Source: Aggregicoccus sp. 17bor-14 (GTDB taxonomy: Bacteria > Myxococcota > Myxococcia > Myxococcales > Myxococcaceae). Taken from it: DNA of 64,000 nt. This document shows positions 1 to 64,000 of the stretch, one piece after another. Position numbers and translations under genes: made by a program. Position 1 is the stretch's first letter, and each line of letters begins with the position of its first letter. Under the pieces are notes generated by a model, which was given only the letters and a program-made list of their open reading frames with translations, ran no database searches and had not been told where the DNA came from. Where the stretch lies: assembly GCF_009659535.1 (NCBI RefSeq), contig NZ_VJZZ01000005.1:62001-126000 (forward strand), read 5' to 3'.

Positions 1-514
1 CCAGTGCCGCGAGCCGCGCCATGTCCGGGCGCAAGGAGCGCACCTCGGCCTCCGAGTCGAACACCGCGAGCAGGTCCCGGCTGCCCTTCAGCGTGCCCAG
101 GGGCGCGGCGCCCAGCGCCTCGGCGAGCCCCTCGGGCGGGGCGCACGCGGTGGGCGGGCGCGCGGGGAAGTCCATCGCGAGCAGCCCTCCCTCCTCGCGC
201 GTCACGGTGAGGGTGCCCGAGCGGGTGGCGAACTCCACCCGGGTGAGCCCCGGCTCCAGCCGCTCGAAGAGCACCCACGCGCTCGCGAGCGTGGCGTGGC
301 CGCACAGGTCCACCTCCTGCGTGGGGGTGAACCAGCGCAGGTGGTGGCCGGCCGGCTCGCGCACGAAGAAGGCCGTCTCCGAGAGGTTGTTCTCCAGCGC
401 GATGCTCTGCAGCGTCGCGTCCGGCAGCCACGTGTCCAGCGGCACCACGGCGGCGGGGTTTCCGCCGAAGACGCGCGGCGTGAAGGCATCGACCTGGAAG
501 AGCGGCAGGCGCAT
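1..514 (-). CDS. PhzF-family isomerase/epimerase-like protein (3' end cut by window edge)
   Basis: N-terminal ~171 residues of a PhzF-fold protein; the rest lies beyond the left edge. The family includes phenazine-pathway isomerase PhzF and many uncharacterised cytosolic enzymes related to diaminopimelate epimerase. The protein opens MRLPLFQVDAFT, has the conserved FGGNPAAV turn at about residues 16-23, and keeps the family catalytic glutamate in NLSETAFF (E46). The second hallmark, DLCGHATLASAWVL, is near residue 69. The ATG at 512-514 follows a GGAGG-like sequence, though the spacing is long (~11 nt). It lies 46 nt downstream of the SDR gene on the same strand and may be co-transcribed. No phenazine genes are nearby, so I infer a housekeeping or unknown substrate. 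Confidence 0.88.
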   Translation of the reverse strand, partial: MRLPLFQVDAFTPRVFGGNPAAVVPLDTWLPDATLQSIALENNLSETAFFVREPAGHHLRWFTPTQEVDLCGHATLASAWVLFERLEPGLTRVEFATRSGTLTVTREEGGLLAMDFPARPPTACAPPEGLAEALGAAPLGTLKGSRDLLAVFDSEAEVRSLRPDMARLAAL

Positions 515-560
515 GGACACGGCAGACCTCCCTCGCAGCCCGGGGACGGTGCGGCGCGCG

Positions 561-1385
561 CTACTTGCGCGGCGTGCTGAGCCCCACGGCGAAGTTCATC
601 GCGTAGTTCACCTCGAGCCCGCCGTCGACGACGATCGTCTGCCCATTCACGTACGCCGCCCCCTCGGAGCACAGCCACTCGATGGGGCGCGCCACCTCGT
701 CCGCGCTCGCGATGTGGCCCGCCGGCACGTGGCTGCCCACCTGGCGCTCGAGCGCGTCCCAGGCCTCGCCCATGTAGAAGCGGCTCGAGTCCGTGTCGAT
801 GTAGCCCGGGTTCACCGCGTTCACCCGGATGCCCGCGCCCGAGAGCTCCGCGGCGAGGTACTTCACGAGAATCTCGAGGCTCCCCTTCATCGCGCCGAGG
901 AAGCCGTGGAAGGGCAAGGGCATGCGGCTGTCCATGCCGCTCACCGCGACGATGCGCCCGCGGCGCGGGAGCGGGAGGCGCTCCATCAGCGGCGCGGCCT
1001 GCTGCGCCATCAGCACGAAGCTCTTCACCGTCACGTTGAAGGTCTTGTCCATCTGGTGCGCCTTCATCTGCATCAGCGGCAGGAACGCGGTGGAGGCGGC
1101 GTTGGCCACCAGCACGTCGAGGCAGCCGTACTCGCGCTCCACGAGCGCGAAGGCCGCCTGCAGGCTCTCGGGCTCCAGCTGGTCCGCGGCCACGGTGTGG
1201 CAGCGCCGGCCCAGGGCCTCCACCTCCTGCACCAGGCTGCGCGCCGCGTCCGCGTCTCGCCGGTAGGTGGAGACGATGTCGTAGCCGGCGCGCGCGAGCC
1301 GCACGCTGACGGCGCGGCCCACGCCGCGCGAGCCACCGGTGATGAGCGCCACGGGGCGCGAGGGGTTGTCCGCAGCAGGGGTCAT
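561..1385 (-). CDS. Short-chain dehydrogenase/reductase, FabL-like, lacking the catalytic Tyr
   Basis: A 274-residue Rossmann-fold protein with the NADP-binding GGSRGVG motif near residue 17, VANAAS in the NAG position, and a C-terminal [15 protein letters not shown] block resembling enoyl-ACP reductase III (FabL). The Ser (S149) and Lys (K167) of the active site are present. The canonical Tyr position (four before Lys) is Leu163, and the FabL-type Tyr position (seven before Lys) is His160, so the usual proton donor is missing. It may reduce a substrate by another mechanism or be non-catalytic. A TAGCCT hexamer ends 8 nt before the ATG and no Shine-Dalgarno sequence is seen, so a leaderless transcript is possible. 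It is divergent from the PiuC-like gene. Confidence 0.9.
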
Positions 1386-1464
1386 GGGCAGCGAGGCTAG
1401 CACCGCGGGGCGCGGCTCCGGTGCTAAGGGTAGAGGGCCCATCCCCTCTGGAGGTCCCCCCGCG

Positions 1465-2142
1465 ATGATGGTCCACGTCCCCCACGTCCTCACGAAGGAG
1501 CAGGTCGCGCACTGCCAGGCGGTGTTCGCGCGCGCCGCGTGGGAGGACGGGCGCTCCACGGCCGGGCACCAGTCCGCCCAGGTGAAGAGGAACCTGCAGC
1601 TGCCGGTGGACGGCCCCGAGGCGCGCGAGCTCGGGGAGCGGGTGCTGAGGGGCCTCGAGAAGAGCCCCCTCTTCATCTCCGCGGTGCTCCCGCAGCGCGT
1701 CTTCCCGCCGCTCTTCAACCGCTACGAGGGCGGGATGACCTTCGGCAGCCACGTGGACAACGCGCTGCGCGGCAGCTCCAGCGGCCTGCGCATCCGCACG
1801 GACGTGTCCTGCACCCTCTTCCTCAGCGACCCGGAGAGCTACGAGGGCGGCGAGCTGGTGGTGGAGGACACCTACGGCAGCCACGAGGTGAAGCTGCCGG
1901 CCGGAGACCTCATCGTCTACCCGGCCTCGAGCCTGCACCACGTGACGCCGGTGACGCGCGGCGTGCGGCTCGCGTCCTTCTTCTGGGTGCAGAGCCTGGT
2001 GCGCGACGTGTCCCAGCGCGCCCTGCTCTTCGACCTGGACACCGCCATCCAGCAGCTCTCGCCCACCGTGCCGGGAAACCCCGCGCTGGTGATGCTCACC
2101 GGCTGCTACCACAACCTGCTGCGCCAGTGGGCCGAGCCCTGA
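1465..2142 (+). CDS. PKHD-type Fe(II)/2-oxoglutarate hydroxylase (PiuC/YbiX family)
   Basis: A 225-residue protein, the usual length of E. coli YbiX. It carries the double-stranded beta-helix iron site: H96 and D98 in FGSHVDNA and a distal His (H158) in [11 protein letters not shown], with the 2-oxoglutarate-binding Arg just after. Family members are Fe(II)- and 2-oxoglutarate-dependent cytosolic hydroxylases, often iron-regulated and linked to siderophore receptors. An iron-uptake block starts 1.5 kb downstream here. The start is the first of two adjacent ATGs, preceded by GGAGGT. The real substrate is unknown. Confidence 0.92.
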
Positions 2143-2222
2143 GCGGGCGCACGGGGCGCAAACCCATGTCGAAATCCCGCCTGCCCGGACGTCGCAGCAG
2201 CGAACCCCCGATAGGAGTCCCC

Positions 2223-2687
2223 ATGCTCGAAGCACCGCAGCTCCTGACCACCCGCCCCCAGCCCGCCGCCATCATCCGCTTCACCATCCCGCGCGCGCAG
2301 ATGCCGCAGATCATGGGCCCCGCGGTGCAGGAGCTGATGGCGGCCGTGAAGGCGCAGGGCGCGGGGCCCGCAGGCCCGCTCTTCGCGCACCACCTGCGCA
2401 TGTCCCCGGACACCTTCGACTTCGAGCTGGGCCTGCCCGTCACCCGGCCCGTCACGCCCGTGGGCCGCGTGCAGCCCGGCGCGCTGCCGGCCACGCGCGT
2501 GGCGCGCACCGTGTACCGCGGCCCCTACGAGGGGCTCGGCGGCGCGTGGGGTGAGTTCCGCGCGTGGATCGCCCAGCAGGGGCACACCGCCACCGAGGGG
2601 CTCTGGGAGTGCTACGTGTCCGGCCCCGAGGCGAGCCCGGACCCGAGCCAGTGGCGCACCGAGCTCAACCAGCCGCTCGTGGGCTAG
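2223..2687 (+). CDS. GyrI-like/effector-binding-domain protein
   Basis: A 154-residue soluble protein with no signal peptide or DNA-binding domain. The second half, from about residue 90 (ARTVYRGPYEGLGGAWGEFRAW), matches the small-molecule-binding GyrI-like/AraC effector fold, whose members bind ligands or hydrolyse small electrophiles. The stop is followed by an 18-nt gap to a convergent PAP2 gene. The ATG at 2223 follows GATAGGAGTCCCC, a good ribosome binding site. The role is inferred from fold resemblance only; a standalone sensor or xenobiotic-binding protein is possible. Confidence 0.72.
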   Translation: MLEAPQLLTTRPQPAAIIRFTIPRAQMPQIMGPAVQELMAAVKAQGAGPAGPLFAHHLRMSPDTFDFELGLPVTRPVTPVGRVQPGALPATRVARTVYRGPYEGLGGAWGEFRAWIAQQGHTATEGLWECYVSGPEASPDPSQWRTELNQPLVG

Positions 2688-2705
2688 CGGCGAGGCGGGA
2701 CGCGC

Positions 2706-3365
2706 TCAGCGCAGCGTGCGCAGCCAGGCCCGCGGGCGGCGGCGGCGGCGCGCCGCCACCGCCTCGTAGAGCGCCGCGCAGCTGCCGGCGATTCCCAGCG
2801 CGCCGAGCCAGCCGCCCACCACGTCCAGCAGCCAGTGCCGCTCGCCGGACACCTGCACGCCGCCGATGAGCAGCGGCACGCCGAGCGCGAGCGGCAGCAC
2901 GGCCGCGCCCGGCACCAGGCCCTCGCGCCACAGCAGGTAGCCGCTGGTGAGGGCGAAGGTGCTGGTCTGCAGGGTGTGGCCGCTGGGGAAGGCCGGCTCG
3001 TCCGGGTCATGGCGGCCGGGGGGCGGGCTGCGGTTGGGCAGCCACGTCTCGGTCCCCTCGGCGCTCGCCGCGGCGAGCAGTCCCGCGAGCGCGAGCGGCG
3101 CGCCCGCGCCCAGCCCGCGCCGCCAGCCCAGCAGCGCGGCGCTGGCGAGCGAGACGGGCACCAGGGTGAACCACTTGCCCACCGCCCAGAGCGGGCGGTG
3201 CGCGTGGCGCGCCGCGGGCCCGCTGTTCTCGAGCGCCAACTTGCGCGCCTTCGTGTCCACGGGGTTGCGCGGGCGGCGGTGCGCCACGCGGGCGAGCCCG
3301 GAGAAGGCAACGAGGGACGAGGTGGCGACGGCAGCGGGGAGCAGCGGAGCAGGAGCGCGGGCCAT
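2706..3365 (-). CDS. PAP2-family membrane phosphatase-like protein
   Basis: A 219-residue membrane protein with several hydrophobic helices. It has the PAP2 signature parts FPSGHT (mid-protein) and a later GERHWLLDVVGGWLGA block carrying the catalytic His and Asp. The first signature box (KxxxxxxRP) is not clear. Such enzymes dephosphorylate lipid phosphates (phosphatidic acid, undecaprenyl-PP) at the membrane face. The C-terminus is Arg-rich (RRRRRPRAW), probably cytoplasmic. I chose the ATG at 3365; an upstream GTG at 3374 would add three residues. It is convergent with the GyrI-like gene. Confidence 0.82.
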   Translation of the reverse strand: MARAPAPLLPAAVATSSLVAFSGLARVAHRRPRNPVDTKARKLALENSGPAARHAHRPLWAVGKWFTLVPVSLASAALLGWRRGLGAGAPLALAGLLAAASAEGTETWLPNRSPPPGRHDPDEPAFPSGHTLQTSTFALTSGYLLWREGLVPGAAVLPLALGVPLLIGGVQVSGERHWLLDVVGGWLGALGIAGSCAALYEAVAARRRRRPRAWLRTLR

Positions 3366-3518
3366 GGTCCGCACACGGTGGCCCTCGCCCCCGCGGGCCG
3401 CAGCGCCCCGGCCCCTGCCCTGCTGCAGGGCGGGCGGGCGCGGCGGCTCGCCCCCCTCGCGCAGAGGGTGCCCTCAGCGACGAACGGGCCCCCGGCATTT
3501 CGACAAAGTCCCTTTTCC

Positions 3519-3534
3519 CTGAATCCCCGTTCAG
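3519..3534. promoter_or_regulatory. Putative TetR-type operator (CTGAA-N6-TTCAG)
   Basis: CTGAATCCCCGTTCAG is an inverted repeat with 5-bp arms. Its outer form resembles operators of TetR-family regulators. A nearly identical 16-mer (14 of 16 identical) occurs at 13428-13443 before the second ABC cassette. It lies 75 nt upstream of the TonB-like gene and 153 nt upstream of the divergent PAP2 gene. The regulator is not identifiable in this window. Confidence 0.4.
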
Positions 3535-3571
3535 CCCTGGGTCCTGATCCGACGGACGGGTCCCGCTGCGG

Positions 3572-3600
3572 TTGACGCCGCCACCGGGGCCGCGCTAAGT
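3572..3600 (+). promoter_or_regulatory. Candidate sigma70-type promoter of the tonB-like operon
   Basis: TTGACG (3572-3577), a 17-nt spacer and CTAAGT (3595-3600) form a -35/-10 pair with a weak -10 element. Transcription would start about 8 nt later, at the GTG at 3609. That fits a leaderless message, since no Shine-Dalgarno sequence is visible. Confidence 0.4.
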
Positions 3601-3608
3601 CGTCGCCC

Positions 3609-4475
3609 GTGGAAATGAGAACGATTCTCAATATCGATTTCGAGATGCTCGGTGGGACTGCTGCCCCTTCGGCGGCGCGCCAGCCCCCCGCCCAGCTCTT
3701 CCAGCTCGGGGCGGCGCCGGCGGGCGCGCCCTCGGAGTGGCGCCGCTGGGGCGCAGCGCTCGCCGTCGCCGCGGTCGTCCACGCCGGGCTCTTCGCCGCG
3801 CTGCTCGCCGTGCGCCCCGCGCCCCGCGAGGCCGTGGCCCCGGACGCGCCCGAGCTCGTGCTCTACGCCTTCGCGCCCCCGCCGCCTCCGCCCGCGGGCG
3901 GCCCGGCAGGCCACGCGCTCGCAGCGCCGCGCCCCGTGGTGCACGCGCGCGCGGCGCCGCGGCCGCTCGTCCCCAAGAAGCTCGCCCAGGCCGCGCCGGT
4001 GAAGGCGCCCGAGCCCGAGCCGGTGAAGGCGCCCGAGCCCGAGCCCGCCGCCCCCGCGCAGGTGGCGGCGGCCACCGCGGCGCCCACGCTGGGCGCAGGT
4101 GGCAGCAGCAGCGCGCTGGGGATGGCCGGCGGGGCGCAGGGAGGCGTCGTCGGCGGTCAGCTGGGCGGCGTCGCCGGAGCGCCGCTGCAGCTCAAGCAGG
4201 TGAAGCAGCGGCCGCAGCTGCTCGCGCAGCTCGCGCTGAGGTACCCGCGCCAGGCGAAGGCGGACGGCATCACCGGCACGGTGCTGGTGAGCTTCATCAT
4301 CGGCGCGGACGGGCACGTGGAGGAGGCGCACACGCGCGTGCTGCGCTCCATCCCCGCGCTCGACGCGGCCGCGGTGGAGGCGGTGAATCGCCTGCGCTTC
4401 ACGCCGGGCCTCGGCCCCGAGGGCCGCCCGGTGCGCGTGCTCGCCACCCTCCCCATCGACTTCTCGCTCCGCTGA
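3609..4475 (+). CDS. TonB-family energy-transducer-like protein
   Basis: A 288-residue inner-membrane-anchored periplasmic protein. An N-terminal cytoplasmic segment precedes one membrane helix (about residues 46-67, WGAALAVAAVVHAGLFAALL). A Pro/Ala-rich periplasmic spacer follows with EPEPVKAPEPEP repeats, then a C-terminal TonB domain (about 200-288) with the YPRQAKADGITGTVLVSF core. It would couple the proton-motive force to the receptor encoded two genes downstream. Starts at 3609 (GTG), 3615 (ATG) and 3645 (ATG) are all possible. I chose 3609 because it sits 8 nt after a -10-like hexamer. A Fur-like palindrome overlaps the first codons, pointing to iron repression. Confidence 0.87.
   Translation: MEMRTILNIDFEMLGGTAAPSAARQPPAQLFQLGAAPAGAPSEWRRWGAALAVAAVVHAGLFAALLAVRPAPREAVAPDAPELVLYAFAPPPPPPAGGPAGHALAAPRPVVHARAAPRPLVPKKLAQAAPVKAPEPEPVKAPEPEPAAPAQVAAATAAPTLGAGGSSSALGMAGGAQGGVVGGQLGGVAGAPLQLKQVKQRPQLLAQLALRYPRQAKADGITGTVLVSFIIGADGHVEEAHTRVLRSIPALDAAAVEAVNRLRFTPGLGPEGRPVRVLATLPIDFSLR
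3614..3632. promoter_or_regulatory. Fur-box-like palindrome over the start of the tonB-like gene
   Basis: AATGAGAACGATTCTCAAT is a near-perfect inverted repeat of TGAGAA/TTCTCA type, close to the general Fur-binding pattern, and is AT-rich against a very GC-rich background. It lies just downstream of the candidate promoter, where bound Fur would block transcription under iron-replete conditions. Confidence 0.7.
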
Positions 4476-4494
4476 CGCACCCCTGAGCCGCCCC

Positions 4495-5886
4495 GTGTCC
4501 CGCCCTCCCCTGCGCTCCCTCCTCTTCTGGCCCCACCTCGTCTCCGGCGTGCTCGCCGGGCTCGTCATCGCGGTGATGTCGCTCACCGGCGTGGCGCTCG
4601 CCTTCGCGCCGCAGCTGCTCGCGCGCGCGGACCGCCAGGCGCGCGAGGTGGCGGCCCCCGCGCCCGGCGCGCAGCGCCTCCCGGTGGACGCGCTCGTGGC
4701 CCGCGCGAAGGCCGAGCGCCCCGGGATGCAGGTCTCCGGCGTCACGCTCTACCCCGATGCCACCAGCGCGGTGCTGGTGAGCAGCGGGCGCACCGAGGGC
4801 GTCTACGTGAACCCGTACACGGGCGCGCTGCAGCCCCTGGGCGCCGAGGGCCTGCGCGCCACGCTGCACACGCTCGAGGAATGGCACCGCTACCTCGGCG
4901 CCGGCGGCGAGAGCCGCGCCGTCGGCAAGGCCGTCACGGGCGCCTCCAACGCGCTCTTCCTCTTCCTCGCGCTCAGTGGCCTCTACCTGTGGTGGCCGCG
5001 GCGCTGGAGCCGCGCCGCGCTGCGCTCGACGCTGTGGTTTCGCGGCGGGCTGCGCGGCAAGGCGCGCGACTTCAACTGGCACAACACCCTTGGCTTCTGG
5101 ATGCTGCCGGTGCTCGTCGTGCTGACGGCCTCGGGCGTGGTGATGTCGTACCGGTGGGCCTCGAACCTGGTCTTCACGCTCGCCGGCAGCCCCGTGCCCG
5201 CGGCAGGCGGCCCGGGCGCCGCTCCCGCCGTGCCCGTGCACGCGCCGCCGCCGGGCACGCAGCTGCTCGCGCTGGACGCCGCCTTCGCCCGCGCCGCGCG
5301 CGAGGTGCCCGCCTGGGAGAGCGTCACGCTGCGGCTGGGCGGCGCGCCGCAGGCTCCGCGCCCCGAGGGCGGTGGTGAGCGCGGCGCGAGCGCCGGGAGC
5401 GAGCGCAGTGCACCTGGCGAGCGCGCCGACGCAGCTCGCAGTGCCGACGCCCCGCGGGGTGAGGGCACGGAGCGCCGCGCAGGCGCCGAGCCCAGGGGTG
5501 GCGAGCCCCGTCCGGGCGCGTCCGGCCGTGGCCCGCAGGCGCTCACCTTCAGCGTGCGCGAGCGCGACGCGTGGCCCCGCTTCTCCTCCGTGCAGCTCTC
5601 GCTCGATCCCTTCACCGGCGCGGTGCTCAAGCGCGAGGGCTACGCGGACGGCACCGCCGGGCGCCGCGCGCGCACCTGGCTGCGCTTCCTGCACACGGGT
5701 GAAGCACTCGGCCTTCCCGGCCAGCTGCTCGCGGCCCTCGCCTCACTGGGCGCCGCCTTCCTCGTCTGGACGGGCCTCGCGCTCGCCTGGCGCCGCTTCT
5801 TCCCGCGCCGGCGCGCCGCCGGTGCCGCCGCGAGCGCCGCGGCGCCCAGCGCCGACTCCTCCGACTCGAGGTCCAGCGCCGCCTGA
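4495..5886 (+). CDS. PepSY-associated transmembrane protein (PiuB-like, iron-uptake-linked)
   Basis: A 463-residue inner-membrane protein with four clear membrane helices: near the N-terminus (LVSGVLAGLVIAVMSLTGVA), two in the middle (LFLFLALSGLYLWWPRRW and NTLGFWMLPVLVVLTASGVV) and one near the C-terminus. WWPRRW and the periplasmic His residues are typical of the PepSY_TM family, which is often encoded with siderophore receptors and proposed to reduce siderophore iron. The GTG start lies 19 nt after the tonB-like stop, so the two form an operon. Odd: residues ~290-345 form a long Ala/Arg/Glu/Gly low-complexity insert in the periplasmic region before the last helix. Confidence 0.88.
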   Translation: MSRPPLRSLLFWPHLVSGVLAGLVIAVMSLTGVALAFAPQLLARADRQAREVAAPAPGAQRLPVDALVARAKAERPGMQVSGVTLYPDATSAVLVSSGRTEGVYVNPYTGALQPLGAEGLRATLHTLEEWHRYLGAGGESRAVGKAVTGASNALFLFLALSGLYLWWPRRWSRAALRSTLWFRGGLRGKARDFNWHNTLGFWMLPVLVVLTASGVVMSYRWASNLVFTLAGSPVPAAGGPGAAPAVPVHAPPPGTQLLALDAAFARAAREVPAWESVTLRLGGAPQAPRPEGGGERGASAGSERSAPGERADAARSADAPRGEGTERRAGAEPRGGEPRPGASGRGPQALTFSVRERDAWPRFSSVQLSLDPFTGAVLKREGYADGTAGRRARTWLRFLHTGEALGLPGQLLAALASLGAAFLVWTGLALAWRRFFPRRRAAGAAASAAAPSADSSDSRSSAA

Positions 5887-5951
5887 GGGCAGCGCCCCGC
5901 TTGCACCTGCCCTTCGCGAGGTGCTACTCCGCCCGCCAACTGATTTTGACT

Positions 5952-5968
5952 TTGCAAACCATTTTCAA
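5952..5968. promoter_or_regulatory. Fur-box-like palindrome upstream of the TonB-dependent receptor
   Basis: TTGCAAACCATTTTCAA is an imperfect inverted repeat (TTG-AAA / TTT-CAA) in a locally AT-rich island, 52 nt before the receptor start. A TTGACT sequence at 5946-5951 could serve as a -35 element. Together with the box at 3614-3632 this suggests that both transcription blocks are iron-repressed. Confidence 0.6.
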
Positions 5969-6020
5969 CTGACCGCATTGCCCGGTTCGCCGGGCCCGCA
6001 CCACCCTAGGGAGGGACTCC

Positions 6021-8387
6021 ATGTCGTCGTCGTCCACGCAGGGCCGCAGCCAGCACGCGGGCATCCGCGCCACGAAGGGCCAGGGCGGAGGCCTGCGCGC
6101 CTCGCTGCGCCCGCTCGCGCAGGCCGCGCTCGCCTCCGCCATGGCCGCGAGCGGCAGCGCCGCGGCCCAGGCGGCTGCTGCGGCGCCGGCTCCCGTGCAG
6201 CAGGCGCCGCAGCCCGCGGCCCCTGCGCAGCAGCAGCCCTCGAGCGAGGCGCAGCCGGACGCCTCCGCGCAGGACGCCGCGCAGGGCAACCTGCTGCAGG
6301 CGCCCGAGGACCAGCTCGCCCTGCCCACGGTGCGCGTGGAGGAGGAGCGCGACCCCGGCTACAACCCGCCCACGAGCAACCTCAAGCGCCTGCCCAAGCC
6401 GCTGGTGGACACGCCGCAGACGGTGACGGTGGTGCCCGAGAAAGTCATGGAGCAGCAGGTGGCCACCACCCTGGCGGACGCCCTGCGCAACGTGTCCGGC
6501 ATCACGGTGGCGGCGGGCGAGGGCGGCCGTCAGGGCGACGCCTTCGTGCTGCGCGGCTTCTCGGCGCAGACGGACACCACGCGCGACGGCGTGCGCGACC
6601 TCGGCTGGTTCACGCGCGACACCTTCAACGTGCAGAACGTGGAGGTGTTCTTCGGCCCCTCCGCGGTGCTCTTCGGGCGCGGCAGCACGGGCGGCGCGGT
6701 GAACCTGGCCACGAAGAGGCCGCTCACCGAGTCCTTCCAGGAGCTCAAGCTCATCGGCGGCACGGCGCCCATGGGCCGCGTGGAGGCGGACGTCAACGAG
6801 GCGCTGAGCGAGAAGCTGCAGCTGCGGCTCAACGCGATGGGGCAGCTGGACAACGTGGCGGGCCGCGACGTCACCGACCGCAACCGCGCGGGCGTCGCGC
6901 CTTCGGTGCACGTGAAGCTGGGGGACAAGACCGCGCTGGACGTGGACTACCTCTGGCAGCACGAGGACGGGGTGCCGGACTACGGGCAGCCCTACCTCAA
7001 CGGCCGGCCCCTCTCGATCAGCCTGGGCGTCCCGCGTGACACCTTCTACGGCCTCGAGGCGGACCAGACCCTGGTCAACGCGCACATCGCCACCGGCACG
7101 CTCGAGCACCGCTTCAGCGAGCACCTGCGGCTCAGCAACACGCTGCGCTACGGGCACGTGAACCGCTTCTCGCGCCCCACCAGCCCCCGCTTCGCCACTC
7201 CCGTCCCCGCCGCGCCCACCGTGCTCGGGCGCCAGCGCTACGAGACGAGCACCGACAACACCAACCTCATCAACCAGACGGACCTGCGTGCGGAGCTGGC
7301 CACCGGCCCCGCGAAGCACACGCTGAACTTCGGCGTGGAGCTCGCGCGCGAGACGCGCGACCAGTACCGGGACGACCTGCGGGTGGCAGGGGCACCGGGC
7401 TTCAACTCGCCTGCGGACCTCTACTCGCCGGATCCCTCCGAGACGCCCGGCCCGATGAGCCGCTTCTTCAGGACCACCAACGACACCCTGCAGCGCTCGG
7501 CGGGCGTCTATGCCTCCGACCAGGTGGCGCTCACCAAGTACCTGGAGCTGCTCGGCTCGCTGCGCCTGGACACCTTCGACACCCTGTACGTCGCCACCAA
7601 CGTGGCGACGAACGGCGCCGCCACGGATCTCTACCTCCCCGCCAAGGACACCTTCCTCAACTGGCGCGCAGGGCTCGTGCTGCACCCGCTCGAGGCCACC
7701 AGCCTCTACGCGATGTACGGCACCTCGAAGAACCCCTCCGCCGAGGCGGGCACCCTCACCAACGACACGGTGAGCCTCGAGCCCGAGGACAACCACACCT
7801 ACGAGGTGGGCGCGAAGGCAGACCTGCTCGAGGAGCGCCTCAGCCTCAGCGCTGCGGTGTTCCGCATCGAGAAGACGAACGCGCGCGTGGCCAACGCCGA
7901 GCCGCCGCCCGCGCCTCCGACCATCCTCGGCGGCGAGAACCGCGTGCAGGGCTTCAACGTGGGCATCGCGGGTCAGCCGGTGCGCTGGCTCAACGTGCTC
8001 GCCAACTACACCTTCATGGACGCGGAGGTGCTCAGCAACCCGAACCCCGCGGATCCCTCCATCGGTGCGCGCCTGCCGCAGACCCCGAAGCACAGCCTCT
8101 CGCTGTGGTCCACGGTGAACCCCGTAAAGGGCCTGAGCCTCGGCGGCGGCGCCGTGTACCAGGACGTCACCGCGGTGAACGTCCCGACCGTGGCGAGCCC
8201 CAGCATCAATTACGTGCCCAACTTCTGGCGCTTCGACGCGGTGGCCATCTACGCGTGGCGCAACACCGAGCTGCAGCTGAACCTCAACAACCTCACCAAC
8301 ACGCTCTACTACGCGCAGTACTACGCGGGGCACGCGGTGCCGGCGGACGGCCGCTCCGCCACGCTCAGCGCGCGCGTGCGCTTCTAG
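6021..8387 (+). CDS. TonB-dependent siderophore receptor
   Basis: A 788-residue outer-membrane receptor. It has an extended Ser/Gly/Ala signal region (1-55), then an Ala/Pro/Gln-rich linker (to ~95) and a TonB-box/plug segment with VDTPQTVTVVPEKVMEQQ and VLRGF, typical of ferrichrome/catecholate-type receptors. A 22-strand barrel follows, ending with the usual aromatic terminus (ARVRF). It would import ferric siderophores using the TonB-like protein upstream. The ATG at 6021 follows a strong GGGAGGGA ribosome binding site. A strong hairpin after the stop closes the block. The substrate is not decidable; the plug resembles the FhuA/FpvA type. Confidence 0.95.
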   Translation: MSSSSTQGRSQHAGIRATKGQGGGLRASLRPLAQAALASAMAASGSAAAQAAAAAPAPVQQAPQPAAPAQQQPSSEAQPDASAQDAAQGNLLQAPEDQLALPTVRVEEERDPGYNPPTSNLKRLPKPLVDTPQTVTVVPEKVMEQQVATTLADALRNVSGITVAAGEGGRQGDAFVLRGFSAQTDTTRDGVRDLGWFTRDTFNVQNVEVFFGPSAVLFGRGSTGGAVNLATKRPLTESFQELKLIGGTAPMGRVEADVNEALSEKLQLRLNAMGQLDNVAGRDVTDRNRAGVAPSVHVKLGDKTALDVDYLWQHEDGVPDYGQPYLNGRPLSISLGVPRDTFYGLEADQTLVNAHIATGTLEHRFSEHLRLSNTLRYGHVNRFSRPTSPRFATPVPAAPTVLGRQRYETSTDNTNLINQTDLRAELATGPAKHTLNFGVELARETRDQYRDDLRVAGAPGFNSPADLYSPDPSETPGPMSRFFRTTNDTLQRSAGVYASDQVALTKYLELLGSLRLDTFDTLYVATNVATNGAATDLYLPAKDTFLNWRAGLVLHPLEATSLYAMYGTSKNPSAEAGTLTNDTVSLEPEDNHTYEVGAKADLLEERLSLSAAVFRIEKTNARVANAEPPPAPPTILGGENRVQGFNVGIAGQPVRWLNVLANYTFMDAEVLSNPNPADPSIGARLPQTPKHSLSLWSTVNPVKGLSLGGGAVYQDVTAVNVPTVASPSINYVPNFWRFDAVAIYAWRNTELQLNLNNLTNTLYYAQYYAGHAVPADGRSATLSARVRF

Positions 8388-8411
8388 CGCGCGCCGCCCC
8401 TTGCCGCAGGT

Positions 8412-8448
8412 GCACGGAGGGCCCTTCTCCCGGGAGGGCCCTCCGTGC
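8412..8448 (+). terminator. Strong hairpin terminator after the TonB-dependent receptor
   Basis: A perfect 13-bp inverted repeat (GCACGGAGGGCCC / GGGCCCTCCGTGC) with an 11-nt loop starts 25 nt after the receptor stop. There is no T-tract, but the stem is strong enough to separate this unit from the ABC transporter block. Confidence 0.65.
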
Positions 8449-8613
8449 CCCGGGGGGGCTCAAGTGTTCGCCGTCACCAGATCGCCGCGGGTGCCGCGCC
8501 GCGTCACGGCGATCCTCTTGCAACGCTGTGGCAATAATGGGCCGACCGACCCTGCCGCACCGCGGCGGTGCAGCACTCGCGTTCACCCATCCGTTCCCAC
8601 AGACGAGGCGGCG

Positions 8614-9777
8614 ATGAAGAGAGTCCTGTTGAGCATCACGGCGGCGCTCCTGTTCGCGGTACCGGCCAGCGCGCAGATCAAGGTGGGCGTGTACGGCCCC
8701 TTCACGGGAGGCTCCGCGGGCATGGGCGTGTCCATGCGCAACGGCGCCACGCTCGCGGCGGAGGAGATCAACAAGAGCGGCGGCATCCTCGGCAAGCAGG
8801 TGGTGCTGGTCGCCCGCGACGACGAGGCCAAGAACGAGCGCGGCGGGCAGATCATGCAGGAGTTCGTGGACAAGGAGAAGGTGGTGGCGGTGCTCGGCCC
8901 CATCAACACCGGCGTCGCGGACTCCTCCACGCGCTACGCGAACGAGGCCAAGGTGCCGGTCATCATCAACGCGAGCGCCGGCGCGAAGGTGAACGAGCTG
9001 TTCCCGCAGTACCCGGAGAACTACATCTTCCGCATCGCGGCCAATGACCTCGTGCAGACCGAGATGGTGGTGAAGGAGGCGGTGGACGTGCGCGGGCACA
9101 AGAAGCCCGCCATCCTCGCGGACGACACCAACTACGGCCAGGGCGGCCGCGCGAAGCTGGAGGCGGCGCTGCAGAAGCGCGGCGTGAAGCCGGTGTACGT
9201 GGGCAAGTTCAAGATCAAGGACACGGACATGACCGCGCAGCTGCAGGAGGCCAAGGCCGCCGGCGCGGACGCGCTGCTGGTCTACGGCATCGGCCCCGAG
9301 CTCGCCGCCATCGCCAACTCGCTGGACCGGCTCGGCTGGAAGCCGGACATGATCGGCGGCTGGACCCTGTCCATGCAGGCCTTCATGAAGAACGCGGGCA
9401 AGAACGGCAACGGCGCGGTGGCGCCCGTGACCTTCATCGAGGGTGACCTCACCAACCCGAAGCAGCAGAAGTTCGTCGAGGCCTACTACAAGCGCTTCAA
9501 CGAGAAGCCCATGTCCGTGGCCGTGGCGGCCGCGCAGGGCTACGACTCGCTGTACCTGCTCAAGCAGGCCATCGAGCAGGCCAAGAGCACGGACGGCGAC
9601 AAGATCCGCCTCGCGCTCGAGGACCTGCAGAAGCCCTTCGAGGGCATCACCGCCACCTACACCAAGCCCTTCAACAGCAAGAACCACGAGGCGGTCACCG
9701 AGAAGACCGTGCGCATGGGCGTGGTGAAGGACGGCACCGTGGTGCCCAAGAGCGCGGCCGGCGCACCCAAGAAGTAG
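8614..9777 (+). CDS. ABC transporter substrate-binding protein, branched-chain amino acid type (cassette 1)
   Basis: A 387-residue periplasmic protein with a clear Sec signal peptide (KRVLLSITAALLFAVPASAQ). A type I periplasmic-binding fold (Peripla_BP_6) begins IKVGVYGPFTGGSAGMG. It delivers ligand to the LivH and LivM-LivG proteins encoded immediately downstream. Family ligands range from Leu/Ile/Val to aromatic acids and amides, and the sequence does not settle which. The start follows a weak GAGG. The gene is 84 nt upstream of livH, in the same operon. Confidence 0.93.
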   Translation: MKRVLLSITAALLFAVPASAQIKVGVYGPFTGGSAGMGVSMRNGATLAAEEINKSGGILGKQVVLVARDDEAKNERGGQIMQEFVDKEKVVAVLGPINTGVADSSTRYANEAKVPVIINASAGAKVNELFPQYPENYIFRIAANDLVQTEMVVKEAVDVRGHKKPAILADDTNYGQGGRAKLEAALQKRGVKPVYVGKFKIKDTDMTAQLQEAKAAGADALLVYGIGPELAAIANSLDRLGWKPDMIGGWTLSMQAFMKNAGKNGNGAVAPVTFIEGDLTNPKQQKFVEAYYKRFNEKPMSVAVAAAQGYDSLYLLKQAIEQAKSTDGDKIRLALEDLQKPFEGITATYTKPFNSKNHEAVTEKTVRMGVVKDGTVVPKSAAGAPKK

Positions 9778-9861
9778 CGCCCTCCCGGAGTGCAGCAAGG
9801 GCCCTCCCGTGCACGCGCGCGGGGGGCCCGCAGTCCCCGTGGCACCGGTAACGGAGGCGGG

Positions 9862-10770
9862 ATGCAGACGCTGCAGCTGCTGCTGAGCGGAGTGGCCCAG
9901 GGGATGATCTACGCCCTGGTCGCGTTCGGCTACAACATCACCTTCAGCACCTCGCGGACGATCAACTTCTCCCTCGGCAACTTCCTCATGCTGGGCGGGG
10001 TCATCGCCTTCGTGCTGTACATGACCCGCGAGCTGCCCTTCGCGCTCGCGCTCGCGGCGGTGGTGCTCGTGGGCGCGGTGGGCGGCGCCATCCTGCTGAA
10101 GGTCGCGGTGGAGCCCTCCCTGCGGCAGCGCTCCGCGTACGGGTGGATCCTCGCCACGCTCGCGGTCTCCATCGTGCTGCGCAACGCGGTCGAGGTGTTC
10201 TGGAGCACGGACGACTTCCGCTTCAACTCCCCGCTCGGCGACAGCCCCTTGCGCTTCTTCGGCGAGAAGGACGCCGAGGGCGTGGTGCAGGGCGGCGTGG
10301 GCGTGTACCCGCAGGAGCTGCTGGTCATCGGGGTGTCGCTCGCGATCGTGGCGGCGGTGGAGCTGTTCAAGCGCCGCACCATGTTCGGGCGCGCGGTGCT
10401 CGCGGTGAGCGAGGACAAGGACGCGGCGAGCCTGATGGGCATCGACCAGCGCTTCGTCATCCTCTTCTCCTTCATGCTCTCCACCGCCATCGCCTGCGTG
10501 GCGGGCGTGCTGGTGGCGCCGCTCACCCTGGTGAGCGCCACCATGGGCACGGTGCTGGGCGTGAAGGCCTACGCGGTGTCCATCGTGGGAGGCCTCGAGT
10601 CCGGCTTCGGCGTCGTGGTGGGTGGGCTGCTCTTCGGGCTCTCCGAGGCGCTCACCGCGCGCTACCTCTCCACCGGCTACAAGGACGTGCCCGGCTTCGT
10701 GCTGCTCATCCTCGTGCTGCTGTTCCGCCCCTCGGGCCTGTTCGGCCGCACCGTCGTCAGGAAGGTGTGA
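9862..10770 (+). CDS. livH: ABC transporter permease LivH type (cassette 1)
   Basis: A 302-residue integral membrane permease of the BPD_transp_2 (LivH) family with about eight membrane helices. It begins MQTLQLLLSGVAQGMIYALVAFG and has the conserved VSIVGGLESGFGVVVGG region late in the sequence. The ATG at 9862 follows a perfect GGAGG. It pairs with the LivM half of the next gene, whose start lies 2 nt after this stop, so translation is probably coupled. Confidence 0.93.
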   Translation: MQTLQLLLSGVAQGMIYALVAFGYNITFSTSRTINFSLGNFLMLGGVIAFVLYMTRELPFALALAAVVLVGAVGGAILLKVAVEPSLRQRSAYGWILATLAVSIVLRNAVEVFWSTDDFRFNSPLGDSPLRFFGEKDAEGVVQGGVGVYPQELLVIGVSLAIVAAVELFKRRTMFGRAVLAVSEDKDAASLMGIDQRFVILFSFMLSTAIACVAGVLVAPLTLVSATMGTVLGVKAYAVSIVGGLESGFGVVVGGLLFGLSEALTARYLSTGYKDVPGFVLLILVLLFRPSGLFGRTVVRKV

Positions 10771-10772
10771 GC

Positions 10773-12652
10773 GTGTCGAAGCTGCCCCTGCTCCCCAAGC
10801 CGCTGTGGCGCCGGCTCCTCCCGCTGGTGCTGGTGCTGCTGCCGCTGCTGGTGCCCAGCCAGCTGGACAACCGCTACTACGTGGGCATCCTCAGCCGCAT
10901 CTGCGTGTACGCCATCCTGGTGGCGAGCCTGGACCTGGTGGTGGGCTACATCGGGGACGTGTCCATCGGGCACGCGGGGCTCTTCGCCATCGGCGCCTAT
11001 GCCGTCGCGGTGCTCACGGCGACGCCGGACCTGAACTCGGGCGCCGCCATGCAGCACTTCCCGCAGCTGGGCTTCCTGCCGGCGCTCGCGGTGGCGGCGC
11101 TCTTGGGCGCGCTCGCGGGCTTCCTGCTCGGCTTTCCCGCGCTGCGCTCGAGTGGGCCCTACCTGGCGGTCATCACCATCGTGTACGGGCTCATCATCTA
11201 CACCATCATCAACGAGCAGGACACGGTCACCAACGGCACCATGGGCATCACGCTGGAGCCGGTGCGCTGGGGCAAGGTGCGCCTGAGCGGGCCCAGCTAC
11301 TTCTACCTGGTGTACCCGGCGCTCGTGCTCAGCCTGTACATGGTGCACAACCTGGCGCGCAGCTACTGGGGCCGCGCCTTCGAGGCCATCAAGTACAGCA
11401 GCGTGGCGGCCGAGTGCTGCGGCATCAGCCGCTCGCACTACAAGATCGCCGCCTTCGTGCTCTCCGCGGCGCTCGCGGCCTTCGCCGGAGGCCTCTTCGT
11501 CCACCTGGACAACTACGTCGCGCCCAACACCTTCGCGTACAACTTCTCCGTCGAGTTCCTCATCGCGCTCATCTTCGGCGGGGTGCGCAGCGTGGCGGGC
11601 AACGTCATCGGCGTGGCGCTCTTCGTCATCCTCCCGGACGTGTTCAGCGGCTTCAACGACTACCGGCTCATGGCCTACGGCCTGCTCCTGCTGGTGGTGC
11701 TCTACTTCATGCCCGAGGGGCTGATGGGGGTCGCGCGCGGGGTGTGGCGGCGGCTGCGCGCCTACGACCCCGCCCCCGAGCTCGCGCTGCTCGCGCAGGA
11801 GGCGGCCGGGGTGGACGTGTTCGCGGGCGCGCGCAGCAGCGCGGCGGGCGGCGAGGGCGCGGCGCTGCAGCTCGAGGGGCTGGAGATGCGCTTCGGCGGC
11901 CTCTACGCCGTGCGCGACCTGAGCCTGCAGATTCCGCGCGGCGCGGTGCGTGGGCTCATCGGGCCCAATGGCAGCGGCAAGAGCACCACCGTGAACGTGC
12001 TCACCGGGCTGTACACGCCCACGCAGGGGCGCGTGGTCTCCTTCGGTCAGGAGCTCAACCGGCTGCGCCCGCACGAGCGCGCGCGCAAGGGGCTCGCGCG
12101 CACCTTCCAGAACCTGCAGCTGTTCAGCGACCTCACCGTGCTGGAGAACGTGATGGTGGGGCTGCACCCCTCCTTCAAGGCCACGCTGTGGGAGGTGGCG
12201 CTGCGGCTGCCGCGCGCCCGGCGCGAGGAGCGCGAGGCCCGGGCGCGCGCCTTCGCGCTCCTGCAGTTCGTGGGGCTCGAGCGCCTCGCGCTCGAGCGCG
12301 CGCGAAACCTCGCCTACGGCCAGGCGCGGCTCCTGGAGATCGCCCGCGCGCTCGCGCTCGCGCCCAGCCTGCTGCTGCTGGACGAGCCGGCCGCCGGGCT
12401 CACCGCCTCCGAGATCGAGAGCATCAACGCGCTCATCCGCCGCATCAAGGCCGCCGGCGTCTCCATCCTCCTCATCGAGCACCACATGGACATGGTGATG
12501 GCCATCTCGGACGACGTGACGGTGCTCGACTTCGGCAAGAAGATCGCCGAGGGCAGCCCCCGCACCATCCAGGCGGACCCCACCGTCATCCAGGCCTACC
12601 TGGGCACGCACTCCACGGCCACCGGTGCCATGGGCCCGAGCGGGGGTGCGGC

Positions 12653-12656
<4 letters not shown>
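10773..12656 (+). CDS. livMG: LivM-LivG fusion: ABC permease joined to ATPase (cassette 1)
   Basis: A 627-residue fusion. Residues ~1-325 are a LivM permease (GYIGDVSIGHAGLFAIGAYA; RAFEAIKYSSVAAECCGI). Residues ~360-610 are a LivG ATPase with Walker A GPNGSGKST near 397, signature AYGQARLLEIARAL, Walker B LLLLDEPAAGL and the switch His in LIEHHMD. Other bacteria encode the two parts as separate subunits. The GTG at 10773 has AGGAAGG seven bases upstream, so I preferred it to the in-frame GTG at 10767. The stop overlaps the livF start (GTGA). The fusion fixes permease:ATPase stoichiometry; similar fusions are known in databases. Confidence 0.93.
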
Positions 12657-13393
<737 letters not shown>

Positions 13394-13427
13394 CGCCGCG
13401 CGTCACATCGTTGCCTCTTGCTGAAAA

Positions 13428-13443
13428 CTGAATCACCGTTCAT
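13428..13443. promoter_or_regulatory. Putative TetR-type operator before ABC cassette 2
   Basis: CTGAATCACCGTTCAT is the near-twin (14 of 16) of the element at 3519-3534 and lies 36 nt before the livG start. It sits in a short AT-richer gap with TTGCTGAAAACTG just upstream, the likely promoter of the second cassette. A TetR-family repressor responding to an imported metabolite would fit. Confidence 0.4.
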
Positions 13444-13479
13444 GTTCACGCCGCACCGCAGCCCACCCCGGAGCACCTG

Positions 13480-14238
13480 ATGGCGGAAGACGACATCATC
13501 CTGGAGACGCGAGGGCTCACGAAGGAGTTCCGCGGCTTCGTCGCGGTGAAGGGCGTGAACCTGCGGGTGCGCCGCGGCACGGTGCACGCGCTCATCGGCC
13601 CCAACGGCGCGGGCAAGACCACCTGCTTCAACCTGCTCACCAAGTTCCTGCCGGTGACGCGCGGCACCATCCACTACAAGGGCCGGGACATCACGCGCGC
13701 GCGCCCCGCGGACGTGGCGCGCCTGGGCATGGTGCGCAGCTTCCAGATCTCCGCCACCTTCCCGCACCTGAGCGTGCTGGAGAACGTGCGCGTGGCGCTG
13801 CAGCGCGGGCGCGGCGCGTCCTTCGACTTCTGGCGCTCGGACCGGGTGCTGCACCAGTACGACGCGCGGGCGCGCGAGCTGCTCGAGGCCGTGGGGCTCT
13901 CGCAGCAGGCGCACCTGCCCGCGGTGGAGCTCTCCTACGGGCGCAAGCGCGCGCTGGAGATCGCCACCACGCTGGCGCTGGACCCCGAGCTGCTGCTGCT
14001 CGACGAGCCCACCGCGGGCATGGGCCACGAGGACGTGGACCGCATCGCGGAGCTGATCAAGCGCGTGGCCCGGCAGCGCACCGTGCTGATGGTGGAGCAC
14101 AACCTCAGCGTGGTCGCGAACCTCTGCCACACCATCACCGTGCTCGCGCGCGGGGAGATCCTCGCCGAGGGCGACTACGCCCAGGTGAGCCAGAACCCGG
14201 ACGTGGTCACCGCCTACATGGGAGCCGCGCATGCCTGA
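13480..14238 (+). CDS. livG: ABC transporter ATPase LivG (cassette 2)
   Basis: A 252-residue ATPase with Walker A GPNGAGKTT, the LivG-type GMVRSFQISATFPHLSVLENV, an ELSYGRKRALEIATTLA signature (degenerate against the usual SGGxQR, as in other LivG), Walker B LLLLDEPTAGMG and the switch His in MVEHN. It would energise the LivH2/LivM2 pore encoded at 16380-18247. It overlaps the next gene by 8 nt. Confidence 0.93.
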   Translation: MAEDDIILETRGLTKEFRGFVAVKGVNLRVRRGTVHALIGPNGAGKTTCFNLLTKFLPVTRGTIHYKGRDITRARPADVARLGMVRSFQISATFPHLSVLENVRVALQRGRGASFDFWRSDRVLHQYDARARELLEAVGLSQQAHLPAVELSYGRKRALEIATTLALDPELLLLDEPTAGMGHEDVDRIAELIKRVARQRTVLMVEHNLSVVANLCHTITVLARGEILAEGDYAQVSQNPDVVTAYMGAAHA

Positions 14239-14968
14239 GAGCACCGCTGCCGCCACGCAGGGCGCCACCGCCCCGCTGCTCGAGGTGCGCAGCCTGCAGG
14301 CCTGGTACGGCGAGAGCCACATCCTGCACGGGGTGGACCTGGAGGTGCGCCCCGGCGAGCTGGTCACCATCCTGGGGCGCAACGGCGCAGGCAAGACGAC
14401 CACGCTGCGCAGCCTGATGGGCATGTGCCTCAAGCGCACGGGCTCGGTGCGGCTCGGCGGCGAGGAGACCATCCGCCTGCCCTCGCACCGCATCGCGCGG
14501 CTCGGCATGGCGCTGTGCCCCGAGGAGCGCGGCATCTTCGCGAGCCTGGACGTGGAGGAGAACCTGCTCCTGCCGCCGCGGGTGCGCGAGGGGGGACTGA
14601 GCCAGGAGGCCATCCTCGAGCTGTTCCCCAACCTCAAGGAGCGGCTGCACAGCCCGGGCACCAAGCTCTCCGGCGGCGAGCAGCAGATGCTGGCCATCGG
14701 GCGCATCCTGCGCACCGGGGCGCGCCTGCTGCTCCTGGACGAGCCCACCGAGGGGCTCGCGCCGGTCATCGTGCAGCAGATCGGCGCCACCATCCGCCGC
14801 CTCAAGCAGGAGGGCTTCACCATCCTGCTCGTGGAGCAGAACCTGCGCTTCGCCGGGTCCATCGCGGACCACCACTACGTCATGGAGCACGGGCGCATCA
14901 TCGACCGCATCCCCAACGCGGAGCTCGAGCGCAGCATGGACAAGCTCAAGGGCTACCTCGGGGTCTGA
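14231..14968 (+). CDS. livF: ABC transporter ATPase LivF (cassette 2)
   Basis: A 245-residue LivF ATPase with Walker A GRNGAGKTT, ALCPEERGIFASLDVEENL, signature KLSGGEQQMLAIGRIL and Walker B LLLLDEPTEGLAPVI. The 8-nt overlap with livG implies coupled translation. It is about as close to the cassette-1 LivF as separate family members normally are, so the two cassettes look like different transporters, not a recent duplication. Confidence 0.93.
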   Translation: MPESTAAATQGATAPLLEVRSLQAWYGESHILHGVDLEVRPGELVTILGRNGAGKTTTLRSLMGMCLKRTGSVRLGGEETIRLPSHRIARLGMALCPEERGIFASLDVEENLLLPPRVREGGLSQEAILELFPNLKERLHSPGTKLSGGEQQMLAIGRILRTGARLLLLDEPTEGLAPVIVQQIGATIRRLKQEGFTILLVEQNLRFAGSIADHHYVMEHGRIIDRIPNAELERSMDKLKGYLGV

Positions 14969-15036
14969 CCGTCTCTCTCACGCACTCTCTGGGTTGTGCT
15001 GTCAGTCGTAGCTTTCCCTCACCTGAAGGAGCAGCA

Positions 15037-16314
15037 ATGACGTCCAGCCGGATCCTCAAGATGGTGGCGCTCGCGGGGCTTGCCGCGGGCGCGGCGTATG
15101 CGCAGACGCAGGCGGACGCGGGGGCCAAGGCGCCCGCGGCCGCGGCCGCACCCGCCGCAGGCGCGGGCAAGATCACCGACGGGGTGATCAAGATCGGCGT
15201 GCTCAACGACCAGTCCGGCCTCTACGCGGACCTGAGCGGCCAGGGCTCGGTGCTCGCCGCGAAGATGGCGGTGGAGGACTTCGGCGCCATCCCCGGCGCC
15301 AAGGTGGAGGTCATCTTCGCGGACCACCAGAACAAGCCGGACATCGGCTCGAACATCGCGCGCCAGTGGTTCGACGTGGACAAGGTGGACGCCATCGTGG
15401 ACGTGCCCACCTCGTCCGTGGCGCTCGCGGTGAACGAGGTGGCGCGCGCGAAGAACAAGGTGTTCCTGGACTCCGGCGCGGGCAGCACGGACCTCACCGG
15501 CAAGGCCTGCAGCCCGAACACGGTGCACTGGACCTATGACACCTACGCGCTCGCGCACGGCACGGGCAGCGCGGTGGTGGCCAACGGCGGCAAGAGCTGG
15601 TTCTTCCTCACCGCGGACTACGCCTTCGGCCAGTCGCTCGAGAAGAACACCTCGGACGTGGTGAAGGCGGCCGGCGGCAAGGTGGTGGGCAGCGTGCGCC
15701 ACCCGCTCAACACCGCGGACTTCAGCTCCTTCCTGCTGCAGGCGCAGAGCTCGGGCGCGCAGGTGATCGGCCTGGCGAACGCGGGCGGCGACACCATCAA
15801 CGCCATCAAGGCGGCCAACGAGTTCGGCATCACGCAGGGCGGGCAGAAGCTCGCGGGCCTGCTGGTGTTCATCTCGGACGTGCACGCGCTGGGGCTGCCC
15901 ACGGCGAAGGGCCTGCTGCTCACCGAGGCCTTCTACTGGGACCGCGACGACAAGACGCGCGCCTTCTCCAAGCGCTTCGCGGACCGCAACGGCGGCAAGA
16001 TGCCCACCATGGTGCACGCGGGCGTGTACTCCGCCGTCACGCACTACCTGAAGGCGGTGAAGGCGCTCAAGAGCGACGCGGACGGCAAGGCGGTGGTGAC
16101 GCAGATGAAGGCCACCCCCACGGACGACCCGCTCTTCGGCAAGGGCAGCATCCGCGCCGACGGCCGCAAGATCCACCCCATGTACCTGTACCAGGTGAAG
16201 GCGCCCAACGAGTCGAAGAAGCCCTGGGACTACTACAAGCTGGTGCGCACCATCCCCGCCGAGCAGGCGTGGAGCCCGCTCGACAAGAGCGAGTGCCCGC
16301 TGGTGAAGAAGTAG
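15037..16314 (+). CDS. ABC transporter substrate-binding protein (cassette 2)
   Basis: A 425-residue periplasmic protein. A Sec signal (about 1-22, ending AAYAQ) is followed by an Ala-rich linker and a Peripla_BP_6 fold (KIGVLNDQSGLYADLSGQGS). It ends with the conserved YYKLVRTIPAEQAW motif of the subgroup found near aromatic or organic-acid catabolism genes in proteobacteria. The ATG follows AAGGAGCAGCA. A strong hairpin after the stop probably limits read-through so that this protein is made in excess over the membrane parts. Ligand unknown; it differs clearly from the cassette-1 binding protein. Confidence 0.92.
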   Translation: MTSSRILKMVALAGLAAGAAYAQTQADAGAKAPAAAAAPAAGAGKITDGVIKIGVLNDQSGLYADLSGQGSVLAAKMAVEDFGAIPGAKVEVIFADHQNKPDIGSNIARQWFDVDKVDAIVDVPTSSVALAVNEVARAKNKVFLDSGAGSTDLTGKACSPNTVHWTYDTYALAHGTGSAVVANGGKSWFFLTADYAFGQSLEKNTSDVVKAAGGKVVGSVRHPLNTADFSSFLLQAQSSGAQVIGLANAGGDTINAIKAANEFGITQGGQKLAGLLVFISDVHALGLPTAKGLLLTEAFYWDRDDKTRAFSKRFADRNGGKMPTMVHAGVYSAVTHYLKAVKALKSDADGKAVVTQMKATPTDDPLFGKGSIRADGRKIHPMYLYQVKAPNESKKPWDYYKLVRTIPAEQAWSPLDKSECPLVKK

Positions 16315-16334
16315 CCGCTCCCCCTTCCGCCGTC

Positions 16335-16368
16335 CTCCGCGAGGAGCGCGCGTGCGCTCCTCGCGGAG
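16335..16368 (+). terminator. Intra-operon hairpin between binding-protein and permease genes
   Basis: A perfect 15-bp inverted repeat (CTCCGCGAGGAGCGC / GCGCTCCTCGCGGAG) with a 4-nt GCGT loop lies 20 nt after the binding-protein stop and 11 nt before livH. There is no T-tract. Likely a partial terminator or mRNA-stabilising stem that sets subunit ratios. Confidence 0.65.
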
Positions 16369-16379
16369 CCAGGAGCTCC

Positions 16380-17267
16380 ATGCACACCGTCTTCGGCGTC
16401 CCGCTCCAGGCCCTGTTCGGCCAGCTCCTCGTGGGGCTGATCAACGGCTCGTTCTACGCGCTGCTCAGCCTGGGGCTCGCCATCATCTTCGGCCTGCTCA
16501 ACGTGGTGAACTTCGCCCACGGCGCCTTCTACACGGTGGGCGCCTTCGCCGCGTGGTTCCTGCTGCAGTTCGCGGGCGTGGGCTACTGGGGCGCGCTGGT
16601 GCTCAGCCCGCTGGTGGTGGGGCTGCTGGGGGCGCTGGTGGAGCGCACGATGATCAAGCGGCTCGCGGGGCTGGACCCCATCTACGGGCTCTTGCTCACC
16701 TTCGGGCTCGCGCTGGTCATCCAGGGGCTGTTCCAGAACAAGTACGGCAGCAGCGGGCAGCCCTACGAGATGCCCGAGGCGCTGAGCGGCGGCTACGCGC
16801 TGGGCTTCATGTTCCTGCCCAAGTACCGCGCCTGGGTGGTGGGCTTCTCGGTGCTGCTGTGCGCCGCCACCTGGTTCGTCACCGAGCGCACGCGGCTGGG
16901 CAGCTACCTGCGCGCGGCCACCGAGAACCCGGCGCTGGTGCAGGCCTTCGGCGTGAACGTGCCGCGCCTCATCACCGTCACCTACGGCCTGGGCGTGGCG
17001 CTCGCGGCGGTGGCCGGCGTGCTCGCGGCGCCGGTGTACCGGGTGAGCCCGCTGATGGGCTCGGACCTGATCATCGTGGTCTTCGCGGTGGTGGTCATCG
17101 GCGGCATGGGCAGCATCATGGGCTCCATCGTGACCGGCTTCGCGCTGGGGGTCATCGAGGGGCTGACCAAGGTCTTCTATCCAGAGGCCAGCAACACGGT
17201 GATCTTCGTGGTGATGGCGGTGGTGCTGATGATCAAGCCTTCGGGTCTCTTCGGAAGGACCGCGTGA
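16380..17267 (+). CDS. livH: ABC transporter permease LivH type (cassette 2)
   Basis: A 295-residue LivH-family permease with about eight membrane helices, including LVGLINGSFYALLSLGLAII and NVVNFAHGAFYTVGAF (conserved LivH loop) and a late VIGGMGSIMGSIVTGF. The ATG follows CCAGGAGCTCC. Its TGA overlaps the GTG of livM (GTGA), so the two pore subunits are translationally coupled. Confidence 0.94.
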   Translation: MHTVFGVPLQALFGQLLVGLINGSFYALLSLGLAIIFGLLNVVNFAHGAFYTVGAFAAWFLLQFAGVGYWGALVLSPLVVGLLGALVERTMIKRLAGLDPIYGLLLTFGLALVIQGLFQNKYGSSGQPYEMPEALSGGYALGFMFLPKYRAWVVGFSVLLCAATWFVTERTRLGSYLRAATENPALVQAFGVNVPRLITVTYGLGVALAAVAGVLAAPVYRVSPLMGSDLIIVVFAVVVIGGMGSIMGSIVTGFALGVIEGLTKVFYPEASNTVIFVVMAVVLMIKPSGLFGRTA

Positions 17268-18247
17268 GCGCGATGGCCGAGTCCACCTCCACGCCGCCCC
17301 CGGCACTGGCCCAGCGCGCGAGCCCCCGCCAGCGCCAGTGGGTGCCCCTCGCGGTGCTCGCGGCGCTGCTGGTGGTGGCGCCCTTCGCGGGCATCTACCC
17401 GGTGTTCCTGATGAAGGCGCTGTGCTTCGCGCTCTTCGCCTGCGCCTTCAACCTGCTGCTGGGCTACGTGGGGCTCCTGTCCTTCGGGCACGCGCTGTTC
17501 TTCGGCTCGGCGGGCTACGCGGCGGCGCACGCGGCGAAGGTGTGGGGCTGGAACCCGCTGCTCGCCATCGCGTTCGGCGCGCTCGTGGCCGCGGCGTACG
17601 GCCTGGTGGTGGGGGCGCTCGCCATCCGGCGCCAGGGCATCTACTTCGCCATGGTCACGCTGGCGCTCGCGCAGATGGCCTTCTTCTTCTACCTGCAGAC
17701 GCCCTTCACGGGCGGCGAGGACGGCATCCAGGCGGTGCCGCGCGGGAGCATCCTGGGCGTGGACCTGGACCAGATGCTGCCGCTCTACTTCTTCGTGCTG
17801 GCCATCTTCCTCGCGGGCTTCCTGCTCATCTACCGCACCGTGCACTCGCCCTTCGGGCAGGTGCTCACGGCGGTGCGCGAGAACGAGCCGCGCACGGTGT
17901 CGCTCGGCTACAAGCCGGACCACTACAAGCTCATCGCCTTCGTGCTCTCGGCGGCGCTCGCCGGGGTCGCGGGCGGCACCAAGGCGCTGGTGTTCCAGCT
18001 CGCGAGCCTCACGGACGTGCACTGGCACACCTCGGGCGCGGTCATCTTGATGACGCTCCTGGGCGGCCTGGGCACCATCCTGGGCCCGGTGGTGGGAGCC
18101 TTCATCGTGGTGGCGCTGGAGAACTACCTGGCGCAGCTGGGCTCGTGGGTGACGGTGGTGGAGGGCGGCATCTTCGTCGTCTGCGTGCTCACCTTCCGCC
18201 GGGGCGTCATCGGCGAGCTGAGCCGCTTGCTCAAGAGGCCGCTGTAG
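17264..18247 (+). CDS. livM: ABC transporter permease LivM type (cassette 2)
   Basis: A 327-residue LivM-family permease ([52 protein letters not shown]). I preferred the GTG at 17264 because GGAAGG lies six bases upstream; the in-frame ATG at 17273 would be 15 bases away. The first ~25 residues are a Pro/Ser/Thr-rich cytoplasmic tail. It completes the cassette-2 membrane pore. Confidence 0.93.
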
Positions 18248-18284
18248 CCGGCCTGTCGCAGTGCAAAGGGAGAGGGAAGACGTC

Positions 18285-19067
18285 ATGCGGATGAAGGACC
18301 AGGTGGCGATCGTGACGGGTGCGGCCAGTGGCATCGGCCGCGAGATCGCCCATGCCTACGCGCGCGAGGGCGCGAAGGTGGCGGTGGCGGACCTGCGGCT
18401 GGACGCCGCGCAGGTGGTGGTGAGCGAGCTGCAGGCACAAGGCGCCACGGCGATGGCCGTGGCCATGGACGTGTCCAGCGAGGCGCAGGTGGACGCGGGC
18501 GTCGCCGACGTCGTGCAGCGGCTCGGCGGCGTGGACGTGCTGGTGAGCAACGCCGGCATCCAGATCATCGCCCCGGTGGACGAGCTCACCTTCGAGCAGT
18601 GGCGGCGCATGCTGGGCATCCACCTGGACGGCGCCTTCCTCACCACGCGCGCCTGCCTGCGCCACATGTACAAGAGCGGGCGCGGCGGCAGCATCCTCTA
18701 CATGGGTTCGGTGCACTCCAAGGAGGCCAGCCCCCTCAAGGCGCCCTACGTCGCCGCGAAGCACGGCCTGCTGGGGCTCGCGCGCGCGGTGGCCAAGGAG
18801 GGCGCGAAGCACAACGTGCGCGCCAACGTGCTCTGCCCGGGCTTCGTGCGCACCCCGCTCGTCGACAAGCAGATTCCGGAGCAGGCCAAGGAGCTCGGCA
18901 TCAGCGAGGCCGAGGTCATCAAGAACGTCATGCTCAAGAACACGGTGGACGGCGAGTTCACCACCATGGCCGACGTGGCCGAGGCCGCCGTGTTCTTCGC
19001 CTCCTTCGCCTCCAAGGCCCTCACCGGCCAGTCGCTGATCATCAGTCACGGCTGGCACATGGAGTAG
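18285..19067 (+). CDS. D-3-hydroxybutyrate dehydrogenase-like SDR
   Basis: A 260-residue classical SDR with [14 protein letters not shown], catalytic Ser in [11 protein letters not shown] and YVAAKH (Tyr and Lys of the YxxxK motif). The C-terminus [13 protein letters not shown] and the [15 protein letters not shown] pieces match NAD-dependent 3-hydroxybutyrate dehydrogenases, which interconvert 3-hydroxybutyrate and acetoacetate. It starts 37 nt after livM in the same direction, so the adjacent transporter may handle a metabolite feeding this step (inference). The ATG follows a GGGAGAGGGAAG purine run. Confidence 0.85.
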
Positions 19068-19117
19068 CAGCCCCCCACGCAGTACTCCCCCCGCAGTCCC
19101 CCGAAGAGGTCGTTCCG

Positions 19118-20287
19118 ATGCGAAACCTTGCAAGAGCGGTCGCTGTCGTGCTGGGCCTGAGCTCTACCCTCGCAGGCGCCACGAAGATTCCGCTGGGCAC
19201 CGAGGGCCAGGCGCTCACCGTGAACTTCCAGCTGCAGACCTGGGCCGGCCTCACCCAGGATGCGAACCCGGCCGGAGACGGGCTGGGCTACGACTTCCGC
19301 CTGCGCCGCGTGCGCGCGGTCATCAGCGCGGAGCCCACGGACAAGTGGGCCTTCCTGCTGCAGCTGGATGCCGCGAACTTCGGCACCGGCCAGGACTACA
19401 GCCCGCGCTTCCTGCCGCAGGACGCGTGGGTGAGCTACTCGCCCACGGGGCGCAGCGCGAAGAACGTGTTCATGGTGGACGCGGGCTTCCTGCTCGTGCC
19501 GCTCAGCCGCCAGGCGCTCTCGAGCACCACCAGCTTCACCACCATCGACGTGCACCTGGACGCGGTGCGCGGCTTCCGCGAGGGCCCGGGCATCCGCGAC
19601 CTCGGCGTGCAGGTGCGCGGCTGGGCGCTGGACAAGAAGATCGGCTACCGCGGCGGCATCTACCGCGGCGTGACGGGCACCCAGGGTGACCTCTCCGCGG
19701 CCAACCCGCGCGCGGGCCTCAACCCCAGCTCCCACCCGCGCCTCGGCGGCTTCGTGAACTTCAACATCCTGGGCACCGAGGAGGGCAACTGGCTCTACCA
19801 GGGCATCTACTTCCAGGAGAAGCCGGTGGTGAGCGTGGGCGTGGGCGGCGGCTACCAGTCCAAGGCGGTGCGCGGCCCCAGCGGCCTCACCGATACCCGC
19901 GTCTTCTCCGGCGACTTCTTCGCGGACCTCCCCACGGGCGCGGAGGGCGAGGGCGTGGTCCACGCCACCGCCTACCGCAATGACTTCGGCGGCGGCTCGG
20001 CCAACACCGGCTGGGGCTACTTCGTGGACGCGGGCTACCGCTTCGGGTTCGTGATGCCCTACGCGTCCTACGAGGGCTTCAACGCGGACAGCTGCCCGGA
20101 CGGGCTCGTCGCGCCGGCCTGCACCGCGGACACCCAGAACAGCAGCATCATCAAGGCGGGCCTGCACTTCTACATCAACAAGAACGCGAACCACATCGAC
20201 GTGGAGTACGCGAACGCCCGCAGCCTCAAGCCGAGCGACGCGGACCGCGTGAACTCCGTGCTCGTGCAGTGGAACACGGTGTTCTAG
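19118..20287 (+). CDS. Outer-membrane porin (phosphate-selective porin O/P-like)
   Basis: A 389-residue protein with a Sec signal (about 1-21) followed by many alternating amphipathic beta strands, such as FRLRRVRAVISAEPTDKWAFLLQLD, typical of the OprO/P-like porin fold, and an aromatic C-terminal Phe as in barrel proteins. It closes the transport cluster: an outer-membrane route supplying the periplasmic binding proteins is a plausible role (inference). A terminator hairpin with a T-run follows. The substrate is not predictable. Confidence 0.85.
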   Translation: MRNLARAVAVVLGLSSTLAGATKIPLGTEGQALTVNFQLQTWAGLTQDANPAGDGLGYDFRLRRVRAVISAEPTDKWAFLLQLDAANFGTGQDYSPRFLPQDAWVSYSPTGRSAKNVFMVDAGFLLVPLSRQALSSTTSFTTIDVHLDAVRGFREGPGIRDLGVQVRGWALDKKIGYRGGIYRGVTGTQGDLSAANPRAGLNPSSHPRLGGFVNFNILGTEEGNWLYQGIYFQEKPVVSVGVGGGYQSKAVRGPSGLTDTRVFSGDFFADLPTGAEGEGVVHATAYRNDFGGGSANTGWGYFVDAGYRFGFVMPYASYEGFNADSCPDGLVAPACTADTQNSSIIKAGLHFYINKNANHIDVEYANARSLKPSDADRVNSVLVQWNTVF

Positions 20288-20312
20288 GCCTCGGCTGACA
20301 CGCTGGAAACAC

Positions 20313-20353
20313 GAGGGGCGCGGTGCCTTCGCGGGCGCCGCGCCCTTCGTTTT
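20313..20353 (+). terminator. Rho-independent-type terminator after the porin
   Basis: A 15-bp stem with two wobble or mismatch positions (GAGGGGCGCGGTGCC / GGCGCCGCGCCCTTC), a 6-nt loop and a following GTTTT lie 25 nt after the porin stop. It terminates the transport operon. Confidence 0.65.
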
Positions 20354-20801
20354 GAAGCACGCGACGCCGCGACGCTTCAGGGGTTCGCGAGAGTGGCGCG
20401 AGGGGCACGGCCTCGAGAAGGAGAGGCCGGGAGGGAACGGGGCTGCTCCGAGTGGGAGAGGCCGTCCACGACGCGTGGACGGCTGTCTCGAAAAGAGACG
20501 CCCCTCCCGGGCGCGGAAGGGCGCGTGATGCAAAAACGTAAAATCCTATTTTACGTTTTTGCGCGACGCAGGCCGCCGCTCCCGAGCGGGGACACACGCA
20601 GAGTGAAGTGCTCCGCTCCGTGTCTCCCCTGCGCGCGGCGCACTGGCAGCGCCCTCCCGCGAGGAGCCGAAGCGCTCCGTCACCCTTCCGGTTCTGACGC
20701 CCCTTCAGGCTGGCGCAACGACACAGCTCGGATCCGAGGCAGGCGAGCTCTCGGCGGTAGAGCTCACGCTGCGCCGATGCCAGCCGCCCCGCTCGACGGC
20801 C
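20354..20801. other. Non-coding, strongly structured intergenic region
   Basis: I found no convincing gene in this stretch. It holds three adjacent stem-loops: a perfect 10-bp repeat (20461-20470 / 20474-20483), a 5-bp repeat around GAAAA (20485-20499) and a perfect 15-bp AT-rich palindrome (20528-20560). Together with the upstream terminator they make a compact structured block that could encode a small RNA or carry regulatory sites. The possible ORFs here have shadow-like composition and no ribosome binding site. Confidence 0.45.
20528..20560. repeat. Perfect 15-bp AT-rich inverted repeat
   Basis: GCAAAAACGTAAAAT, a 3-nt CCT spacer and the exact reverse complement ATTTTACGTTTTTGC. Only 5 of 15 positions per arm are G or C, in a genome region far richer in GC. 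The composition suits a protein-binding operator or a transferred fragment, not a normal GC-rich terminator. Confidence 0.85.
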
Positions 20802-21300
20802 TCAGGCGTCGAGCACCTGCTGGTACGCGCGAAGGTCCGCCTCGCTGAAGAGCACCACCGTCACCCGCTCGAGCTGCGGCAGGCGCTCGAGTCCCGCCCG
20901 CAGCTCGCGCAGCGCCACGGGCGCCGCAAGCGCGATCGGATAGCCGTAGGCGCCTGTGGAAATGGATGGGAAGGCCAGCGTACGCAGGCCGTGCACCCGC
21001 GCGAGCTCGAGCGCGTTGCGGTAGCAGCTCGCGAGCAGCTCGGGCTCTCCGGCCTCGCCGCCCCACCACGTGGATGACGTGATGCGCCGGGAGCCGGTAG
21101 CCGCGGGTGAGGCGCGCCTCGCCCGTGGGGCAGCGGCCCAGGCTGCGGCACTCCGCGAGCAGCTCCGGTCCGGCCGCGCGGTGGATGGCACCGTCGACCC
21201 CGCCGCCGCCGCTCAGGGCGGAGTTCGCTGCGTTCACGATGGCATCCACCGCCAGCGTGGTGAGGTCTCCGCGCAGCAGGTGCAGCCGCTCCTCGCCCAT
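20802..21300 (-). pseudogene. Frameshifted macro-domain (ADP-ribose-binding/deacetylase) gene
   Basis: Read from the ATG at 21300, the first ~80 residues are a macro domain: [20 protein letters not shown], the [10 protein letters not shown] catalytic loop, and [21 protein letters not shown]. Reading then has to change frame near 21055-21072. The second frame continues [21 protein letters not shown] and the conserved [12 protein letters not shown] to a stop at 20802. Family members normally have a VGP-x-W linker at this point, and it is missing, as if about 10 nt were lost. The gene is either recently inactivated or the sequence has an error. Intact members hydrolyse O-acetyl-ADP-ribose or remove ADP-ribose from proteins. 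Confidence 0.8.
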
Positions 21301-21367
21301 CGCAGCGCTCCCTTCGGAACCGAGGGCCGGAGCGCCAGCGCGCTCCGGCCTCACCCGCGTGCGCGGA

Positions 21368-21880
21368 CTACAGCCGCACCTGGATCTCGTAGCGGCGGTT
21401 CTTCGCGCGCTTCGCCTCGGTGTCGTCCGGCTTCACCAGCATCTTCTCGCTGCCGCGACCCACGGCGATGATCTCGCCGCGCGGCACGCCGCGCGCCACC
21501 ATCTCCTTCACGATGACCTCGGCGCGCTTGAGGCTCAGCGCCTTGTTCTTCGCCGCGTCGCCCACCGAGTCGGTGTGGCCGCTCACCTCGAACTTGTAGG
21601 CCTTGGCTCCGGACGAATCGAGCTGCTTCTTCGCCTCGATGAGCTGGCCCGCCAGGTTCTTGAGCTTCTGCTCGCAGCCGGGCGCGAGCACGTCCGTGCC
21701 CGACTTGAAGCTGCACTGGTTCTTCTGGCCCTCGGCCAGCAGCTTCGAGTTGATGCGCTTCTCCAGCTCGCCCTTGCCCGCCGAGCTCGCCTTCTTCGCG
21801 AGATCGCCGAAGGGGTTCTGCGCGAGCGCCACGCTCGGCACGACGAGGGTCAGCGACAGCGCGGTCAACAAGGCCTTCAT
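21368..21880 (-). CDS. OmpA-like peptidoglycan-binding protein
   Basis: A 170-residue exported protein: Sec signal peptide (about 1-21, ending ALAQ), a short helical spacer with two Cys (CSF and PGC), and a C-terminal OmpA domain (about 75-170) with [25 protein letters not shown], the peptidoglycan-binding signature. It should tether the outer envelope to the cell wall. It lacks a beta-barrel, so it is a soluble or periplasmic OmpA-domain protein. It lies downstream of a GT87 gene on the same strand, 76 nt away. Confidence 0.9.
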
Positions 21881-21956
21881 GTACGTACCTCCGGAAAACA
21901 GGGGGTCACTTCTCAGGGCCGCTACGCTGCGAGAGCCGGCCCCGCGCGTCCACCCC

Positions 21957-23150
21957 TTATTGCACTGCGAGGGCCCCGCTGCCCGTCTGCTCGCCCCGCC
22001 ACAGCTCCCACATCAGCGCCACCGTCGACCACAGCAGCAGAAAGTTGCGGGCGTTGAGCACGAGCAGGTGCAGCGGGGCGTAGCCGACCTTGTACGTGTC
22101 CGTGGTGTAGACGAGCCGGGTGAGCAGCACGGCCGCGAACACGGCCGCCGGCACGCCCCAGCGCCCCCGCGTGAGCGCGAGCGCCGCGGGGCCCATCAGC
22201 CACACGAGGTACTGCGGGCTGAGCACCGGGTTGAGCGCCACGAAGGCGAGCAGCGGCAGCAGCGCCACGCGCGCCTGGCCCGCCACGTCCCCCGGCGCGA
22301 GTCTGCGCACCGCGCGCGCCGCGACCCCCGCCGCCGCGAGCGAGCCCGCCACCCACACCCAGCGGCTCCAGCCGCGCACGGCCTCCGCCGCCGCGCCGTG
22401 CAGTTCGTACGCAGCCACCGCCTGCGTCCACTGCACCTGCGCGACCCACCCGAGCCGGTGCAGCCCCCAGAGCACCGAGGCCCACACGGACTCCACCTGC
22501 AGCCCGCGCTCGACGTGGAAGGAGGCAAAGCGCCACCAGGGCCACAGCGCGCTCAGGGGCACGAGCGGCAAGAGCCCCAGCGCGAGCCCTCCGCAGAACC
22601 TGCGCCCCTGTCCCCGCTGCAGCGCCCACGCGAGCGCCGCGGGCAGCACCACCACCGGGTACAGCTTCGTCATCACCCCGGCCGAGAGCAGCGCGCCCGC
22701 GAGCACCATGCGCCCGCCCGCGAGCCCCCGCAGCGCGAAGAAGACGAGGAAGGCCGGCACCAGGTCGAAGCGCTTGAGGTAGTGCAGGCTCTCCACCCAC
22801 GCCGCGAGCGCGTAGAGCACGAGCGGCAGCCAGCGCCGCGCGCCCTCCTCGCGCAGGAGCGCCCACTTGAGCGCCGCGTCCAGCAGCAGCAGCTGCAGCA
22901 CGAAGGCGAAGGCGAAGCGCGCGGCATCGCCTCCTGCAAGCCCCGCGGGCACGAAGGCGAGCAGCGCGTAGGGCGGGTACTCGAAGCGGAAGTCCACGTT
23001 GGGCACGCCGCCCGCGAGCAGCGCGTGCACGGTGTCCGCGTAGAGGCGCAGGTCGTTGAGCCGCGCCCTGCCCGTCCACGCGTAGAGCAGCAAGGGCAGC
23101 ACCGCCAGTGCGAGCCCCCACCGCTGCCGTCCTGTGAGCGCTCGCGTCAT
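21957..23150 (-). CDS. GT87-type polytopic membrane mannosyltransferase (DUF2029-like)
   Basis: A 397-residue protein with about ten membrane helices. An early acidic motif (DLRLYADTVHALL) is followed by FRFEYPPYALL, then KRFDLVPAFLVFFAL and LLSAGVMTKLYPVVVLP. This matches GT-C-fold transferases of the DUF2029/PimE group, which use polyprenyl-phosphate sugars at the outer membrane face of the inner membrane. The late NPVLSPQYLVWL is also typical. No pathway neighbours are present, so the acceptor is unknown. It diverges from the prolyl oligopeptidase gene. Confidence 0.85.
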   Translation of the reverse strand: MTRALTGRQRWGLALAVLPLLLYAWTGRARLNDLRLYADTVHALLAGGVPNVDFRFEYPPYALLAFVPAGLAGGDAARFAFAFVLQLLLLDAALKWALLREEGARRWLPLVLYALAAWVESLHYLKRFDLVPAFLVFFALRGLAGGRMVLAGALLSAGVMTKLYPVVVLPAALAWALQRGQGRRFCGGLALGLLPLVPLSALWPWWRFASFHVERGLQVESVWASVLWGLHRLGWVAQVQWTQAVAAYELHGAAAEAVRGWSRWVWVAGSLAAAGVAARAVRRLAPGDVAGQARVALLPLLAFVALNPVLSPQYLVWLMGPAALALTRGRWGVPAAVFAAVLLTRLVYTTDTYKVGYAPLHLLVLNARNFLLLWSTVALMWELWRGEQTGSGALAVQ

Positions 23151-23266
23151 GCGCCCCCTCCCTTAGCCCATTTCCCGCCGCTTGCCCCGATGCGCCCGCT
23201 CGGGGAATGTGGAGCCCCGCTCCCCGTTCGAGGTGGGGGGCCGCACCCGCTCATTCCGGAGACCTC

Positions 23267-25429
23267 ATGCGCAGGCTGTTCGCCGCATCGCTGTGGAGCA
23301 CGCTGTTCGCCCTGCCCGCCGTGGCCCACGCGGCGGACCAGGCCGAGACCGCCCGGAAGGTGGCCGCGCCGAAGGAGGCCGCGGGGGAGGCCACGCAAGA
23401 GGACCCCTTCCTCTGGCTCGAGGACGTGCACGGCGAGCGCGCGCTCGCGTGGGTGAAGGCGCAGAACGCGCGCACCCTGAAGGTGCTGGAGGGCGACCCG
23501 CGCTTCGAGCCCTTCCGCGCGCAAGCGCTCGCGCTGCTCACGGCGACCGACCGCATCCCCGCCCCCGACTTCCGCGCCGGCGGCGTGGACAACTTCTGGC
23601 AGGACCAGCAGAACCCGCGCGGCCTGTGGCGCCACACCACGCTGGAGAGCTACGCGAGCCCCACGCCCACCTGGAAGACGGTGCTGGACGTGGACGCGCT
23701 GGGCAAGCTCGAGGGCAAGAGCTGGGTGTTCAAGGGCGAGAGCTGCCTGCCTCCCGCGGACACGCGCTGCCTCGTGCGCCTGAGCAACGGCGGGCAGGAC
23801 GCGGTGGAGGTGCGCGAGCTGGACGTGGCGGCAGGGGCCTTCGTGCCGGACGGCCTGCGCCTGCCCGAGGGCAAGGGCGACGTGGAGTGGGAGGACGCGG
23901 ACACGCTCATCGCGGGGCGCGAGTGGGGCGGCAACGGCGCCCCGAGCACGCTCACCGAGTCCGGCTACCCCTTCGTGCTCAAGCGCGTGCGGCGCGGCCA
24001 GCCGTTCGAGAAGGCCGAGGAGGTGTTCCGCGGGAAGCCGACGGACGTGTCCGCGAGCGCCACGGCCCTGCGCGATGCGGAAGGCGCGCTGCAGGCGATG
24101 CTCGTGCAGCGCGGCGTCACCTTCTTCGAGAGCGAGTTCTATCTGCTCGGGGGCGCAGGCAACGTGCGGATCCCGCTTCCGCCCAAGGCCACCCTGCAGG
24201 CCTTCGTGGACGGGCAGCTGGTGTTCACGCTGGAGCAGGACTGGGGCGCCTTCCGGCAGGGGGCGCTGGTGGCGCTCTCGCTCGCGGACCTGAAGAGGGA
24301 CGCCGCGCACGCGAAGGCGCAGCTGGTGCTGCAGCCCACGGCGCGCCAGGCCATCGAGGCGGTGTCCGCCACGCGCGCGCACCTGGTGGTGAACCTGTAC
24401 GAGGACGTGAAGGGCGCCATCGACGTGTACGCGCACGCGGGCGGGCGCTGGACGCGCCGGCGCCTCGCGCTGCCGAAGGACGCCCCGCTGAGCATCAGCA
24501 TCGTGGCCACCTCGCACGCGCACGAGCAGCTCTTCGTGGAGTCGCAGGGCTTCCTCGCTCCCACGGCGCTGTGGCTCGCGGACGCGGGCACCGGCAGCGT
24601 GAAGCAGGTGAAGAGCCTGCCGGCGCGCTTCGATGCGTCCACGCACCGGGTGCAGCAGCTCTGGACGAAGAGCAAGGACGGCACGCGCATCCCCTACTTC
24701 CTCGTGGCCCCGCGCAGCCTGAAGAAGGGGCAGCCCGTGCCCACGCTGGTGTACGGCTACGGCGGCTTCCAGGTGGCCAAGCCGCCCGTGTACCTGCCCG
24801 AGGTGGGCAAGCTGTGGCTCGAGCGGGGCAACGCCTACGTCATCGCCAACATCCGCGGCGGCGGCGAGTTCGGCCCGCGCTGGCACCAGGCGGTGCTGCG
24901 CGAGAACCGGCAGAAGGCCTTCGACGACTACGCCGCGGTGCTGCAGGACCTGGTGCGCCGCGGGGTGAGCAGCCCGCGGCGCCTCGGCATCTACGGGCGC
25001 TCCAATGGCGGCGTGCTCACCAGCGTGACGCTGACGCAGCACCCGGAGCTGCTCAACGCGGCCGTCATCGAGAGCCCGCTCATCGACATGCTGCGCTACC
25101 ACAAGCTGCCGGCCGGGGCCTCCTGGGTGGGCGAGTACGGCAACCCGGACGTGCCCGCGGACGCGGCCTTCATCGCGAAGTACTCCGCCTACCAGCACCT
25201 GCAGCCGGGCGTGAAGTACCCGCGCGCCTACATCACCACCAACACGCGCGACGACCGCGTGCACCCGGGCCACGCGCGCAAGTTCGCCGCGAAGCTGGAG
25301 GCGCTGGGCGCCCCGTACCTCTACTTCGAGAACACCGAGGGCGGGCACTCCAACGACTCCGACCCGGTGCTCAACGCGCGCCGCTGGGCGCTGCACTACG
25401 TGTACCTGATGCAGCAGCTGGTGGACTGA
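23267..25429 (+). CDS. Secreted prolyl oligopeptidase-family serine peptidase (S9)
   Basis: A 720-residue protein with a Sec signal (about 1-22, ending AHA). A seven-bladed propeller region (~80-440) leads to an alpha/beta-hydrolase domain. The triad is S579 in GRSNGG, D662 in TRDDRVHP and H694 in EGGHSN. These enzymes cleave short peptides after proline (or broader sites); here the activity would be periplasmic or secreted and fits predatory protein use by myxobacteria. The ATG at 23267 follows CCGGAGACCTC. Confidence 0.92.
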   Translation: MRRLFAASLWSTLFALPAVAHAADQAETARKVAAPKEAAGEATQEDPFLWLEDVHGERALAWVKAQNARTLKVLEGDPRFEPFRAQALALLTATDRIPAPDFRAGGVDNFWQDQQNPRGLWRHTTLESYASPTPTWKTVLDVDALGKLEGKSWVFKGESCLPPADTRCLVRLSNGGQDAVEVRELDVAAGAFVPDGLRLPEGKGDVEWEDADTLIAGREWGGNGAPSTLTESGYPFVLKRVRRGQPFEKAEEVFRGKPTDVSASATALRDAEGALQAMLVQRGVTFFESEFYLLGGAGNVRIPLPPKATLQAFVDGQLVFTLEQDWGAFRQGALVALSLADLKRDAAHAKAQLVLQPTARQAIEAVSATRAHLVVNLYEDVKGAIDVYAHAGGRWTRRRLALPKDAPLSISIVATSHAHEQLFVESQGFLAPTALWLADAGTGSVKQVKSLPARFDASTHRVQQLWTKSKDGTRIPYFLVAPRSLKKGQPVPTLVYGYGGFQVAKPPVYLPEVGKLWLERGNAYVIANIRGGGEFGPRWHQAVLRENRQKAFDDYAAVLQDLVRRGVSSPRRLGIYGRSNGGVLTSVTLTQHPELLNAAVIESPLIDMLRYHKLPAGASWVGEYGNPDVPADAAFIAKYSAYQHLQPGVKYPRAYITTNTRDDRVHPGHARKFAAKLEALGAPYLYFENTEGGHSNDSDPVLNARRWALHYVYLMQQLVD

Positions 25430-25508
25430 GCGCCCGCGCACCGTTGGGCGGTGAAAAGAGCCCTGCGACCGCGGGCGACCGTGGCCGGGCGCCATCGTTT
25501 GCATCTTT

Positions 25509-25542
25509 CCTGGAGGCGGGGCGAGTGAGCCCTGCCTCCAGG
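25509..25542 (+). promoter_or_regulatory. Hairpin overlapping the ribosome binding site of the cupredoxin gene
   Basis: CCTGGAGGCGGGG and CCCTGCCTCCAGG form a 13-bp stem with one mismatch and an 8-nt loop. The 3' arm covers the first three bases of the AGGAGG ribosome binding site at 25540-25545. It could end the upstream peptidase transcript or control access of ribosomes to the lipoprotein start. Confidence 0.45.
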
Positions 25543-25550
25543 AGGCTGCG

Positions 25551-26009
25551 ATGCGGACGACAGGGCTGTGGGCTGTGGCAGTGACGGGGTGGCTGGTGCT
25601 CTCGGCGTGCGGGGGCAGCAGCTACGGAGGCGGCAACCCCAGCCCCTCGCCGAGCAACCCCAACGAGGCGGTGCTCACCATCCAGAACATGGCCTTCAGC
25701 CCGGCGAACCTCGCCGTCGTCCCGGGGCAGACCGTGCGGGTGCGCAACCTGGACGCGATGGCGCACTCGGTCACGAGCCAGTCCGCGCCCAACCAGTTCC
25801 GCCCCGGGGCCGTGAACGGCATCTCCTTCGACACCGGGGCCTTCACCGGCGAGCGCACCTTCGTCATCCCCACGAGCGCCGCGGTGGGCACGCTGGTGCC
25901 CTACTTCTGCACCGTGCACCCGGGCACCATGGCGAACACCGGGGTCATCACCGTGCGCGCGGCGGGCGACACCACGCCCCCGCCCACGGACCCGCCGCCC
26001 GGCTACTGA
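25551..26009 (+). CDS. Plastocyanin/cupredoxin-like lipoprotein
   Basis: A 152-residue lipoprotein (lipobox LSAC near residue 19) with a Ser/Pro/Asn linker and one cupredoxin domain. All four type-1 copper ligands are visible: His in MAHSVTS, then Cys, His and Met in YFCTVHPGTM. It should bind copper at the cell envelope, as an electron carrier or copper store. The C-terminal Thr/Pro tail (TTPPPTDPPPGY) is unusual. Translation starts just after a hairpin that partly covers the ribosome binding site. Confidence 0.92.
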   Translation: MRTTGLWAVAVTGWLVLSACGGSSYGGGNPSPSPSNPNEAVLTIQNMAFSPANLAVVPGQTVRVRNLDAMAHSVTSQSAPNQFRPGAVNGISFDTGAFTGERTFVIPTSAAVGTLVPYFCTVHPGTMANTGVITVRAAGDTTPPPTDPPPGY

Positions 26010-26230
26010 CGCGCGCGCCCGCCCCGCCCTGCCCCGCCGCTCCCCTGCCCGTGCTCCCGCCTTGCGAGCGCACGGGAGGCCCCGGCCGCGCCGGCCGCCC
26101 TTAGCTTGCCCCCATTGGTCTGCCCCAACGACCTGCCCCAACACTGTGCGCGCCCTTTTGACGCGCGCCCCGGGGCGGCCCGTTAGGGTTGGCCCGGACG
26201 GGACACCGGCAGCGATCAAGGAGCGTGCAC

Positions 26231-27762
<1,532 letters not shown>

Positions 27763-27766
<4 letters not shown>

Positions 27767-28434
27767 GGGTGGCCGCGGTGCTCGAGAAGGAGCAGCTGGT
27801 GCAGGAGGCGGCGCGCCGGCTCGCGCGCGCCCTGCAGGAGGCCGTGCAGGCGCGGGGGAAGGCGAGCTTCGCCACCAGCGGCGGCAGCACCCCGGGCCCC
27901 ATCCACCAGGCGCTCGTCGCGCTGGGGCCGGACGCCGTGCCCTGGCGCCAGGTGTCCTTCTTCTTCGCGGACGAGCGCTGCGTGCCCCCCTCCTCCCCGG
28001 ACAGCAACTACCGGCTCGCGCGCCAGACGCTGCTGGACCCGCTGGGCATCCTCAACGCGCGCGTGCACCGCATGGAGGGCGAGCGCGAGGACCGCGACGC
28101 CGCGGCGCGCGACTACGCCGCGCGGCTTCCCGAGCAGCTCGACGTGGTGCTGCTGGGGATGGGCGAGGACGGGCACACCGCCTCGCTCTTTCCGGGCGCG
28201 CCCTCGCTCGAGGAGCAGAGCGCGCGCGTGCTCGCGGTGAAGGGCCCCAAGCCTCCGCCCTGGCGCCTCACGCTGACGCTCCCGGTGCTGCAGGCCGCGC
28301 GCACCGTGCTCGGCGTGGCGGTGGGCGCGGGCAAGCGGGACGCGGTGCAGCGCATCCGCGCAGGCGAGGCGCTGCCCGCCTCGCGCGTGCCGCAGGCCGA
28401 GTGGCTGCTGGACCCCGCGGCGGCGGGGCAGTAA
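27763..28434 (+). CDS. pgl: 6-phosphogluconolactonase
   Basis: A 223-residue cytosolic enzyme of the DevB/Pgl type with [26 protein letters not shown] and [14 protein letters not shown]. It hydrolyses 6-phosphogluconolactone, the Zwf product, to 6-phosphogluconate. The GTG start overlaps the zwf stop by 4 nt. It is followed by a REP-like palindrome and then gnd. Confidence 0.96.
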
Positions 28435-28448
28435 TCCCGCAGCCCGAC

Positions 28449-28492
28449 ACCCTCACCCCGACCCTCTGCCTCCGTGAAAAGGGAGAGGGAGG
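28449..28492. repeat. REP-like palindromic repeat, copy A (between pgl and gnd)
   Basis: Contains CACCCTCACCCCGACCCTC followed by a stem (CCCTCTGCCTCC / GGGAGAGGGAGG). It belongs to the same family as copies at 30321, 43731 and 61301/62540. In this operon it could act as an mRNA-stabilising stem or partial terminator. Confidence 0.75.
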
Positions 28493-28506
28493 ACCTGGAG
28501 ACTCAG

Positions 28507-29928
28507 ATGGCGGAGAACTTGGCGCAGTTCGGCGTGGCCGGCATGGGCGTGATGGGCCAGAACCTCGCCCTCAACCTCGCAGACCACGGCTTCCAGGTGG
28601 CCACCTGGGACATCCGCCCGGAGGCGCTCAAGGCCTTCCTGGGCAAGAACGCGCGGCCGGACCTGCGCGGAGACCCCTCGCTCGAGGGCTTCGTGCGCTC
28701 GCTCGCGCGCCCGCGCCGCATCCTGCTGATGGTGACGGCGGGCGCGCCCGTGGACTCGATGCTGGAGAAGCTCGCCCCGCTGCTGGAGTCCGGGGACATC
28801 GTGCTGGACGGCGGCAACAGCTTCTTCGAGGACACGCGCCGGCGCGAGAAGGGCTACCGCGAGCGCGGCCTCAACTTCCTGGGCATGGGCGTGTCCGGCG
28901 GCGAGGAGGGCGCGCGCCACGGCCCCAGCCTCATGCCCGGCGGCCCCGCCGAGGGCTACGCGAGCGTGCGCCCCTTCCTCGAGGCCATCGCCGCGCGCGT
29001 GCCGGGCGGCGACGGCGCCTGCGTCACGCACGTGGGGCCGGACGGCGCCGGGCACTTCGTGAAGATGGTGCACAACGGCATCGAGTACGCGGACATGCAG
29101 CTGCTCGCCGAGTCCTACGACTTGCTGCGCCGCGGCCTCGGCATGTCCGCGGACCAGATTGCGGACCTCTGGGCGAAGTGGAACGAGGGCATCGCCGAGT
29201 CCTTCCTGCTCGAGACCAGCGTGCGCGTGCTGCGCAAGAAGGACCCGGAGACGGGCCTGCCGCTGGTGGACCTGGTGCTGGACAAGGCAGGCAGCAAGGG
29301 CACCGGCAAGTGGACGGTGCAGGTGGCGCTCGACCTCGCCGTGCCCGTGCCCTCCATCGCTGCGGCGCTGGATGCGCGCATCCTCTCCTCGCTCAAGGAG
29401 CAGCGGCTGAAGGCCGCCCGCGTGCTGCCCGCGCCCGCGCTGCAGCTCTCCGCCGAGGAGCGCACGCAGCTCGCCCAGCAGGTGCACGACGCGCTCTACG
29501 CCGCGCGCATCACCACCTACGCGCAAGGCCTCGCGCTGATCCAGGCGGCGAGTGCGCAGTACAAATGGGACATCTCCATCGCGGAGCTGGCGCGCATCTG
29601 GCGGGGCGGCTGCATCATCCGCGCGCGCCTCCTCACCCCGCTGCGCGAGGCCTTCCTCAAGGAGCCCGGGCTCGCGAACCTGATGGTGGCGGACAGCTTC
29701 GCGCGCGAGCTCACGCAGAAGGCTCCCGCGTGGCGCGCCGCCCTCTCGCTCGCGGTGCGCGGCGGCGTGCCGGCCCCCTGCCTCTCGGCGAGCCTCGCCT
29801 ACTTCGACAGCTACCGCAGCCCCGAGCTGCCCCAGAACCTCACCCAGGCCCAGCGCGACGCCTTCGGCGCCCACACCTACCAGCGCAAGGACCGGCCCGA
29901 GGCCGGCTTCGTGCACACCGAGTGGTAG
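28507..29928 (+). CDS. gnd: 6-phosphogluconate dehydrogenase (decarboxylating)
   Basis: A 473-residue enzyme of normal length for the long, NADP-type family. It has GMGVMGQNLALNLA at the N-terminus, GVSGGEEGARHGPSLMPGG, and the active-site run FVKMVHNGIEYADMQ (K186, E193). It converts 6-phosphogluconate to ribulose-5-phosphate and CO2, finishing the oxidative branch after Zwf and Pgl. I chose the ATG at 28507, which has GGAG upstream, over an in-frame start 11 codons earlier inside the REP palindrome. Confidence 0.97.
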   Translation: MAENLAQFGVAGMGVMGQNLALNLADHGFQVATWDIRPEALKAFLGKNARPDLRGDPSLEGFVRSLARPRRILLMVTAGAPVDSMLEKLAPLLESGDIVLDGGNSFFEDTRRREKGYRERGLNFLGMGVSGGEEGARHGPSLMPGGPAEGYASVRPFLEAIAARVPGGDGACVTHVGPDGAGHFVKMVHNGIEYADMQLLAESYDLLRRGLGMSADQIADLWAKWNEGIAESFLLETSVRVLRKKDPETGLPLVDLVLDKAGSKGTGKWTVQVALDLAVPVPSIAAALDARILSSLKEQRLKAARVLPAPALQLSAEERTQLAQQVHDALYAARITTYAQGLALIQAASAQYKWDISIAELARIWRGGCIIRARLLTPLREAFLKEPGLANLMVADSFARELTQKAPAWRAALSLAVRGGVPAPCLSASLAYFDSYRSPELPQNLTQAQRDAFGAHTYQRKDRPEAGFVHTEW

Positions 29929-30018
29929 GGGCGCCCGGCGGCGCGCGCGCAGGGCAGACGGCCGGGGGCGCCTCTCCCCGGGAGCCGGGTGCCTGCGCCG
30001 CGTGAGCGCACACCGTTG

Positions 30019-30050
30019 GGGTGACCCCGGGATTGCCGGGGCGCTCACCC
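30019..30050 (+). terminator. Stem-loop between gnd and a small gene
   Basis: A 12-bp stem with a 3-nt bulge (GGGTGACCCCGG / CCGGGGcgcTCACCC, loop GATTG) lies 91 nt after gnd and 20 nt before the small gene at 30070. No T-tract. It could terminate gnd or sit in the leader of the next gene. Confidence 0.4.
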
Positions 30051-30069
30051 GAACGACGGAGGCGCAGCC

Positions 30070-30306
30070 ATGGCGAACGAGAACGAGAAGCGCACCGCAG
30101 GCCGGCTCGACGAGCCCGGTGCCCCTAACGTGCCGCAGGCCGAGGGCAAGGGCGCAGCGCCGGGTGACGAGCGCACCCGCAGCGCGAGCACGCAGGAGGC
30201 GCCCGAGCACCGCCCGCGCTCGATGCGCCAGGACCTGGCGGATGGGGACCCCGCCGGCACGCCCTTCTCCGAGGAGATGGGCCACACGCCCACCCGCGAG
30301 ACCTGA
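30070..30306 (+). CDS. Small hydrophilic protein of unknown function
   Basis: A 78-residue, highly charged, Pro/Gly/Glu/Arg-rich protein without hydrophobic segments or Cys; probably disordered. CGGAGG lies upstream of the ATG at a good distance, which supports real translation. Composition and position beside DUF2267 and DUF2383 genes resemble small stress-associated proteins, but I recognise no family. It ends just before a REP-like palindrome. Confidence 0.6.
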   Translation: MANENEKRTAGRLDEPGAPNVPQAEGKGAAPGDERTRSASTQEAPEHRPRSMRQDLADGDPAGTPFSEEMGHTPTRET

Positions 30307-30320
30307 GCCCGCGGGCTCCA

Positions 30321-30367
30321 TCCCTCACCCCGACCCTCTCCCTCCATGAAGAGGGGGAGGGACGGGG
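30321..30367. repeat. REP-like palindromic repeat, copy B
   Basis: TCCCTCACCCCGACCCTC then CCCTCC / GGGGGAGGGA stem around ATGAAGAG. It shares the CCCTCACCC(C/T)GACCCTCTCCC core with the other copies, in the convergent gap between the small gene and the DUF2267 gene. Confidence 0.75.
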
Positions 30368-30376
30368 GCGCGGGGC

Positions 30377-30841
30377 TCAGGCGGGGCGGTCCGCCACGCG
30401 GCGCGCCGCGGCCCAGGTGGACTTGAGGTCCGCGGGCAGCTCGCTCTGGATCTGCGTGGCCACGCCATCGGTGATCTGCCCGTGCAGCGCGGCGAACACG
30501 CCGTGCAGCACGCGGCGCGCGTCCTGCTGCTGGTCGATGTCCAGGTGCTCGGAGACGTTGAGGTAGAAGTCGTTCTTGCCGCGCGCCTCGGGGTCGCGCT
30601 TCGGGTGGGCGCGGCAGCTGATGAAGAGCTCGCGCACCTCGGGCGACAGCTGCTCGAAGAGGTCGCGCGCGGTGCCGCCCGAGAGCCGCTCGGAGAGCGC
30701 GCAGAACACGGCCTCGGCCAGCTCCTCGGGCGGCCCCAGGCCCACCACGCGGTCGGAGATCTTGCGCAGGAAGGCCTCGAGGCTGATGCCCTGGCCCAGT
30801 CCCGTCCAGCTCTGGGTGTCCTGCGGCGAGTGGTTCGACAT
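30377..30841 (-). CDS. DUF2267-domain protein
   Basis: A 154-residue helical protein with the DUF2267 layout: AFLRKISDRVVG, then LSERLSGGTARDLFEQLSPEVRELF, and a second repeat FYLNVSEHLDIDQQQDARRVLHGVFAALHGQI. No signal peptide or membrane segment. DUF2267 genes commonly sit beside general-stress genes in high-GC bacteria, but the biochemical role is unknown. GGAGGA precedes the start. It is divergent from the DUF2383 gene. Confidence 0.85.
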   Translation of the reverse strand: MSNHSPQDTQSWTGLGQGISLEAFLRKISDRVVGLGPPEELAEAVFCALSERLSGGTARDLFEQLSPEVRELFISCRAHPKRDPEARGKNDFYLNVSEHLDIDQQQDARRVLHGVFAALHGQITDGVATQIQSELPADLKSTWAAARRVADRPA

Positions 30842-31108
30842 GGGTGTTCCTCCGGCTTCGGGTGGGGGTGGGGAGTGCGGCGTCTTCGAGGCCCGGGTGT
30901 GAGGCTGGGCGCTGTGGGCGGACGGCGCAGCGGGCGTGCGAACGGGCGGTGCGGCGCGCGGCCACTGCGACGTGCGGTGCACCCGCGCATTCCGCGGCCG
31001 GCGGTCGGGCGGGCAGCGGCCCATACCTTCCCCCGTGCACCCGGCAGAGGCCGCGAGCGCGCGTTGCGCCTGCGCGCCCCGGCCGCAGCTTCGTGTGCAG
31101 GAGGCCCC

Positions 31109-31552
31109 ATGGCTGCACACACGCATTCCACCGATACGTTGGTGTCGTTCTTCCAGGAGGAGCTGGCGGCAGCGCAGGTCTACGAGCAGGCGCTCTCGAA
31201 GCTGGAGCACGCGCGGGCGCGCGACCGGCTGCGCGAGTGCGGCAAGGATCACCAGCGCCGCGCCCAGCTGCTGCGCGAGCGCCTCGAGCTGCTGGGCCGC
31301 ACCCCGCCGGACACGCAGGGCCGCGGCACCGGCTTCTCGAAGCTGAGCAACCTCGGCTCGAGCGACCTCGGCATCTCGGCGGCGAGCGTGGTGCAGTCGC
31401 TCGCGGAGGGCGAGGAGTACGAGCTGCAGGACTACGTGAACAAGCTGGACCGGCTCGACGAGGAGAGCCGCCGCTTCGTGGAGGAGCAGCTGCTCAGCGC
31501 CCAGCGGCAGACGCACGCCTCGGTGAGCGCGCTGCACCGCACGCTGCACTGA
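31109..31552 (+). CDS. Four-helix-bundle DUF2383/PA2169-like protein
   Basis: A 147-residue soluble helical protein, ferritin-like in appearance: FFQEELAAAQVYEQALSKLE, CGKDHQRRAQLLRERLELLG, then two more helices (VVQSLAEGEEYELQDYVN and FVEEQLLSAQRQTHASVSAL). Glu and His residues are spaced as in ferritin-like bundles. Related proteins are annotated as stress or sporulation associated; a metal-binding role is a guess. The ATG follows CAGGAGG. It is convergent with the end of the carotenoid operon. Confidence 0.82.
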   Translation: MAAHTHSTDTLVSFFQEELAAAQVYEQALSKLEHARARDRLRECGKDHQRRAQLLRERLELLGRTPPDTQGRGTGFSKLSNLGSSDLGISAASVVQSLAEGEEYELQDYVNKLDRLDEESRRFVEEQLLSAQRQTHASVSALHRTLH

Positions 31553-31569
31553 GGCGCTGCGCGCGCCGG

Positions 31570-32475
31570 CTAGCCCGCGAGCTGGGCCCAGTCGTCCGCG
31601 CCGCGGAAGAGGCGCACGTCCGCCGCGGCGCACGCCTCCGCGTGGCGCTGCGCGGCGCGCCCGCCCACCCACAGCTGCGGCGTCTCGGGGCCGCGGGGCA
31701 GCAGCGTGCGCAGCTCCTCCAGCGTGCGCGTGAAGGCCTCCGCGCCCGGGTCGTGCACGCACGAGAGCCCCACCCGCTGCGCGCCCAGGTGGCGCGCCAC
31801 GCGGGCCAGCTCCGCGAGCGGCGTGCGCTGGCCGAGCACCGTCACGCGGTAGCCCGCGTGGTGCAGCTGCACCGCCGCGCCCAGCAGCCCCAGCTCGTGC
31901 TGCTCCTCGGGGAAGCACGCGAGCACCGCGCGCGCGCTGCCGTAGGAGGGCGCCGCGTGCAGCAGGCCCACGAGGCGCGCGCGCACCACCTGCGTCACCA
32001 GGTGCTCCTGGCCGATGGACAGCCGCCCCTCCTCCCAGCGCGTGCCCACCTCCTGCTGCAGGGGCATGAGCACGTCCGCGCAGGCGCGCAGCGGGCTCAG
32101 GGCCGCGAAGGCCTCGTCGAGGATGCGCGAGACGCGCGCCTGGTCCCACGCCTCCGCCGCGGCGAGCACGGCGCGCCGCCAGGCCTCGGCGCCCGCGTCC
32201 CCGTTCGCCCCCGGGGTGGGGGCGCTCTCGCGCTGGGCGAGCTCCTCGCGCAGCTGGGGCAGCAGCCGGGCGGCCTCGCTGATGGAGACGCCCTCCTCGG
32301 TGAGCTGCTTCAGGCGGCGCAGCAGCGCCACGTCCTGGTCGGTGTAGACGCGGTAGCCCGCGGCGTTGCGCTGGGGGGAGAGCACCTGGTGGCGGCGCTC
32401 CCAAGCACGGATGAGCTCCTGGCGAACCCCCGAGAGCTCGGCTGCGACATGAATGCGGTAGGTGCGCTCGGCCAT
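31570..32475 (-). CDS. carH: CarH-like B12-dependent MerR-type light-responsive repressor
   Basis: A 301-residue regulator. The N-terminal MerR helix-turn-helix (1-70) is followed by a cobalamin-binding domain with lower-ligand motif EQHELG (H193). It has the light-sensing W-x9-EH signature of CarH (W147, E157, H158). In Thermus CarH the residue after Trp is His132, the ligand taken up after illumination; here it is Glu148. In the dark, adenosylcobalamin-bound CarH tetramers repress carotenoid genes, and light breaks them. The gene is last in the operon, 34 nt after carA, as in M. xanthus. Confidence 0.92.
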   Translation of the reverse strand: MAERTYRIHVAAELSGVRQELIRAWERRHQVLSPQRNAAGYRVYTDQDVALLRRLKQLTEEGVSISEAARLLPQLREELAQRESAPTPGANGDAGAEAWRRAVLAAAEAWDQARVSRILDEAFAALSPLRACADVLMPLQQEVGTRWEEGRLSIGQEHLVTQVVRARLVGLLHAAPSYGSARAVLACFPEEQHELGLLGAAVQLHHAGYRVTVLGQRTPLAELARVARHLGAQRVGLSCVHDPGAEAFTRTLEELRTLLPRGPETPQLWVGGRAAQRHAEACAAADVRLFRGADDWAQLAG

Positions 32476-32509
32476 GGACAGTCCCGGGACGGTGCCGGTC
32501 CGGTCCTGT

Positions 32510-33376
32510 TTACGGCTGGGGGTGCGCCGCGCGCAACTGCGGAAGCAGGGCGCGCAGCTCGCCTGCCGAGTCGGCGTACTGGGCCCCGGCGGCGAACACC
32601 GCGCGCAGCTGCTCGCGGGCCGCCGGCCCCCCCACCACCACGGGGACGGGCGAGCAGGCAGCCACGGCCGCCTGCAGCAGGGGCAGCAGCTCCTCGGCGT
32701 CCCGGCGGCGCACGCAGGAGAGCGCCACCACGTCCGGGTGCAGCTGGGCGCAGGCGCTGCGCAGCGCCTCGGCGGGCGTGTCCGCGCCCAGCAGGGTGAG
32801 GCGCCAGCCCTCGCGCTTGAGGTGCAGGGCGAGCGCGAGCAGCCCTCCCTCGTGGTGGTCCAGAGGCGCACATGCGAGCACCGCCCGGGGGCCCGCGGGC
32901 GCCCGGGGGCCGGCCTCGGCGTGCAGCAGGGCGCGCAGCCGGGTGCGGATGAGGGCGCTGGCCAGGTGCTCGCGCGCCACGTCCAGCCGGCTGCTCATCT
33001 CGCGCAGCAGCGGCATCAGCACCTCGTCGCAGGCGGCGAGCGCGTCCATCCCGGAGAGCCCCTCCTCCAGCACGGCCTCCGCCCCTTCCGCGTCCATCAC
33101 CGCCACCGCGCTCCAGAAGCGCTCGGCGAGCTGCTCGCGCACGGGCAGGGTGCGCAGGGGCGTGGTGCGCACCTGGGCGATGGCCTCGCTCGCGCTCAGG
33201 CCCTCCTCGATGAGGCGCGCCACGCGCCGCACCCCCTCCACCTCCTCGCGGCCGTACACGCGGTAGTTGTTCTCGCTGCGGTGCGGGCGGGGGAAGCCGT
33301 AGCGGCGCTCCCACGCGCGCAGCGTGGCCTCGCGGATGCCCGTGAGGCGGGCGATGGTGCGGATGCGCAGCGTCAC
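32510..33376 (-). CDS. carA: CarA-like MerR-type repressor with B12-binding domain
   Basis: A 288-residue regulator. The MerR DNA-binding domain (RIRTIARLTGIREATLRAWE) is followed by a B12-binding domain with the classical DxHxxG motif (D173, H175, G178). EH is present at 136-137, but the capping Trp of the W-x9-EH light motif is missing (E126). This fits CarA, whose repression does not depend on B12 in M. xanthus. The start is a GTG overlapping the acyltransferase stop by 4 nt. It probably binds the operator upstream of crtE. Confidence 0.92.
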   Translation of the reverse strand: MTLRIRTIARLTGIREATLRAWERRYGFPRPHRSENNYRVYGREEVEGVRRVARLIEEGLSASEAIAQVRTTPLRTLPVREQLAERFWSAVAVMDAEGAEAVLEEGLSGMDALAACDEVLMPLLREMSSRLDVAREHLASALIRTRLRALLHAEAGPRAPAGPRAVLACAPLDHHEGGLLALALHLKREGWRLTLLGADTPAEALRSACAQLHPDVVALSCVRRRDAEELLPLLQAAVAACSPVPVVVGGPAAREQLRAVFAAGAQYADSAGELRALLPQLRAAHPQP

Positions 33377-34071
33377 GCGCGCGCCTCCCCGCGGGCGCTG
33401 CGCCCACGGACGGCATCCCAGCGCTCGGCCACCCCGCGCGCGCCGGCCACCTGCAGGCGGAAGCCCGCGGTGCTGCTCGCGGCCGAGAGGCGGTCCACGC
33501 CCCCCTGCAGCGCGCGCTCGAAGTGCGCGAGCGGCGCAGGCGGGTGCGCCCTGCCCACGTCCAGCAGGATGTCCGGGCGCTCGTGCTCGAGGAGGACGTA
33601 GCGCACGGCCACCGGCAGGCACTCGGCGCCGGCCGCCCGCGCGAGCAGCGCCACCCCGCCCTCCAGGCGCAGGGGGCCGCCGCCGAAGGGGCGCTGCTCG
33701 CCCTCGGGGAAGACGAAGACGGCCGTGCGGGGCCGGGAGAAGAGCGCCTTCGCGTAGCGCAGGCTCTCCAGCGCGCTCGCACCCTCGCCGCGCCGCACGC
33801 TGAAGGCCCCCAGCCGCGCGAGGAAGGGGTAGCGGCGCAGGTTCTGCTCCTCCATCAGTGCGTACGCGTCCCAGCCGGCGCTCTTCGCGAGCTGGTGCAG
33901 CATGAAGCCGTCCCACCAGCTGCAGTGGTTCATGTAGACGAGCCGCGCGCGGGTGGGCGGCGGCAGGGGCTCGCCCTGCACCCAGAGGCCGCGGAAGGCG
34001 CCGCGCACCTTGTGGCCCACGTAGCGGTCCAGCACCCAGCCCGCGGGGCCGCCCTTTCGCGCGGGGATCAT
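33373..34071 (-). CDS. PlsC-type acyltransferase in the carotenoid operon
   Basis: A 232-residue lysophospholipid-acyltransferase-like protein with the catalytic box as NHCSWWDG and the glycerophosphate-binding FPEGEQ. Its position matches orf9 of the M. xanthus carB operon. Myxobacterial carotenoids occur as fatty-acid esters of glucosides, so the likely role is acylating the sugar added by the operon's glycosyltransferase (inference). It overlaps its neighbours by 4 nt on both sides. Confidence 0.85.
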   Translation of the reverse strand: MIPARKGGPAGWVLDRYVGHKVRGAFRGLWVQGEPLPPPTRARLVYMNHCSWWDGFMLHQLAKSAGWDAYALMEEQNLRRYPFLARLGAFSVRRGEGASALESLRYAKALFSRPRTAVFVFPEGEQRPFGGGPLRLEGGVALLARAAGAECLPVAVRYVLLEHERPDILLDVGRAHPPAPLAHFERALQGGVDRLSAASSTAGFRLQVAGARGVAERWDAVRGRSARGEARA

Positions 34072-34427
34072 CGCGCGCCTCCCCGCGAAGGCGCCTGGCG
34101 CACCTCCAGCAGCGCGGTGAACAGCGCGATGCCGAGGGCCACCAGCAGGCTGGTGACGAAGAAGAAGAGCACCTCCTCGAGCGGCACCGCGCCCACGTAG
34201 ACGCCCACGTGGCGCGCGTCTCCGAACACCCAGATGCCGCGGCGGATGGCCACGTGGTCCGCCGCGCTCAGGTAGGTGCCCACCGCGAGCGCCGGCGGCA
34301 GCACCGCGCGCAGCACCCGCCCCGTGCGGGCGCGGTAGTGCGAGGCGAGCGCCGCGAGCTGCAGCGCGAGCACGGGCAGCCCCCAGCCCAGCAGGTGCAC
34401 GAGGTAGGCGTAGCGGGTGTCCATCAT
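34068..34427 (-). CDS. crtYd: Lycopene cyclase subunit CrtYd-like
   Basis: A 119-residue membrane protein with three predicted helices and the cyclase-domain motif VGVYVGAVPLEEVLFFFVTSLL (family PLEE-x-LFF). With CrtYc it forms a heterodimeric lycopene beta-cyclase, as in actinobacteria and M. xanthus. It starts at the first of two adjacent ATGs, overlapping the crtYc stop (ATGA). The Asn/Pro-Trp-Asp type motif seen in CrtYc is only partly conserved here. Confidence 0.88.
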   Translation of the reverse strand: MMDTRYAYLVHLLGWGLPVLALQLAALASHYRARTGRVLRAVLPPALAVGTYLSAADHVAIRRGIWVFGDARHVGVYVGAVPLEEVLFFFVTSLLVALGIALFTALLEVRQAPSRGGAR

Positions 34428-34747
34428 GGGCGCTGCTCTCCCAGGGCCCGCGCGAGCCGCGCGCGCGCCCACAGCCCGACGAGCAGCGTCTGCAGCCCGA
34501 AGAAGAGGTACTCCTCGAGCGGCAGGTAGCCCACGAACACGCCCCAGGTCTGCGCGCGCGCGAAGCCCCACAGCCCGCGCGCCACCGCGTAGTTGTCCCA
34601 CGGCGTGGTGGCCACGTAGACCACCGGCAAGAGCAGCCACAGCGGCGCGAGCGCGCGCCGGTCCAGCACGCGCCGGTAGCGCCACGCGAGCGCGAGCACC
34701 GGCACGCAGACGAAGAGCGCGAGGAAGCGCGCGTAGGTGAGCGTCAT
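34424..34747 (-). CDS. crtYc: Lycopene cyclase subunit CrtYc-like
   Basis: A 107-residue membrane protein with TTPWDNYAVARGLW and FVGYLPLEEYLFFGLQTLLVG, the signature of the lycopene cyclase domain (PWD plus PLEE). Three helices. It works with CrtYd to cyclise one or both ends of a linear carotene. ATG/TGA overlaps of 4 nt join it to the genes on either side, suggesting equimolar synthesis of the subunits. Confidence 0.9.
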   Translation of the reverse strand: MTLTYARFLALFVCVPVLALAWRYRRVLDRRALAPLWLLLPVVYVATTPWDNYAVARGLWGFARAQTWGVFVGYLPLEEYLFFGLQTLLVGLWARARLARALGEQRP

Positions 34748-35904
34748 CGGGCGTCTCCCACCGGAGCGTGCGCAGCCTCGGGAGCCCCCGTCGCCAGCGG
34801 CCGCATCCGCCCCCCGGCCGACAGCTGGAAGCGGCGCCCGCGCCAGGTGACCCGTCCCCCGCGCAGCAGCGAGTCCACGAAGGCCGCGAGCAGCAGCCCC
34901 TCTCCGGCGAGCCACCCGAAGGCCCTCATGCCCCCGCGCTCCCCCTCCCCGCTGAGCTGGCCGAGCCGCAGCGAGAGCGCGCAGCGCACGGCCCCGAGCG
35001 GGAGCAGCGCGAGCCAGAGCGGCGCCGCATCGAGCAGCAGCGCGAGCAGCAGCAGCACGGGGGTGGGCGCGAAGAGCAGGGGCACCGTGGGGTAGAGCGC
35101 GGGGCGGTGGCTGCGCAGCACCTGCATCCAGCGCGAGATGCGCGCGAGCGCGGGGCGCAGGGCGAGCGGGTCGAGCAGCGGAACCCGGGCGACGGCCGGG
35201 GCGAGCGCAGGGCGAAGTCCGCGCGCGTGCAGGCGGCTCGAGAGCTCCAGGTCCTCCCCGATGTGCTCGCCCAGGCCGGGAAGGAGCGCCATCGCCTCGG
35301 GGGAGAGCGCGAGCGCCTTGCCCGAGATGGCAGGCGCGCCGGCGCTCATCGCGTGCAGGGCGTGGAAGCTGTGGTGCGTGTGGCGCAGCAGCCCCTCGAG
35401 CGCGAGCCCTCCCACGCCCCGGGGACCGGCCGCTGCCACGGGCGTCCAGGCCGCGCTGCACAGCGGGGCCCCCGCAGCCACCGGCCGGGCCAGCGCCTCC
35501 ACCAGCGCGCCCGTCACGGCCACGTCGGCATCCACCGCGAGCACCACCCGCCCCCCATCCGATGAGGGGCGCAGCACCCGCAGCGCGTGCTGCAGGTGGC
35601 CCACCTTGCGGTTGGGGGTGAGCGGCTCCGAGGCGAGCCAGCGCATCCCCTGCGGCAGCGGCACGCCGGGGGGCTCGGGGCTGAGCACCACCTGCTCCAG
35701 CGCGCCCGCGTAGTCCACCGGGTGCACGAGCGCGCGCAGCTCGGCGGGCGTGGGCGCATCCACCGGGCGCAGGAGCAGCACCGGGGGCGGCTCCCCGGGC
35801 GCCCGTGCACCGGAGGCCTGCGCGCGCAGCCGCAGCAGCGCCACCGCGCTGAACAGCGCCGCGGCGAGCGCCCAGAGGCAGGAGAGCAGCAGGACCCCGC
35901 TCAC
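34744..35904 (-). CDS. Family 2/21-like membrane glycosyltransferase in the carotenoid operon
   Basis: A 386-residue protein with an N-terminal membrane helix, a GT-A domain and C-terminal helices. VDADVAV provides the DxD-type motif, GEDLELSSRLHARG the acidic catalytic box, and RISRWMQVLR the (R/Q)xxRW-like motif of processive or ceramide-glucosyltransferase-like enzymes. It probably glucosylates the hydroxyl created by CrtC (inference from operon). The GTG start overlaps the crtC stop by 4 nt. It corresponds to the unassigned orf6 of the M. xanthus operon. Confidence 0.85.
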   Translation of the reverse strand: MSGVLLLSCLWALAAALFSAVALLRLRAQASGARAPGEPPPVLLLRPVDAPTPAELRALVHPVDYAGALEQVVLSPEPPGVPLPQGMRWLASEPLTPNRKVGHLQHALRVLRPSSDGGRVVLAVDADVAVTGALVEALARPVAAGAPLCSAAWTPVAAAGPRGVGGLALEGLLRHTHHSFHALHAMSAGAPAISGKALALSPEAMALLPGLGEHIGEDLELSSRLHARGLRPALAPAVARVPLLDPLALRPALARISRWMQVLRSHRPALYPTVPLLFAPTPVLLLLALLLDAAPLWLALLPLGAVRCALSLRLGQLSGEGERGGMRAFGWLAGEGLLLAAFVDSLLRGGRVTWRGRRFQLSAGGRMRPLATGAPEAAHAPVGDAR

Positions 35905-36815
35905 GCGGCACGCTCCACGCGGGTGCGGAAGTGCGCCATCCAGCGGATGAAGGGTGAGTGGAAGCGGCGGAAGTCGGCCACCTCGCCCAGCGCGTCCACG
36001 CCCTGCCCCCGCGCCTCCACCCGCGCGTAGAAGGGGCTGCTCTCCAGCAGGCGCGGGCTGACCGCCTCGCCCCCGTGCAGCTGCCGCGGCACGCGCAGGC
36101 CCCAGCCGGTGAGGCCGGTGCGGCCGTCGCCCGGCGCCGCGTGGCGCTCGAGGCTCACGCCCCGCTCGCTCGCATCCAGGCGCAGCGCGAGCGTGCCGTC
36201 CGGCAGGCGGTAGTCCACGAGGGTGCGGTCCTCGAGGTGGGTGCGGGTCCAGGCCCAGCGCTGCAGCCTGCGTCCCAGCGGCTCCTCGCCGTGGTTCGTG
36301 TCGTGGTAGCCGAGGCCCTCGAGCTCCAGCCCGTCCACCTGCAGCCGGGCGCGGGCGCGCGGGGCGAGCGCCTGCCACGCGTGCGGCAGCCCCTCCACCA
36401 GCCGCACCTCCTCGCCCGGGGGCGTGAGGGGCTCGAGCCGCAGCTGCGCGCGCACGGGGCGGCCCCACGGCGCGCTGCGCTCGTCCACCTCCATGCGCAC
36501 GCTGCCGTCCGGCTCGCGCACCAGCTGCGAGCGCCCGATGGCGAGGTGCGTGCCGCCGCTCACGCGCGCCTGCGGGTACTCGCTCAGCACCCAGCAGCGG
36601 CGCTGGCCGCGGTGGTAGAGGGCGAAGTTCACCGCGCAGTGCTCGAGCGGCAGCCCGCCGCGCGAGGCGCGCACCGCGTAGCGGGGGCTGAAGAGGCTGC
36701 CCAGCATGAAGATGCACACCGCGCTGTAGTCCCCCGCGCTCACGTCCGCGTAGAACCAGCGGTAGGCGCCGGCCGCGCGCGGCAGCTCCGGCAGGGGCGG
36801 GAGGCAGGCCCTCAT
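35901..36815 (-). CDS. crtC: Carotenoid 1,2-hydratase (CrtC, hydroxyneurosporene synthase-like)
   Basis: A 304-residue protein with CrtC/lipocalin-like features: WFYADVSAGDYSAVCIFMLGSLFSPRYA near the N-terminus and YHDTNHGEEPLGRRLQRWAW in the middle. It adds water to the C-1,2 double bond, giving 1-hydroxy end groups that can then be glucosylated. The Asp/His residues of YHDTNHG are probable active-site residues. The start overlaps the stop of the preceding desaturase gene (ATGA). Confidence 0.9.
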   Translation of the reverse strand: MRACLPPLPELPRAAGAYRWFYADVSAGDYSAVCIFMLGSLFSPRYAVRASRGGLPLEHCAVNFALYHRGQRRCWVLSEYPQARVSGGTHLAIGRSQLVREPDGSVRMEVDERSAPWGRPVRAQLRLEPLTPPGEEVRLVEGLPHAWQALAPRARARLQVDGLELEGLGYHDTNHGEEPLGRRLQRWAWTRTHLEDRTLVDYRLPDGTLALRLDASERGVSLERHAAPGDGRTGLTGWGLRVPRQLHGGEAVSPRLLESSPFYARVEARGQGVDALGEVADFRRFHSPFIRWMAHFRTRVERAA

Positions 36816-38272
36816 GCGCCTCTCCGCAGGTGCTCGCCCGCGAGCTGCGCGGCGAAGCGGCCGGAGAGCATCACCAGCGGCACGCCGCCACCCGGGTGGG
36901 TGCCGCCGCCGGCGAAGAAGAGGCCCGGGGTGCTGCCGCGGATGCGCGGGCGGCGGAAGGGCCCGAAGCGCCCGTGCGGCAGGAAGCCGTAGATGGAGCC
37001 GCCCGGGGCGCCCTGCTTCGCGAAGTCCACGGGGCCGCGCGTGCCCAGCAGCTTGAGCCGTCCCTTGAGCGCGGGAAAGTGGGTGAGCAGCTTCTCGAGC
37101 ATCTGCCCCTGCACGGCCTCCGCGTGCGCGCCCCAGGCGTTGAGGGCCGCGTCCTGGGCGGCGAGCCCCTGCGGCAGCGCGGGCGCGTTCACCATCACGA
37201 AGAGGCCGCTGCGGTTCGCGGGCGCCACCGTGGGGTCGCTCGCGGCCGGGTGGCACACGTACACGGTGGGGTCGTCGGCGAGCTCGCCGTCGAAGAGCTG
37301 GGCGAACTCGCGCCGGTAGTCCGCGCCGAAGAGCACGCTGTGGTGGGGCAGCGCCGCGCGTCCCTCCACGCCCAGCAGCATCACGTAGCCGGAGAGCGCG
37401 AGCGGCTCGCTGCGCTGCAGGGCCTGCAGCGGATCCGCGTTCACCACCACCGCGTCGTAGGGCTCGGCCTCCCCCACCGGGCCCACGCGGTAGCCTCCGC
37501 GCGGCTCGCGCTCGAAGCGGGCGCGCTGCCCCAGGCGCACCTGCACGCCGGCGCGCATCACGGCCCGGGCGAGCGCGTCCACCAGCGCGCCGATGCCGCC
37601 CTGGACGTGGTGCACCCCGTAGGCGCGCTCGATGTGCGGGATGAGCGCGAAGGCGCTGCTCGTCTCGTACGGCGAGGCACCCGCGTAGGTGGCGAAGCGG
37701 CCCACGAACTGGCGCAGGTGCTCCGTCTTGAAGTGCGCGCGCGCCAGCTCGTCCAGCGTGCCCATGCGCACGCCGGTGGCCACCGCGCCCATGCCCCGCC
37801 GGGCGACGCGCGCCATGAAGCCGGCCATGCCCTCGAAGGGGGCCTCGAGGTAGGGCTCGCCCGCGGCGCGGTAGAGCGCCGCGGCCTCCGCATAGAACGA
37901 CCGGATGCCCTTCGCCTCGCTGGGGCGCAGCTCGTACGCGCTCTCGGCGCTCTTCTCCACGTCGCGCCAGGCGGTGAAGCCGCACCCGTCCGCGAAGTGG
38001 TAGCTGCACTGCGGCTCCAGCTCGGTGAAGGGGGGCAGCAGGTCCAGCGCGTCCAGCTGCGCGAAGGTGTCCTTCACCAGGTGCGGCAGGGTGAGCAGCG
38101 TGGGGCCCAGGTCCAGGGTGAGCCCCTCGAGCGTCACCGCCTGCGCCTTGCCGCCGAGCCGATCCGTGCCCTCGTAGAGCGTGACAGCGTGGCCCTCGCG
38201 CGCGAGCAGGCCCGCGGCGGTGAGCCCGCCCAGGCCGCCGCCCACCACGGCGATGCGGCGCGCGGCGCTCAC
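36812..38272 (-). CDS. CrtI/CrtD-type carotenoid desaturase (M. xanthus CrtIa position)
   Basis: A 486-residue FAD-dependent desaturase with the dinucleotide-binding GGGLGGLTAAGLLAREGH and the C-terminal FFAGGGTHPGGGVPLVMLSGR. This C-terminal motif is closer to CrtD (3,4-desaturase of hydroxycarotenoids) than to phytoene desaturase. It could share desaturation with the other CrtI-type enzyme or act on 1-hydroxy carotenoids after CrtC. GTG start, overlapping the crtB stop by 4 nt. Confidence 0.9.
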   Translation of the reverse strand: MSAARRIAVVGGGLGGLTAAGLLAREGHAVTLYEGTDRLGGKAQAVTLEGLTLDLGPTLLTLPHLVKDTFAQLDALDLLPPFTELEPQCSYHFADGCGFTAWRDVEKSAESAYELRPSEAKGIRSFYAEAAALYRAAGEPYLEAPFEGMAGFMARVARRGMGAVATGVRMGTLDELARAHFKTEHLRQFVGRFATYAGASPYETSSAFALIPHIERAYGVHHVQGGIGALVDALARAVMRAGVQVRLGQRARFEREPRGGYRVGPVGEAEPYDAVVVNADPLQALQRSEPLALSGYVMLLGVEGRAALPHHSVLFGADYRREFAQLFDGELADDPTVYVCHPAASDPTVAPANRSGLFVMVNAPALPQGLAAQDAALNAWGAHAEAVQGQMLEKLLTHFPALKGRLKLLGTRGPVDFAKQGAPGGSIYGFLPHGRFGPFRRPRIRGSTPGLFFAGGGTHPGGGVPLVMLSGRFAAQLAGEHLRRGA

Positions 38273-39261
38273 GGCGCACCTCCGGAGGGCAGCAGCGGCG
38301 CGGGCAGCGCGGCCTCGGGCAGGGCCGAGCGCGGGGCGAGCAGCGTGCCCGCCGCGAGCGCGAGCTTGCGCGAGCCCGTGGTGTGGGCGCGCGCGGAGAA
38401 GACGTCGTAGTCGCGCCGCTCGATGTCGCGCAGGATGTCCCCGTACAGCGCGCCCATCAGCCGCACCATGGGGCGGCTGCCCGCGCCAGTGAGCAGGGGC
38501 ACGCCGCGGGCGGCGCGCGCGTAGAGGCCGCGGGCGCGCGCGACCTGGTGGCGCATGAAGGCGCGCCAGCGCTCGTCCACCCGGCCCGCCTGCAGGTCCT
38601 CCTCGCTCAGGCCGAAGTGCGCGAGCTCGTCCTGGGGCAGGTACACGCGGCCGCGCTCGAGGTCCTCGCGCACGTCGCGCAGGATGTTGGTCAGCTGCAT
38701 CGCGAGCCCCAGGTCCGCGGCGGGGCGCGAGGCCTCGGGGTCCGCGCAGCCCAGCACCGGGGTGAGCATCAGCCCCACCACCCCGGCCACCCGGTAGCAG
38801 TACAGCTCCAGCTCCTCCCACGAGGCGTAGCGCGAGCGGGTGAGGTCCATCTCCATGCCGGAGATGAGGTCCTGGAAGGGCTGCTCGGGGATGCGGTAGT
38901 GGCGGATGCAGTACTCGAGCGCGGCGAGCTCCCCTGCGTCCCAGGGGCTCTGCGCCTGGGCGGACACGAGCCGCTGCGCGGGGCTCTCCAGCGTGGGCGC
39001 GGCGAGCTCGGGCAAGGGCAGGTACACCTCGGCCACGCGCTGGCGCGCGCGGGCGAGGCGCTCGGGCAGGTCCACCCCGTCCCCCTCGTCCACCATGTCG
39101 TCGAGCCGGCGGCAGAAGGCGTAGAGCGCGAAGGCCGCCTTGCGGCGCAGGCCGAAGAGCAGATAGCTCGCGAAGAAGAAGCTCTTCGCGTGCGCGCGCG
39201 TCACCGCCTTCGCGCGGCGGAAGCCCTGGCGCACCCGGCGCATGTCCTGCCACTCGTTCAC
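38269..39261 (-). CDS. crtB: Phytoene synthase
   Basis: A 330-residue squalene/phytoene synthase with both Asp-rich motifs, DDMVDEGD in the first half and the NILRDVREDLERGRVYLPQ block (DxxxD). It condenses two geranylgeranyl-PP molecules to phytoene. GTG at 39261 (VNEWQDM) overlaps the preceding crtI stop; ATG at 39243 is an alternative. About 40 residues at the C-terminus are Ala/Pro-rich and go past the usual catalytic core. Confidence 0.95.
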   Translation of the reverse strand: MNEWQDMRRVRQGFRRAKAVTRAHAKSFFFASYLLFGLRRKAAFALYAFCRRLDDMVDEGDGVDLPERLARARQRVAEVYLPLPELAAPTLESPAQRLVSAQAQSPWDAGELAALEYCIRHYRIPEQPFQDLISGMEMDLTRSRYASWEELELYCYRVAGVVGLMLTPVLGCADPEASRPAADLGLAMQLTNILRDVREDLERGRVYLPQDELAHFGLSEEDLQAGRVDERWRAFMRHQVARARGLYARAARGVPLLTGAGSRPMVRLMGALYGDILRDIERRDYDVFSARAHTTGSRKLALAAGTLLAPRSALPEAALPAPLLPSGGAP

Positions 39262-40853
39262 GCCGCGTCCTCCACGGCTGCTGCCGCCGCCGTTGCTGCT
39301 GTGGGAAGGGGGGCCTGCGCGGGCGCGAGCCCGGTGCGCCGGGCCCAGGCCGCCACGCGCTCTGCCGCGAGGCGCGCGGAGATGAGCACCGTGGGAAGCC
39401 CCGTGCCAGGCCGGGTGCTCGCGCCCACGAAGAAGAGGCCGCTCACGTTCGGGTCCTCGTTCGCCGGGCGGAAGGGGCCCACCTGGAAGAAGTTCTGCGC
39501 GAGCCCGAAGGCGCTGCCGCGCGCGAGGTTGAAGGTGCCCACCCAGTCGTCCGGGGTGAGGATGCGCTCGTAGGCGAGGTCCTCCTCGGCCAGGGGGAAG
39601 CCCTCCTCGGCGAGCCGCGCGAGCACCTGCGCGCGCACCCGCGGCGCCTCGGTGCGCCAGTCCGGGCTCTGGCCCTCCTTCTGGTGCGGCACCGGCACCA
39701 GCACGTAGAGCCCGTCCTGCCCCTCCGGGGCGAGCGAGGGGTCGGTGCGGCAGGGCACGTTCACGTAGAAGCTCGGGTCCTCGGGCACGCGGAAGCGCTC
39801 GAAGATGTCCTCGAAGCTCTGGCGGTAGCCGCGGCCGAGGAACACCGTGTGGTGACCGAGCCCCGGCACGCGGCGCTCGAGGCCCCAGTAGAAGAGCAGC
39901 CCGCTCGAGGTGTAGCGCAGCTTCTCGGGCGCCTTCAGGCGCGTGGCCGCGGGGTCCAGCAGCCGCTCGTACGCGTACGGGAGGTCCGCGTTGCACAGCA
40001 CCAGGTCCGCGCGCTCCTCGCGGCCTCCCGCGAGCCGCACGCCCACCGCGCGCCCCCCTTCCGTGAGGATGCGCTCCACGGGGCTCTCGTAGTGCAGGCT
40101 CACGCCCTCCTCGCGCGCCACCCTCTCCAGCGCGAGGGGAATGGCGTAGAGGCCGCCCTTCGGAAACCACACCCCCACGCCCAGCTCGGTGAAGGGCAGG
40201 AGCGCGTACACCGCGGGGCAGTGGAAGGGGCTCACCCCCAGGTACATCGTCTGGAAGGTGAGCGCCGCGCGCAGCCGCTCGTCCTGGAAGAAGCGGCTCA
40301 CCTCGGCATAGGCGCGCCGGTGCGCGCGCACCTTGAGGATGTTGCGCAGCATCGCGGGGCGCAGATAGTCGAGCACCGACGTGAAGTCGCGCCCCACGAA
40401 GTGCGCGAGGCTCACCTCGTACTGGGTGCGCCCCTGCGCGAGGAAGGCGAGGTAGCGCTGGAAGCTGCCGGGCTCGATGCGCTCGAGCTCCCGCCCCATC
40501 GCGGTGAGCTCGGAGGTGAAGGTGATGTCGGAGCCGTCCCGGTAGTGGATGCGGTAGTTGGGCTCGCAGCGCTCGAGCGTGAGGTAGTCCTCGAGCCTGC
40601 GGCCCAGGGCGCGGAAGGTCTCCTCGAACACCTCGGGCATCAGCACGATGGTGGGGCCCAGGTCGAAGCGGAAGCCGCCCAGCGCGAGCTGCCCGCAGCG
40701 GCCGCCGGGCCCGCCCGTCTTCTCGTGCACGCGCACCCGGAAGCCCTGGCGCGCGAGCCGCGCCGCCGCGGCGAGCCCGCCCACGCCCGCGCCCACCACC
40801 AGCGCGGTGGGTGCCTCGCCCTTCGTCCGCTTCGCTGTGCCCGGTGCGCTCAT
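39258..40853 (-). CDS. crtI: Phytoene desaturase (CrtI type; M. xanthus CrtIb position)
   Basis: A 531-residue FAD-dependent enzyme with the N-terminal GAGVGGLAAAARLARQGF-VHE Rossmann motif, ARFFQDERLRAALTF-like central region (here SRFFQDERLRAALTF) and the bacterial phytoene dehydrogenase signature FFVGASTRPGTGLPTVLISARLAAERV at the C-terminus. It introduces double bonds into phytoene. It lies 12 nt after crtE and overlaps crtB by 4 nt. The last ~30 residues are an Ala/Thr tail. Confidence 0.94.
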   Translation of the reverse strand: MSAPGTAKRTKGEAPTALVVGAGVGGLAAAARLARQGFRVRVHEKTGGPGGRCGQLALGGFRFDLGPTIVLMPEVFEETFRALGRRLEDYLTLERCEPNYRIHYRDGSDITFTSELTAMGRELERIEPGSFQRYLAFLAQGRTQYEVSLAHFVGRDFTSVLDYLRPAMLRNILKVRAHRRAYAEVSRFFQDERLRAALTFQTMYLGVSPFHCPAVYALLPFTELGVGVWFPKGGLYAIPLALERVAREEGVSLHYESPVERILTEGGRAVGVRLAGGREERADLVLCNADLPYAYERLLDPAATRLKAPEKLRYTSSGLLFYWGLERRVPGLGHHTVFLGRGYRQSFEDIFERFRVPEDPSFYVNVPCRTDPSLAPEGQDGLYVLVPVPHQKEGQSPDWRTEAPRVRAQVLARLAEEGFPLAEEDLAYERILTPDDWVGTFNLARGSAFGLAQNFFQVGPFRPANEDPNVSGLFFVGASTRPGTGLPTVLISARLAAERVAAWARRTGLAPAQAPLPTAATAAAAAVEDAA

Positions 40854-40865
40854 GGCCTCAGGTCC

Positions 40866-41972
40866 TCACGCCACGCGCCGGGCGAGCCGGCCCACCAGCT
40901 CGGTGAGCAGCTGCCGCATCCCGCCCGCCTCGGGCAGGCGCTCCAGGGTGCGCTGGCCGCTGCGGCTCGCGAGCGCCACCGCGCGCTCGCACGCGGCGAG
41001 CCCGCCGCACTTCTCCACCAGGCCGCGCGCCCGCGCGAGCGCCTCCGCGTCCTTCTCCTCGGCGGGCAGCGCCCACAGCCGCTCGAGCTCGGCGCGCTCG
41101 GGCGCGCTCGCGCGCACGTACGCCGCCACCACCGGGTAGGTGCGCTTGCCCTGCTGGAAGTCCCCCTCCCCCGGCTTGCCGCTGAGGCTCGCGTCCCCGA
41201 AGAGGCCGAGCAGGTCGTCGCGCAGCTGGTAGGCGCGGCCCACCTGGCGCCCCACGCGCTCGAGCGAGGCGAGCAGCGCGCGGCCCTCGAGCGGGCTCGC
41301 CGCGCCCGCGAGCATCGCGCCGCACACCAGCGGCGCGCAGAAGCCGTAGCGGGCCGTCTTCAGGTGGGCCACCTTCAGCGTGCGCCACAGCCCCACGTGC
41401 GCGAGCGGCAGCCGGCCGAGGTCCAGGTCCAGGTACTGGCCCGCGGCCGTGTGCCGGCACACGCCCAGGTAGTAGCGGCTGGTGCGCGCCGCGCCCGGCA
41501 GCCCCGAGGAGAGCATCACCTCCAGCGAGCGGGCGAAGAGGTGGTCGCCCAGCACCACGGCCAGGTCCTCCCCGGCGCGACCGGGCGCCAACATCCTGTG
41601 CAGGGCAGGCCCGCCGCGGCGCAGGTCCGCGCGGTCCGCCACGTCGTCGTGGATGAGGAGGAAGGTGTGCAGCAGCTCGAGCGCCGCCGCGAAGCGCCAC
41701 AGCCCCGGGGGCACCTGCCCGTCGTCGCGCGCGAGCGCGTAGCCCGCCACCAGCAGCGCGGGCCGCAGGCGCTTCGCCGGGCGCAGGGCATAGCTGCGCA
41801 CCTGCGCGAGCGCCCCCGCCCAGCGCGGATCGAGGCACTCCTCGTCCGGCAGGTGCAGCACCTCGTCCAGGGCCTCCTCCACCTGCGCCTGCACGTGCAG
41901 CAGCCAGCTGTGCACGGGCGGCAGGGCCGGGGGCGTCCCTTCGAGAGGCTGCGGAGAGGTCGAGACAGCCAT
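40866..41972 (-). CDS. crtE: Geranylgeranyl diphosphate synthase-type prenyltransferase
   Basis: A 368-residue trans-prenyltransferase. First Asp-rich motif DDVADRADLRRGGPALH, second DDLLGLFGDAS, and the RPAKRLRPALL substrate-binding Arg/Lys block. It makes geranylgeranyl-PP, the first committed precursor. As first gene of the operon it lies directly behind the light-regulated promoter; GGAG seven bases before the ATG is the ribosome binding site. Confidence 0.94.
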   Translation of the reverse strand: MAVSTSPQPLEGTPPALPPVHSWLLHVQAQVEEALDEVLHLPDEECLDPRWAGALAQVRSYALRPAKRLRPALLVAGYALARDDGQVPPGLWRFAAALELLHTFLLIHDDVADRADLRRGGPALHRMLAPGRAGEDLAVVLGDHLFARSLEVMLSSGLPGAARTSRYYLGVCRHTAAGQYLDLDLGRLPLAHVGLWRTLKVAHLKTARYGFCAPLVCGAMLAGAASPLEGRALLASLERVGRQVGRAYQLRDDLLGLFGDASLSGKPGEGDFQQGKRTYPVVAAYVRASAPERAELERLWALPAEEKDAEALARARGLVEKCGGLAACERAVALASRSGQRTLERLPEAGGMRQLLTELVGRLARRVA

Positions 41973-42003
41973 GGGGCGCTCCAGTGCGGGGCCAGCGGGA
42001 CAG

Positions 42004-42046
42004 AGCTAACGATTGCGTCGAAGCATTGTCAAGGCTATGTATAACC
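42004..42046 (-). promoter_or_regulatory. Promoter and candidate CarA/CarH operator of the carotenoid operon
   Basis: On the minus strand a perfect TTGACA (42032-42027) is followed after 17 nt by TTAGCT (42009-42004); transcription would start about 25 nt before crtE. Directly upstream of the -35 lies an imperfect palindrome, GGTTATACATAGCC (42046-42033; 10 of 14 positions symmetric). In M. xanthus, CarA and CarH bind palindromes next to and over the -35 of this promoter. The operator assignment is inference. Confidence 0.6.
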
Positions 42047-42057
42047 CCTGTTCCACG

Positions 42058-42067
42058 TTTGCGCAAA
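42058..42067. promoter_or_regulatory. Perfect palindrome TTTGCGCAAA before the divergent gene
   Basis: A 10-bp perfect palindrome directly before the AGGAGG ribosome binding site of the gene at 42078, in the divergent region shared with crtE. A second operator is possible; it may also be chance. Confidence 0.35.
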
Positions 42068-42077
42068 GGAGGGCCGC

Positions 42078-42779
42078 ATGCGGAGCCCACGCAGCACGGT
42101 GACGGCGCTGACCCTCGGCTGGGGGCTGGCGGCGGGGGCGGTGGCGGCGGAGGGCCCCGCCCGGGAAGGTACGAAGCCCACGGTCCCGGTGGACTCCGCC
42201 CGGAGGGCCATGCCCGATGCCCGGCTCCAACGCTCCGACGGGCAGCCGGTGCAGCTGTCGCGCTGGCGCGGCCGCCCGGTCGTCCTCATCTACGAGGATC
42301 GCCACTCGGTGCAGCTGAACCAGCCGCTGAAGGAGGCGCTCTTTGAGCGCGGGCGCGCGAGCGGCGCGCTCGACGCCGTGGCGCTGGTGGCGGTGGCGAA
42401 CCTGGAGTCCTTCAACTTCTTTCCGGCGCGCGGCATCGCGCTCTCCTTCGTGCGCGACGCGGAGAAGAAGGCCGGGGTGCCCATCTTCGTGGACCTCCAG
42501 GGGGCGCTGGGCGAGGCGCCCTGGGGACTGCCGGATCGCACCTCCTCCGTGCTGCTGCTGGACCGCCAGGGTGCGGAGGTGTTCCGCGCCTCGGGCGCGC
42601 TGAGCGCCGCGGACACCGAGCGCTTCTTCGCGGTGCTCGGCGCGCTGGTGGGCCGGGACCTCGGGGAGCAGGCGGAGGCCGTCCACACCGCGCCGCCCCC
42701 CGCTGCGCGCCCAGCGCCCGAGGAGCGCGCGCCCGCGGACCGCTCCGGGACGCGGCGGTCGATGGAGGATTGGCCATGA
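42078..42779 (+). CDS. Exported thioredoxin-fold (redoxin-like) protein without a CxxC motif
   Basis: A 233-residue protein with a probable Sec signal (ending AVAAEG, about residue 25). MPDARLQRSDGQPVQLSRWRGRPVVLIYEDRHSV has the AhpC/TlpA start, but there is no Cys at the active-site place (DRHSV) and none elsewhere, so it is unlikely to be a classical thiol oxidoreductase. The fold resembles YtfJ-type proteins. The C-terminal ~40 residues are Pro/Ala/Arg-rich. It is divergent from crtE, sharing a 105-nt promoter region, and overlaps the next gene by 4 nt. Function unknown. Confidence 0.72.
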   Translation: MRSPRSTVTALTLGWGLAAGAVAAEGPAREGTKPTVPVDSARRAMPDARLQRSDGQPVQLSRWRGRPVVLIYEDRHSVQLNQPLKEALFERGRASGALDAVALVAVANLESFNFFPARGIALSFVRDAEKKAGVPIFVDLQGALGEAPWGLPDRTSSVLLLDRQGAEVFRASGALSAADTERFFAVLGALVGRDLGEQAEAVHTAPPPAARPAPEERAPADRSGTRRSMEDWP

Positions 42780-43708
42780 GGGTGGCGCTCACCGGGGCGA
42801 GCGGCTTTCTCGGGCCCGAGCTCGTGCGCGCGCTGCTCGAGCGCGGACATGCCGTGCACGTGCTCGCGCGTGACGTGCCGCGCGCGCTCTCGCGGCTTCC
42901 GGCGGGGGTGACGGGGGCGCGCTTCGATGCGCTGCAGGGCGCGGAGGTGGGGGCGCTGCAGGGTGTGGACGCGGTGGTGCACCTGGCCGGAGAGCCGGTG
43001 AGCCAGCGCTGGACGCGCGAGGTGCGCCAGCGCATCTACGACAGCCGCGCGGTGGGCACGCGCGCGGTGGTGGCTGCGATGGCCGAGGCGAAGGTGAAGG
43101 GCCCGCTCGTGAGCGCGTCCGCCGTGGGCTACTACGGCGACCGCGGCGCCGAGCCCCTCACGGAGGCGAGCGCGCCGGGGCGAGGGTTCCTCGCGGACGT
43201 GTGCCGGGCATGGGAAGGCGAGGCGCTCAAAGCGCGGGTGTGGGGCGTGCGGGTCGCGTGCGTGCGCATCGGGCTGGTGCTGCACCCGGAGGGCGGCGTG
43301 CTGCACAAGGTGCTGCCCACATTCAAGGTGGGCGCGGGCGGGAGGCTGGGCAGCGGGCAGCAGTTCTTCCCTTGGATCCACCGCGCGGACGCGCTGGGGC
43401 TCTTGCTCCTCGCGCTCGAGCGCCCGGAGGTGGAGGGCGCGCTCAACGCCGTGGCCCCCGAGCAGGTGACGAACGCGCAGTTCACCCACGTGCTGGGCGA
43501 GGTGCTGCACCGGCCCAGCGTGATGCACGTGCCGGCCTTCGCGCTGAAGCTGGCCTTCGGCGAGATGGCGAGCGCGGCGCTCGAGGGCCAGCGCGTGGTG
43601 CCCGAGCGGGCGCTCGCCCTGGGCTACGCGTTCCAGTTCCCGCACCTGCGCGACGCGCTCGAGGAACTGGTGGGCCACCACCGCGAGGCCGCCCACACCG
43701 GCTCCTGA
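42776..43708 (+). CDS. NAD-dependent epimerase/dehydratase, TIGR01777/YfcH (SulA-like) type
   Basis: A 310-residue extended SDR: GASGFLGPELVRALLERGH at the N-terminus, the family-specific HLAGEPVSQRWT, SAVGYYGDRGAEPLTE and FFPWIHRADA, and a C-terminal DUF1731 domain (~260-305: LEGQRVVPERALALGYAFQFP). Members are soluble, NAD(P)-binding and of unknown substrate. The ATG overlaps the upstream stop (ATGA), so they are co-translated. Confidence 0.9.
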   Translation: MRVALTGASGFLGPELVRALLERGHAVHVLARDVPRALSRLPAGVTGARFDALQGAEVGALQGVDAVVHLAGEPVSQRWTREVRQRIYDSRAVGTRAVVAAMAEAKVKGPLVSASAVGYYGDRGAEPLTEASAPGRGFLADVCRAWEGEALKARVWGVRVACVRIGLVLHPEGGVLHKVLPTFKVGAGGRLGSGQQFFPWIHRADALGLLLLALERPEVEGALNAVAPEQVTNAQFTHVLGEVLHRPSVMHVPAFALKLAFGEMASAALEGQRVVPERALALGYAFQFPHLRDALEELVGHHREAAHTGS

Positions 43709-43730
43709 AAGAGGGAGCCAGTGAGCGAAG

Positions 43731-43770
43731 CCGTCCCCTCTCTCTCTGGGAGAGGGTCGGGGTGAGGGAC
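43731..43770. repeat. REP-like palindromic repeat, copy C
   Basis: CCGTCCCCTCTCTCTCTGGG and the mirror AGAGGGTCGGGGTGAGGGAC. It closely matches the reconstructed empty site under the IS at 61319-62539, in the gap between epimerase and phosphoesterase genes. Confidence 0.8.
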
Positions 43771-43835
43771 GCGCGCACAGGCTTCTTCACACAATCGAGG
43801 TTGCACCGTGCCCGCGCTCCGAAAGGATTGGAGCC

Positions 43836-44990
43836 ATGGGTCTGCGCCTTTCGTTCTTCCTCCTCGTCACCACCCTGCTCGCGCTGGCGGGCCACGTGTA
43901 CCTCTACCGCCGGCTCGTGCGGGACACGGGGAGCAGCCAGCGCTGGCGTCGCGCGGGGCTGCTCGCGCTCGGGCTCGTCTTCACCGCGATGCCCTTCGGC
44001 CGCCTGCTCTCGCGCAGCGTGGAGGGGCCGCTGAGCGCAGCGCTCGCCTCCTTCGGCTGGGCGTGGATGGCGGTCGCCGTGTACCTGGTCCTCTCGCTTG
44101 CGGCGCTGGGCGGCCTGCAGCGTGCGCGCGCGTGGCTGCAGCGCCGGCGTGCGCCCTCCCCGCCCGCACCCGTGTCCGCCGAGCGCCGCGAGTTCCTCGC
44201 GCAGGTCACGGCCGGCTCCGCAGTGGCGCTCACGGCAGGCTTCACGGGCTACGGGGCCTATCGCGCCTTCAGCCCGCCGGTGGTGAACGAGGTGCAGGTG
44301 CGGCTGCGCGGGCTGCCGCGCGCACTCGACGGGCTCACGCTCTTGCAACTCAGTGACATCCACGTGGCGCCGCTGGTGCAGCGCCGCTTCATGGACGCGG
44401 TGGTGCAGCAGTGCAACGGCCTGCGCCCGGACCTGGTGGTGGTGACGGGAGACCTGGTGGACGGCAGCGTTCGCGAGCTCGCGCCGCACGTGGCCGCGCT
44501 GCAGAACCTGCGCACGCGCTACGGCACGTACTTCTGCACGGGCAACCACGAGTACTACTCGGGCGACGTCGCGTGGGCGCAGGCGCTCGAGCGCATGGGC
44601 ATCGGCGTGCTGCGCAACCGCCACGTGACCGTGGGTCAGGAGAAGGACTCGCTGGACCTGGTAGGCGTGGACGACTGGAGCCAGGACTACGACCTGGAGC
44701 GCGCGGTGGCAGGGCGCGATCCGGAACGCGCGGCGGTGCTGCTCGCCCACCAGCCCAAGGGCTGGCAGGAGGCGGCGGCGAAGGGCATCGGACTGCAGCT
44801 GAGTGGCCACACCCACGGCGGCCAGTTCTTCCCCTTCACGCTCGCGGTCTCGGCCATCTGGCAGTACCCCGCGGGCCTGTTCCACGAGGGGGACAGTCAC
44901 CTCTACGTGAGCCGCGGCACCGGCTTCTGGGGCCCGCCGGTGCGCGTGGGCGCGCCGCCGGAGATCGTGAAGGTCACGCTGCTCGCGTGA
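43836..44990 (+). CDS. Membrane-anchored metallophosphoesterase (YkuE/calcineurin-like)
   Basis: A 384-residue protein: three membrane helices in the first ~95 residues, a second hydrophobic segment near 125-150 after an Arg/Pro linker, then a metallophosphoesterase domain. All five boxes are present: LSDIHVAPL, VVTGDLVDG, TGNHEYYSG, LLAHQP and SGHTHGGQF. Relatives such as YkuE act on phospholipid-linked phosphates outside the membrane. It ends in a hairpin shared with the convergent gene. Confidence 0.92.
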   Translation: MGLRLSFFLLVTTLLALAGHVYLYRRLVRDTGSSQRWRRAGLLALGLVFTAMPFGRLLSRSVEGPLSAALASFGWAWMAVAVYLVLSLAALGGLQRARAWLQRRRAPSPPAPVSAERREFLAQVTAGSAVALTAGFTGYGAYRAFSPPVVNEVQVRLRGLPRALDGLTLLQLSDIHVAPLVQRRFMDAVVQQCNGLRPDLVVVTGDLVDGSVRELAPHVAALQNLRTRYGTYFCTGNHEYYSGDVAWAQALERMGIGVLRNRHVTVGQEKDSLDLVGVDDWSQDYDLERAVAGRDPERAAVLLAHQPKGWQEAAAKGIGLQLSGHTHGGQFFPFTLAVSAIWQYPAGLFHEGDSHLYVSRGTGFWGPPVRVGAPPEIVKVTLLA

Positions 44991-45015
44991 GCTCTAGAGC
45001 GGGGTGCTGAAACGA

Positions 45016-45050
45016 CGACGCCCCCGCACCGGAGCGGTGCAGGGGCGTCG
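45016..45050. terminator. Bidirectional hairpin terminator
   Basis: A 16-bp stem with one mismatch (CGACGCCCCCGCACCG / CGGTGCAGGGGCGTCG) and a 3-nt loop, located between the stops of the phosphoesterase gene and the convergent giant lipoprotein gene. No T-tract. Probably serves both directions. Confidence 0.65.
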
Positions 45051-45093
45051 CCTTCACCTGCGGGCCCGGGAGCCGGCAGGTGCTGTCCGCGAA

Positions 45094-48000
45094 TTACGGA
45101 GCTTCGGTGGCACTCGCCGAGTTCTGCGGCTGGCGGATGGCACGGGTGACGAAGTCGTTCTTGTTGACCCCAGTGTCGGTGCTGTTGCCCTTGAACTCGT
45201 CCGACCCGTTCACGGCCATCGTGGCCGAGGTAGAGCCCGCGTAGGCCTTGCGCTCGAGGCTACCGCCCGACGCCGGGTGCGACGGAGCCGCGTTGCCGGG
45301 GCCGCCCTCGGGAGCGTTGGCAGTCCCCCACCCGAGGAGGTCGACCACCGCGCCGTTGGCGTCGAGCACTTGGATATGTCCACCGGTCGTGGTGCTCGCG
45401 CTGCTGTCGAAGGTGTAGCCGGCATCCTTCGCGGCTGCGCCGGAGTACGTCGAACCTCCCAGCAGGAAGTAGCTGTGAGCCTTGATCGTCTTACCCGCGG
45501 GGATGGTGAAGGTGCTGGAGAAGGAGCTACCCGTCGCGCTCTTGTACTGGACCTTCCAGTTATCGAGCACCACGTCGAAGTCACCGGCGTTGTAGAGCTC
45601 CACAAACTCATCCGTGCTCGAGGCGGACGTTCCGCCAGAGAACTCGCTGATCACCACGCGGCCGGGCTGGGCGCCCGAGACGGTGACGTTTGTCGAAACG
45701 GCCTGCGCCCCCGTGCCAAAGGTGACCTGGCCCAAGCCCTCCGTGGCGGACGCCGTGAAGGTGACGGTGCCGGTGGTCGTACCGGCCGCCACGCTCACCT
45801 CCGCGCTGTCGAGCGTGCCGAGCGAGCTCGGGCTGAGCGCGACCGGGAAGGTCGCGCCGCCCTCGGAGGCCGCGCGGTCCAGCGTGACGGTGAACACCTG
45901 CGTGCCGGAGGGGGCCACGCGCACGTTGGTGGGCGAGATGCTCGCGATGCGCGCGGGCGGCCGCTGCACGAGCACGTCCACCGTCTTCGTCACCCCGTTG
46001 AGGCTCGCGGTCACCGTGCCGGCCGTGTCGGCGTTGACGGTGCCCGCGGTGAAGGTGAAGGTCGCCGAGGTCGCATCCTTGGGAATGATCACGCTTGCAG
46101 GCACGGTCCCGAAGGTCGCGCCGTCGGCGCTGGGCTGCGCCGCCAGCGTGACGTGCAGGTCCGCGAGCGCAGGCAGGTCCAGCGCCACCGTGAACTCCTG
46201 GGTCCCCGCCGAGGCCACCGTCACGGGGCCCGCCGGGCTCAGCGTGTCGAGCTTCGGCAGCGCCGTGGTGAGCTGCACCGCGGTGTCCGCGGTGAGGCTT
46301 CCCAACTGCGCGTGCACCGTACCGGTGGTGGTGCTCGGAGCGGCGGAGACGTCCAGGTCGATGGTGGCGCTCGTCGCATTGAGCGGCACCTCGAGGCTGG
46401 CGTTGGCGAAGCTGCCGAGGTCCGCCGGCGCGACGCCGAACTGCACCACGGTGCCCGCCGCGACGGGGATGTCGAAGCTGACCGTCACAGTCGCCTTCGC
46501 ACCGGCCGCGCTGACGACCGGGTTGGGCGAGAGCGTCATGGTGGTGGGCAGCTCGTTCGCCCCCAGCACGCGCACGCTCGTGTTCTGGCTGGAGCTCCCG
46601 AGCGTGGCCGTGAGGTCCACGTGGTCGGCCGGCGCAAGCGGCTCGAGGGCCACGGTCGCACTGAGCTGACCCGCGATGATCACGACCTGGCCGTTGTTGG
46701 CCACGCCGAGCGCGTTCGTGTCGGAGGAGACCACCGAGACGGTCACGTCCTCGGCGTACGCGTTGGCCAGCGTGACGCTGAGCGCCTGCGGGAAGGTGTC
46801 CCCGTTGGCACCCACGCGGATGTAGTTGCCGGCCGTCCCGAAGCTGGCAATGGCAGGCAGCGGCGCGAGCAGGTCACCCGCGTTGCGCGGCAGCACCTTG
46901 AAGTTGAGGAAGCCGTAGGTCAGCACGCCGCGCACCTTGCGGAACTCCGCGCCCACGGTGGGGTTCGCGTAGTTGAAGAGCGCGTCGTCCATGCGCACGC
47001 CGGCCGTGCCCGCGGCAGAGCCCTGAGGCGCGAGCGTGAACTCGTCGCTTCCGTTGCTCTGGGTCACCACCACGTCCGAGACCTCCACGAGCACGCCCAC
47101 CAGCTGGGTGGCGCGCACGGGGTCCTGCAGCTCGGCCACGGTCACCGGCACGGCCACGGGGGTGGCGGCCGCACGGCGCACGTTGGTCACCTGCGCACCC
47201 GTCAGCTCCATCAGGCCGAAGAAGGGCGCGACGGTGGCCTTGGAGATGTCGAAGCGGTCACCCACCGCGAGCGGCGTCTCGCCGGTCCCGAGGGTGATGC
47301 CGAACACGTAGATCCCCGAGCGCGCGGCGCTCGCGCTGCTCGGCGCGGCCTCGGCCTGGGCGTACACGTTGTACTTGCCGGAGGCCGGCGCGGTCGCCGC
47401 GGTGACCACCAGGTCCGTGAGCGAGACGCCGGTGCCGACGTACGGCCACACGCCGTTGCGCTGGGTGTTCACGTCCGTGACGGCCACGGCGATGGTCGCG
47501 CAGGCCTGGTCACCAGGGTTCGCGGTGGGGCACACGTCGCACGCGTCACCCTTGCCGTCGCCGTCGCGGTCCGCCTGGTCCGCGTTCGCGTCCGTGGGGC
47601 AGTTGTCCACCGCGTTCGCCACGCCGTCGCCGTCGCGGTCCTGGGGGTTCGCGGCCTGGCAGGTGGTCACGCCGGCCTCGAGCGGGCAAACGTCGCAGGC
47701 ATCGCCCACGCCGTCGTTGTCCGTGTCGGCCTGCTTGCCGTTGTCCATGGGGCGGATGGGGTTGAAGACGGCGGGGCAGTTGTCCACCGCGTCCGCGATG
47801 GCGTCGCCGTCCGTGTCGTCCGCGGCGCGCGCCGAGCTGTACAGCGTGGAGCCGTTGCGCGAGGCAGCCGGGAACGGGCTGCCGGTCGAGGTGCGCTGGG
47901 GCACGCAGGTGGGCTCATTGGCCGGGACCGGGTCGCAGGAGAAGAGGGGGTAGAGGCTGCCCGCGCCGAACGCCGAGTTGGACGTCGTGGTGGCCGCCGT

Positions 48001-50052
48001 GGTCATCGCGGCGAGCGTCTGGTTCACCTCGCCCTGCACGCAGGCGGACTTCGAGGTGCCGCACACGTCCACCGTGTCGCAGTTCTGCGCGAGGCCGGAG
48101 ACGAGCGCCGAGTCACCGTAGAGCGCCTTGCCGCCGCGCACCGTGAGCACCACGTCCGCCGGGCTCGCGGCCACCACCGCGCGGTGGGGGCTCGCGTAGA
48201 AGGCGTTGAGGCGGAAGATGGCGAGGTCCGCCACCTTCCCCTCGGCGATGCGGCCCAGCTTCTCGCTCACGCCGGTGGCGTCCGCGGCGTTCGCGGTGGC
48301 CATGCGCCACAGCTGCTCGTCGCTGAGCGCGTGCCCGTAATAGCTGCTGTTGAGGAAGTCCGCGCACTGCAGCTCGCGCAGCATGTTCATGGAGCCGGAC
48401 TGGATCCAGTCCGTGCCCAGCGCGACCTCGACGCCCATCTTCGTGTAGGCGGTCACCATCGCGGTGTCGCCGTAGAGCGAGACGTTGGAGCGCGGCGACC
48501 AGATGAGGGCGGTGCCGTGCGAGGCCATCTGGCCAATCTCCTGCGCCGTCACGCCGATGCCGTGGATGACGGCGGTGCGCGAGGTGAGCAGGCTGGTGAG
48601 CGGAGTGCCCTGCACGCAGCGGAACTCGTTGCGCGCGGACTCCTCGATGCCCTCGCCCACGTGCGGCAGGTAGGCCGCGAGGTAGGGCACGTCCGTGGAG
48701 AAGTCGCGGCTGTTGCCGTACGCGCAGCCCGAGGTCTGCTCCGCACCCGAGGAGTCGTCGAGCGGGAAGGTCTGGTAGTACGCCGCAGGCTCACCCAGGC
48801 CCACCTGGTCCGCGGTGGTGCCGGACGCGGTGCTCACCTTGTCCAGGTTGCGCAGGAAGCCGCCCTGGCCGCCGCTGCCGGCAACCGAGGTGGTGCCCGC
48901 CATCACCTGGCGCAGCTCCGCCCAGCGGATGAGGTCCGCCTGGCCGTTGGCGCCGCTGGTCAGCTTCTTGTGGCCGTCGTGCGCCGCGCCGCCGATGCGC
49001 CAGTCGTGGCGGTGCTCGTAGCGCTCGGCCGTGGGCACGTCGATGCCCGGGGCCTTCTGGTAGGTGATGTGGTCGTGCGCGTTGATGAGGCCCGGGGTGA
49101 TGACGCCCTGGGGGCAGCTCACCACGGTCGCGTCCGCGGCGCCCGCGGCGCCGGAGCAGTCACACGCGGCGCAAGTGATGACGCCCTCGGCGCTGACCAG
49201 CACCTGGCCGCCCGCGAGCGTCTCGCCGTCCTTGAGCACCACGCCGCTGTAGAGGCGCGCCGCGCCGCCCACGTGCGTCACCTCGCAGGTGGCGCCGCTG
49301 GAGAGGGGCGCGAGGCTCGCGCCGGGGCACACCGTGGCGTTGTGGATGGGGGTGACCTGGCAGCTGGTCTCGCAGCCGTCGCCGTTGGTCATGTTGCCGT
49401 CGTCGCACTGCTCGCCGGCCGTCACGCGCCCGTCGCCGCAGCGCGGCGGCACGGTGCAGTCGTTGCGGCACGCGTCGGTGTCGTCGGTGTTGCCGTCGTC
49501 GCATGCCTCACCGGAGTCCACGTTGCCATCGCCGCAGCGGGGTGCCGGCACGGTGCACTGGTTGGTGCAGGCGTCGGTGTCCACCTGGTTGCCGTCGTCG
49601 CAGGCCTCGCCCGACTCGACGGTGCCGTTGCCGCAGGTGGCGGGAGGCGGAGGCAGGGTGCAGTCGTTCTTGCACGCGTCCGTATTCACCGTGTTGCCGT
49701 CGTCGCACTGCTCGCCGGCCGTCACATGGCCGTCGCCGCAGCGGGGCGGCAGGGTGCAGTCGTTGCGGCAGCTGTCGGTATCGACCGTGTTGCCGTCGTC
49801 GCAGGACTCCCCGGAGTCCAGGTGCCCGTCACCACAGCGCGCCGCGGGCGGAGGAGGCAGGGTACAGTCGTTGCGGCAGGCGTCGGCGTTGTTGCTGTTG
49901 CCGTCGTCACAGGCCTCGCCCGTCTCGACCTTGCCGTTGCCGCAGGTGGCCTGCTGCTGGGGTTGGGTGGTGTCGTCGCCACTACACGCAGCGACCAGGA
50001 GCAGCAGACCTGCGCCGAGGGCGGCGAGGAGAGGATGCTTACGGGGTGTCAT
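45094..50052 (-). CDS. Giant lipoprotein: Cys-rich repeats, amidohydrolase, TSP3 and lamin-tail domains
   Basis: A 1652-residue lipoprotein (lipobox VAAC near residue 23). After a Gln/Thr linker come six Cys-rich repeats of ~33 residues (about 36-235; GEACDDGN core, DUF4215-like). An amidohydrolase domain follows (~240-655) with INAHDHITY (HxH metal motif), [14 protein letters not shown] and NAADATG. Three to four thrombospondin-type calcium repeats (~740-845; DxDxDGxGD) precede about 600 residues of beta-sandwich-like Ser/Thr/Val-rich sequence. The end is a lamin-tail domain (~1464-1590; VVISEFSGG...[10 protein letters not shown]). It should be anchored to the envelope and exposed. The hydrolase substrate is unknown. 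Confidence 0.9.
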
Positions 50053-50236
50053 GCGTACGCCTCAGGGGAGGATTGCCCAGATCGGGCGCCGCGAGATGCC
50101 ACGTGCGAAGCGCAGGCTGAGCAACATTTGGGCGACGTTGTACTTGTAGTAGGCCAAGATCACCAAATCGGTCACCGCTGACCCAGATCCACCCCGCTCC
50201 ACCCACCTGCAGCGACATGTAGGGAGACACGCCTCG

Positions 50237-51703
50237 ATGGATCGCCGCACCGCCAAGCTGCTGCCCGTCTCGCGCTGGCCCACGCGCGAGGAGGCGGAGC
50301 GCTCGCGCTGGTTCAGCCCGCTGCAGGTGGGGCCGGTGCGGCTCGCGGAGCGCACCTGGGTGCCGGCGATGGTGCCCTGGCGCGCGACGGAGGAGGGCTT
50401 CGTCACCCCCGAGGTGCTCGCGTGGTACCGCCGCTTCGCGGAAGGACAGCCCGGCGCGCTGGTGGTGGAGGCCACGGGCATCCGCGACGTGAAGAGCGGG
50501 CCGCTGCTGCGCGTGGGGCACGCGCGCTACGTGGACGGGCTCAAGCGCCTGGTGGAGACGGTGCGCGAGGCGAGCGGCGGGCGCACGCGGCTGTTCCTGC
50601 AGATCATCGACTTCCTCTCCATCCGCCGCCGCCCCACGCGCGAGGCCTTCCTCGGCCGCTTCCTGCAGCCCTCCCCTGCCCTGCGCGCGCGCCTGGGCGA
50701 GGTGCGCGGCGAGCCGGGCTTGCGCGAGGCGCCGGAGGCCTCGGTGCGCGAGGCGCTGCTGCAGCTCGACGAGAAGCAGCTGGAGCAGGTGCTGGATGCG
50801 CGCGAGCGCGAGGCCTACCGCTTCGGCGCGCGCGAGCGGGTGACGGACGTGCACCTGCCGCACGTGGCCGAGCTGCCCCGGGTGCTGCCCGGCCTCTTCG
50901 CCGCCGCGGCCGCCCGCGCGCTGGAGGCGGGCTTCGACGGCGTGGAGCTGCACTTCGCCCACGCGTACACGATGGCGAGCTTCCTCTCGCGCCTCAACAC
51001 CCGCGAGGACGGCTACGGCGGCACCCTCGAGGGGCGCCTGCGCCTGCCGCTCGAGGTGTACCGCGCCGTGCGCGCCGAGCTGGGAAGCCGCGCCGCGCTG
51101 GGCTGCCGCTTCCTCGGCGACGAGGTCATCGAGGGCGGCAGCCGCGTGGAGGACGCGTGCGCGTACGGCGTGGCCTTCGCGCGCGCCGGCATGGACTTCC
51201 TCTCGCTCTCCAAGGGCGGCAAGTTCGAGGACGCGCGCCAGCCCAAGGTGGGCCAGGCGGCCTACCCCTACACGGGGGTGAGCGGCGCCGAGTGCATGCC
51301 CACCACGAACATCGGGCCGCCGGGCCCCTTCGGGCGCAACGTGGGGCTGGCGGCGCGGGTGCGCGCGGCGGTGCGCGACGCCGGGCTGCAGACGCCCGTG
51401 GTGGCCTGCGGCGGCATCGCGAGCTTCTGGCAGGCCGAAGAGGTGCTCGCGCGCGGCGAGGCGGACGCGGTGGCCGCCGCGCGCCAGACGCTCGCGGACC
51501 CGGACTGGTTCCGCAAGGTGCGGCTCGGCCAGGGCGAGGCCGTGCGCCGCTGCCTCTTCACCAACTACTGCGAGGGCCTGGACCAGGCGCACAAGGCCGT
51601 CACCTGCCAGCTGTGGGACCGCACCCGCGGCCTGCCAGATGACGCGGAGGCTCCGCGCACGCCGGACGGCCGGCGCCTGGTGGCTCCGCCCTGGGCGCCC
51701 TGA
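50237..51703 (+). CDS. NADH:flavin oxidoreductase, old-yellow-enzyme family
   Basis: A 488-residue FMN TIM-barrel protein: VPAMVPWRATEEGFVTPE near the start, FDGVELHFAHAYTMASFLSRLNTREDGYGG (the family HxxH substrate site and YGG), and FLSLSKGGKFED late. Compared with typical OYE enzymes it has an additional ~75-residue Arg/Glu-rich helical insert before the VELH motif (about 125-200). Family members reduce activated alkenes or act in ring reductions. It is divergent from the giant lipoprotein; 45 nt separate it from the ATP-grasp gene. Confidence 0.87.
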   Translation: MDRRTAKLLPVSRWPTREEAERSRWFSPLQVGPVRLAERTWVPAMVPWRATEEGFVTPEVLAWYRRFAEGQPGALVVEATGIRDVKSGPLLRVGHARYVDGLKRLVETVREASGGRTRLFLQIIDFLSIRRRPTREAFLGRFLQPSPALRARLGEVRGEPGLREAPEASVREALLQLDEKQLEQVLDAREREAYRFGARERVTDVHLPHVAELPRVLPGLFAAAAARALEAGFDGVELHFAHAYTMASFLSRLNTREDGYGGTLEGRLRLPLEVYRAVRAELGSRAALGCRFLGDEVIEGGSRVEDACAYGVAFARAGMDFLSLSKGGKFEDARQPKVGQAAYPYTGVSGAECMPTTNIGPPGPFGRNVGLAARVRAAVRDAGLQTPVVACGGIASFWQAEEVLARGEADAVAAARQTLADPDWFRKVRLGQGEAVRRCLFTNYCEGLDQAHKAVTCQLWDRTRGLPDDAEAPRTPDGRRLVAPPWAP

Positions 51704-51747
51704 GTGGCCCTGGACGCGGCGCGCCTCCCGCGCGAAGCCTGCCTTCC

Positions 51748-52605
51748 ATGAGGACGCGCCCCGACATCCTGCTCGCCACCTGGTCGGGCCTGCCCGGGCT
51801 CGATGCGCACGATGCGCCGCTGGTGCCGGCGCTCGAGGCGCTGGGCCTGCGCGCGGCCGCCGCCATCTGGGACGACCCCTCGGTGGACTGGGGCGCGGCG
51901 CGCGCCGTGGTCGTGCGCTCGGCGTGGGACAGCCACCTGCGCCGCGACGCCTTCCTCGACTGGGCGCGCGGGGTGGGCGCGCGCACGCGCCTGCTCAACC
52001 CGCCGGACGTGCTCGCGTGGAACACCCACAAGGGCTACCTGCGCGCGCTCGCTCGCGCGGGCGTGCGCGTCACGCCCACGCACTGGCTCTCCCGCGCCGA
52101 GGACCTGCAGGCGCTGTGTGCGCGCGAGGGCTGGGAGGCGCTGGTGCTCAAGCCCTGCGTGTCCGCGAGCGCCATGGGCACGCACCTGCTGCGGCGCACG
52201 GAGCTCGCCTCCGCGCAGGCGCTGCAGGAGGAGCTGCTGCGCGCGCACGGCGAGCTGATGGTGCAGCCCTACCTGCCCTCCTTCGAGCGCGAGGGCGAGC
52301 GCTCCTACGTCTTCCTCGGCGGCGGCTTCAGCCACGCGGTGCGCCGGCCCCCGGGGCTTCCCGGCGCGCCGCGCGCCTTCGCCGAGCCGCACCCGCTCGC
52401 GCCGGACCCGGCCGAGCTCGCGCTCGCCGAGCAGGTGCTCGCCGCGTGCGCGCAAGAGCTCGCCTACGCGCGGGTGGACCTCGCCACCGGCCTGGATGGG
52501 CGGCCCTGCCTGCAGGAGCTGGAGGCCACCGAGCCCCAACTCTTCCTCCTCGCCGACCCGCAGGCGCCCGCGCGGCTCGCCCGCGCCATCGCCCGCAGCC
52601 TCTGA
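51748..52605 (+). CDS. ATP-grasp ligase-like protein
   Basis: A 285-residue protein with RimK/glutathione-synthetase-like ATP-grasp order: LVLKPCVSASAMGTHLL (ATP-binding Lys and loop), LMVQPYLPSFEREGERSYVFLGGGFSHAVRR, and the acidic end YARVDLATGLDGRPCLQELEATEPQLFL (metal-binding Asp/Glu). It ligates a carboxylate to an amine using ATP; which peptide or small molecule is unknown. It probably forms a transcript with the OYE-family gene upstream. Confidence 0.88.
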   Translation: MRTRPDILLATWSGLPGLDAHDAPLVPALEALGLRAAAAIWDDPSVDWGAARAVVVRSAWDSHLRRDAFLDWARGVGARTRLLNPPDVLAWNTHKGYLRALARAGVRVTPTHWLSRAEDLQALCAREGWEALVLKPCVSASAMGTHLLRRTELASAQALQEELLRAHGELMVQPYLPSFEREGERSYVFLGGGFSHAVRRPPGLPGAPRAFAEPHPLAPDPAELALAEQVLAACAQELAYARVDLATGLDGRPCLQELEATEPQLFLLADPQAPARLARAIARSL

Positions 52606-52768
52606 TGAGCGGCCCGTGCGGGCTCCGACCCTGGCCCGCGGACGGGGGTCGCGTCGCCTCACGCGCAGAGTCGCTTGCCCGCGCTCGCGCCGGGGGGCAT
52701 CCTGCGCGCCAGACGTTCCCCCTTCCCTGCGCACCTCCGACAGCCCCCGCTCCTCGTCCCGCTCCCAC

Positions 52769-53323
52769 ATGACGCGCGCCCTCCTCCACTCGCTGCTCGT
52801 GCGCCAATCGCTCGCGCTGAAGGAGCGCTTCCGCGCGCGCTACCCGCACCCCTGGCTGGTGTGGGAGCCGGGCGCGTGGAACGTGAGCGACGGCGGCGAG
52901 CAGAACGTGGCGGCCACCCAGCTGCCCACCGAGGAGCTGCGCGACTGCCTCCCGGTGGGCGACGACGCGCTGTGCTTCGAGCTGCTGCAGGCGATGGGCG
53001 CGGGCTCCCTGAGCGTGGGCCGCGCCTCGCACAACCAGCTGGTGGTCAACGACGCCACCGTCTCGCGCGAGCACCTGGTGCTGCGCGCGGACGCGAGCGG
53101 CAAGTGGACGGCGGAGCGCGTGGCGGAGGCGGGGCCGACGAGCGTGGACGGCGCACCGCTGCAGCCGGGCACCCCCTGCCCGCTCGTCTCCGGCGCCACG
53201 CTGCAGCTGGGCGAGGTGCGGATGACCTTCCACAGCGCCGAGGACTTCGCCGCCCGCATCGAGCGTGCCGCGGCGCGCGTGGTGCAGAGCCTCGGCAGCA
53301 GCAGCGGCACCGCGCGCAAGTAG
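52769..53323 (+). CDS. FHA-domain protein
   Basis: A 184-residue soluble protein. The FHA domain occupies about residues 70-155, with SVGRASHNQLVVNDATVSREHLVL: the GR, SREH and N residues needed for phospho-threonine recognition are in place. The first 70 residues are charged and of unknown fold. The stop lies 19 nt from the stop of a convergent Ser/Thr kinase gene, suggesting the two work in one phospho-signalling path (inference). Confidence 0.93.
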   Translation: MTRALLHSLLVRQSLALKERFRARYPHPWLVWEPGAWNVSDGGEQNVAATQLPTEELRDCLPVGDDALCFELLQAMGAGSLSVGRASHNQLVVNDATVSREHLVLRADASGKWTAERVAEAGPTSVDGAPLQPGTPCPLVSGATLQLGEVRMTFHSAEDFAARIERAAARVVQSLGSSSGTARK

Positions 53324-53342
53324 CGGGCGGCCCGCCCGGGCC

Positions 53343-54977
53343 TCAGCGGCTGCTGCTGCGCTCGACGGCCAGCTTGCGCGCGGGCACGCGCGCACCCGCG
53401 GCGCCGCGCGCCTTGGCCAGCGGCAGCACCAGCTCCGCATCCTGCTGCAGCACCACGCTGCGCTCGAGCGGCACGTAGCCGGCGAGCCGGATGCGCAGGC
53501 CCAGGGGCCCCTCGGTGCGCGGCAGCGCGCGCACCAGCGGGGTGACGCCGAGCGCCTCGCCGGTGTCCGTGCGCACCACCTCCGCGCCCTCCGGGAAGGA
53601 GCGCACGGTGAGCAGCACCGGAGGCGCCTGCGGCGCGGGCGCGGCGGCGACGGGCGCGGGCGCGGGCGCAGCGTGCGCGGAGGGCGTGGACGCCGGAGCG
53701 CTGCTGCCCAGCAGCACGCCGGTGAGGGCGAGCAGCACGAGCGCCGCACCGGCGCCCGCGAAGCCCAGCGTGCGCGTGCTCACCGGGCCCAGCGCCGGAA
53801 TCTTCACCGTAGGGCGCTCGCTCGTGGGCAGCGCGCCGGGCGGCAGGCCCAGCAGCCCGGAGCTCACCTCGGCGAGGCGCCCGGGGCGCTGCTCCGGCTC
53901 CTTCGCGAGGCAGCGCATCACCAGCCGCGCGAGTGCGGGCGGCAGCGGCTCGCCCGAGGCGAGGCGCGCGGGCAGCGGCGGGGGCGGCTGGGTGATGACC
54001 TGCACCACCAGCTGCCCGAAGGACTGGCCGCTGAAGGGCGGCTTGCCGCTGAGCATCTCGTACAGCAGCGTGCCCACCGCGTAGATGTCCGCGCGCGCAT
54101 CCACCGGGAGCCCCGCGGCCTGCTCCGGGGACATGTAGGCCGGCGTGCCGATGATGGTGCCGTCCAGCGTGCCGCGCACGTCCGGCGTGCTCAGCAGCTT
54201 GGCCACGCCGAAGTCCAGCACCTTCACGAAGTCCGGCTGGCCGGGGCGCTGGCTGATGAAGAGGTTGTCCGGCTTGATGTCGCGGTGGACGACGCCCACC
54301 TGGTGCGCCGCCTCCAGCGCCGCGCACACCTGCACGCCGATGCGCTGGATGCGCTCGAGGCTCAGGGGCCCGCGCTCCAGCAGCTGCGCGAGGCTCTCGC
54401 CGCGCAGCAGCTCCATCACGCAGTACACGCAGCCGGCCGCCCGGTCCTCGATGAAGTCGAAGATCTCCACGATGTGCTCGTGGCTGATGCGGTTGACCGC
54501 CTGCGCCTCGCGGAAGAAGCGCTGCACGAAGGCGTTGTCGCGGGTGTGGTTGGGCCGCAGCACCTTGAGCGCCACCTGCCGGTCCAGCCGCACGTGGCGC
54601 GCCTGGAACACCTGGCCCATGGAGCCCTCGCCCAGCAGCGCCTCGAGCTGGTAGCTGCCCAGCACCTGCCCCACCTGCACCTGCGGCAGCTCCACCGCGT
54701 CCGCGGCGATCACCGAGGGGGGCGTCAGCTCGCCCTCGCGCAGCCCGTTGCCCCCCGGCGCCCGGCTGGCCGTGGTGCCCAGGCCCGCCTCCTTCAGGGC
54801 GTTGCCGGTCAGGGCGTCGCCGGCCAGGACGTTGCCGGCCAGGACATTTCCCTCCGGGGCGCTGCCCACCAGGACGTTGCCCGGACGCGCCGCCGCCTGC
54901 CCGGACGGGGCGCCCTCGGCGCCCTCGGGCAGGAGTCCTCCGGAGAGGACGGTTCCGGCGATGTCGTCAGCAGGCAT
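53343..54977 (-). CDS. Pkn-type Ser/Thr protein kinase with membrane anchor
   Basis: A 544-residue kinase. A disordered, repeat-containing N-terminus (1-~110) precedes a kinase domain (~115-380): GEGSMGQVF loop, VALKVL Lys, HRDIKPDNLF catalytic loop, DFG, and SPE in the APE position. A juxtamembrane segment, one membrane helix (~425-445, [20 protein letters not shown]) and a Pro/Ala-rich extracytoplasmic part end in a PEGA-like domain (SFPEGAEVVRTDTGEALGVTP). Typical of myxobacterial receptor kinases. Start chosen at MPADDIAG. Confidence 0.93.
   Translation of the reverse strand: MPADDIAGTVLSGGLLPEGAEGAPSGQAAARPGNVLVGSAPEGNVLAGNVLAGDALTGNALKEAGLGTTASRAPGGNGLREGELTPPSVIAADAVELPQVQVGQVLGSYQLEALLGEGSMGQVFQARHVRLDRQVALKVLRPNHTRDNAFVQRFFREAQAVNRISHEHIVEIFDFIEDRAAGCVYCVMELLRGESLAQLLERGPLSLERIQRIGVQVCAALEAAHQVGVVHRDIKPDNLFISQRPGQPDFVKVLDFGVAKLLSTPDVRGTLDGTIIGTPAYMSPEQAAGLPVDARADIYAVGTLLYEMLSGKPPFSGQSFGQLVVQVITQPPPPLPARLASGEPLPPALARLVMRCLAKEPEQRPGRLAEVSSGLLGLPPGALPTSERPTVKIPALGPVSTRTLGFAGAGAALVLLALTGVLLGSSAPASTPSAHAAPAPAPVAAAPAPQAPPVLLTVRSFPEGAEVVRTDTGEALGVTPLVRALPRTEGPLGLRIRLAGYVPLERSVVLQQDAELVLPLAKARGAAGARVPARKLAVERSSSR
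54786..54885. repeat. Degenerate 15-bp tandem repeats inside the kinase gene
   Basis: About six degenerate 15-nt units such as GTTGCCGGCCAGGAC and GTCGCCGGCCAGGAC in phase with the reading frame, giving a Gly-Asn-(Val/Ala)-Leu-(Ala/Thr) pentapeptide pattern near kinase residues 32-64. Prone to length change by slippage. Confidence 0.7.
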
Positions 54978-55202
54978 GTGGCAGGAAGCTCTCCACTCGT
55001 CCCCGAGGTAGGCAATGCGGCACGCCTCCCGGGTGTCCTCGTCGCGACGCTGGGCCCCACCCCTACACCAGCGCACTTCCGGGACATAACACCCCCGGCC
55101 CGGCGGGCGAAGCCACCCCCGGCCTGCGGATCGCCGGAAACGTTCACGGCCACCAAATGAGGTGGGAGCGAGACCTACCCCCTCGCTCGCGGCCTCCGGG
55201 CG

Positions 55203-56519
55203 CTAGTTGCAGGTGCCAGCGGCCTGGCAGTGCCCGCCGGTGCCGTTGCAGGACTGCCCCGTGCAGTCGGAGTCCGCGCAGTCCCGCTTGCCGTCCCCGT
55301 CGTTGTCGGCGCCATCGGCACAGTTGGTCTCCTTGCGTGCCGTGCCCGCGCACACGCAGCCGGTGCCGCAGCTCTGGCCGCTGCAGTCCGGGTCCAGGCA
55401 GTCCTTCTTCGCGTCCTGATCGTTGTCGCTGCCGTCGGAGCACTGCGTCTCATGGGCCGCACCGGCGCTGCACAGGCACCCTGCCCCGCACGACTGGTTG
55501 TTGCAGACCGGGTCCGCGCAGTCGATGAGCCCGTTGCCGTCCTCGTCCACCCCGCCGAAGCAGGCGGTCTCGGTGGCCGCGTAGCAGACGCCGCCGGAGC
55601 AGTGGTCGCCGGCGGCACAGGCGTGGCCGCAGCTGCCACAGTTGTTCACGTCCGTCTGGAGGTCGAAGCCCTCGTCGACCTGCCCGTCGCAGTCGTCGTC
55701 GGCCTGGTTGCAGCGCTCCGCCGAGGGCACCACCTCGCCCGAGCAGACGGTGGCCGTGCCGTTGCAGACGCTCGTGCCCGCCTTGCACACCCCGACGTCC
55801 AGCGTCTCCTGGGGGCCGCTGTAGCAGGACGTGGCCGGGAGGTTGTCCGGCGTGCCGTCGCAGTCGTTGTCCTCGCCGTCGCACACCTCGGCGCTGGGAG
55901 TGCAGCAGGTGCCAGGCGTGCCGCCGCCCTGCGGGAGCACACACACCGCGCCGGAGCCAGGGCAGTCCGCAGCCTCGCCGCACTGCTCGCCGCAGTGGGT
56001 GGCGGGGCAGTCCGGGTCCTCGCAGTCCTTCAGGCCGTCCCCGTCGTCGTCCTGCCCGTTGCGGCACGCGCTCTCGTGCTTCGCCCCGGCGTCGCAGAGG
56101 CAGCCCTCGCCGCAGGAAGCCCCCTGGCAGTCCGGGTCCGCACAGTCGGCGAGCCCGTCGCCGTCCTCGTCGGCGCCGCCGGTGCAGGCCTGCTCGCGCC
56201 GCACCACGCAGGCGCCCGCCACGCAGGCCTCGCCGCCCGCGCACGCGTGGCCGCAGGCCCCGCAGTTCTGCGCGTCCGTCTGCAGGCCGTAGCCCTCGTC
56301 CACCTGACCGTCGCAGTCGTTGTCCTTGCCATCGCAGGCCTCGGGCGAGGGCGTGCAGCACACGCCTCCGACGAGGCACAGCGCGCCGGGCTCCGCGCAG
56401 TCCGCCGCGCTCGCACAGCCCGTGGCCTGGGGCACGCCCTCGCTCGTGTCCGAGCAGGCGATGAGGAGCACCGGGACGGCGAGCAGCAAAACGCGGAGGG
56501 CACCGAGCGGACGGGACAT
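55203..56519 (-). CDS. MopE-like Cys-rich lipoprotein with Asp-rich metal-binding loops
   Basis: A 438-residue lipoprotein (lipobox LIAC near residue 22). It contains three MopE-type motifs (CDGKDNDCDGQVDEGY, CDGEDNDCDGTPDNL, CNQADDDCDGQVDEGF), resembling the copper-binding MopE motif of myxobacteria and methanotrophs. It also has five Cys-flanked Asp loops (CTGGADEDGDGLADC and similar) that look like calcium sites. With over 50 Cys it would be disulphide-rich at the cell surface. It is adjacent to the M20 peptidase on the same strand but 61 nt downstream of it. Confidence 0.9.
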   Translation of the reverse strand: MSRPLGALRVLLLAVPVLLIACSDTSEGVPQATGCASAADCAEPGALCLVGGVCCTPSPEACDGKDNDCDGQVDEGYGLQTDAQNCGACGHACAGGEACVAGACVVRREQACTGGADEDGDGLADCADPDCQGASCGEGCLCDAGAKHESACRNGQDDDGDGLKDCEDPDCPATHCGEQCGEAADCPGSGAVCVLPQGGGTPGTCCTPSAEVCDGEDNDCDGTPDNLPATSCYSGPQETLDVGVCKAGTSVCNGTATVCSGEVVPSAERCNQADDDCDGQVDEGFDLQTDVNNCGSCGHACAAGDHCSGGVCYAATETACFGGVDEDGNGLIDCADPVCNNQSCGAGCLCSAGAAHETQCSDGSDNDQDAKKDCLDPDCSGQSCGTGCVCAGTARKETNCADGADNDGDGKRDCADSDCTGQSCNGTGGHCQAAGTCN

Positions 56520-56580
56520 GGGTCCCGTCTTCTAGTGCACTCCGGGTGCTGGTTTGAAGACGGGGACGAGAGTTACAGCA

Positions 56581-57738
56581 TCAGCGTGAGGCGAGGTAGC
56601 GCGCGAGGGCCTGGGCCTTGGGGATGAGGGTGTCCACCTCGATGAACTCCTCCACCGTGTGGAAGCCCTTGCCGCGCGGGCCCAGCCCATCGATGGAGGC
56701 GATGCCCATGGCGGAGGAGGTGCTCGCGTCCGAGCCCCCGCCCACCAGCGGGGCCTCGCCGTGGCCCAGCCCGCTCGCGTGGGCGCAGGCGCCGTAGGCC
56801 TGCAGCAGCGCGGCGCTCGCCTCGGTGCGCTCGAGCGGCTCGCGGGCCACGCCGCCCTGCACCTCGATGCGGGTGCCCGGCACGCTCGCGGCGGCCTCGG
56901 CCGCGGCCTCCTGGAAGCGGCCCACCAGCGCCTCGCCGTCCGCGCGGGTGCAGAAGCGCAGGTCCACGTCCGCCACCGCCTGGTCCGGCACGGTGTTCTT
57001 GCCCTGCCCGCCCACCACCTTGCCCACGTTCACCGTGAGGCCGCGCGGGTAGTCGGTGAGCCCCTGCACGCGGTCGATGAAGCGCGCGAGCGCCCACAGC
57101 GCGTTGGCCCCCTCCTGGTGCGCGTTGCCCGCGTGCGCGGCCTTGCCGTGCGCCGTCGCCTTCACCGCGCCGGTGCCCTTGCGCCGGGTGATGATGAGGT
57201 CGTTCTGGCGGCCCGACTCGAACACCAGCGCCGCGTCCGCGCCCTCGATGGCGCGGCGGATGACGCCCTGGCCCTCGGGGCTGCCCACCTCCTCGTCGCT
57301 CACCACCACGAGGCGCAGGGGCGGAAGCTTCGCGAGCCCCACCGTCTCGGCCAGCGCGCGCAGCGCGTACGCGATGACGACGAGCCCGCCCTTCATGTCG
57401 AGCACGCCGGGCCCCCGGCGCAGCGCCCCGTCCACGCGGTAGCCCTCGAACTTGCCCGGCGGGAACACGGTGTCCAGGTGGCCCACCAGCGCCACGGGTG
57501 CGGTTCCCGCGCGCCCCTCGGAGCGGAACACCAGGTGGTCCGCGTAGCGCGTGCTGGAGACCACCTCGCAGCTCAAGCCCGGAACCACGAGCAGCTCGCG
57601 CAGGAGCGCCCCCACGCGCCGCCCGCCCTCCACGTTGTCGGTGAAGCTGTTGACCTCGACCAGCGCGCGCAGCGCCCCCTCCATCTCCTCGAGCCTGCTG
57701 CCCAGCCACGCCGCTGCCTGCTCACCCGCGTTGCTCAC
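56581..57738 (-). CDS. M20-family metallopeptidase (carboxypeptidase G2/ArgE-like)
   Basis: A 385-residue cytosolic di-zinc peptidase. Ligand motifs are VGHLDTVF, GPGVLDMKGG, VVVSDEEVGSPEGQ (general base Glu), and GKGFHTVEEFIEV (His). The dimerisation lid lies at about 180-300 (HAGNAHQEGANALW). It cleaves small amides such as N-acyl amino acids or dipeptides. The GTG start follows an AGGAGG. Confidence 0.92.
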   Translation of the reverse strand: MSNAGEQAAAWLGSRLEEMEGALRALVEVNSFTDNVEGGRRVGALLRELLVVPGLSCEVVSSTRYADHLVFRSEGRAGTAPVALVGHLDTVFPPGKFEGYRVDGALRRGPGVLDMKGGLVVIAYALRALAETVGLAKLPPLRLVVVSDEEVGSPEGQGVIRRAIEGADAALVFESGRQNDLIITRRKGTGAVKATAHGKAAHAGNAHQEGANALWALARFIDRVQGLTDYPRGLTVNVGKVVGGQGKNTVPDQAVADVDLRFCTRADGEALVGRFQEAAAEAAASVPGTRIEVQGGVAREPLERTEASAALLQAYGACAHASGLGHGEAPLVGGGSDASTSSAMGIASIDGLGPRGKGFHTVEEFIEVDTLIPKAQALARYLASR

Positions 57739-58232
57739 CCTGCGCCTCCTGTGGGAAGTGCCCCCGGTATGCCACGGCCGGCGGCCTGCGGGCAGCGCCG
57801 CGCGTCAACGTTCGCTGCCGCACAGCCTGGAGAGGCCCGGCCGCGGCGAGATCCAAGGTCCCCGGCTGCGCGCAAGGGAAGGAGGGGCAGCCTCCTCGTC
57901 CACGCCACTGCGCGTCCCGACACCTTCGCCCGGGCCTCGGGATGTGGTGCCGCGCGGCCGGGGAGGCTGCCCTCTTGCGGGCGAGGGTCCTGGCCGACCG
58001 CGAGCAGCCCGCCCGGAGGGCCTGCGGGCGTGTCGCTCCCTCTCGCCGGGGGCCCGCCCGCCTGCTCGCTGGAGGAGGGGCGCGGCCCGGGCCGAGGTTG
58101 CCGCGCTGCCCTCACGTCCGCGCGCCCCATGCCTAGCTTCAAGGCAGCGGCGCGCGTGGCAGTGGCAGCAGACAGCACGCGCGCCGGCCCTGCCTCGGCA
58201 GCCTTCCCTCAGCCCTCAGGAGCGAGCACCCC
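57739..58232. other. 494-bp intergenic region without a recognisable gene
   Basis: GC-rich with weak inverted repeats (for example GGGCGAGGG / CCCTC arms) but no ORF with a ribosome binding site or plausible composition on either strand. It separates two divergent genes, so it should hold two promoters. I could not place them with confidence; TAGCTT-like sequence near 58135 is a weak -10 candidate for the downstream gene. Confidence 0.4.
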
Positions 58233-58667
58233 ATGTCGGACAAACTGTGGATTCTGGTGGCAAACGCCTCGCGCGCGCGGCTTTTCTCCGCGGACGCCAC
58301 CGGCGATGACTGGAAGCTCATCGACGACTTCTTCCACGAGGAGAGCCGGGCCCACGCGGGTGACCTGCTGGAGCAGCGCGACAACCCCAACGCCGGCACC
58401 CTGCACGGCCCGCAGCCGGAGAACGACCCGCAGGTGCGCAAGAGCGTGGAGTTCAGCCGCTTCGCCCGCGAGCTCTCCGCGCGGCTCGAGCGCGGCGTGG
58501 ACAGCCACGCCTTCGAGCAGCTCGTCATCGCCGCGCCTCCGGGCTTCCTCGGTATGCTGCGCCGCGAGCTGAGCCAGAAGGTGCAGCAGCGCGTGGTGAT
58601 GGACCTCAACTCCGACTTCACCCACGTGCCCGAGCGCGAGCTGCACGGGCGCATCCCCATCTCCTGA
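58233..58667 (+). CDS. Host-attachment-protein-like (AtsE/Host_attach family)
   Basis: A 144-residue cytosolic protein: WILVANASRARLFSADATGDDWKLIDDFFHEESRAHAGDLLEQRDN, then SFEFSRF-like FARELSARLERGV, and a C-terminal FLGMLRRELSQKVQQRVVMDLNSDFTHVP block. The family was named after an Agrobacterium protein linked to attachment and is widespread; the biochemical role is unknown. The fold resembles ribosome-recycling eRF1-like or baeRF domains, so a translation link is possible. AGGAGCG precedes the start. Confidence 0.88.
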   Translation: MSDKLWILVANASRARLFSADATGDDWKLIDDFFHEESRAHAGDLLEQRDNPNAGTLHGPQPENDPQVRKSVEFSRFARELSARLERGVDSHAFEQLVIAAPPGFLGMLRRELSQKVQQRVVMDLNSDFTHVPERELHGRIPIS

Positions 58668-58725
58668 CCCGGGCCCGGGGCGGCCTCGGCAGAGAGCACA
58701 CCGGCCGCCCCGTGGACCCCTTGCG

Positions 58726-59334
58726 ATGACCGCATTCCCCCCTCCGCGCGCCGTGCTGCTGGACCTGGGCAACGTGCTCGCCTTCCACGACAACGGGCTC
58801 CTGTTCCGCAGGCTCGGCGCGCGCGCGGGGCTCGCCCCCGACGAGGCCGAGCGCCGGCTCATGGGCGCGGGCTGGACGGCGGCGAACCGCGGCGAGCTGG
58901 ACGGCGAGGGCATCCGCGAGGACGTGTGCCGCGCGCTGGGCGTGAGCCTGCCCGCGGACGAGTTCTTCAGCCTCTGGAACTGCCACTTCACCCTCCACCG
59001 CGCGGTGCTGCCGCGCGTGGAGCGGCTCGTGCGCCAGGTGCGCGTGGTGCTCTTGAGCAACACCAACGTGCTGCACGTGCAGTACCTGAAGCCGCTGCTG
59101 CCGGTGCTCGAGCGCTTCCACGCGCTGGTGCTCAGCTGCGAGGTGGGCAGCGTGAAGCCCGAGCCCGCCATCTACCGCGAGGCGCTCGCGCGCGCGGGCT
59201 GCGAGGCGCACGAGGCGGCCTTCTTCGACGACATCCCCGAGTACGTGGCGGCGGCGGACGCGCTGGGCATCCGCGGCCGCCTCTTCACCACCGCGCCCGC
59301 CTTCGAGGCGCAGCTGACGGAGCTGGGGCTCTAG
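58726..59334 (+). CDS. HAD-superfamily hydrolase (YihX type)
   Basis: A 202-residue HAD phosphatase: LLDLGNVLAF (nucleophile Asp; the second Asp of DxD is Gly, as in the YihX group), VVLLSNTNVLH (motif II), SVKPEPAIYREAL (motif III Lys) and FFDDIPEYVAAA (motif IV). It dephosphorylates sugar phosphates in relatives. The stop codon is directly adjacent to the stop codon of the convergent GST gene, with no gap. Confidence 0.9.
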   Translation: MTAFPPPRAVLLDLGNVLAFHDNGLLFRRLGARAGLAPDEAERRLMGAGWTAANRGELDGEGIREDVCRALGVSLPADEFFSLWNCHFTLHRAVLPRVERLVRQVRVVLLSNTNVLHVQYLKPLLPVLERFHALVLSCEVGSVKPEPAIYREALARAGCEAHEAAFFDDIPEYVAAADALGIRGRLFTTAPAFEAQLTELGL

Positions 59335-59985
59335 CTACTCGTACTTGCCCACGGGCGGCTCGGCGAGCGAGGCCTTCGTCCAGGCCTGCATGCTGGGAAG
59401 CTGCAGCACCGCGTCGCGGTACGCGGAGAGCTGCGCGTCCAGCGCGACGCCGTAGGTGACGAAGCGGTGGAGCACGGGCGCGTACATCGCGTCCGCGATG
59501 CTGAAGGCGCCGAAGAGGAAGGGGCCGCCCGCGCCGTAGCGGGTGCGGCACTCGCGCCACAGCTGCTGGATGCGCGCGATGTCCTGCGCGACGCCCGGCG
59601 CCTGCAGCCCCACCCCCGGCTTGCGCGCGCGGATGTTCATGGGGCAGTTCTGCCGCAGCGCCAGGAAGCCCGAGTGCATCTCCGCGCTCACGCTGCGCGC
59701 CACCGCGCGCGCCGCGGCGTCCTTCGGCCACAGCCCGGCCTGGGGGAAGAGCTCCGCCACGTACTCGCAGATGGCGAGCGAGTCCCACACCGTGAGCTCT
59801 CCGTGGCGCAGCGCCGGCACCTTCCCGCTCGGCGAGTGGCGCGCGATGTTCGCCGCGGTGTCCGGCGCGTCGAGCGCGATGACCACCTCCTCGAAGGGCT
59901 GCCCGGTGTGGGCGAGCGCGAGGTACGGGCGGAGCGACCAGGAGGAGTAGTTCTTCGAGCCGACGACGAGCGTGAGCGGTGCCAT
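59335..59985 (-). CDS. Glutathione S-transferase-family protein
   Basis: A 216-residue two-domain GST: thioredoxin fold with GSKNYSSWSLRPYLALAHTG, cis-Pro in GKVPAL, and the DSLAICEYVAELF glutathione-binding segment, then an all-helical C-terminal half with FLFGAFSIADAMYAPVL. Likely a detoxification or maleylacetoacetate-isomerase-type enzyme. TAGAGT ends 8 nt before the ATG and no Shine-Dalgarno is seen, so a leaderless start is possible. Confidence 0.92.
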   Translation of the reverse strand: MAPLTLVVGSKNYSSWSLRPYLALAHTGQPFEEVVIALDAPDTAANIARHSPSGKVPALRHGELTVWDSLAICEYVAELFPQAGLWPKDAAARAVARSVSAEMHSGFLALRQNCPMNIRARKPGVGLQAPGVAQDIARIQQLWRECRTRYGAGGPFLFGAFSIADAMYAPVLHRFVTYGVALDAQLSAYRDAVLQLPSMQAWTKASLAEPPVGKYE

Positions 59986-60105
59986 GAGCGGGCACTCTAG
60001 CGTCCACGTGTGCCGCAGTGTGGGAGCTGCACGAAGCGGCCGAGCGGGCGCGTCATCTTCGGATGACGCAGCGCGGCCCGACACCGGTTAGGGTGCGACC
60101 CCACG

Positions 60106-61284
60106 ATGGCGAAGAAGCACCATGTCTACCTCGTCCCGGGATTCTTCGGCTTCGCGAACCTGGGCGAGCTCGTGTACTTCGGGCACGTGCGCGACTTCCT
60201 CGAGGAGGAGCTGCGCCGCCGTGGGCTCGAGGCCCGCGTGCACACGGTGCTCAGCCACCCCACCGCCTCCATCCGCGCGCGCGCCGCGGACCTGCTCTCC
60301 TCGCTGAAGGAGACGAGCGGCACCCCCGAGGGGCCGGATGAAGAGAGCGTGATTCACCTCATCGGCCACTCCACCGGCGGGCTGGATGCGCGCCTGCTGG
60401 TGACTCCGGGCGCGCGCCTGGGCGAGGGCCTGGACGTGGAGCCCTGGGCCCAGAAGGTGAAGAGCGTGGTGTGCGTGGCCACGCCGCACGTGGGCACGCC
60501 GCTCGCGTCCTTCTTCCTCGGCTTCTTCGGCCACCGGCTGCTCGAGCTGACCAGCCTCTTCACCGTGTACGCGCTGCGCTTCGGGCGCCTGCCACTCTCG
60601 GTGGTGTTCCGCTTCGGCGGGCTGCTCGCCAAGGCGGACGACCAGCTGGGCTGGCGCCAGACGCTGCTGGACCAGCTCTTCGGGCAGCTGCTGAGCGACT
60701 TCTCGAAGGACCGCCAGGAGGCGCTGGTGAAGTTCTTCAAGGAGGTGGGCTCGGACACCAGCCTCATCCCGCAGCTCACGCCGCAGAACATGGACCTGTT
60801 CAACGCGGCCACGCCGGACCGCCCGGGCGTGCGCTACGGCAGCGTGGTGACGCGCGCGCGGCCGCCCTCCTTGCGCGGGCGCCTGAGCGCGGGGCTGGAC
60901 CCCTACGCGCAGCTCACCCACAGCATCTTCTCGCTCTTCTACGGGCGCGCAGGAAGGCTCAAGGAGCTGGACTTCCCGCGCCTGCAGCCCGAACAGTCCG
61001 CCGTATTGCTCAAGGCCTACGGCAAGCTGCCGCGCCCCGAGGACAGCGACGGCATCGTGCCCACGCGCTCGCAGCCCTACGGCAAGGTGATCGCCGCGGT
61101 GAACGCGGACCACCTGGACGTCATCGGCCACTTCGACGAGCCCAGCCACGCGCCGCCGCACGTGGACTGGCTCATCAGCGGCTCGGGCTTCCGCCGCTTC
61201 GGCTTCGAGCGCACCTGGCGCTCGGTGGTGGACTTCATGCTCGAGGAGGCCGAGCAGCGGCCCCCTGTCGTCTCGAGGCTGTAG
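60106..61284 (+). CDS. Lipase/esterase-like alpha/beta hydrolase
   Basis: A 392-residue protein without a signal peptide. VYLVPGFFGFANLGEL (oxyanion HG-type loop, here GFFG), the nucleophile elbow IGHSTGG, and the late ADHLDVIGHF (catalytic His region) resemble triacylglycerol lipases or lecithin-type acylesterases. A Pro/Gly-rich loop region and aromatic helices (~140-190) could be a lipid-binding lid. It starts 22-27 nt after a TAGGGT hexamer-like element with little ribosome binding site. Confidence 0.85.
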   Translation: MAKKHHVYLVPGFFGFANLGELVYFGHVRDFLEEELRRRGLEARVHTVLSHPTASIRARAADLLSSLKETSGTPEGPDEESVIHLIGHSTGGLDARLLVTPGARLGEGLDVEPWAQKVKSVVCVATPHVGTPLASFFLGFFGHRLLELTSLFTVYALRFGRLPLSVVFRFGGLLAKADDQLGWRQTLLDQLFGQLLSDFSKDRQEALVKFFKEVGSDTSLIPQLTPQNMDLFNAATPDRPGVRYGSVVTRARPPSLRGRLSAGLDPYAQLTHSIFSLFYGRAGRLKELDFPRLQPEQSAVLLKAYGKLPRPEDSDGIVPTRSQPYGKVIAAVNADHLDVIGHFDEPSHAPPHVDWLISGSGFRRFGFERTWRSVVDFMLEEAEQRPPVVSRL

Positions 61285-61300
61285 GTCCCCTCTCCCGAGT

Positions 61301-61318
61301 GTCCCCTCTCCCTCTGGG
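61301..61318. repeat. REP-like repeat, copy D, left half (split by the IS)
   Basis: GTCCCCTCTCCCTCTGGG is the left half of a REP-like palindrome; the last nine bases (CCCTCTGGG) are the left target-site duplicate. Joined to the right half at 62540-62566 it restores a sequence close to copy C. Confidence 0.8.
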
Positions 61319-62539
61319 CAGGGCGAGCGCATCTAAACTTCAGCAATTCCAGCGCTGAGCACCTGCAGGAGGTAGGCGTCGTCCCAGCCTGCCTTCTTGC
61401 GCTTGGCGGCGATGCCCGCCTTGAGGCTGGCCTCGCGCTTGAGCAGCGCGAGGGCGAGGCGCGAGAGGGCGGCGAAATTCTGCGCGCCCGCAGCGTCGCG
61501 GATGCGGCGCCTATCCTCGTTGAAGGCGACGTCCAGCACCCAGTGCAGGCCATTCTCCACGCCCCAGTGGGTGCGGATGACGTGGGCGAGGCGCGCCGCG
61601 TCCGGCGGCAGGCTGGTGAGGTAGTAGTGCACCTCGAGGCTCGCCCCGACGCCGCCGCCGCGGTGGCGCTCCACGCGCACGCAGGTGCCCGCGCCCGTCC
61701 AGCGCGGCCCCTTCAGGGGCCAGTCGGTGAGGGGCAGCGCGGAGACGCGCCGCACCTCCTCGCGCCCGTGGCCCGCGGCGTGTGTCACGTGCGTGCCCGC
61801 GGGGTGCGGCCCTGCCGCCTCGAAGAGGGCGACGACGTGCCCGTGCAGCTTCTCGCGGTTGCCCTTGAGGCACAGCACGTAGTCGGCGCCGGCCTCCTGC
61901 GCCGCGGCCGCGACGTCGCCCGTGCACCCGTTGGCATCCGCCGTCAGCACCGCGCCCTGCACGTCCAGCAGCCCGATGAGGGCGGGCAGGCCCGCGACTT
62001 CCCCCGGCGCGCCCGCTACCGCCACCTGCCCCAGCAGCAAGTCCTGCTCCGCCGCCCACGCGTGCAAGAGGTGCAAGGGGCGCAGGGCGCCGGAGGTTGC
62101 GCGCGAGAGGGCCCCGCGCACCGCCTTGCCGTCCAGCGCCACCACCTGCCCCGCCAACTCCTCGGCGAGTGCGGCCACCCACGCGCGCATGCACTCCTCG
62201 AAGCGCGCCGGGTGCAGGCTGCTGAGGACGCGGCGGAAGGTGTCCGCGCTGGGCGTGCCCTGCGCGAGGGGCAGCACCTTGCTGAAGAGTGCGCGCTTGG
62301 ACTTCGCAAACAGCGCGAGCTCATCCCAGCCGTCCGCGCCACACACGGCGCCGCACAGCGCCAGCACCAGGACGTTGAGCAGGGGGTGTCGCTTCGTGCG
62401 CTCCACCCGCCTGTCTTTCAACACCTTGAAGTTGCGCGCCACCAACTCGACGACTCGCTGTGCACTCAGCCGCTTTCGCCCCATCGGACGCCAACAGCCA
62501 AGTGCCCAGAATCTCTTTCAGTTAGATGCGCTCGCCCTG
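61319..62539. mobile_element. ISAs1-family insertion sequence, complete
   Basis: A 1221-bp element bounded by perfect 18-bp inverted repeats (CAGGGCGAGCGCATCTAA at 61319-61336 and its complement at 62522-62539) and flanked by a 9-bp direct duplication CCCTCTGGG (61310-61318, 62540-62548). Repeats starting with CAG and 8-10 bp duplications suit the ISAs1 family. One intact transposase fills it. The perfect ends indicate a recent insertion. Confidence 0.92.
61333..62484 (-). CDS. ISAs1-family transposase (H-repeat-associated type)
   Basis: A 383-residue DDE transposase with a short N-terminal H-repeat region (RRVERTKRHPLLNVLVLALCG), the first catalytic Asp in QVVALDGKAVRG, a second in VLTADANGCTGDVAAA with the family YVLCLKGNRE, and the terminal THWGVENGLHWVLDVAFNEDRRRIR carrying the Glu. 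No frameshift or stop, so it may be active. The stop codon lies inside the left inverted repeat. Confidence 0.95.
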   Translation of the reverse strand: MGRKRLSAQRVVELVARNFKVLKDRRVERTKRHPLLNVLVLALCGAVCGADGWDELALFAKSKRALFSKVLPLAQGTPSADTFRRVLSSLHPARFEECMRAWVAALAEELAGQVVALDGKAVRGALSRATSGALRPLHLLHAWAAEQDLLLGQVAVAGAPGEVAGLPALIGLLDVQGAVLTADANGCTGDVAAAAQEAGADYVLCLKGNREKLHGHVVALFEAAGPHPAGTHVTHAAGHGREEVRRVSALPLTDWPLKGPRWTGAGTCVRVERHRGGGVGASLEVHYYLTSLPPDAARLAHVIRTHWGVENGLHWVLDVAFNEDRRRIRDAAGAQNFAALSRLALALLKREASLKAGIAAKRKKAGWDDAYLLQVLSAGIAEV

Positions 62540-62566
62540 CCCTCTGGGAGAGGGTCAGGGTGAGGG
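62540..62566. repeat. REP-like repeat, copy D, right half (split by the IS)
   Basis: CCCTCTGGGAGAGGGTCAGG followed by GTGAGGG. It starts with the right target-site duplicate and carries the AGAGGGTCAGGGTGAGGG arm common to the family. Confidence 0.8.
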
Positions 62567-62577
62567 ATTGAGCGCCT

Positions 62578-63087
62578 CTACTTCTCGAACTTCCGCACCG
62601 CCGCGAGGAAGCGCGCCGTGGTGATGGGGCGCTCGTCCGCGGCGTCCAGCAGCCGCACGGTGACCCACACCTCCGCGCGGCCCGAGTCCGCGAGCGCGCG
62701 GGAGATTGCGGACACGCTCTCGCCCGGCTCGCACACCGCGACCACGCGCCCCTTCGCCTTGGCGTGGAAGTCCGCCTCCACGCGGTTCACCAGCATCCCG
62801 AAGGGGCCGGGTGGGAAGTGGCGGAAGAGCACCAGGCCCATGGTGATCTCCATCAGCGTCATCTGCGCGCCGAAGTAGACGCTGCCCACGTGGTTCTTCG
62901 TGCGGCGCTTGAGCGGCAGCGAGGCCCGCGCCCGCGCGTCCGAGAGCTCCTCCACCCTCAAGCCCAGCCCGGCGGCCGACGGAATGACCTGCGGCACCGC
63001 GGTGGAGAGCAGCAGGTTCGCGGCACGCGGGGACACCGCGCGCACGCGGTCCAGGAAGGCGAGGGCTGAGCGCATCTCCGGGGGCAT
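62578..63087 (-). CDS. Hotdog-fold thioesterase-like protein (DUF4442/YiiD-like)
   Basis: A 169-residue protein of the DUF4442 type: KRRTKNHVGSVYFGAQMTLMEITMGLVLFRHFP (family HxGSxYFGA-like helix region) and a beta-strand second half ending VTVRLLDAADERPITTARFLAAVRKF. Hotdog enzymes cleave or bind acyl thioesters, often with aromatic or fatty groups. Starts at 63087 (MPPEM) or 63075 are both possible. It ends 11 nt from the REP half next to the IS. Confidence 0.82.
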   Translation of the reverse strand: MPPEMRSALAFLDRVRAVSPRAANLLLSTAVPQVIPSAAGLGLRVEELSDARARASLPLKRRTKNHVGSVYFGAQMTLMEITMGLVLFRHFPPGPFGMLVNRVEADFHAKAKGRVVAVCEPGESVSAISRALADSGRAEVWVTVRLLDAADERPITTARFLAAVRKFEK

Positions 63088-63246
63088 AGAGCCGCTGGCG
63101 CAGCGCGTCAACCGGCTCGCCGGGCAGGCGGGCTTCCGCGTCCAAGGTTCGGCCCGGGTTGGTTGGCGCACCGGGGGCGCGTCGCCACCCTGTAGGGGCG
63201 ACGCGGTCTCGACCCGAACCCCCGCCCTCACCCTCTGGAGCGACCG

Positions 63247-63783
63247 ATGAAATTCCCCAGCCACGTGAACCTCCCGTCCGAAGCGCGCGAGGAGCTCACC
63301 GACATGCTGAACACGCAGCTCGCCAACGCGATCGACCTGCACTGGCAGATCAAGCAGGCGCACTGGAACATCCGCGGCAAGCACTTCATCAGCCGCCACG
63401 AGCTCTTCGATCAGCTCGCGGACCACGCGCGGCTTCAGGCGGACAAGTTCGCCGAGCGCGCGGGCACGTTGGGCGGCTACGCGCAGGGCACCATCCGGCT
63501 CGCCGCGAAGGCGAGCGAGCTGCCCGAGTACGACCTCAAGGCGGTGAACGGCGAGGACCACATGATCGCCCTCACCGAGCGCTTCGCCCGCTACGGCGCG
63601 AGCATCCGCGAGGGCATCCAGCAGTCCGAGGACTGCAAGGACCCGGTGACGGTGGACCTGCTCACCCAGATTCTGGGCGAGGTGGAGCTGGACCTCTGGT
63701 TCCTCGAGAGCCACCTGCACGGCGAGCGCCGCCCCGCGGGCACCGGCGCGCGCTCCGACGCGGGCGCCCCGGCGGACGCCTGA
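63247..63783 (+). CDS. dps: Dps-family ferritin-like DNA-protection protein
   Basis: A 178-residue Dps. Ferroxidase ligands are H39, H51, D66 and E70, with the family pattern QAHWNIRGKHFISRHELFDQLADHA then ARLQADKFAERA. It stores iron as a dodecamer and shields DNA from peroxide. The C-terminal ~20 residues (RRPAGTGARSDAGAPADA) are a flexible tail. GGAGCGACCG precedes the ATG; it is convergent with the partial gene at the right edge. Confidence 0.95.
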   Translation: MKFPSHVNLPSEAREELTDMLNTQLANAIDLHWQIKQAHWNIRGKHFISRHELFDQLADHARLQADKFAERAGTLGGYAQGTIRLAAKASELPEYDLKAVNGEDHMIALTERFARYGASIREGIQQSEDCKDPVTVDLLTQILGEVELDLWFLESHLHGERRPAGTGARSDAGAPADA

Positions 63784-63805
63784 GCCGTCGGAGCGCGGCA
63801 GTGGG

Positions 63806-64000
63806 CTACTCCTCGCCCGTCACCGTCACCTCCACGGTGGCGTCCGAGACCTTCGTGGTGTCGAGCGCCACCGGCCCCCGGCCCTGCACGAGCCGGAAGC
63901 GCGTCCGGTAGATGCCGTCGTCGGCGGGGCGCCCCGTGTCGTCCAGCGCGAGGGGCTGGAAGGTGGAGTCGCGCGTCCAGCGCACCCAGAACACGTCCGG
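63806..64000 (-). CDS. C-terminal end of an unidentified protein (5' end beyond window)
   Basis: The last ~64 residues of a longer gene entering from the right; the frame runs open to the edge with PDVFWVRWTRDST. The sequence looks like beta-strand-rich surface or secreted protein (DGIYRTRFRLVQGRGPVALD, ending TVEVTVTGEE). I do not recognise a family. Its stop lies 22 nt from the dps stop, so the two are convergent. Confidence 0.6.
   Translation of the reverse strand, partial: PDVFWVRWTRDSTFQPLALDDTGRPADDGIYRTRFRLVQGRGPVALDTTKVSDATVEVTVTGEE

Follow-up and report, generated by a model that had tools for sequence, protein, structure and literature searches.

A dispersed repeat of palindromic modules with a constrained AT-rich core in Aggregicoccus sp. 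17bor-14

The locus and the modules of the repeat

The window, which is the whole 64-kb stretch of DNA analysed here, contains a long gap 3' of a gene (19118-20287) that a preliminary description called a porin, a label without Pfam backing since the gene matched none of the families (0). The stop codon of this gene lies at 20285-20287 and the next open reading frame, on the minus strand, ends at 20802 or 20764, in agreement with the earlier statement that no gene is found for more than 400 bp. The macro-domain gene that adjoins the gap (20764-21354, minus strand) is split across two reading frames, positions 1-77 of the Pfam Macro profile being matched in one frame and 65-118 in the other; the split is a frameshift or a sequencing error.

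The gap holds a perfect AT-rich palindrome, GCAAAAACGTAAAAT-CCT-ATTTTACGTTTTTGC, exactly as first described, with 15-bp arms around 3 bp. An imperfect inverted repeat of 91 bp (Table 1), at whose centre it lies, ranks first of 13 in an inverted-repeat scan of the whole window, run with a 12-base seed and arms at most 20 bp apart. In DNA folding, a 101-nt stretch around the palindrome reached z = -5.5 and was equalled by 0 of 200 shuffles. The palindrome had been reported as the last of a cluster of four stem-loops. All four exist, the others being the hairpins at 20313-20353, 20461-20483 and 20485-20499, but they do not make up one unit, as the terminator-like hairpin at 20313-20353 lies outside the repeated element. 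A further hairpin, at 20409-20428, was missing from that list.

The element is present in the window in its short form and reaches up to 498 bp in copies with extra middle hairpins. Nearly all copies share one order of modules, in which conserved left and right modules enclose a variable middle made of these extra hairpins. In copies with an inserted middle, the right module appears as a separate BLAST match (query 320-405). In the 24 copies that possess a left module, the shared sequence begins about 150 bp left of the core, or about 172-175 bp in the two of them that carry an inserted palindrome; the right end differs among copies. Inspection of the copy ends revealed no clean terminal inverted repeats, and the complementarity of the ends in the consensus fold is imperfect. 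Among the copies of this genome no longer, gene-bearing form was found, 498 bp being the maximum when one diverged copy (L019) is set aside. L019, with its diverged left side, was omitted from alignment A1 and from the full alignment, and L032, near-identical to L026, from alignments A1 and A2.

Table 1. Parts of the repeat in the window, with their positions and basis
Feature	Position	Strand	Basis and remarks
Whole repeat, short form (319 bp)	20386-20704	+	BLAST of 20300-20780 against own genome
Profile matches to the element	20382-20613 and 20618-20721	+	Conserved bases stretch slightly past both ends (about 20380 and 20721)
Left-end motif CGCGAGAGTGGCGCGAG(G)	20386-20403	+	21 of 25 copies at most 1 mismatch from an 18-base pattern
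Hairpin GGCCTCGAGAAGGAGAGGCC	20409-20428	+	Sequence; conserved in alignment A1
Hairpin with 10-nt arms	20461-20483	+	Sequence, alignment; L022 and L028 bear added palindromic sequence here
Hairpin GTCTC-GAAAA-GAGAC	20485-20499	+	Sequence, alignment
Imperfect inverted repeat, 91 bp, surrounding the core	20501-20591	+	44-nt arms, 75% complementary, 3-nt spacer
33-bp AT-rich core palindrome, 15-3-15	20530-20562	+	Most conserved part; 24 sites and one decayed copy
Conserved stretch after the core, ending AGAGTGAAG; variable middle comes next	20592-20608	+	Alignment
Right module, consensus with GTGTCACCCCTGAGCG and CACCCTTCCGGTCCTGACGCCCC	20619-20704	+	BLAST matches, alignment, lone relic

Copies in the genome and host range

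Recurrence of the 15-bp arm was the test that the preliminary description had set for itself, and the arm does recur. With at most two mismatches, it is found 49 times in the genome (6.92 Mb, 38 contigs), and 48 of these matches pair as 24 sites whose arms stand 3 bp apart, leaving one lone arm at C6:383888. The 25-bp centre of the palindrome, with at most three mismatches, gave the same 24 sites, and its reversed control gave none. The lone arm belongs to an element that is complete except for the decay of its core, which brings the copies to 25. Whole-element BLAST returned the same copies and one relic of the right module (C2:241057-241134); 40 of 176 candidates were scored, and weak relics may have been missed by whole-genome searches limited in this way. 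The copy on C11 (L019) has kept the core and some surrounding sequence and has lost the left module. An 18-base pattern of the left end, which is independent of the core and offsets the discovery of copies through it, was found genome-wide with at most one mismatch only at 21 copies already known, and with two mismatches at two other places. Apart from these, a lone left-end-like 18-mer with three mismatches (G000:C7:255795-255812) is identical to the left end of L030 and lies about 140-160 bp past the right end of the copy on C7; it is perhaps a second relic.

The copies sit in unrelated surroundings. In an all-versus-all comparison, similarity stops outside the element save in a few short pairs. 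For instance, the copies on C18 and at C24:19 share 98.3% identity over 458 bp, with abrupt ends and unrelated flanks on both sides. A target-site duplication was not detected in 24 copies, the mean longest word shared by a copy's own flanks being 5.46 against 5.65 for mismatched flanks, a comparison limited by the uncertain right end of the element. Insertion at terminators was considered and rejected: judged by eye, only the window's copy, among the 25, has a left flank in which a hairpin precedes a run of T.

Outside this genome the repeat was not encountered. At a tolerance of two mismatches the core was absent from all 95 other family genomes, and at three from all 144 others in the order; a 230-position sequence profile (R1) matched none of 91 other genomes under strict filters. 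In the same way, blastn against plasmids and phages gave no match and a pattern scan of IMG/VR none. Weak BLAST hits in four relatives did not fit the element profile and were judged to be due to chance. Titles of the literature on repetitive palindromes, MITEs and repetitive elements in Myxococcus and myxobacteria yielded no account of the repeat; a Myxococcus repeat named RMX was reportedly described in 1991.

The exact 25-bp centre does occur in the GTDB collection, in 14 stretches from 9 genomes that are gammaproteobacterial, proteobacterial and clostridial metagenome assemblies. Homology is not claimed for these matches; what they have in common is mostly A/T runs around a few bases. In gammaproteobacteria, the centre is one hairpin of a different multi-hairpin repeat. 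Such a repeat, with ends like TTAAGGAAGCTCTGA, was seen in gammaproteobacterial and proteobacterial metagenome genomes (L063-L067, L069, L071, L072, L074, L075, L091). Its second hairpin resembles the core, at 22 places with at most three mismatches in one genome, and its arms vary on both sides. The clostridial stretches (L068, L070, L073) have a cloverleaf-like layout in which an outer stem, GGTGAAAATGC/GCATTTTCACC, encloses three hairpins, one of which fits the core pattern.

Constraint on the core and placement of the copies

The core is far less variable than the sequence around it. In 23 aligned copies, and with core position 8 set aside, 12 of 736 alignment cells are changed (1.6%), against 8.5% of positions outside the core (9.9% in the 29-bp arms and 7.5% in the leading part). 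The difference is also seen at A/T consensus sites alone, with changes in 12 of 529 cells in the core and 116 of 1126 outside. The five copies with the greatest divergence elsewhere (14.8%) show 4 changes in the core, against an expectation of 23.7. Probabilities attached to this constraint serve as a guide only since the copies are related. The palindrome itself is perfect in only 6 of the 25 copies. Position 8 exists in two states, C or G, and is unpaired in 15 copies, 14 of which carry a left-arm G without a matching change in the right arm, the other having a right-arm change. The constraint, which extends to the most diverged copies, argues that the core is probably a protein-binding site. 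Because diverged copies have retained it, a protein would still be using the resident copies, or the copies would still be exchanged.

A multi-copy structured RNA, regulatory or acting in trans, could also be encoded by the element, as the first reading had suggested in proposing a small RNA. The predicted folding is strong on both strands (z = -4.65 on the plus and -5.94 on the minus strand) and the ends of the element can pair in the consensus fold; palindromes, however, fold on either strand anyway. In a strand-neutral structure, chosen with G-U pairs disallowed, the plus strand has 73 G-T and 77 A-C cells and the minus strand 85 and 73, the two kinds being equally common. The short-range structure contains 37 G-T and 22 A-C cells, with changes on both sides in one pair only. 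Moreover, the commonest core variant, that of position 8, breaks the stem and is left unrepaired. A conserved RNA is therefore not supported, almost no compensatory changes being found among the copies. Rfam, searched with the window region and 20 of the 25 copies, gave no match that came near a gathering score, and most of the matches returned were to eukaryotic microRNAs. The proposal of a small RNA thus finds neither an Rfam family, nor more than one compensatory pair, nor a strand bias in the strand-neutral test, and an RNA reading of the element is improbable. A match to group II intron domain 5 at 20661-20697 (E = 0.09) was rejected, as it is far below the gathering score and absent from the 20 copies.

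All 25 elements are intergenic according to a codon-based gene caller, and they favour the space between convergent genes. Such gaps harbour 11 of the 25 elements as compared with 34 of 182 other neighbouring gene pairs from the same loci (Fisher p = 0.008); when only gaps of at least 100 bp are considered, the figures are 11 of 25 and 3 of 65 (p = 2e-5). Overall, 31 of the 50 flanking gene ends are 3' ends and 5 of the 25 copies lie between divergent genes. This placement bears on the idea that the core is the operator of a regulon bound by one transcription factor. The 15-3-15 symmetry is operator-like, the core is constrained, and three LysR regulators and three short-chain dehydrogenases are among the genes directly left of copies. 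Yet an operator would not be expected mostly at 3' ends of genes, nor inside a 300-500 bp repeat around each site, and the 50 flanking genes are functionally mixed. A regulon operator is accordingly very unlikely. With the core constrained, the placement mostly 3' of genes and no evident regulon, the operator first proposed survives only as a general protein-binding site. In a local profile search, relatives of the LysR and dehydrogenase genes were found among 0 of 308 genes of contigs devoid of the element, which may be a mere matter of regional gene content. Finally, the unusual transcription end that had been another suggestion fits poorly with a core stem that is AT-rich and has its T run inside the stem.

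Relation to known repeats and distribution along the chromosome

MITEs such as Correia and RUP are short, non-coding, dispersed elements without a gene of their own. The present repeat is likewise short, non-coding and multi-copy at unrelated sites, and it differs from them in having no clear terminal inverted repeats, no detected target duplication and no parent transposon found with the left-end pattern at up to one mismatch. With REP/BIME sequences and their RAYT transposases it shares extragenic palindromes and a mosaic arrangement. However, in a case study (PMC2817692) the palindromes of REP are GC-rich and bear a GT(A/G)G head, whereas the present core is AT-rich. The transposase search of the genome covered the Y1 family (PF01797) and gave 0 matches, 5 of 14 control genomes being positive.

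The repeat behaves like BOX of Streptococcus pneumoniae, for which PMC3049150 describes conserved end modules, a variable number of middle modules, abundant hairpins and an over-representation between convergent genes, all of which apply here; this likeness is one of arrangement and placement. BOX differs in its number of copies, 125 against about 25, and in the present repeat a single core palindrome stands out by its much stronger conservation. In the same paper, the convergent bias of BOX, RUP and SPRITE is taken to hint that such elements may be mobile and parasitic.

Taken together, the sequence at this locus is likely a lineage-specific, non-coding and non-autonomous dispersed repeat built from palindromic modules and comparable in function with BOX elements or MITEs. 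Of the four options offered at first, a remnant of transferred DNA came closest, inasmuch as a dispersed repeat was found. The repeat is of a familiar kind and ordinary in its class; its AT-rich core is unusually constrained. It would have spread by movement or copying, with the protein supplied in trans. The AT-rich core, at the tip of the 91-bp inverted repeat, should melt or extrude first, and a DNA-binding protein may act there, be it the one that mobilises the element or one of the host that now uses the resident copies. The accumulation of copies 3' of genes is proposed to arise because insertions there are the least harmful.

A host protein could also be the main actor, the 33-bp palindrome being a chromosome-organising site for a protein of the nucleoid or of division, in the manner of Noc or SlmA, and the repeat the mere vehicle of its spread. 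Retention of the core even in diverged copies is consistent with this. Like Noc and SlmA sites, the present ones are tens of palindromes, and they may likewise be scarce near the terminus. We know of no Noc or SlmA sites that are parts of 300-500 bp repeats, as is the case for the present core. Noc sites are short palindromes of 14 bp, and the palindromes of both Noc and SlmA are rare in the terminus region (PMC4726725).

The copies are unevenly spread over the contigs (chi-square simulation, p = 0.012), and C1, C4, C8 and C9, which together make up 2.05 Mb, have 0 copies (p = 0.014 for the element-free length among contigs of at least 180 kb). These contigs were, however, contrasted only after the counts had been seen. 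On C14, four parS-like sites lie within 630 bp (G000:C14:53240-53868) and the copy on this contig is about 53 kb away; the parS pattern, a mark of the origin side, places this contig on that side of the genome. A dif-like pattern was not found and gave no location for the terminus in this genome.

Distances from the origin were obtained by mapping genes to 100 sampled stretches of G062, a complete relative in which the skew indicates an origin at 0 and a terminus close to 4.5 Mb. Each unit received one placement, terminus-side ones included, which had to be backed by two genes or by a single hit with 65% identity or more; the weaker single hits of L022, L025 and L030 were excluded by this rule. 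Positions were obtained in this way for 10 of 25 element loci, with C5:82 represented by the window, and for 13 of 19 control stretches. The placed element loci have a median distance of 0.75 Mb from the origin against 2.57 Mb for stretches of element-free contigs (p = 0.010), but the contrast is not significant at the level of contigs (p = 0.15) and several placements depend on one gene. In addition, the element loci C2:438 and C24:83 map near the terminus, and the element-free C13 and one C9 stretch near the origin. One C1 stretch gave a six-gene cluster at 4.8 Mb together with a two-gene cluster at 0.65 Mb. The orientation of the elements shows no tie to GC skew, and the absence of the sites from all examined relatives is odd for a core cell-cycle system.

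The uneven chromosomal placement is thus a tentative lead only, and a chromosome-organising site that would account for the repeat is unlikely. There is a slim chance that both views meet, a mobile hairpin repeat having dispersed the 33-bp palindrome and the host having since adopted it as a landmark, for the chromosome or for division, on the origin side. Such a landmark would, with equally slight probability, be a young, lineage-specific counterpart of the Noc and SlmA site sets, born of a selfish repeat.

If the reading as a dispersed mobile repeat is true, this would add a repeat family, seen in 1 of 145 examined genomes of the order. Its roughly 25 copies would serve as natural replicates of a single sequence, from which the constrained part can be read off directly, and the core kept in otherwise decayed copies would be a testable sign of use by a protein. 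Should the uneven placement hold on a finished chromosome, the repeat would show how a selfish sequence can seed a chromosomal address system.

What the first reader, a model, noticed from the sequence alone, without database searches (positions are those of the whole stretch)
61301..62566. ISAs1-type element inserted inside a dispersed palindromic repeat
The IS has perfect 18-bp ends and a 9-bp duplication CCCTCTGGG, which is the centre of a REP-like palindrome. Removing the IS restores a sequence almost identical to copy C at 43731-43770. An IS that picks such repeats as targets would avoid genes. REP-targeting is known for some other IS families, but I do not know of it for ISAs1.
Basis: partly seen in the sequence, partly recalled or inferred. 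Interest (0 to 1): 0.62.

Follow-up and report, generated by a model that had tools for sequence, protein, structure and literature searches.

The report
Jumping gene that lands in palindromes
A small jumping gene (ISAs1 family) in a myxobacterium, like its near relatives in this genome and in another genus, lands in the centre of one short palindrome that is scattered hundreds of times mostly between genes, and some unrelated jumping genes in the same genomes use the same palindrome.

Summary
The IS is 1,221 bp (61319-62539) with perfect 18-bp ends, a 9-bp duplication CCCTCTGGG and an ISAs1 transposase. It splits the centre of CCCTCTCCCTCTGGGAGAGGG, a palindrome present about 236 times in the genome (control pattern: 1). 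This exact IS has one copy, but its close relatives were decisive. Three related ISAs1 elements (44-51% protein identity; own genome and another genus) make nine reconstructed insertions. All nine lie in the palindrome and eight have the 9-bp duplication exactly on its axis. None of 28 more distant ISAs1 insertions is in a palindrome, and those make 10-bp duplications. Only 4% of CCCNNNGGG sites lie in the palindrome, so its arms matter. At the 56 contig ends of the genome, ISAs1 (4/4), an unidentified element X (6/8) and an unidentified element Y (8/8) abut the palindrome, against 0/36 for all other repeats. Targeting is therefore element-specific and apparently convergent. REP-targeting is known for IS3, IS110, IS4, IS256 and IS5 (PMC1525189); I found no report for ISAs1. 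Recognition by the transposase is inferred, not shown.

The parts
61319..62539 (-). ISAs1-family insertion sequence, 1,221 bp
61333..62484 (-). transposase, 383 aa; DDE triad D118, D183, E284
   Evidence: NF033564 309.5 bits; PF01609 and PF13808; conserved acidic columns
61319..61336 (+). left terminal inverted repeat CAGGGCGAGCGCATCTAA
62522..62539 (+). right terminal inverted repeat TTAGATGCGCTCGCCCTG
61310..61318 (.). target duplication CCCTCTGGG, left copy
   Evidence: D14
62540..62548 (.). target duplication CCCTCTGGG, right copy
   Evidence: D14
61301..61318 (+). left part of the split palindrome, GTCCCCTCTCCCTCTGGG
62540..62567 (+). right part of the split palindrome with its tail, CCCTCTGGGAGAGGGTCAGGGTGAGGGA
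43733..43769 (+). intact copy of the same palindrome in the window (copy C), 35 of 37 identical to the restored target
61285..61296 (+). extra half-palindrome GTCCCCTCTCCC just upstream of the target
   Evidence: D8

Best explanation
This is an ISAs1-family insertion sequence from a small subgroup, found here in two genera of one myxobacterial family, whose transposase chooses dispersed REP-like palindromes (CCCTCTCCC-NNN-GGGAGAGGG, usually with a TCGGGGTGAGGG tail) as its target. It cuts with a 9-base stagger centred on the axis of symmetry. Shown here: the insertions, their register, the separate duplication of each copy, and the specificity to certain elements. Inferred: a symmetric transposase complex reads the matching arms of the palindrome as duplex DNA, or as an extruded hairpin, so that the two cuts fall symmetrically about the axis. 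Because the palindromes lie mostly between genes and are present in hundreds of copies in both host genomes, the element can spread with little damage to the host.
For: Nine of nine reconstructed insertions of three related elements lie in the palindrome: the window IS, L022 and two collapsed copies in the own genome; five in G010, another genus. Eight of nine have the 9-bp duplication on the axis. In G010 the duplications differ between copies with identical ends (CCCCGAGGG, CCCCGGAGG, CCCGAAAGG, CCCGACGGG, GGAGACTCG) and match on both sides of each copy, so these are separate transpositions. Dyad score at the duplication averages 8.2 for this subgroup and 2.3 for 28 distant ISAs1; 6 of 7 two-sided targets give shuffle p <= 0.005 against 0 of 28 with p < 0.05. 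CCCNNNGGG sites occur 717 per Mb and only 4% are in the palindrome, so the arms are needed. Other repeats at contig ends abut the palindrome in 0 of 36 cases against 18 of 20 for ISAs1, X and Y, Fisher p = 9e-13. Both genomes holding the subgroup are among the 11 palindrome-rich genomes of 96 in the family.
Against: One G010 insertion (L018/L129, duplication GGAGACTCG) is in a variant palindrome but off the axis. One collapsed copy pairs only with a 1-mismatch duplication. The window IS itself has one copy. The grouping with L018 has modest support (89/34). No transposition assay exists, so recognition by the transposase rather than by a host factor at the palindrome is not shown. The comparison genomes tested (G645, G667, G677, G048, G011, G071) lack the palindrome, so they show that ISAs1 need not use palindromes, not that those elements would avoid this one.
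Confidence: 0.88

Rival explanations
1. The palindrome is a general hot spot: any mobile element inserts there because of its structure, supercoiling or lack of genes, with no element-specific recognition.
For: At least two other element types in the own genome (X, Y) and two more in G010 also sit in the palindrome. Palindromes lie mostly between genes.
Against: All remaining repeat types at contig ends of the own genome abut the palindrome in 0 of 36 cases. The elements that use it cut in fixed but different registers: ISAs1 bases 7-15, X bases 8-16, Y bases 10-14 of the 21-base core.
Confidence: 0.1
2. No target preference: insertions elsewhere were removed by selection, leaving the harmless ones.
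For: The palindromes are largely extragenic.
Against: Exact axes are 236 positions in 6.9 Mb; even if only about a tenth of the genome were harmless, eight hits on the exact axis are not explained. Other repeats in the same genome persist outside the palindrome.
Confidence: 0.015
3. One insertion was copied from palindrome to palindrome by homologous recombination.
For: Palindrome copies share short sequence.
Against: Each copy has its own duplication that matches on both sides and differs between copies; flanks beyond the palindrome are unrelated; shared arms are only tens of bases.
Confidence: 0.01
4. The single site is a chance coincidence in an ordinary ISAs1 element.
For: The exact IS has one copy.
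Against: Single-event chance 3.4e-5, and all near relatives repeat it.
Confidence: 0.001

Closest known systems
ISRm22 of Sinorhizobium meliloti (IS4 family in Tobes and Pareja 2006, PMC1525189)
   Same: Transposase_11 domain (PF01609 by my own knowledge, the DDE domain also found here); all copies in REPs; insertion at the axis of the palindrome
   Different: 6-bp duplication against 9 bp here; assigned to IS4, not ISAs1; different REP sequence and host
ISPpu9 and ISPpu10 of Pseudomonas putida (IS110 family; PMC1525189)
   Same: All copies in REPs; two dissimilar elements use the same insertion point
   Different: IS110 type with 2-bp duplications; IS110 elements choose targets by a bridge RNA (PMC11208160)
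IS1397 (IS3 family) of E. coli, as cited in PMC1525189
   Same: Experimentally shown specific insertion into palindromic units, with specificity ascribed to the transposase
   Different: IS3 family; different transposase class and target sequence
Other ISAs1-family elements (28 insertions in genomes related to Accumulibacter; cyanobacterial L011)
   Same: Family, CAGGG...CCCTG ends, DDE transposase
   Different: 10-bp duplications and no palindrome at the target

Membership tests
ISAs1 insertion sequence family | ISAs1-type transposase | tested here: met
   NF033564 309.5 bits against cut-off 70; relatives L018, L022, L019, L021 also above cut-off
ISAs1 insertion sequence family | terminal inverted repeats, CAGGG start as in the other members seen here | tested here: met
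   18-bp perfect repeats; same start in distant members
ISAs1 insertion sequence family | target duplication of 8-10 bp (range from my own knowledge) | tested here: met
   9 bp; distant members 10 bp
ISAs1 insertion sequence family | intact DDE catalytic triad | tested here: met
   D118, D183, E284 near-invariant in 27 sequences; assignment of the triad is by motif; activity not testable
REP-targeting IS (type 1 of Tobes and Pareja) | all copies inserted in the REP at one position | tested here: met
   9 of 9 in the palindrome, 8 of 9 in the same register
REP-targeting IS (type 1 of Tobes and Pareja) | specific insertion shown by experiment | not testable with these tools
   needs a transposition assay
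REP element | short, high-copy, extragenic, palindromic | tested here: met
   236 copies, control 1; 39 of 47 outside predicted coding DNA
REP element | GTAG or CGTC tag of the two large REP superfamilies (PMC3733652) | tested here: not met
   consensus GTCCCCTCTCCCTCTGGGAGAGGGTCGGGGTGAGGGA, read off the copies, has neither; hence called REP-like here
REP element | REP-associated tyrosine transposase (RAYT) in the genome | not tested

The most novel reading that the evidence does not exclude
The dispersed palindromes of these myxobacteria act as a shared landing platform for several unrelated transposable elements (ISAs1, X and Y in one genome; ISAs1 and two further end types in another), each cutting in its own register. 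One physical feature of the palindrome, such as an extruded hairpin or a bound host protein, would then have been adopted repeatedly as a safe harbour.
Probability: 0.35. Interest if true: 0.72.

Novelty: new member of a known kind. Interest (0 to 1): 0.52.

Why it matters
It adds the ISAs1 family to the families known to target REP-like palindromes, and gives two subgroups of one family (palindrome-targeting with a 9-bp stagger; non-targeting with a 10-bp stagger) in which to map what makes a DDE transposase site-specific. The use of one palindrome by several unrelated elements makes the question of why REP-like repeats attract transposons directly testable.

Tried and rejected
Viral contigs held no relative. 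Plasmid relatives are all under 60% identical (listed ones about 36-41%) and were not followed. The genome-contig scan gave only distant or contig-edge relatives. Two ISAs1 copies in G071 sit near small GC-rich dyads (CCCCTGCGGGG, CCCCTGGCAGGGG), but the score of the one testable site is not significant (p = 0.37) and the sites are not dispersed repeats; left open. A bias of the palindrome tail towards the transposase 5' side was looked for by eye and is not significant with so few insertions. The first tree used wrong-strand reading frames for several rows and was discarded. Element X could not be identified from its ends; small contigs C29-C38 read as N.

Full report
Observation. The window holds a complete ISAs1-type element at 61319-62539 with perfect 18-bp ends and a 9-bp duplication CCCTCTGGG. 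Its single gene (383 aa, minus strand) is an ISAs1 transposase (NF033564 309.5 bits; PF13808 and PF01609) with a conserved DDE triad D118, D183, E284. The duplication is the exact centre of CCCTCTCCCTCTGGGAGAGGG. With the IS removed, the site matches the window's intact copy at 43733-43769 at 35 of 37 positions. A 392-aa plus-strand ORF ends at 61284, and the long minus-strand ORFs beyond the IS end at 62555 or 62578, so the target seems to have been the gap between two convergent genes.

The palindrome. CCCTCTCCCNNNGGGAGAGGG with up to 2 mismatches occurs 236 times in the 6.92-Mb genome; the reversed control pattern occurs once. In a 1.14-Mb sample the consensus is GTCCCCTCTCCC(T/C)CTGGGAGAGGGTCGGGGTGAGGGA, with a tail on one side; 8 of 47 centres fall in heuristically predicted coding DNA, which covers 70% of the sample. 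In 193 genomes of the phylum it is abundant (over 100 copies at 1 mismatch) in only 11, all in the same family. It lacks the GTAG or CGTC tag of the large REP superfamilies (PMC3733652), so it is called REP-like.

Other copies, the decisive test. The exact IS is single-copy in the genome and absent at DNA level from the 95 other genomes searched in the family. A protein search found a second ISAs1 in the same genome (L022, 51% identical to the window protein) and one in another genus (L018 in G010, 51%). Both sit in the same palindrome. Because draft assemblies break at multi-copy ISs, I searched for the terminal repeat CAGGGYNNNCGCATCTNA in 96 genomes and read the flanks. Ends on different contigs were paired by their 9-bp duplications. 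In G010 this gives five insertions: CCCCGAGGG, CCCCGGAGG, CCCGAAAGG, CCCGACGGG (all perfect, on the axis) and GGAGACTCG (in a variant palindrome, off the axis). In the own genome it gives four: the window IS, L022, one with CCCAGGGGG (perfect) and one whose two sides differ by one base. All nine lie in the palindrome and eight are on the axis. Duplications differ between copies with identical ends and agree across each copy, so these are separate transpositions and not recombination products.

Controls. (a) 28 insertions of distant ISAs1 elements with perfect duplications: all 10 bp, mean dyad score 2.3 against 8.2, none with shuffle p < 0.05, against 6 of 7 in the subgroup. The genomes tested lack the palindrome, so this shows only that ISAs1 in general does not need palindromes. 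Another myxobacterial ISAs1 type (ends in G048 and G011; the G011 protein is 42% identical) also lies in unrelated sequence, in genomes without the palindrome. (b) The 9-bp core CCCNNNGGG occurs 717 times per Mb and only 4% of these lie in the palindrome, so the arms are part of the target. (c) At the 56 contig ends of the own genome, ISAs1 ends (4 of 4), element X (6 of 8) and element Y (8 of 8) abut the palindrome, all other repeat types 0 of 36; Fisher p = 9e-13. Targeting is thus a property of certain elements, not of the site alone.

Subgroup. In a maximum-likelihood tree of 27 transposases the window protein and L022 group at 98/92, L018 joins at 89/34, and L021 of G071 joins them at 100/100 on a long branch, apart from the cyanobacterial and proteobacterial members. 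The three palindrome users make 9-bp duplications, the distant ones 10-bp.

Unexpected extension. Elements X (ends GCACCCCTTTAAACCT, four insertions paired by 9-bp duplications, three in the palindrome at bases 8-16 of the core and one in a CTCCCCTTGGTGGAG site) and Y (ends CTCGTGTTTCGCC, 5-bp duplication TCTGG at bases 10-14) share no end sequence with ISAs1 but use the same palindrome. In G010, two more end types (GCGGTGAAATAGCCC; GCTGTTGATCTAGTC) follow palindrome halves, 3 of 3 each among 63 contig heads. Their families are unknown because the short contigs are masked and the ends are too short to classify.

Mechanism. Shown: position, register, independence of events, element specificity. 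Inferred: a two-fold symmetric transposase complex with a 9-base stagger docks on a two-fold symmetric target, so that the duplication is centred on the axis; the arms are read either as duplex or as an extruded hairpin. A host protein bound to the palindrome is not excluded and would also explain the use of the same site by X and Y.

Known and new. Tobes and Pareja (PMC1525189) reported REP targeting for members of IS3, IS110, IS4, IS256 and IS5, with ISRm22 (Transposase_11, 6-bp duplication on the palindrome axis) the nearest analogue; ISAs1 does not occur in that text. Searches of the held library listed no paper whose title or abstract start reports this for ISAs1; subscription papers and ISfinder were not available. 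I therefore file it as a new member of the known kind of REP-targeting ISs, in a family where I know of no earlier report.

Noticed in passing
G000 contig ends: L156, L157, L178, L197, L202, L204, L205, L213: Element X (ends GCACCCCTTTAAACCT, 9-bp duplications): three of four insertions in the same palindrome, one base off the ISAs1 register; the fourth in CTCCCCTTGGTGGAG.
   Followed up: partly
G000 contig ends: L164, L168, L172, L193, L196, L201, L210, L214: Element Y (ends CTCGTGTTTCGCC, 5-bp duplication TCTGG): eight of eight ends in the same palindrome.
   Followed up: partly
G010 contig heads L258, L259, L293 and L250, L267, L277: Two further end types (GCGGTGAAATAGCCC and GCTGTTGATCTAGTC) directly follow palindrome halves, three of three each.
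   Followed up: no
G001-G006, one search list: One genus of the family has 342-661 palindrome copies, often in close pairs about 50-115 bp apart (REPIN-like), but no ISAs1 was found there.
   Followed up: no
L021 and L023 (G071): Two ISAs1 copies in a genome without the palindrome sit at short GC-rich dyads (CCCCTGCGGGG; CCCCTGGCAGGGG, the latter with an imperfect duplication).
   Followed up: partly
window 30334-30361: A diverged palindrome copy with an enlarged loop (CCCTCTCCCTCCATGAAGAGGGGGAGGG).
   Followed up: no
L018/L129 in G010: The off-axis target carries a tandem 9-base repeat CTCGGGAGA CTCGGGAGA inside the palindrome, which might be an old excision scar.
   Followed up: no
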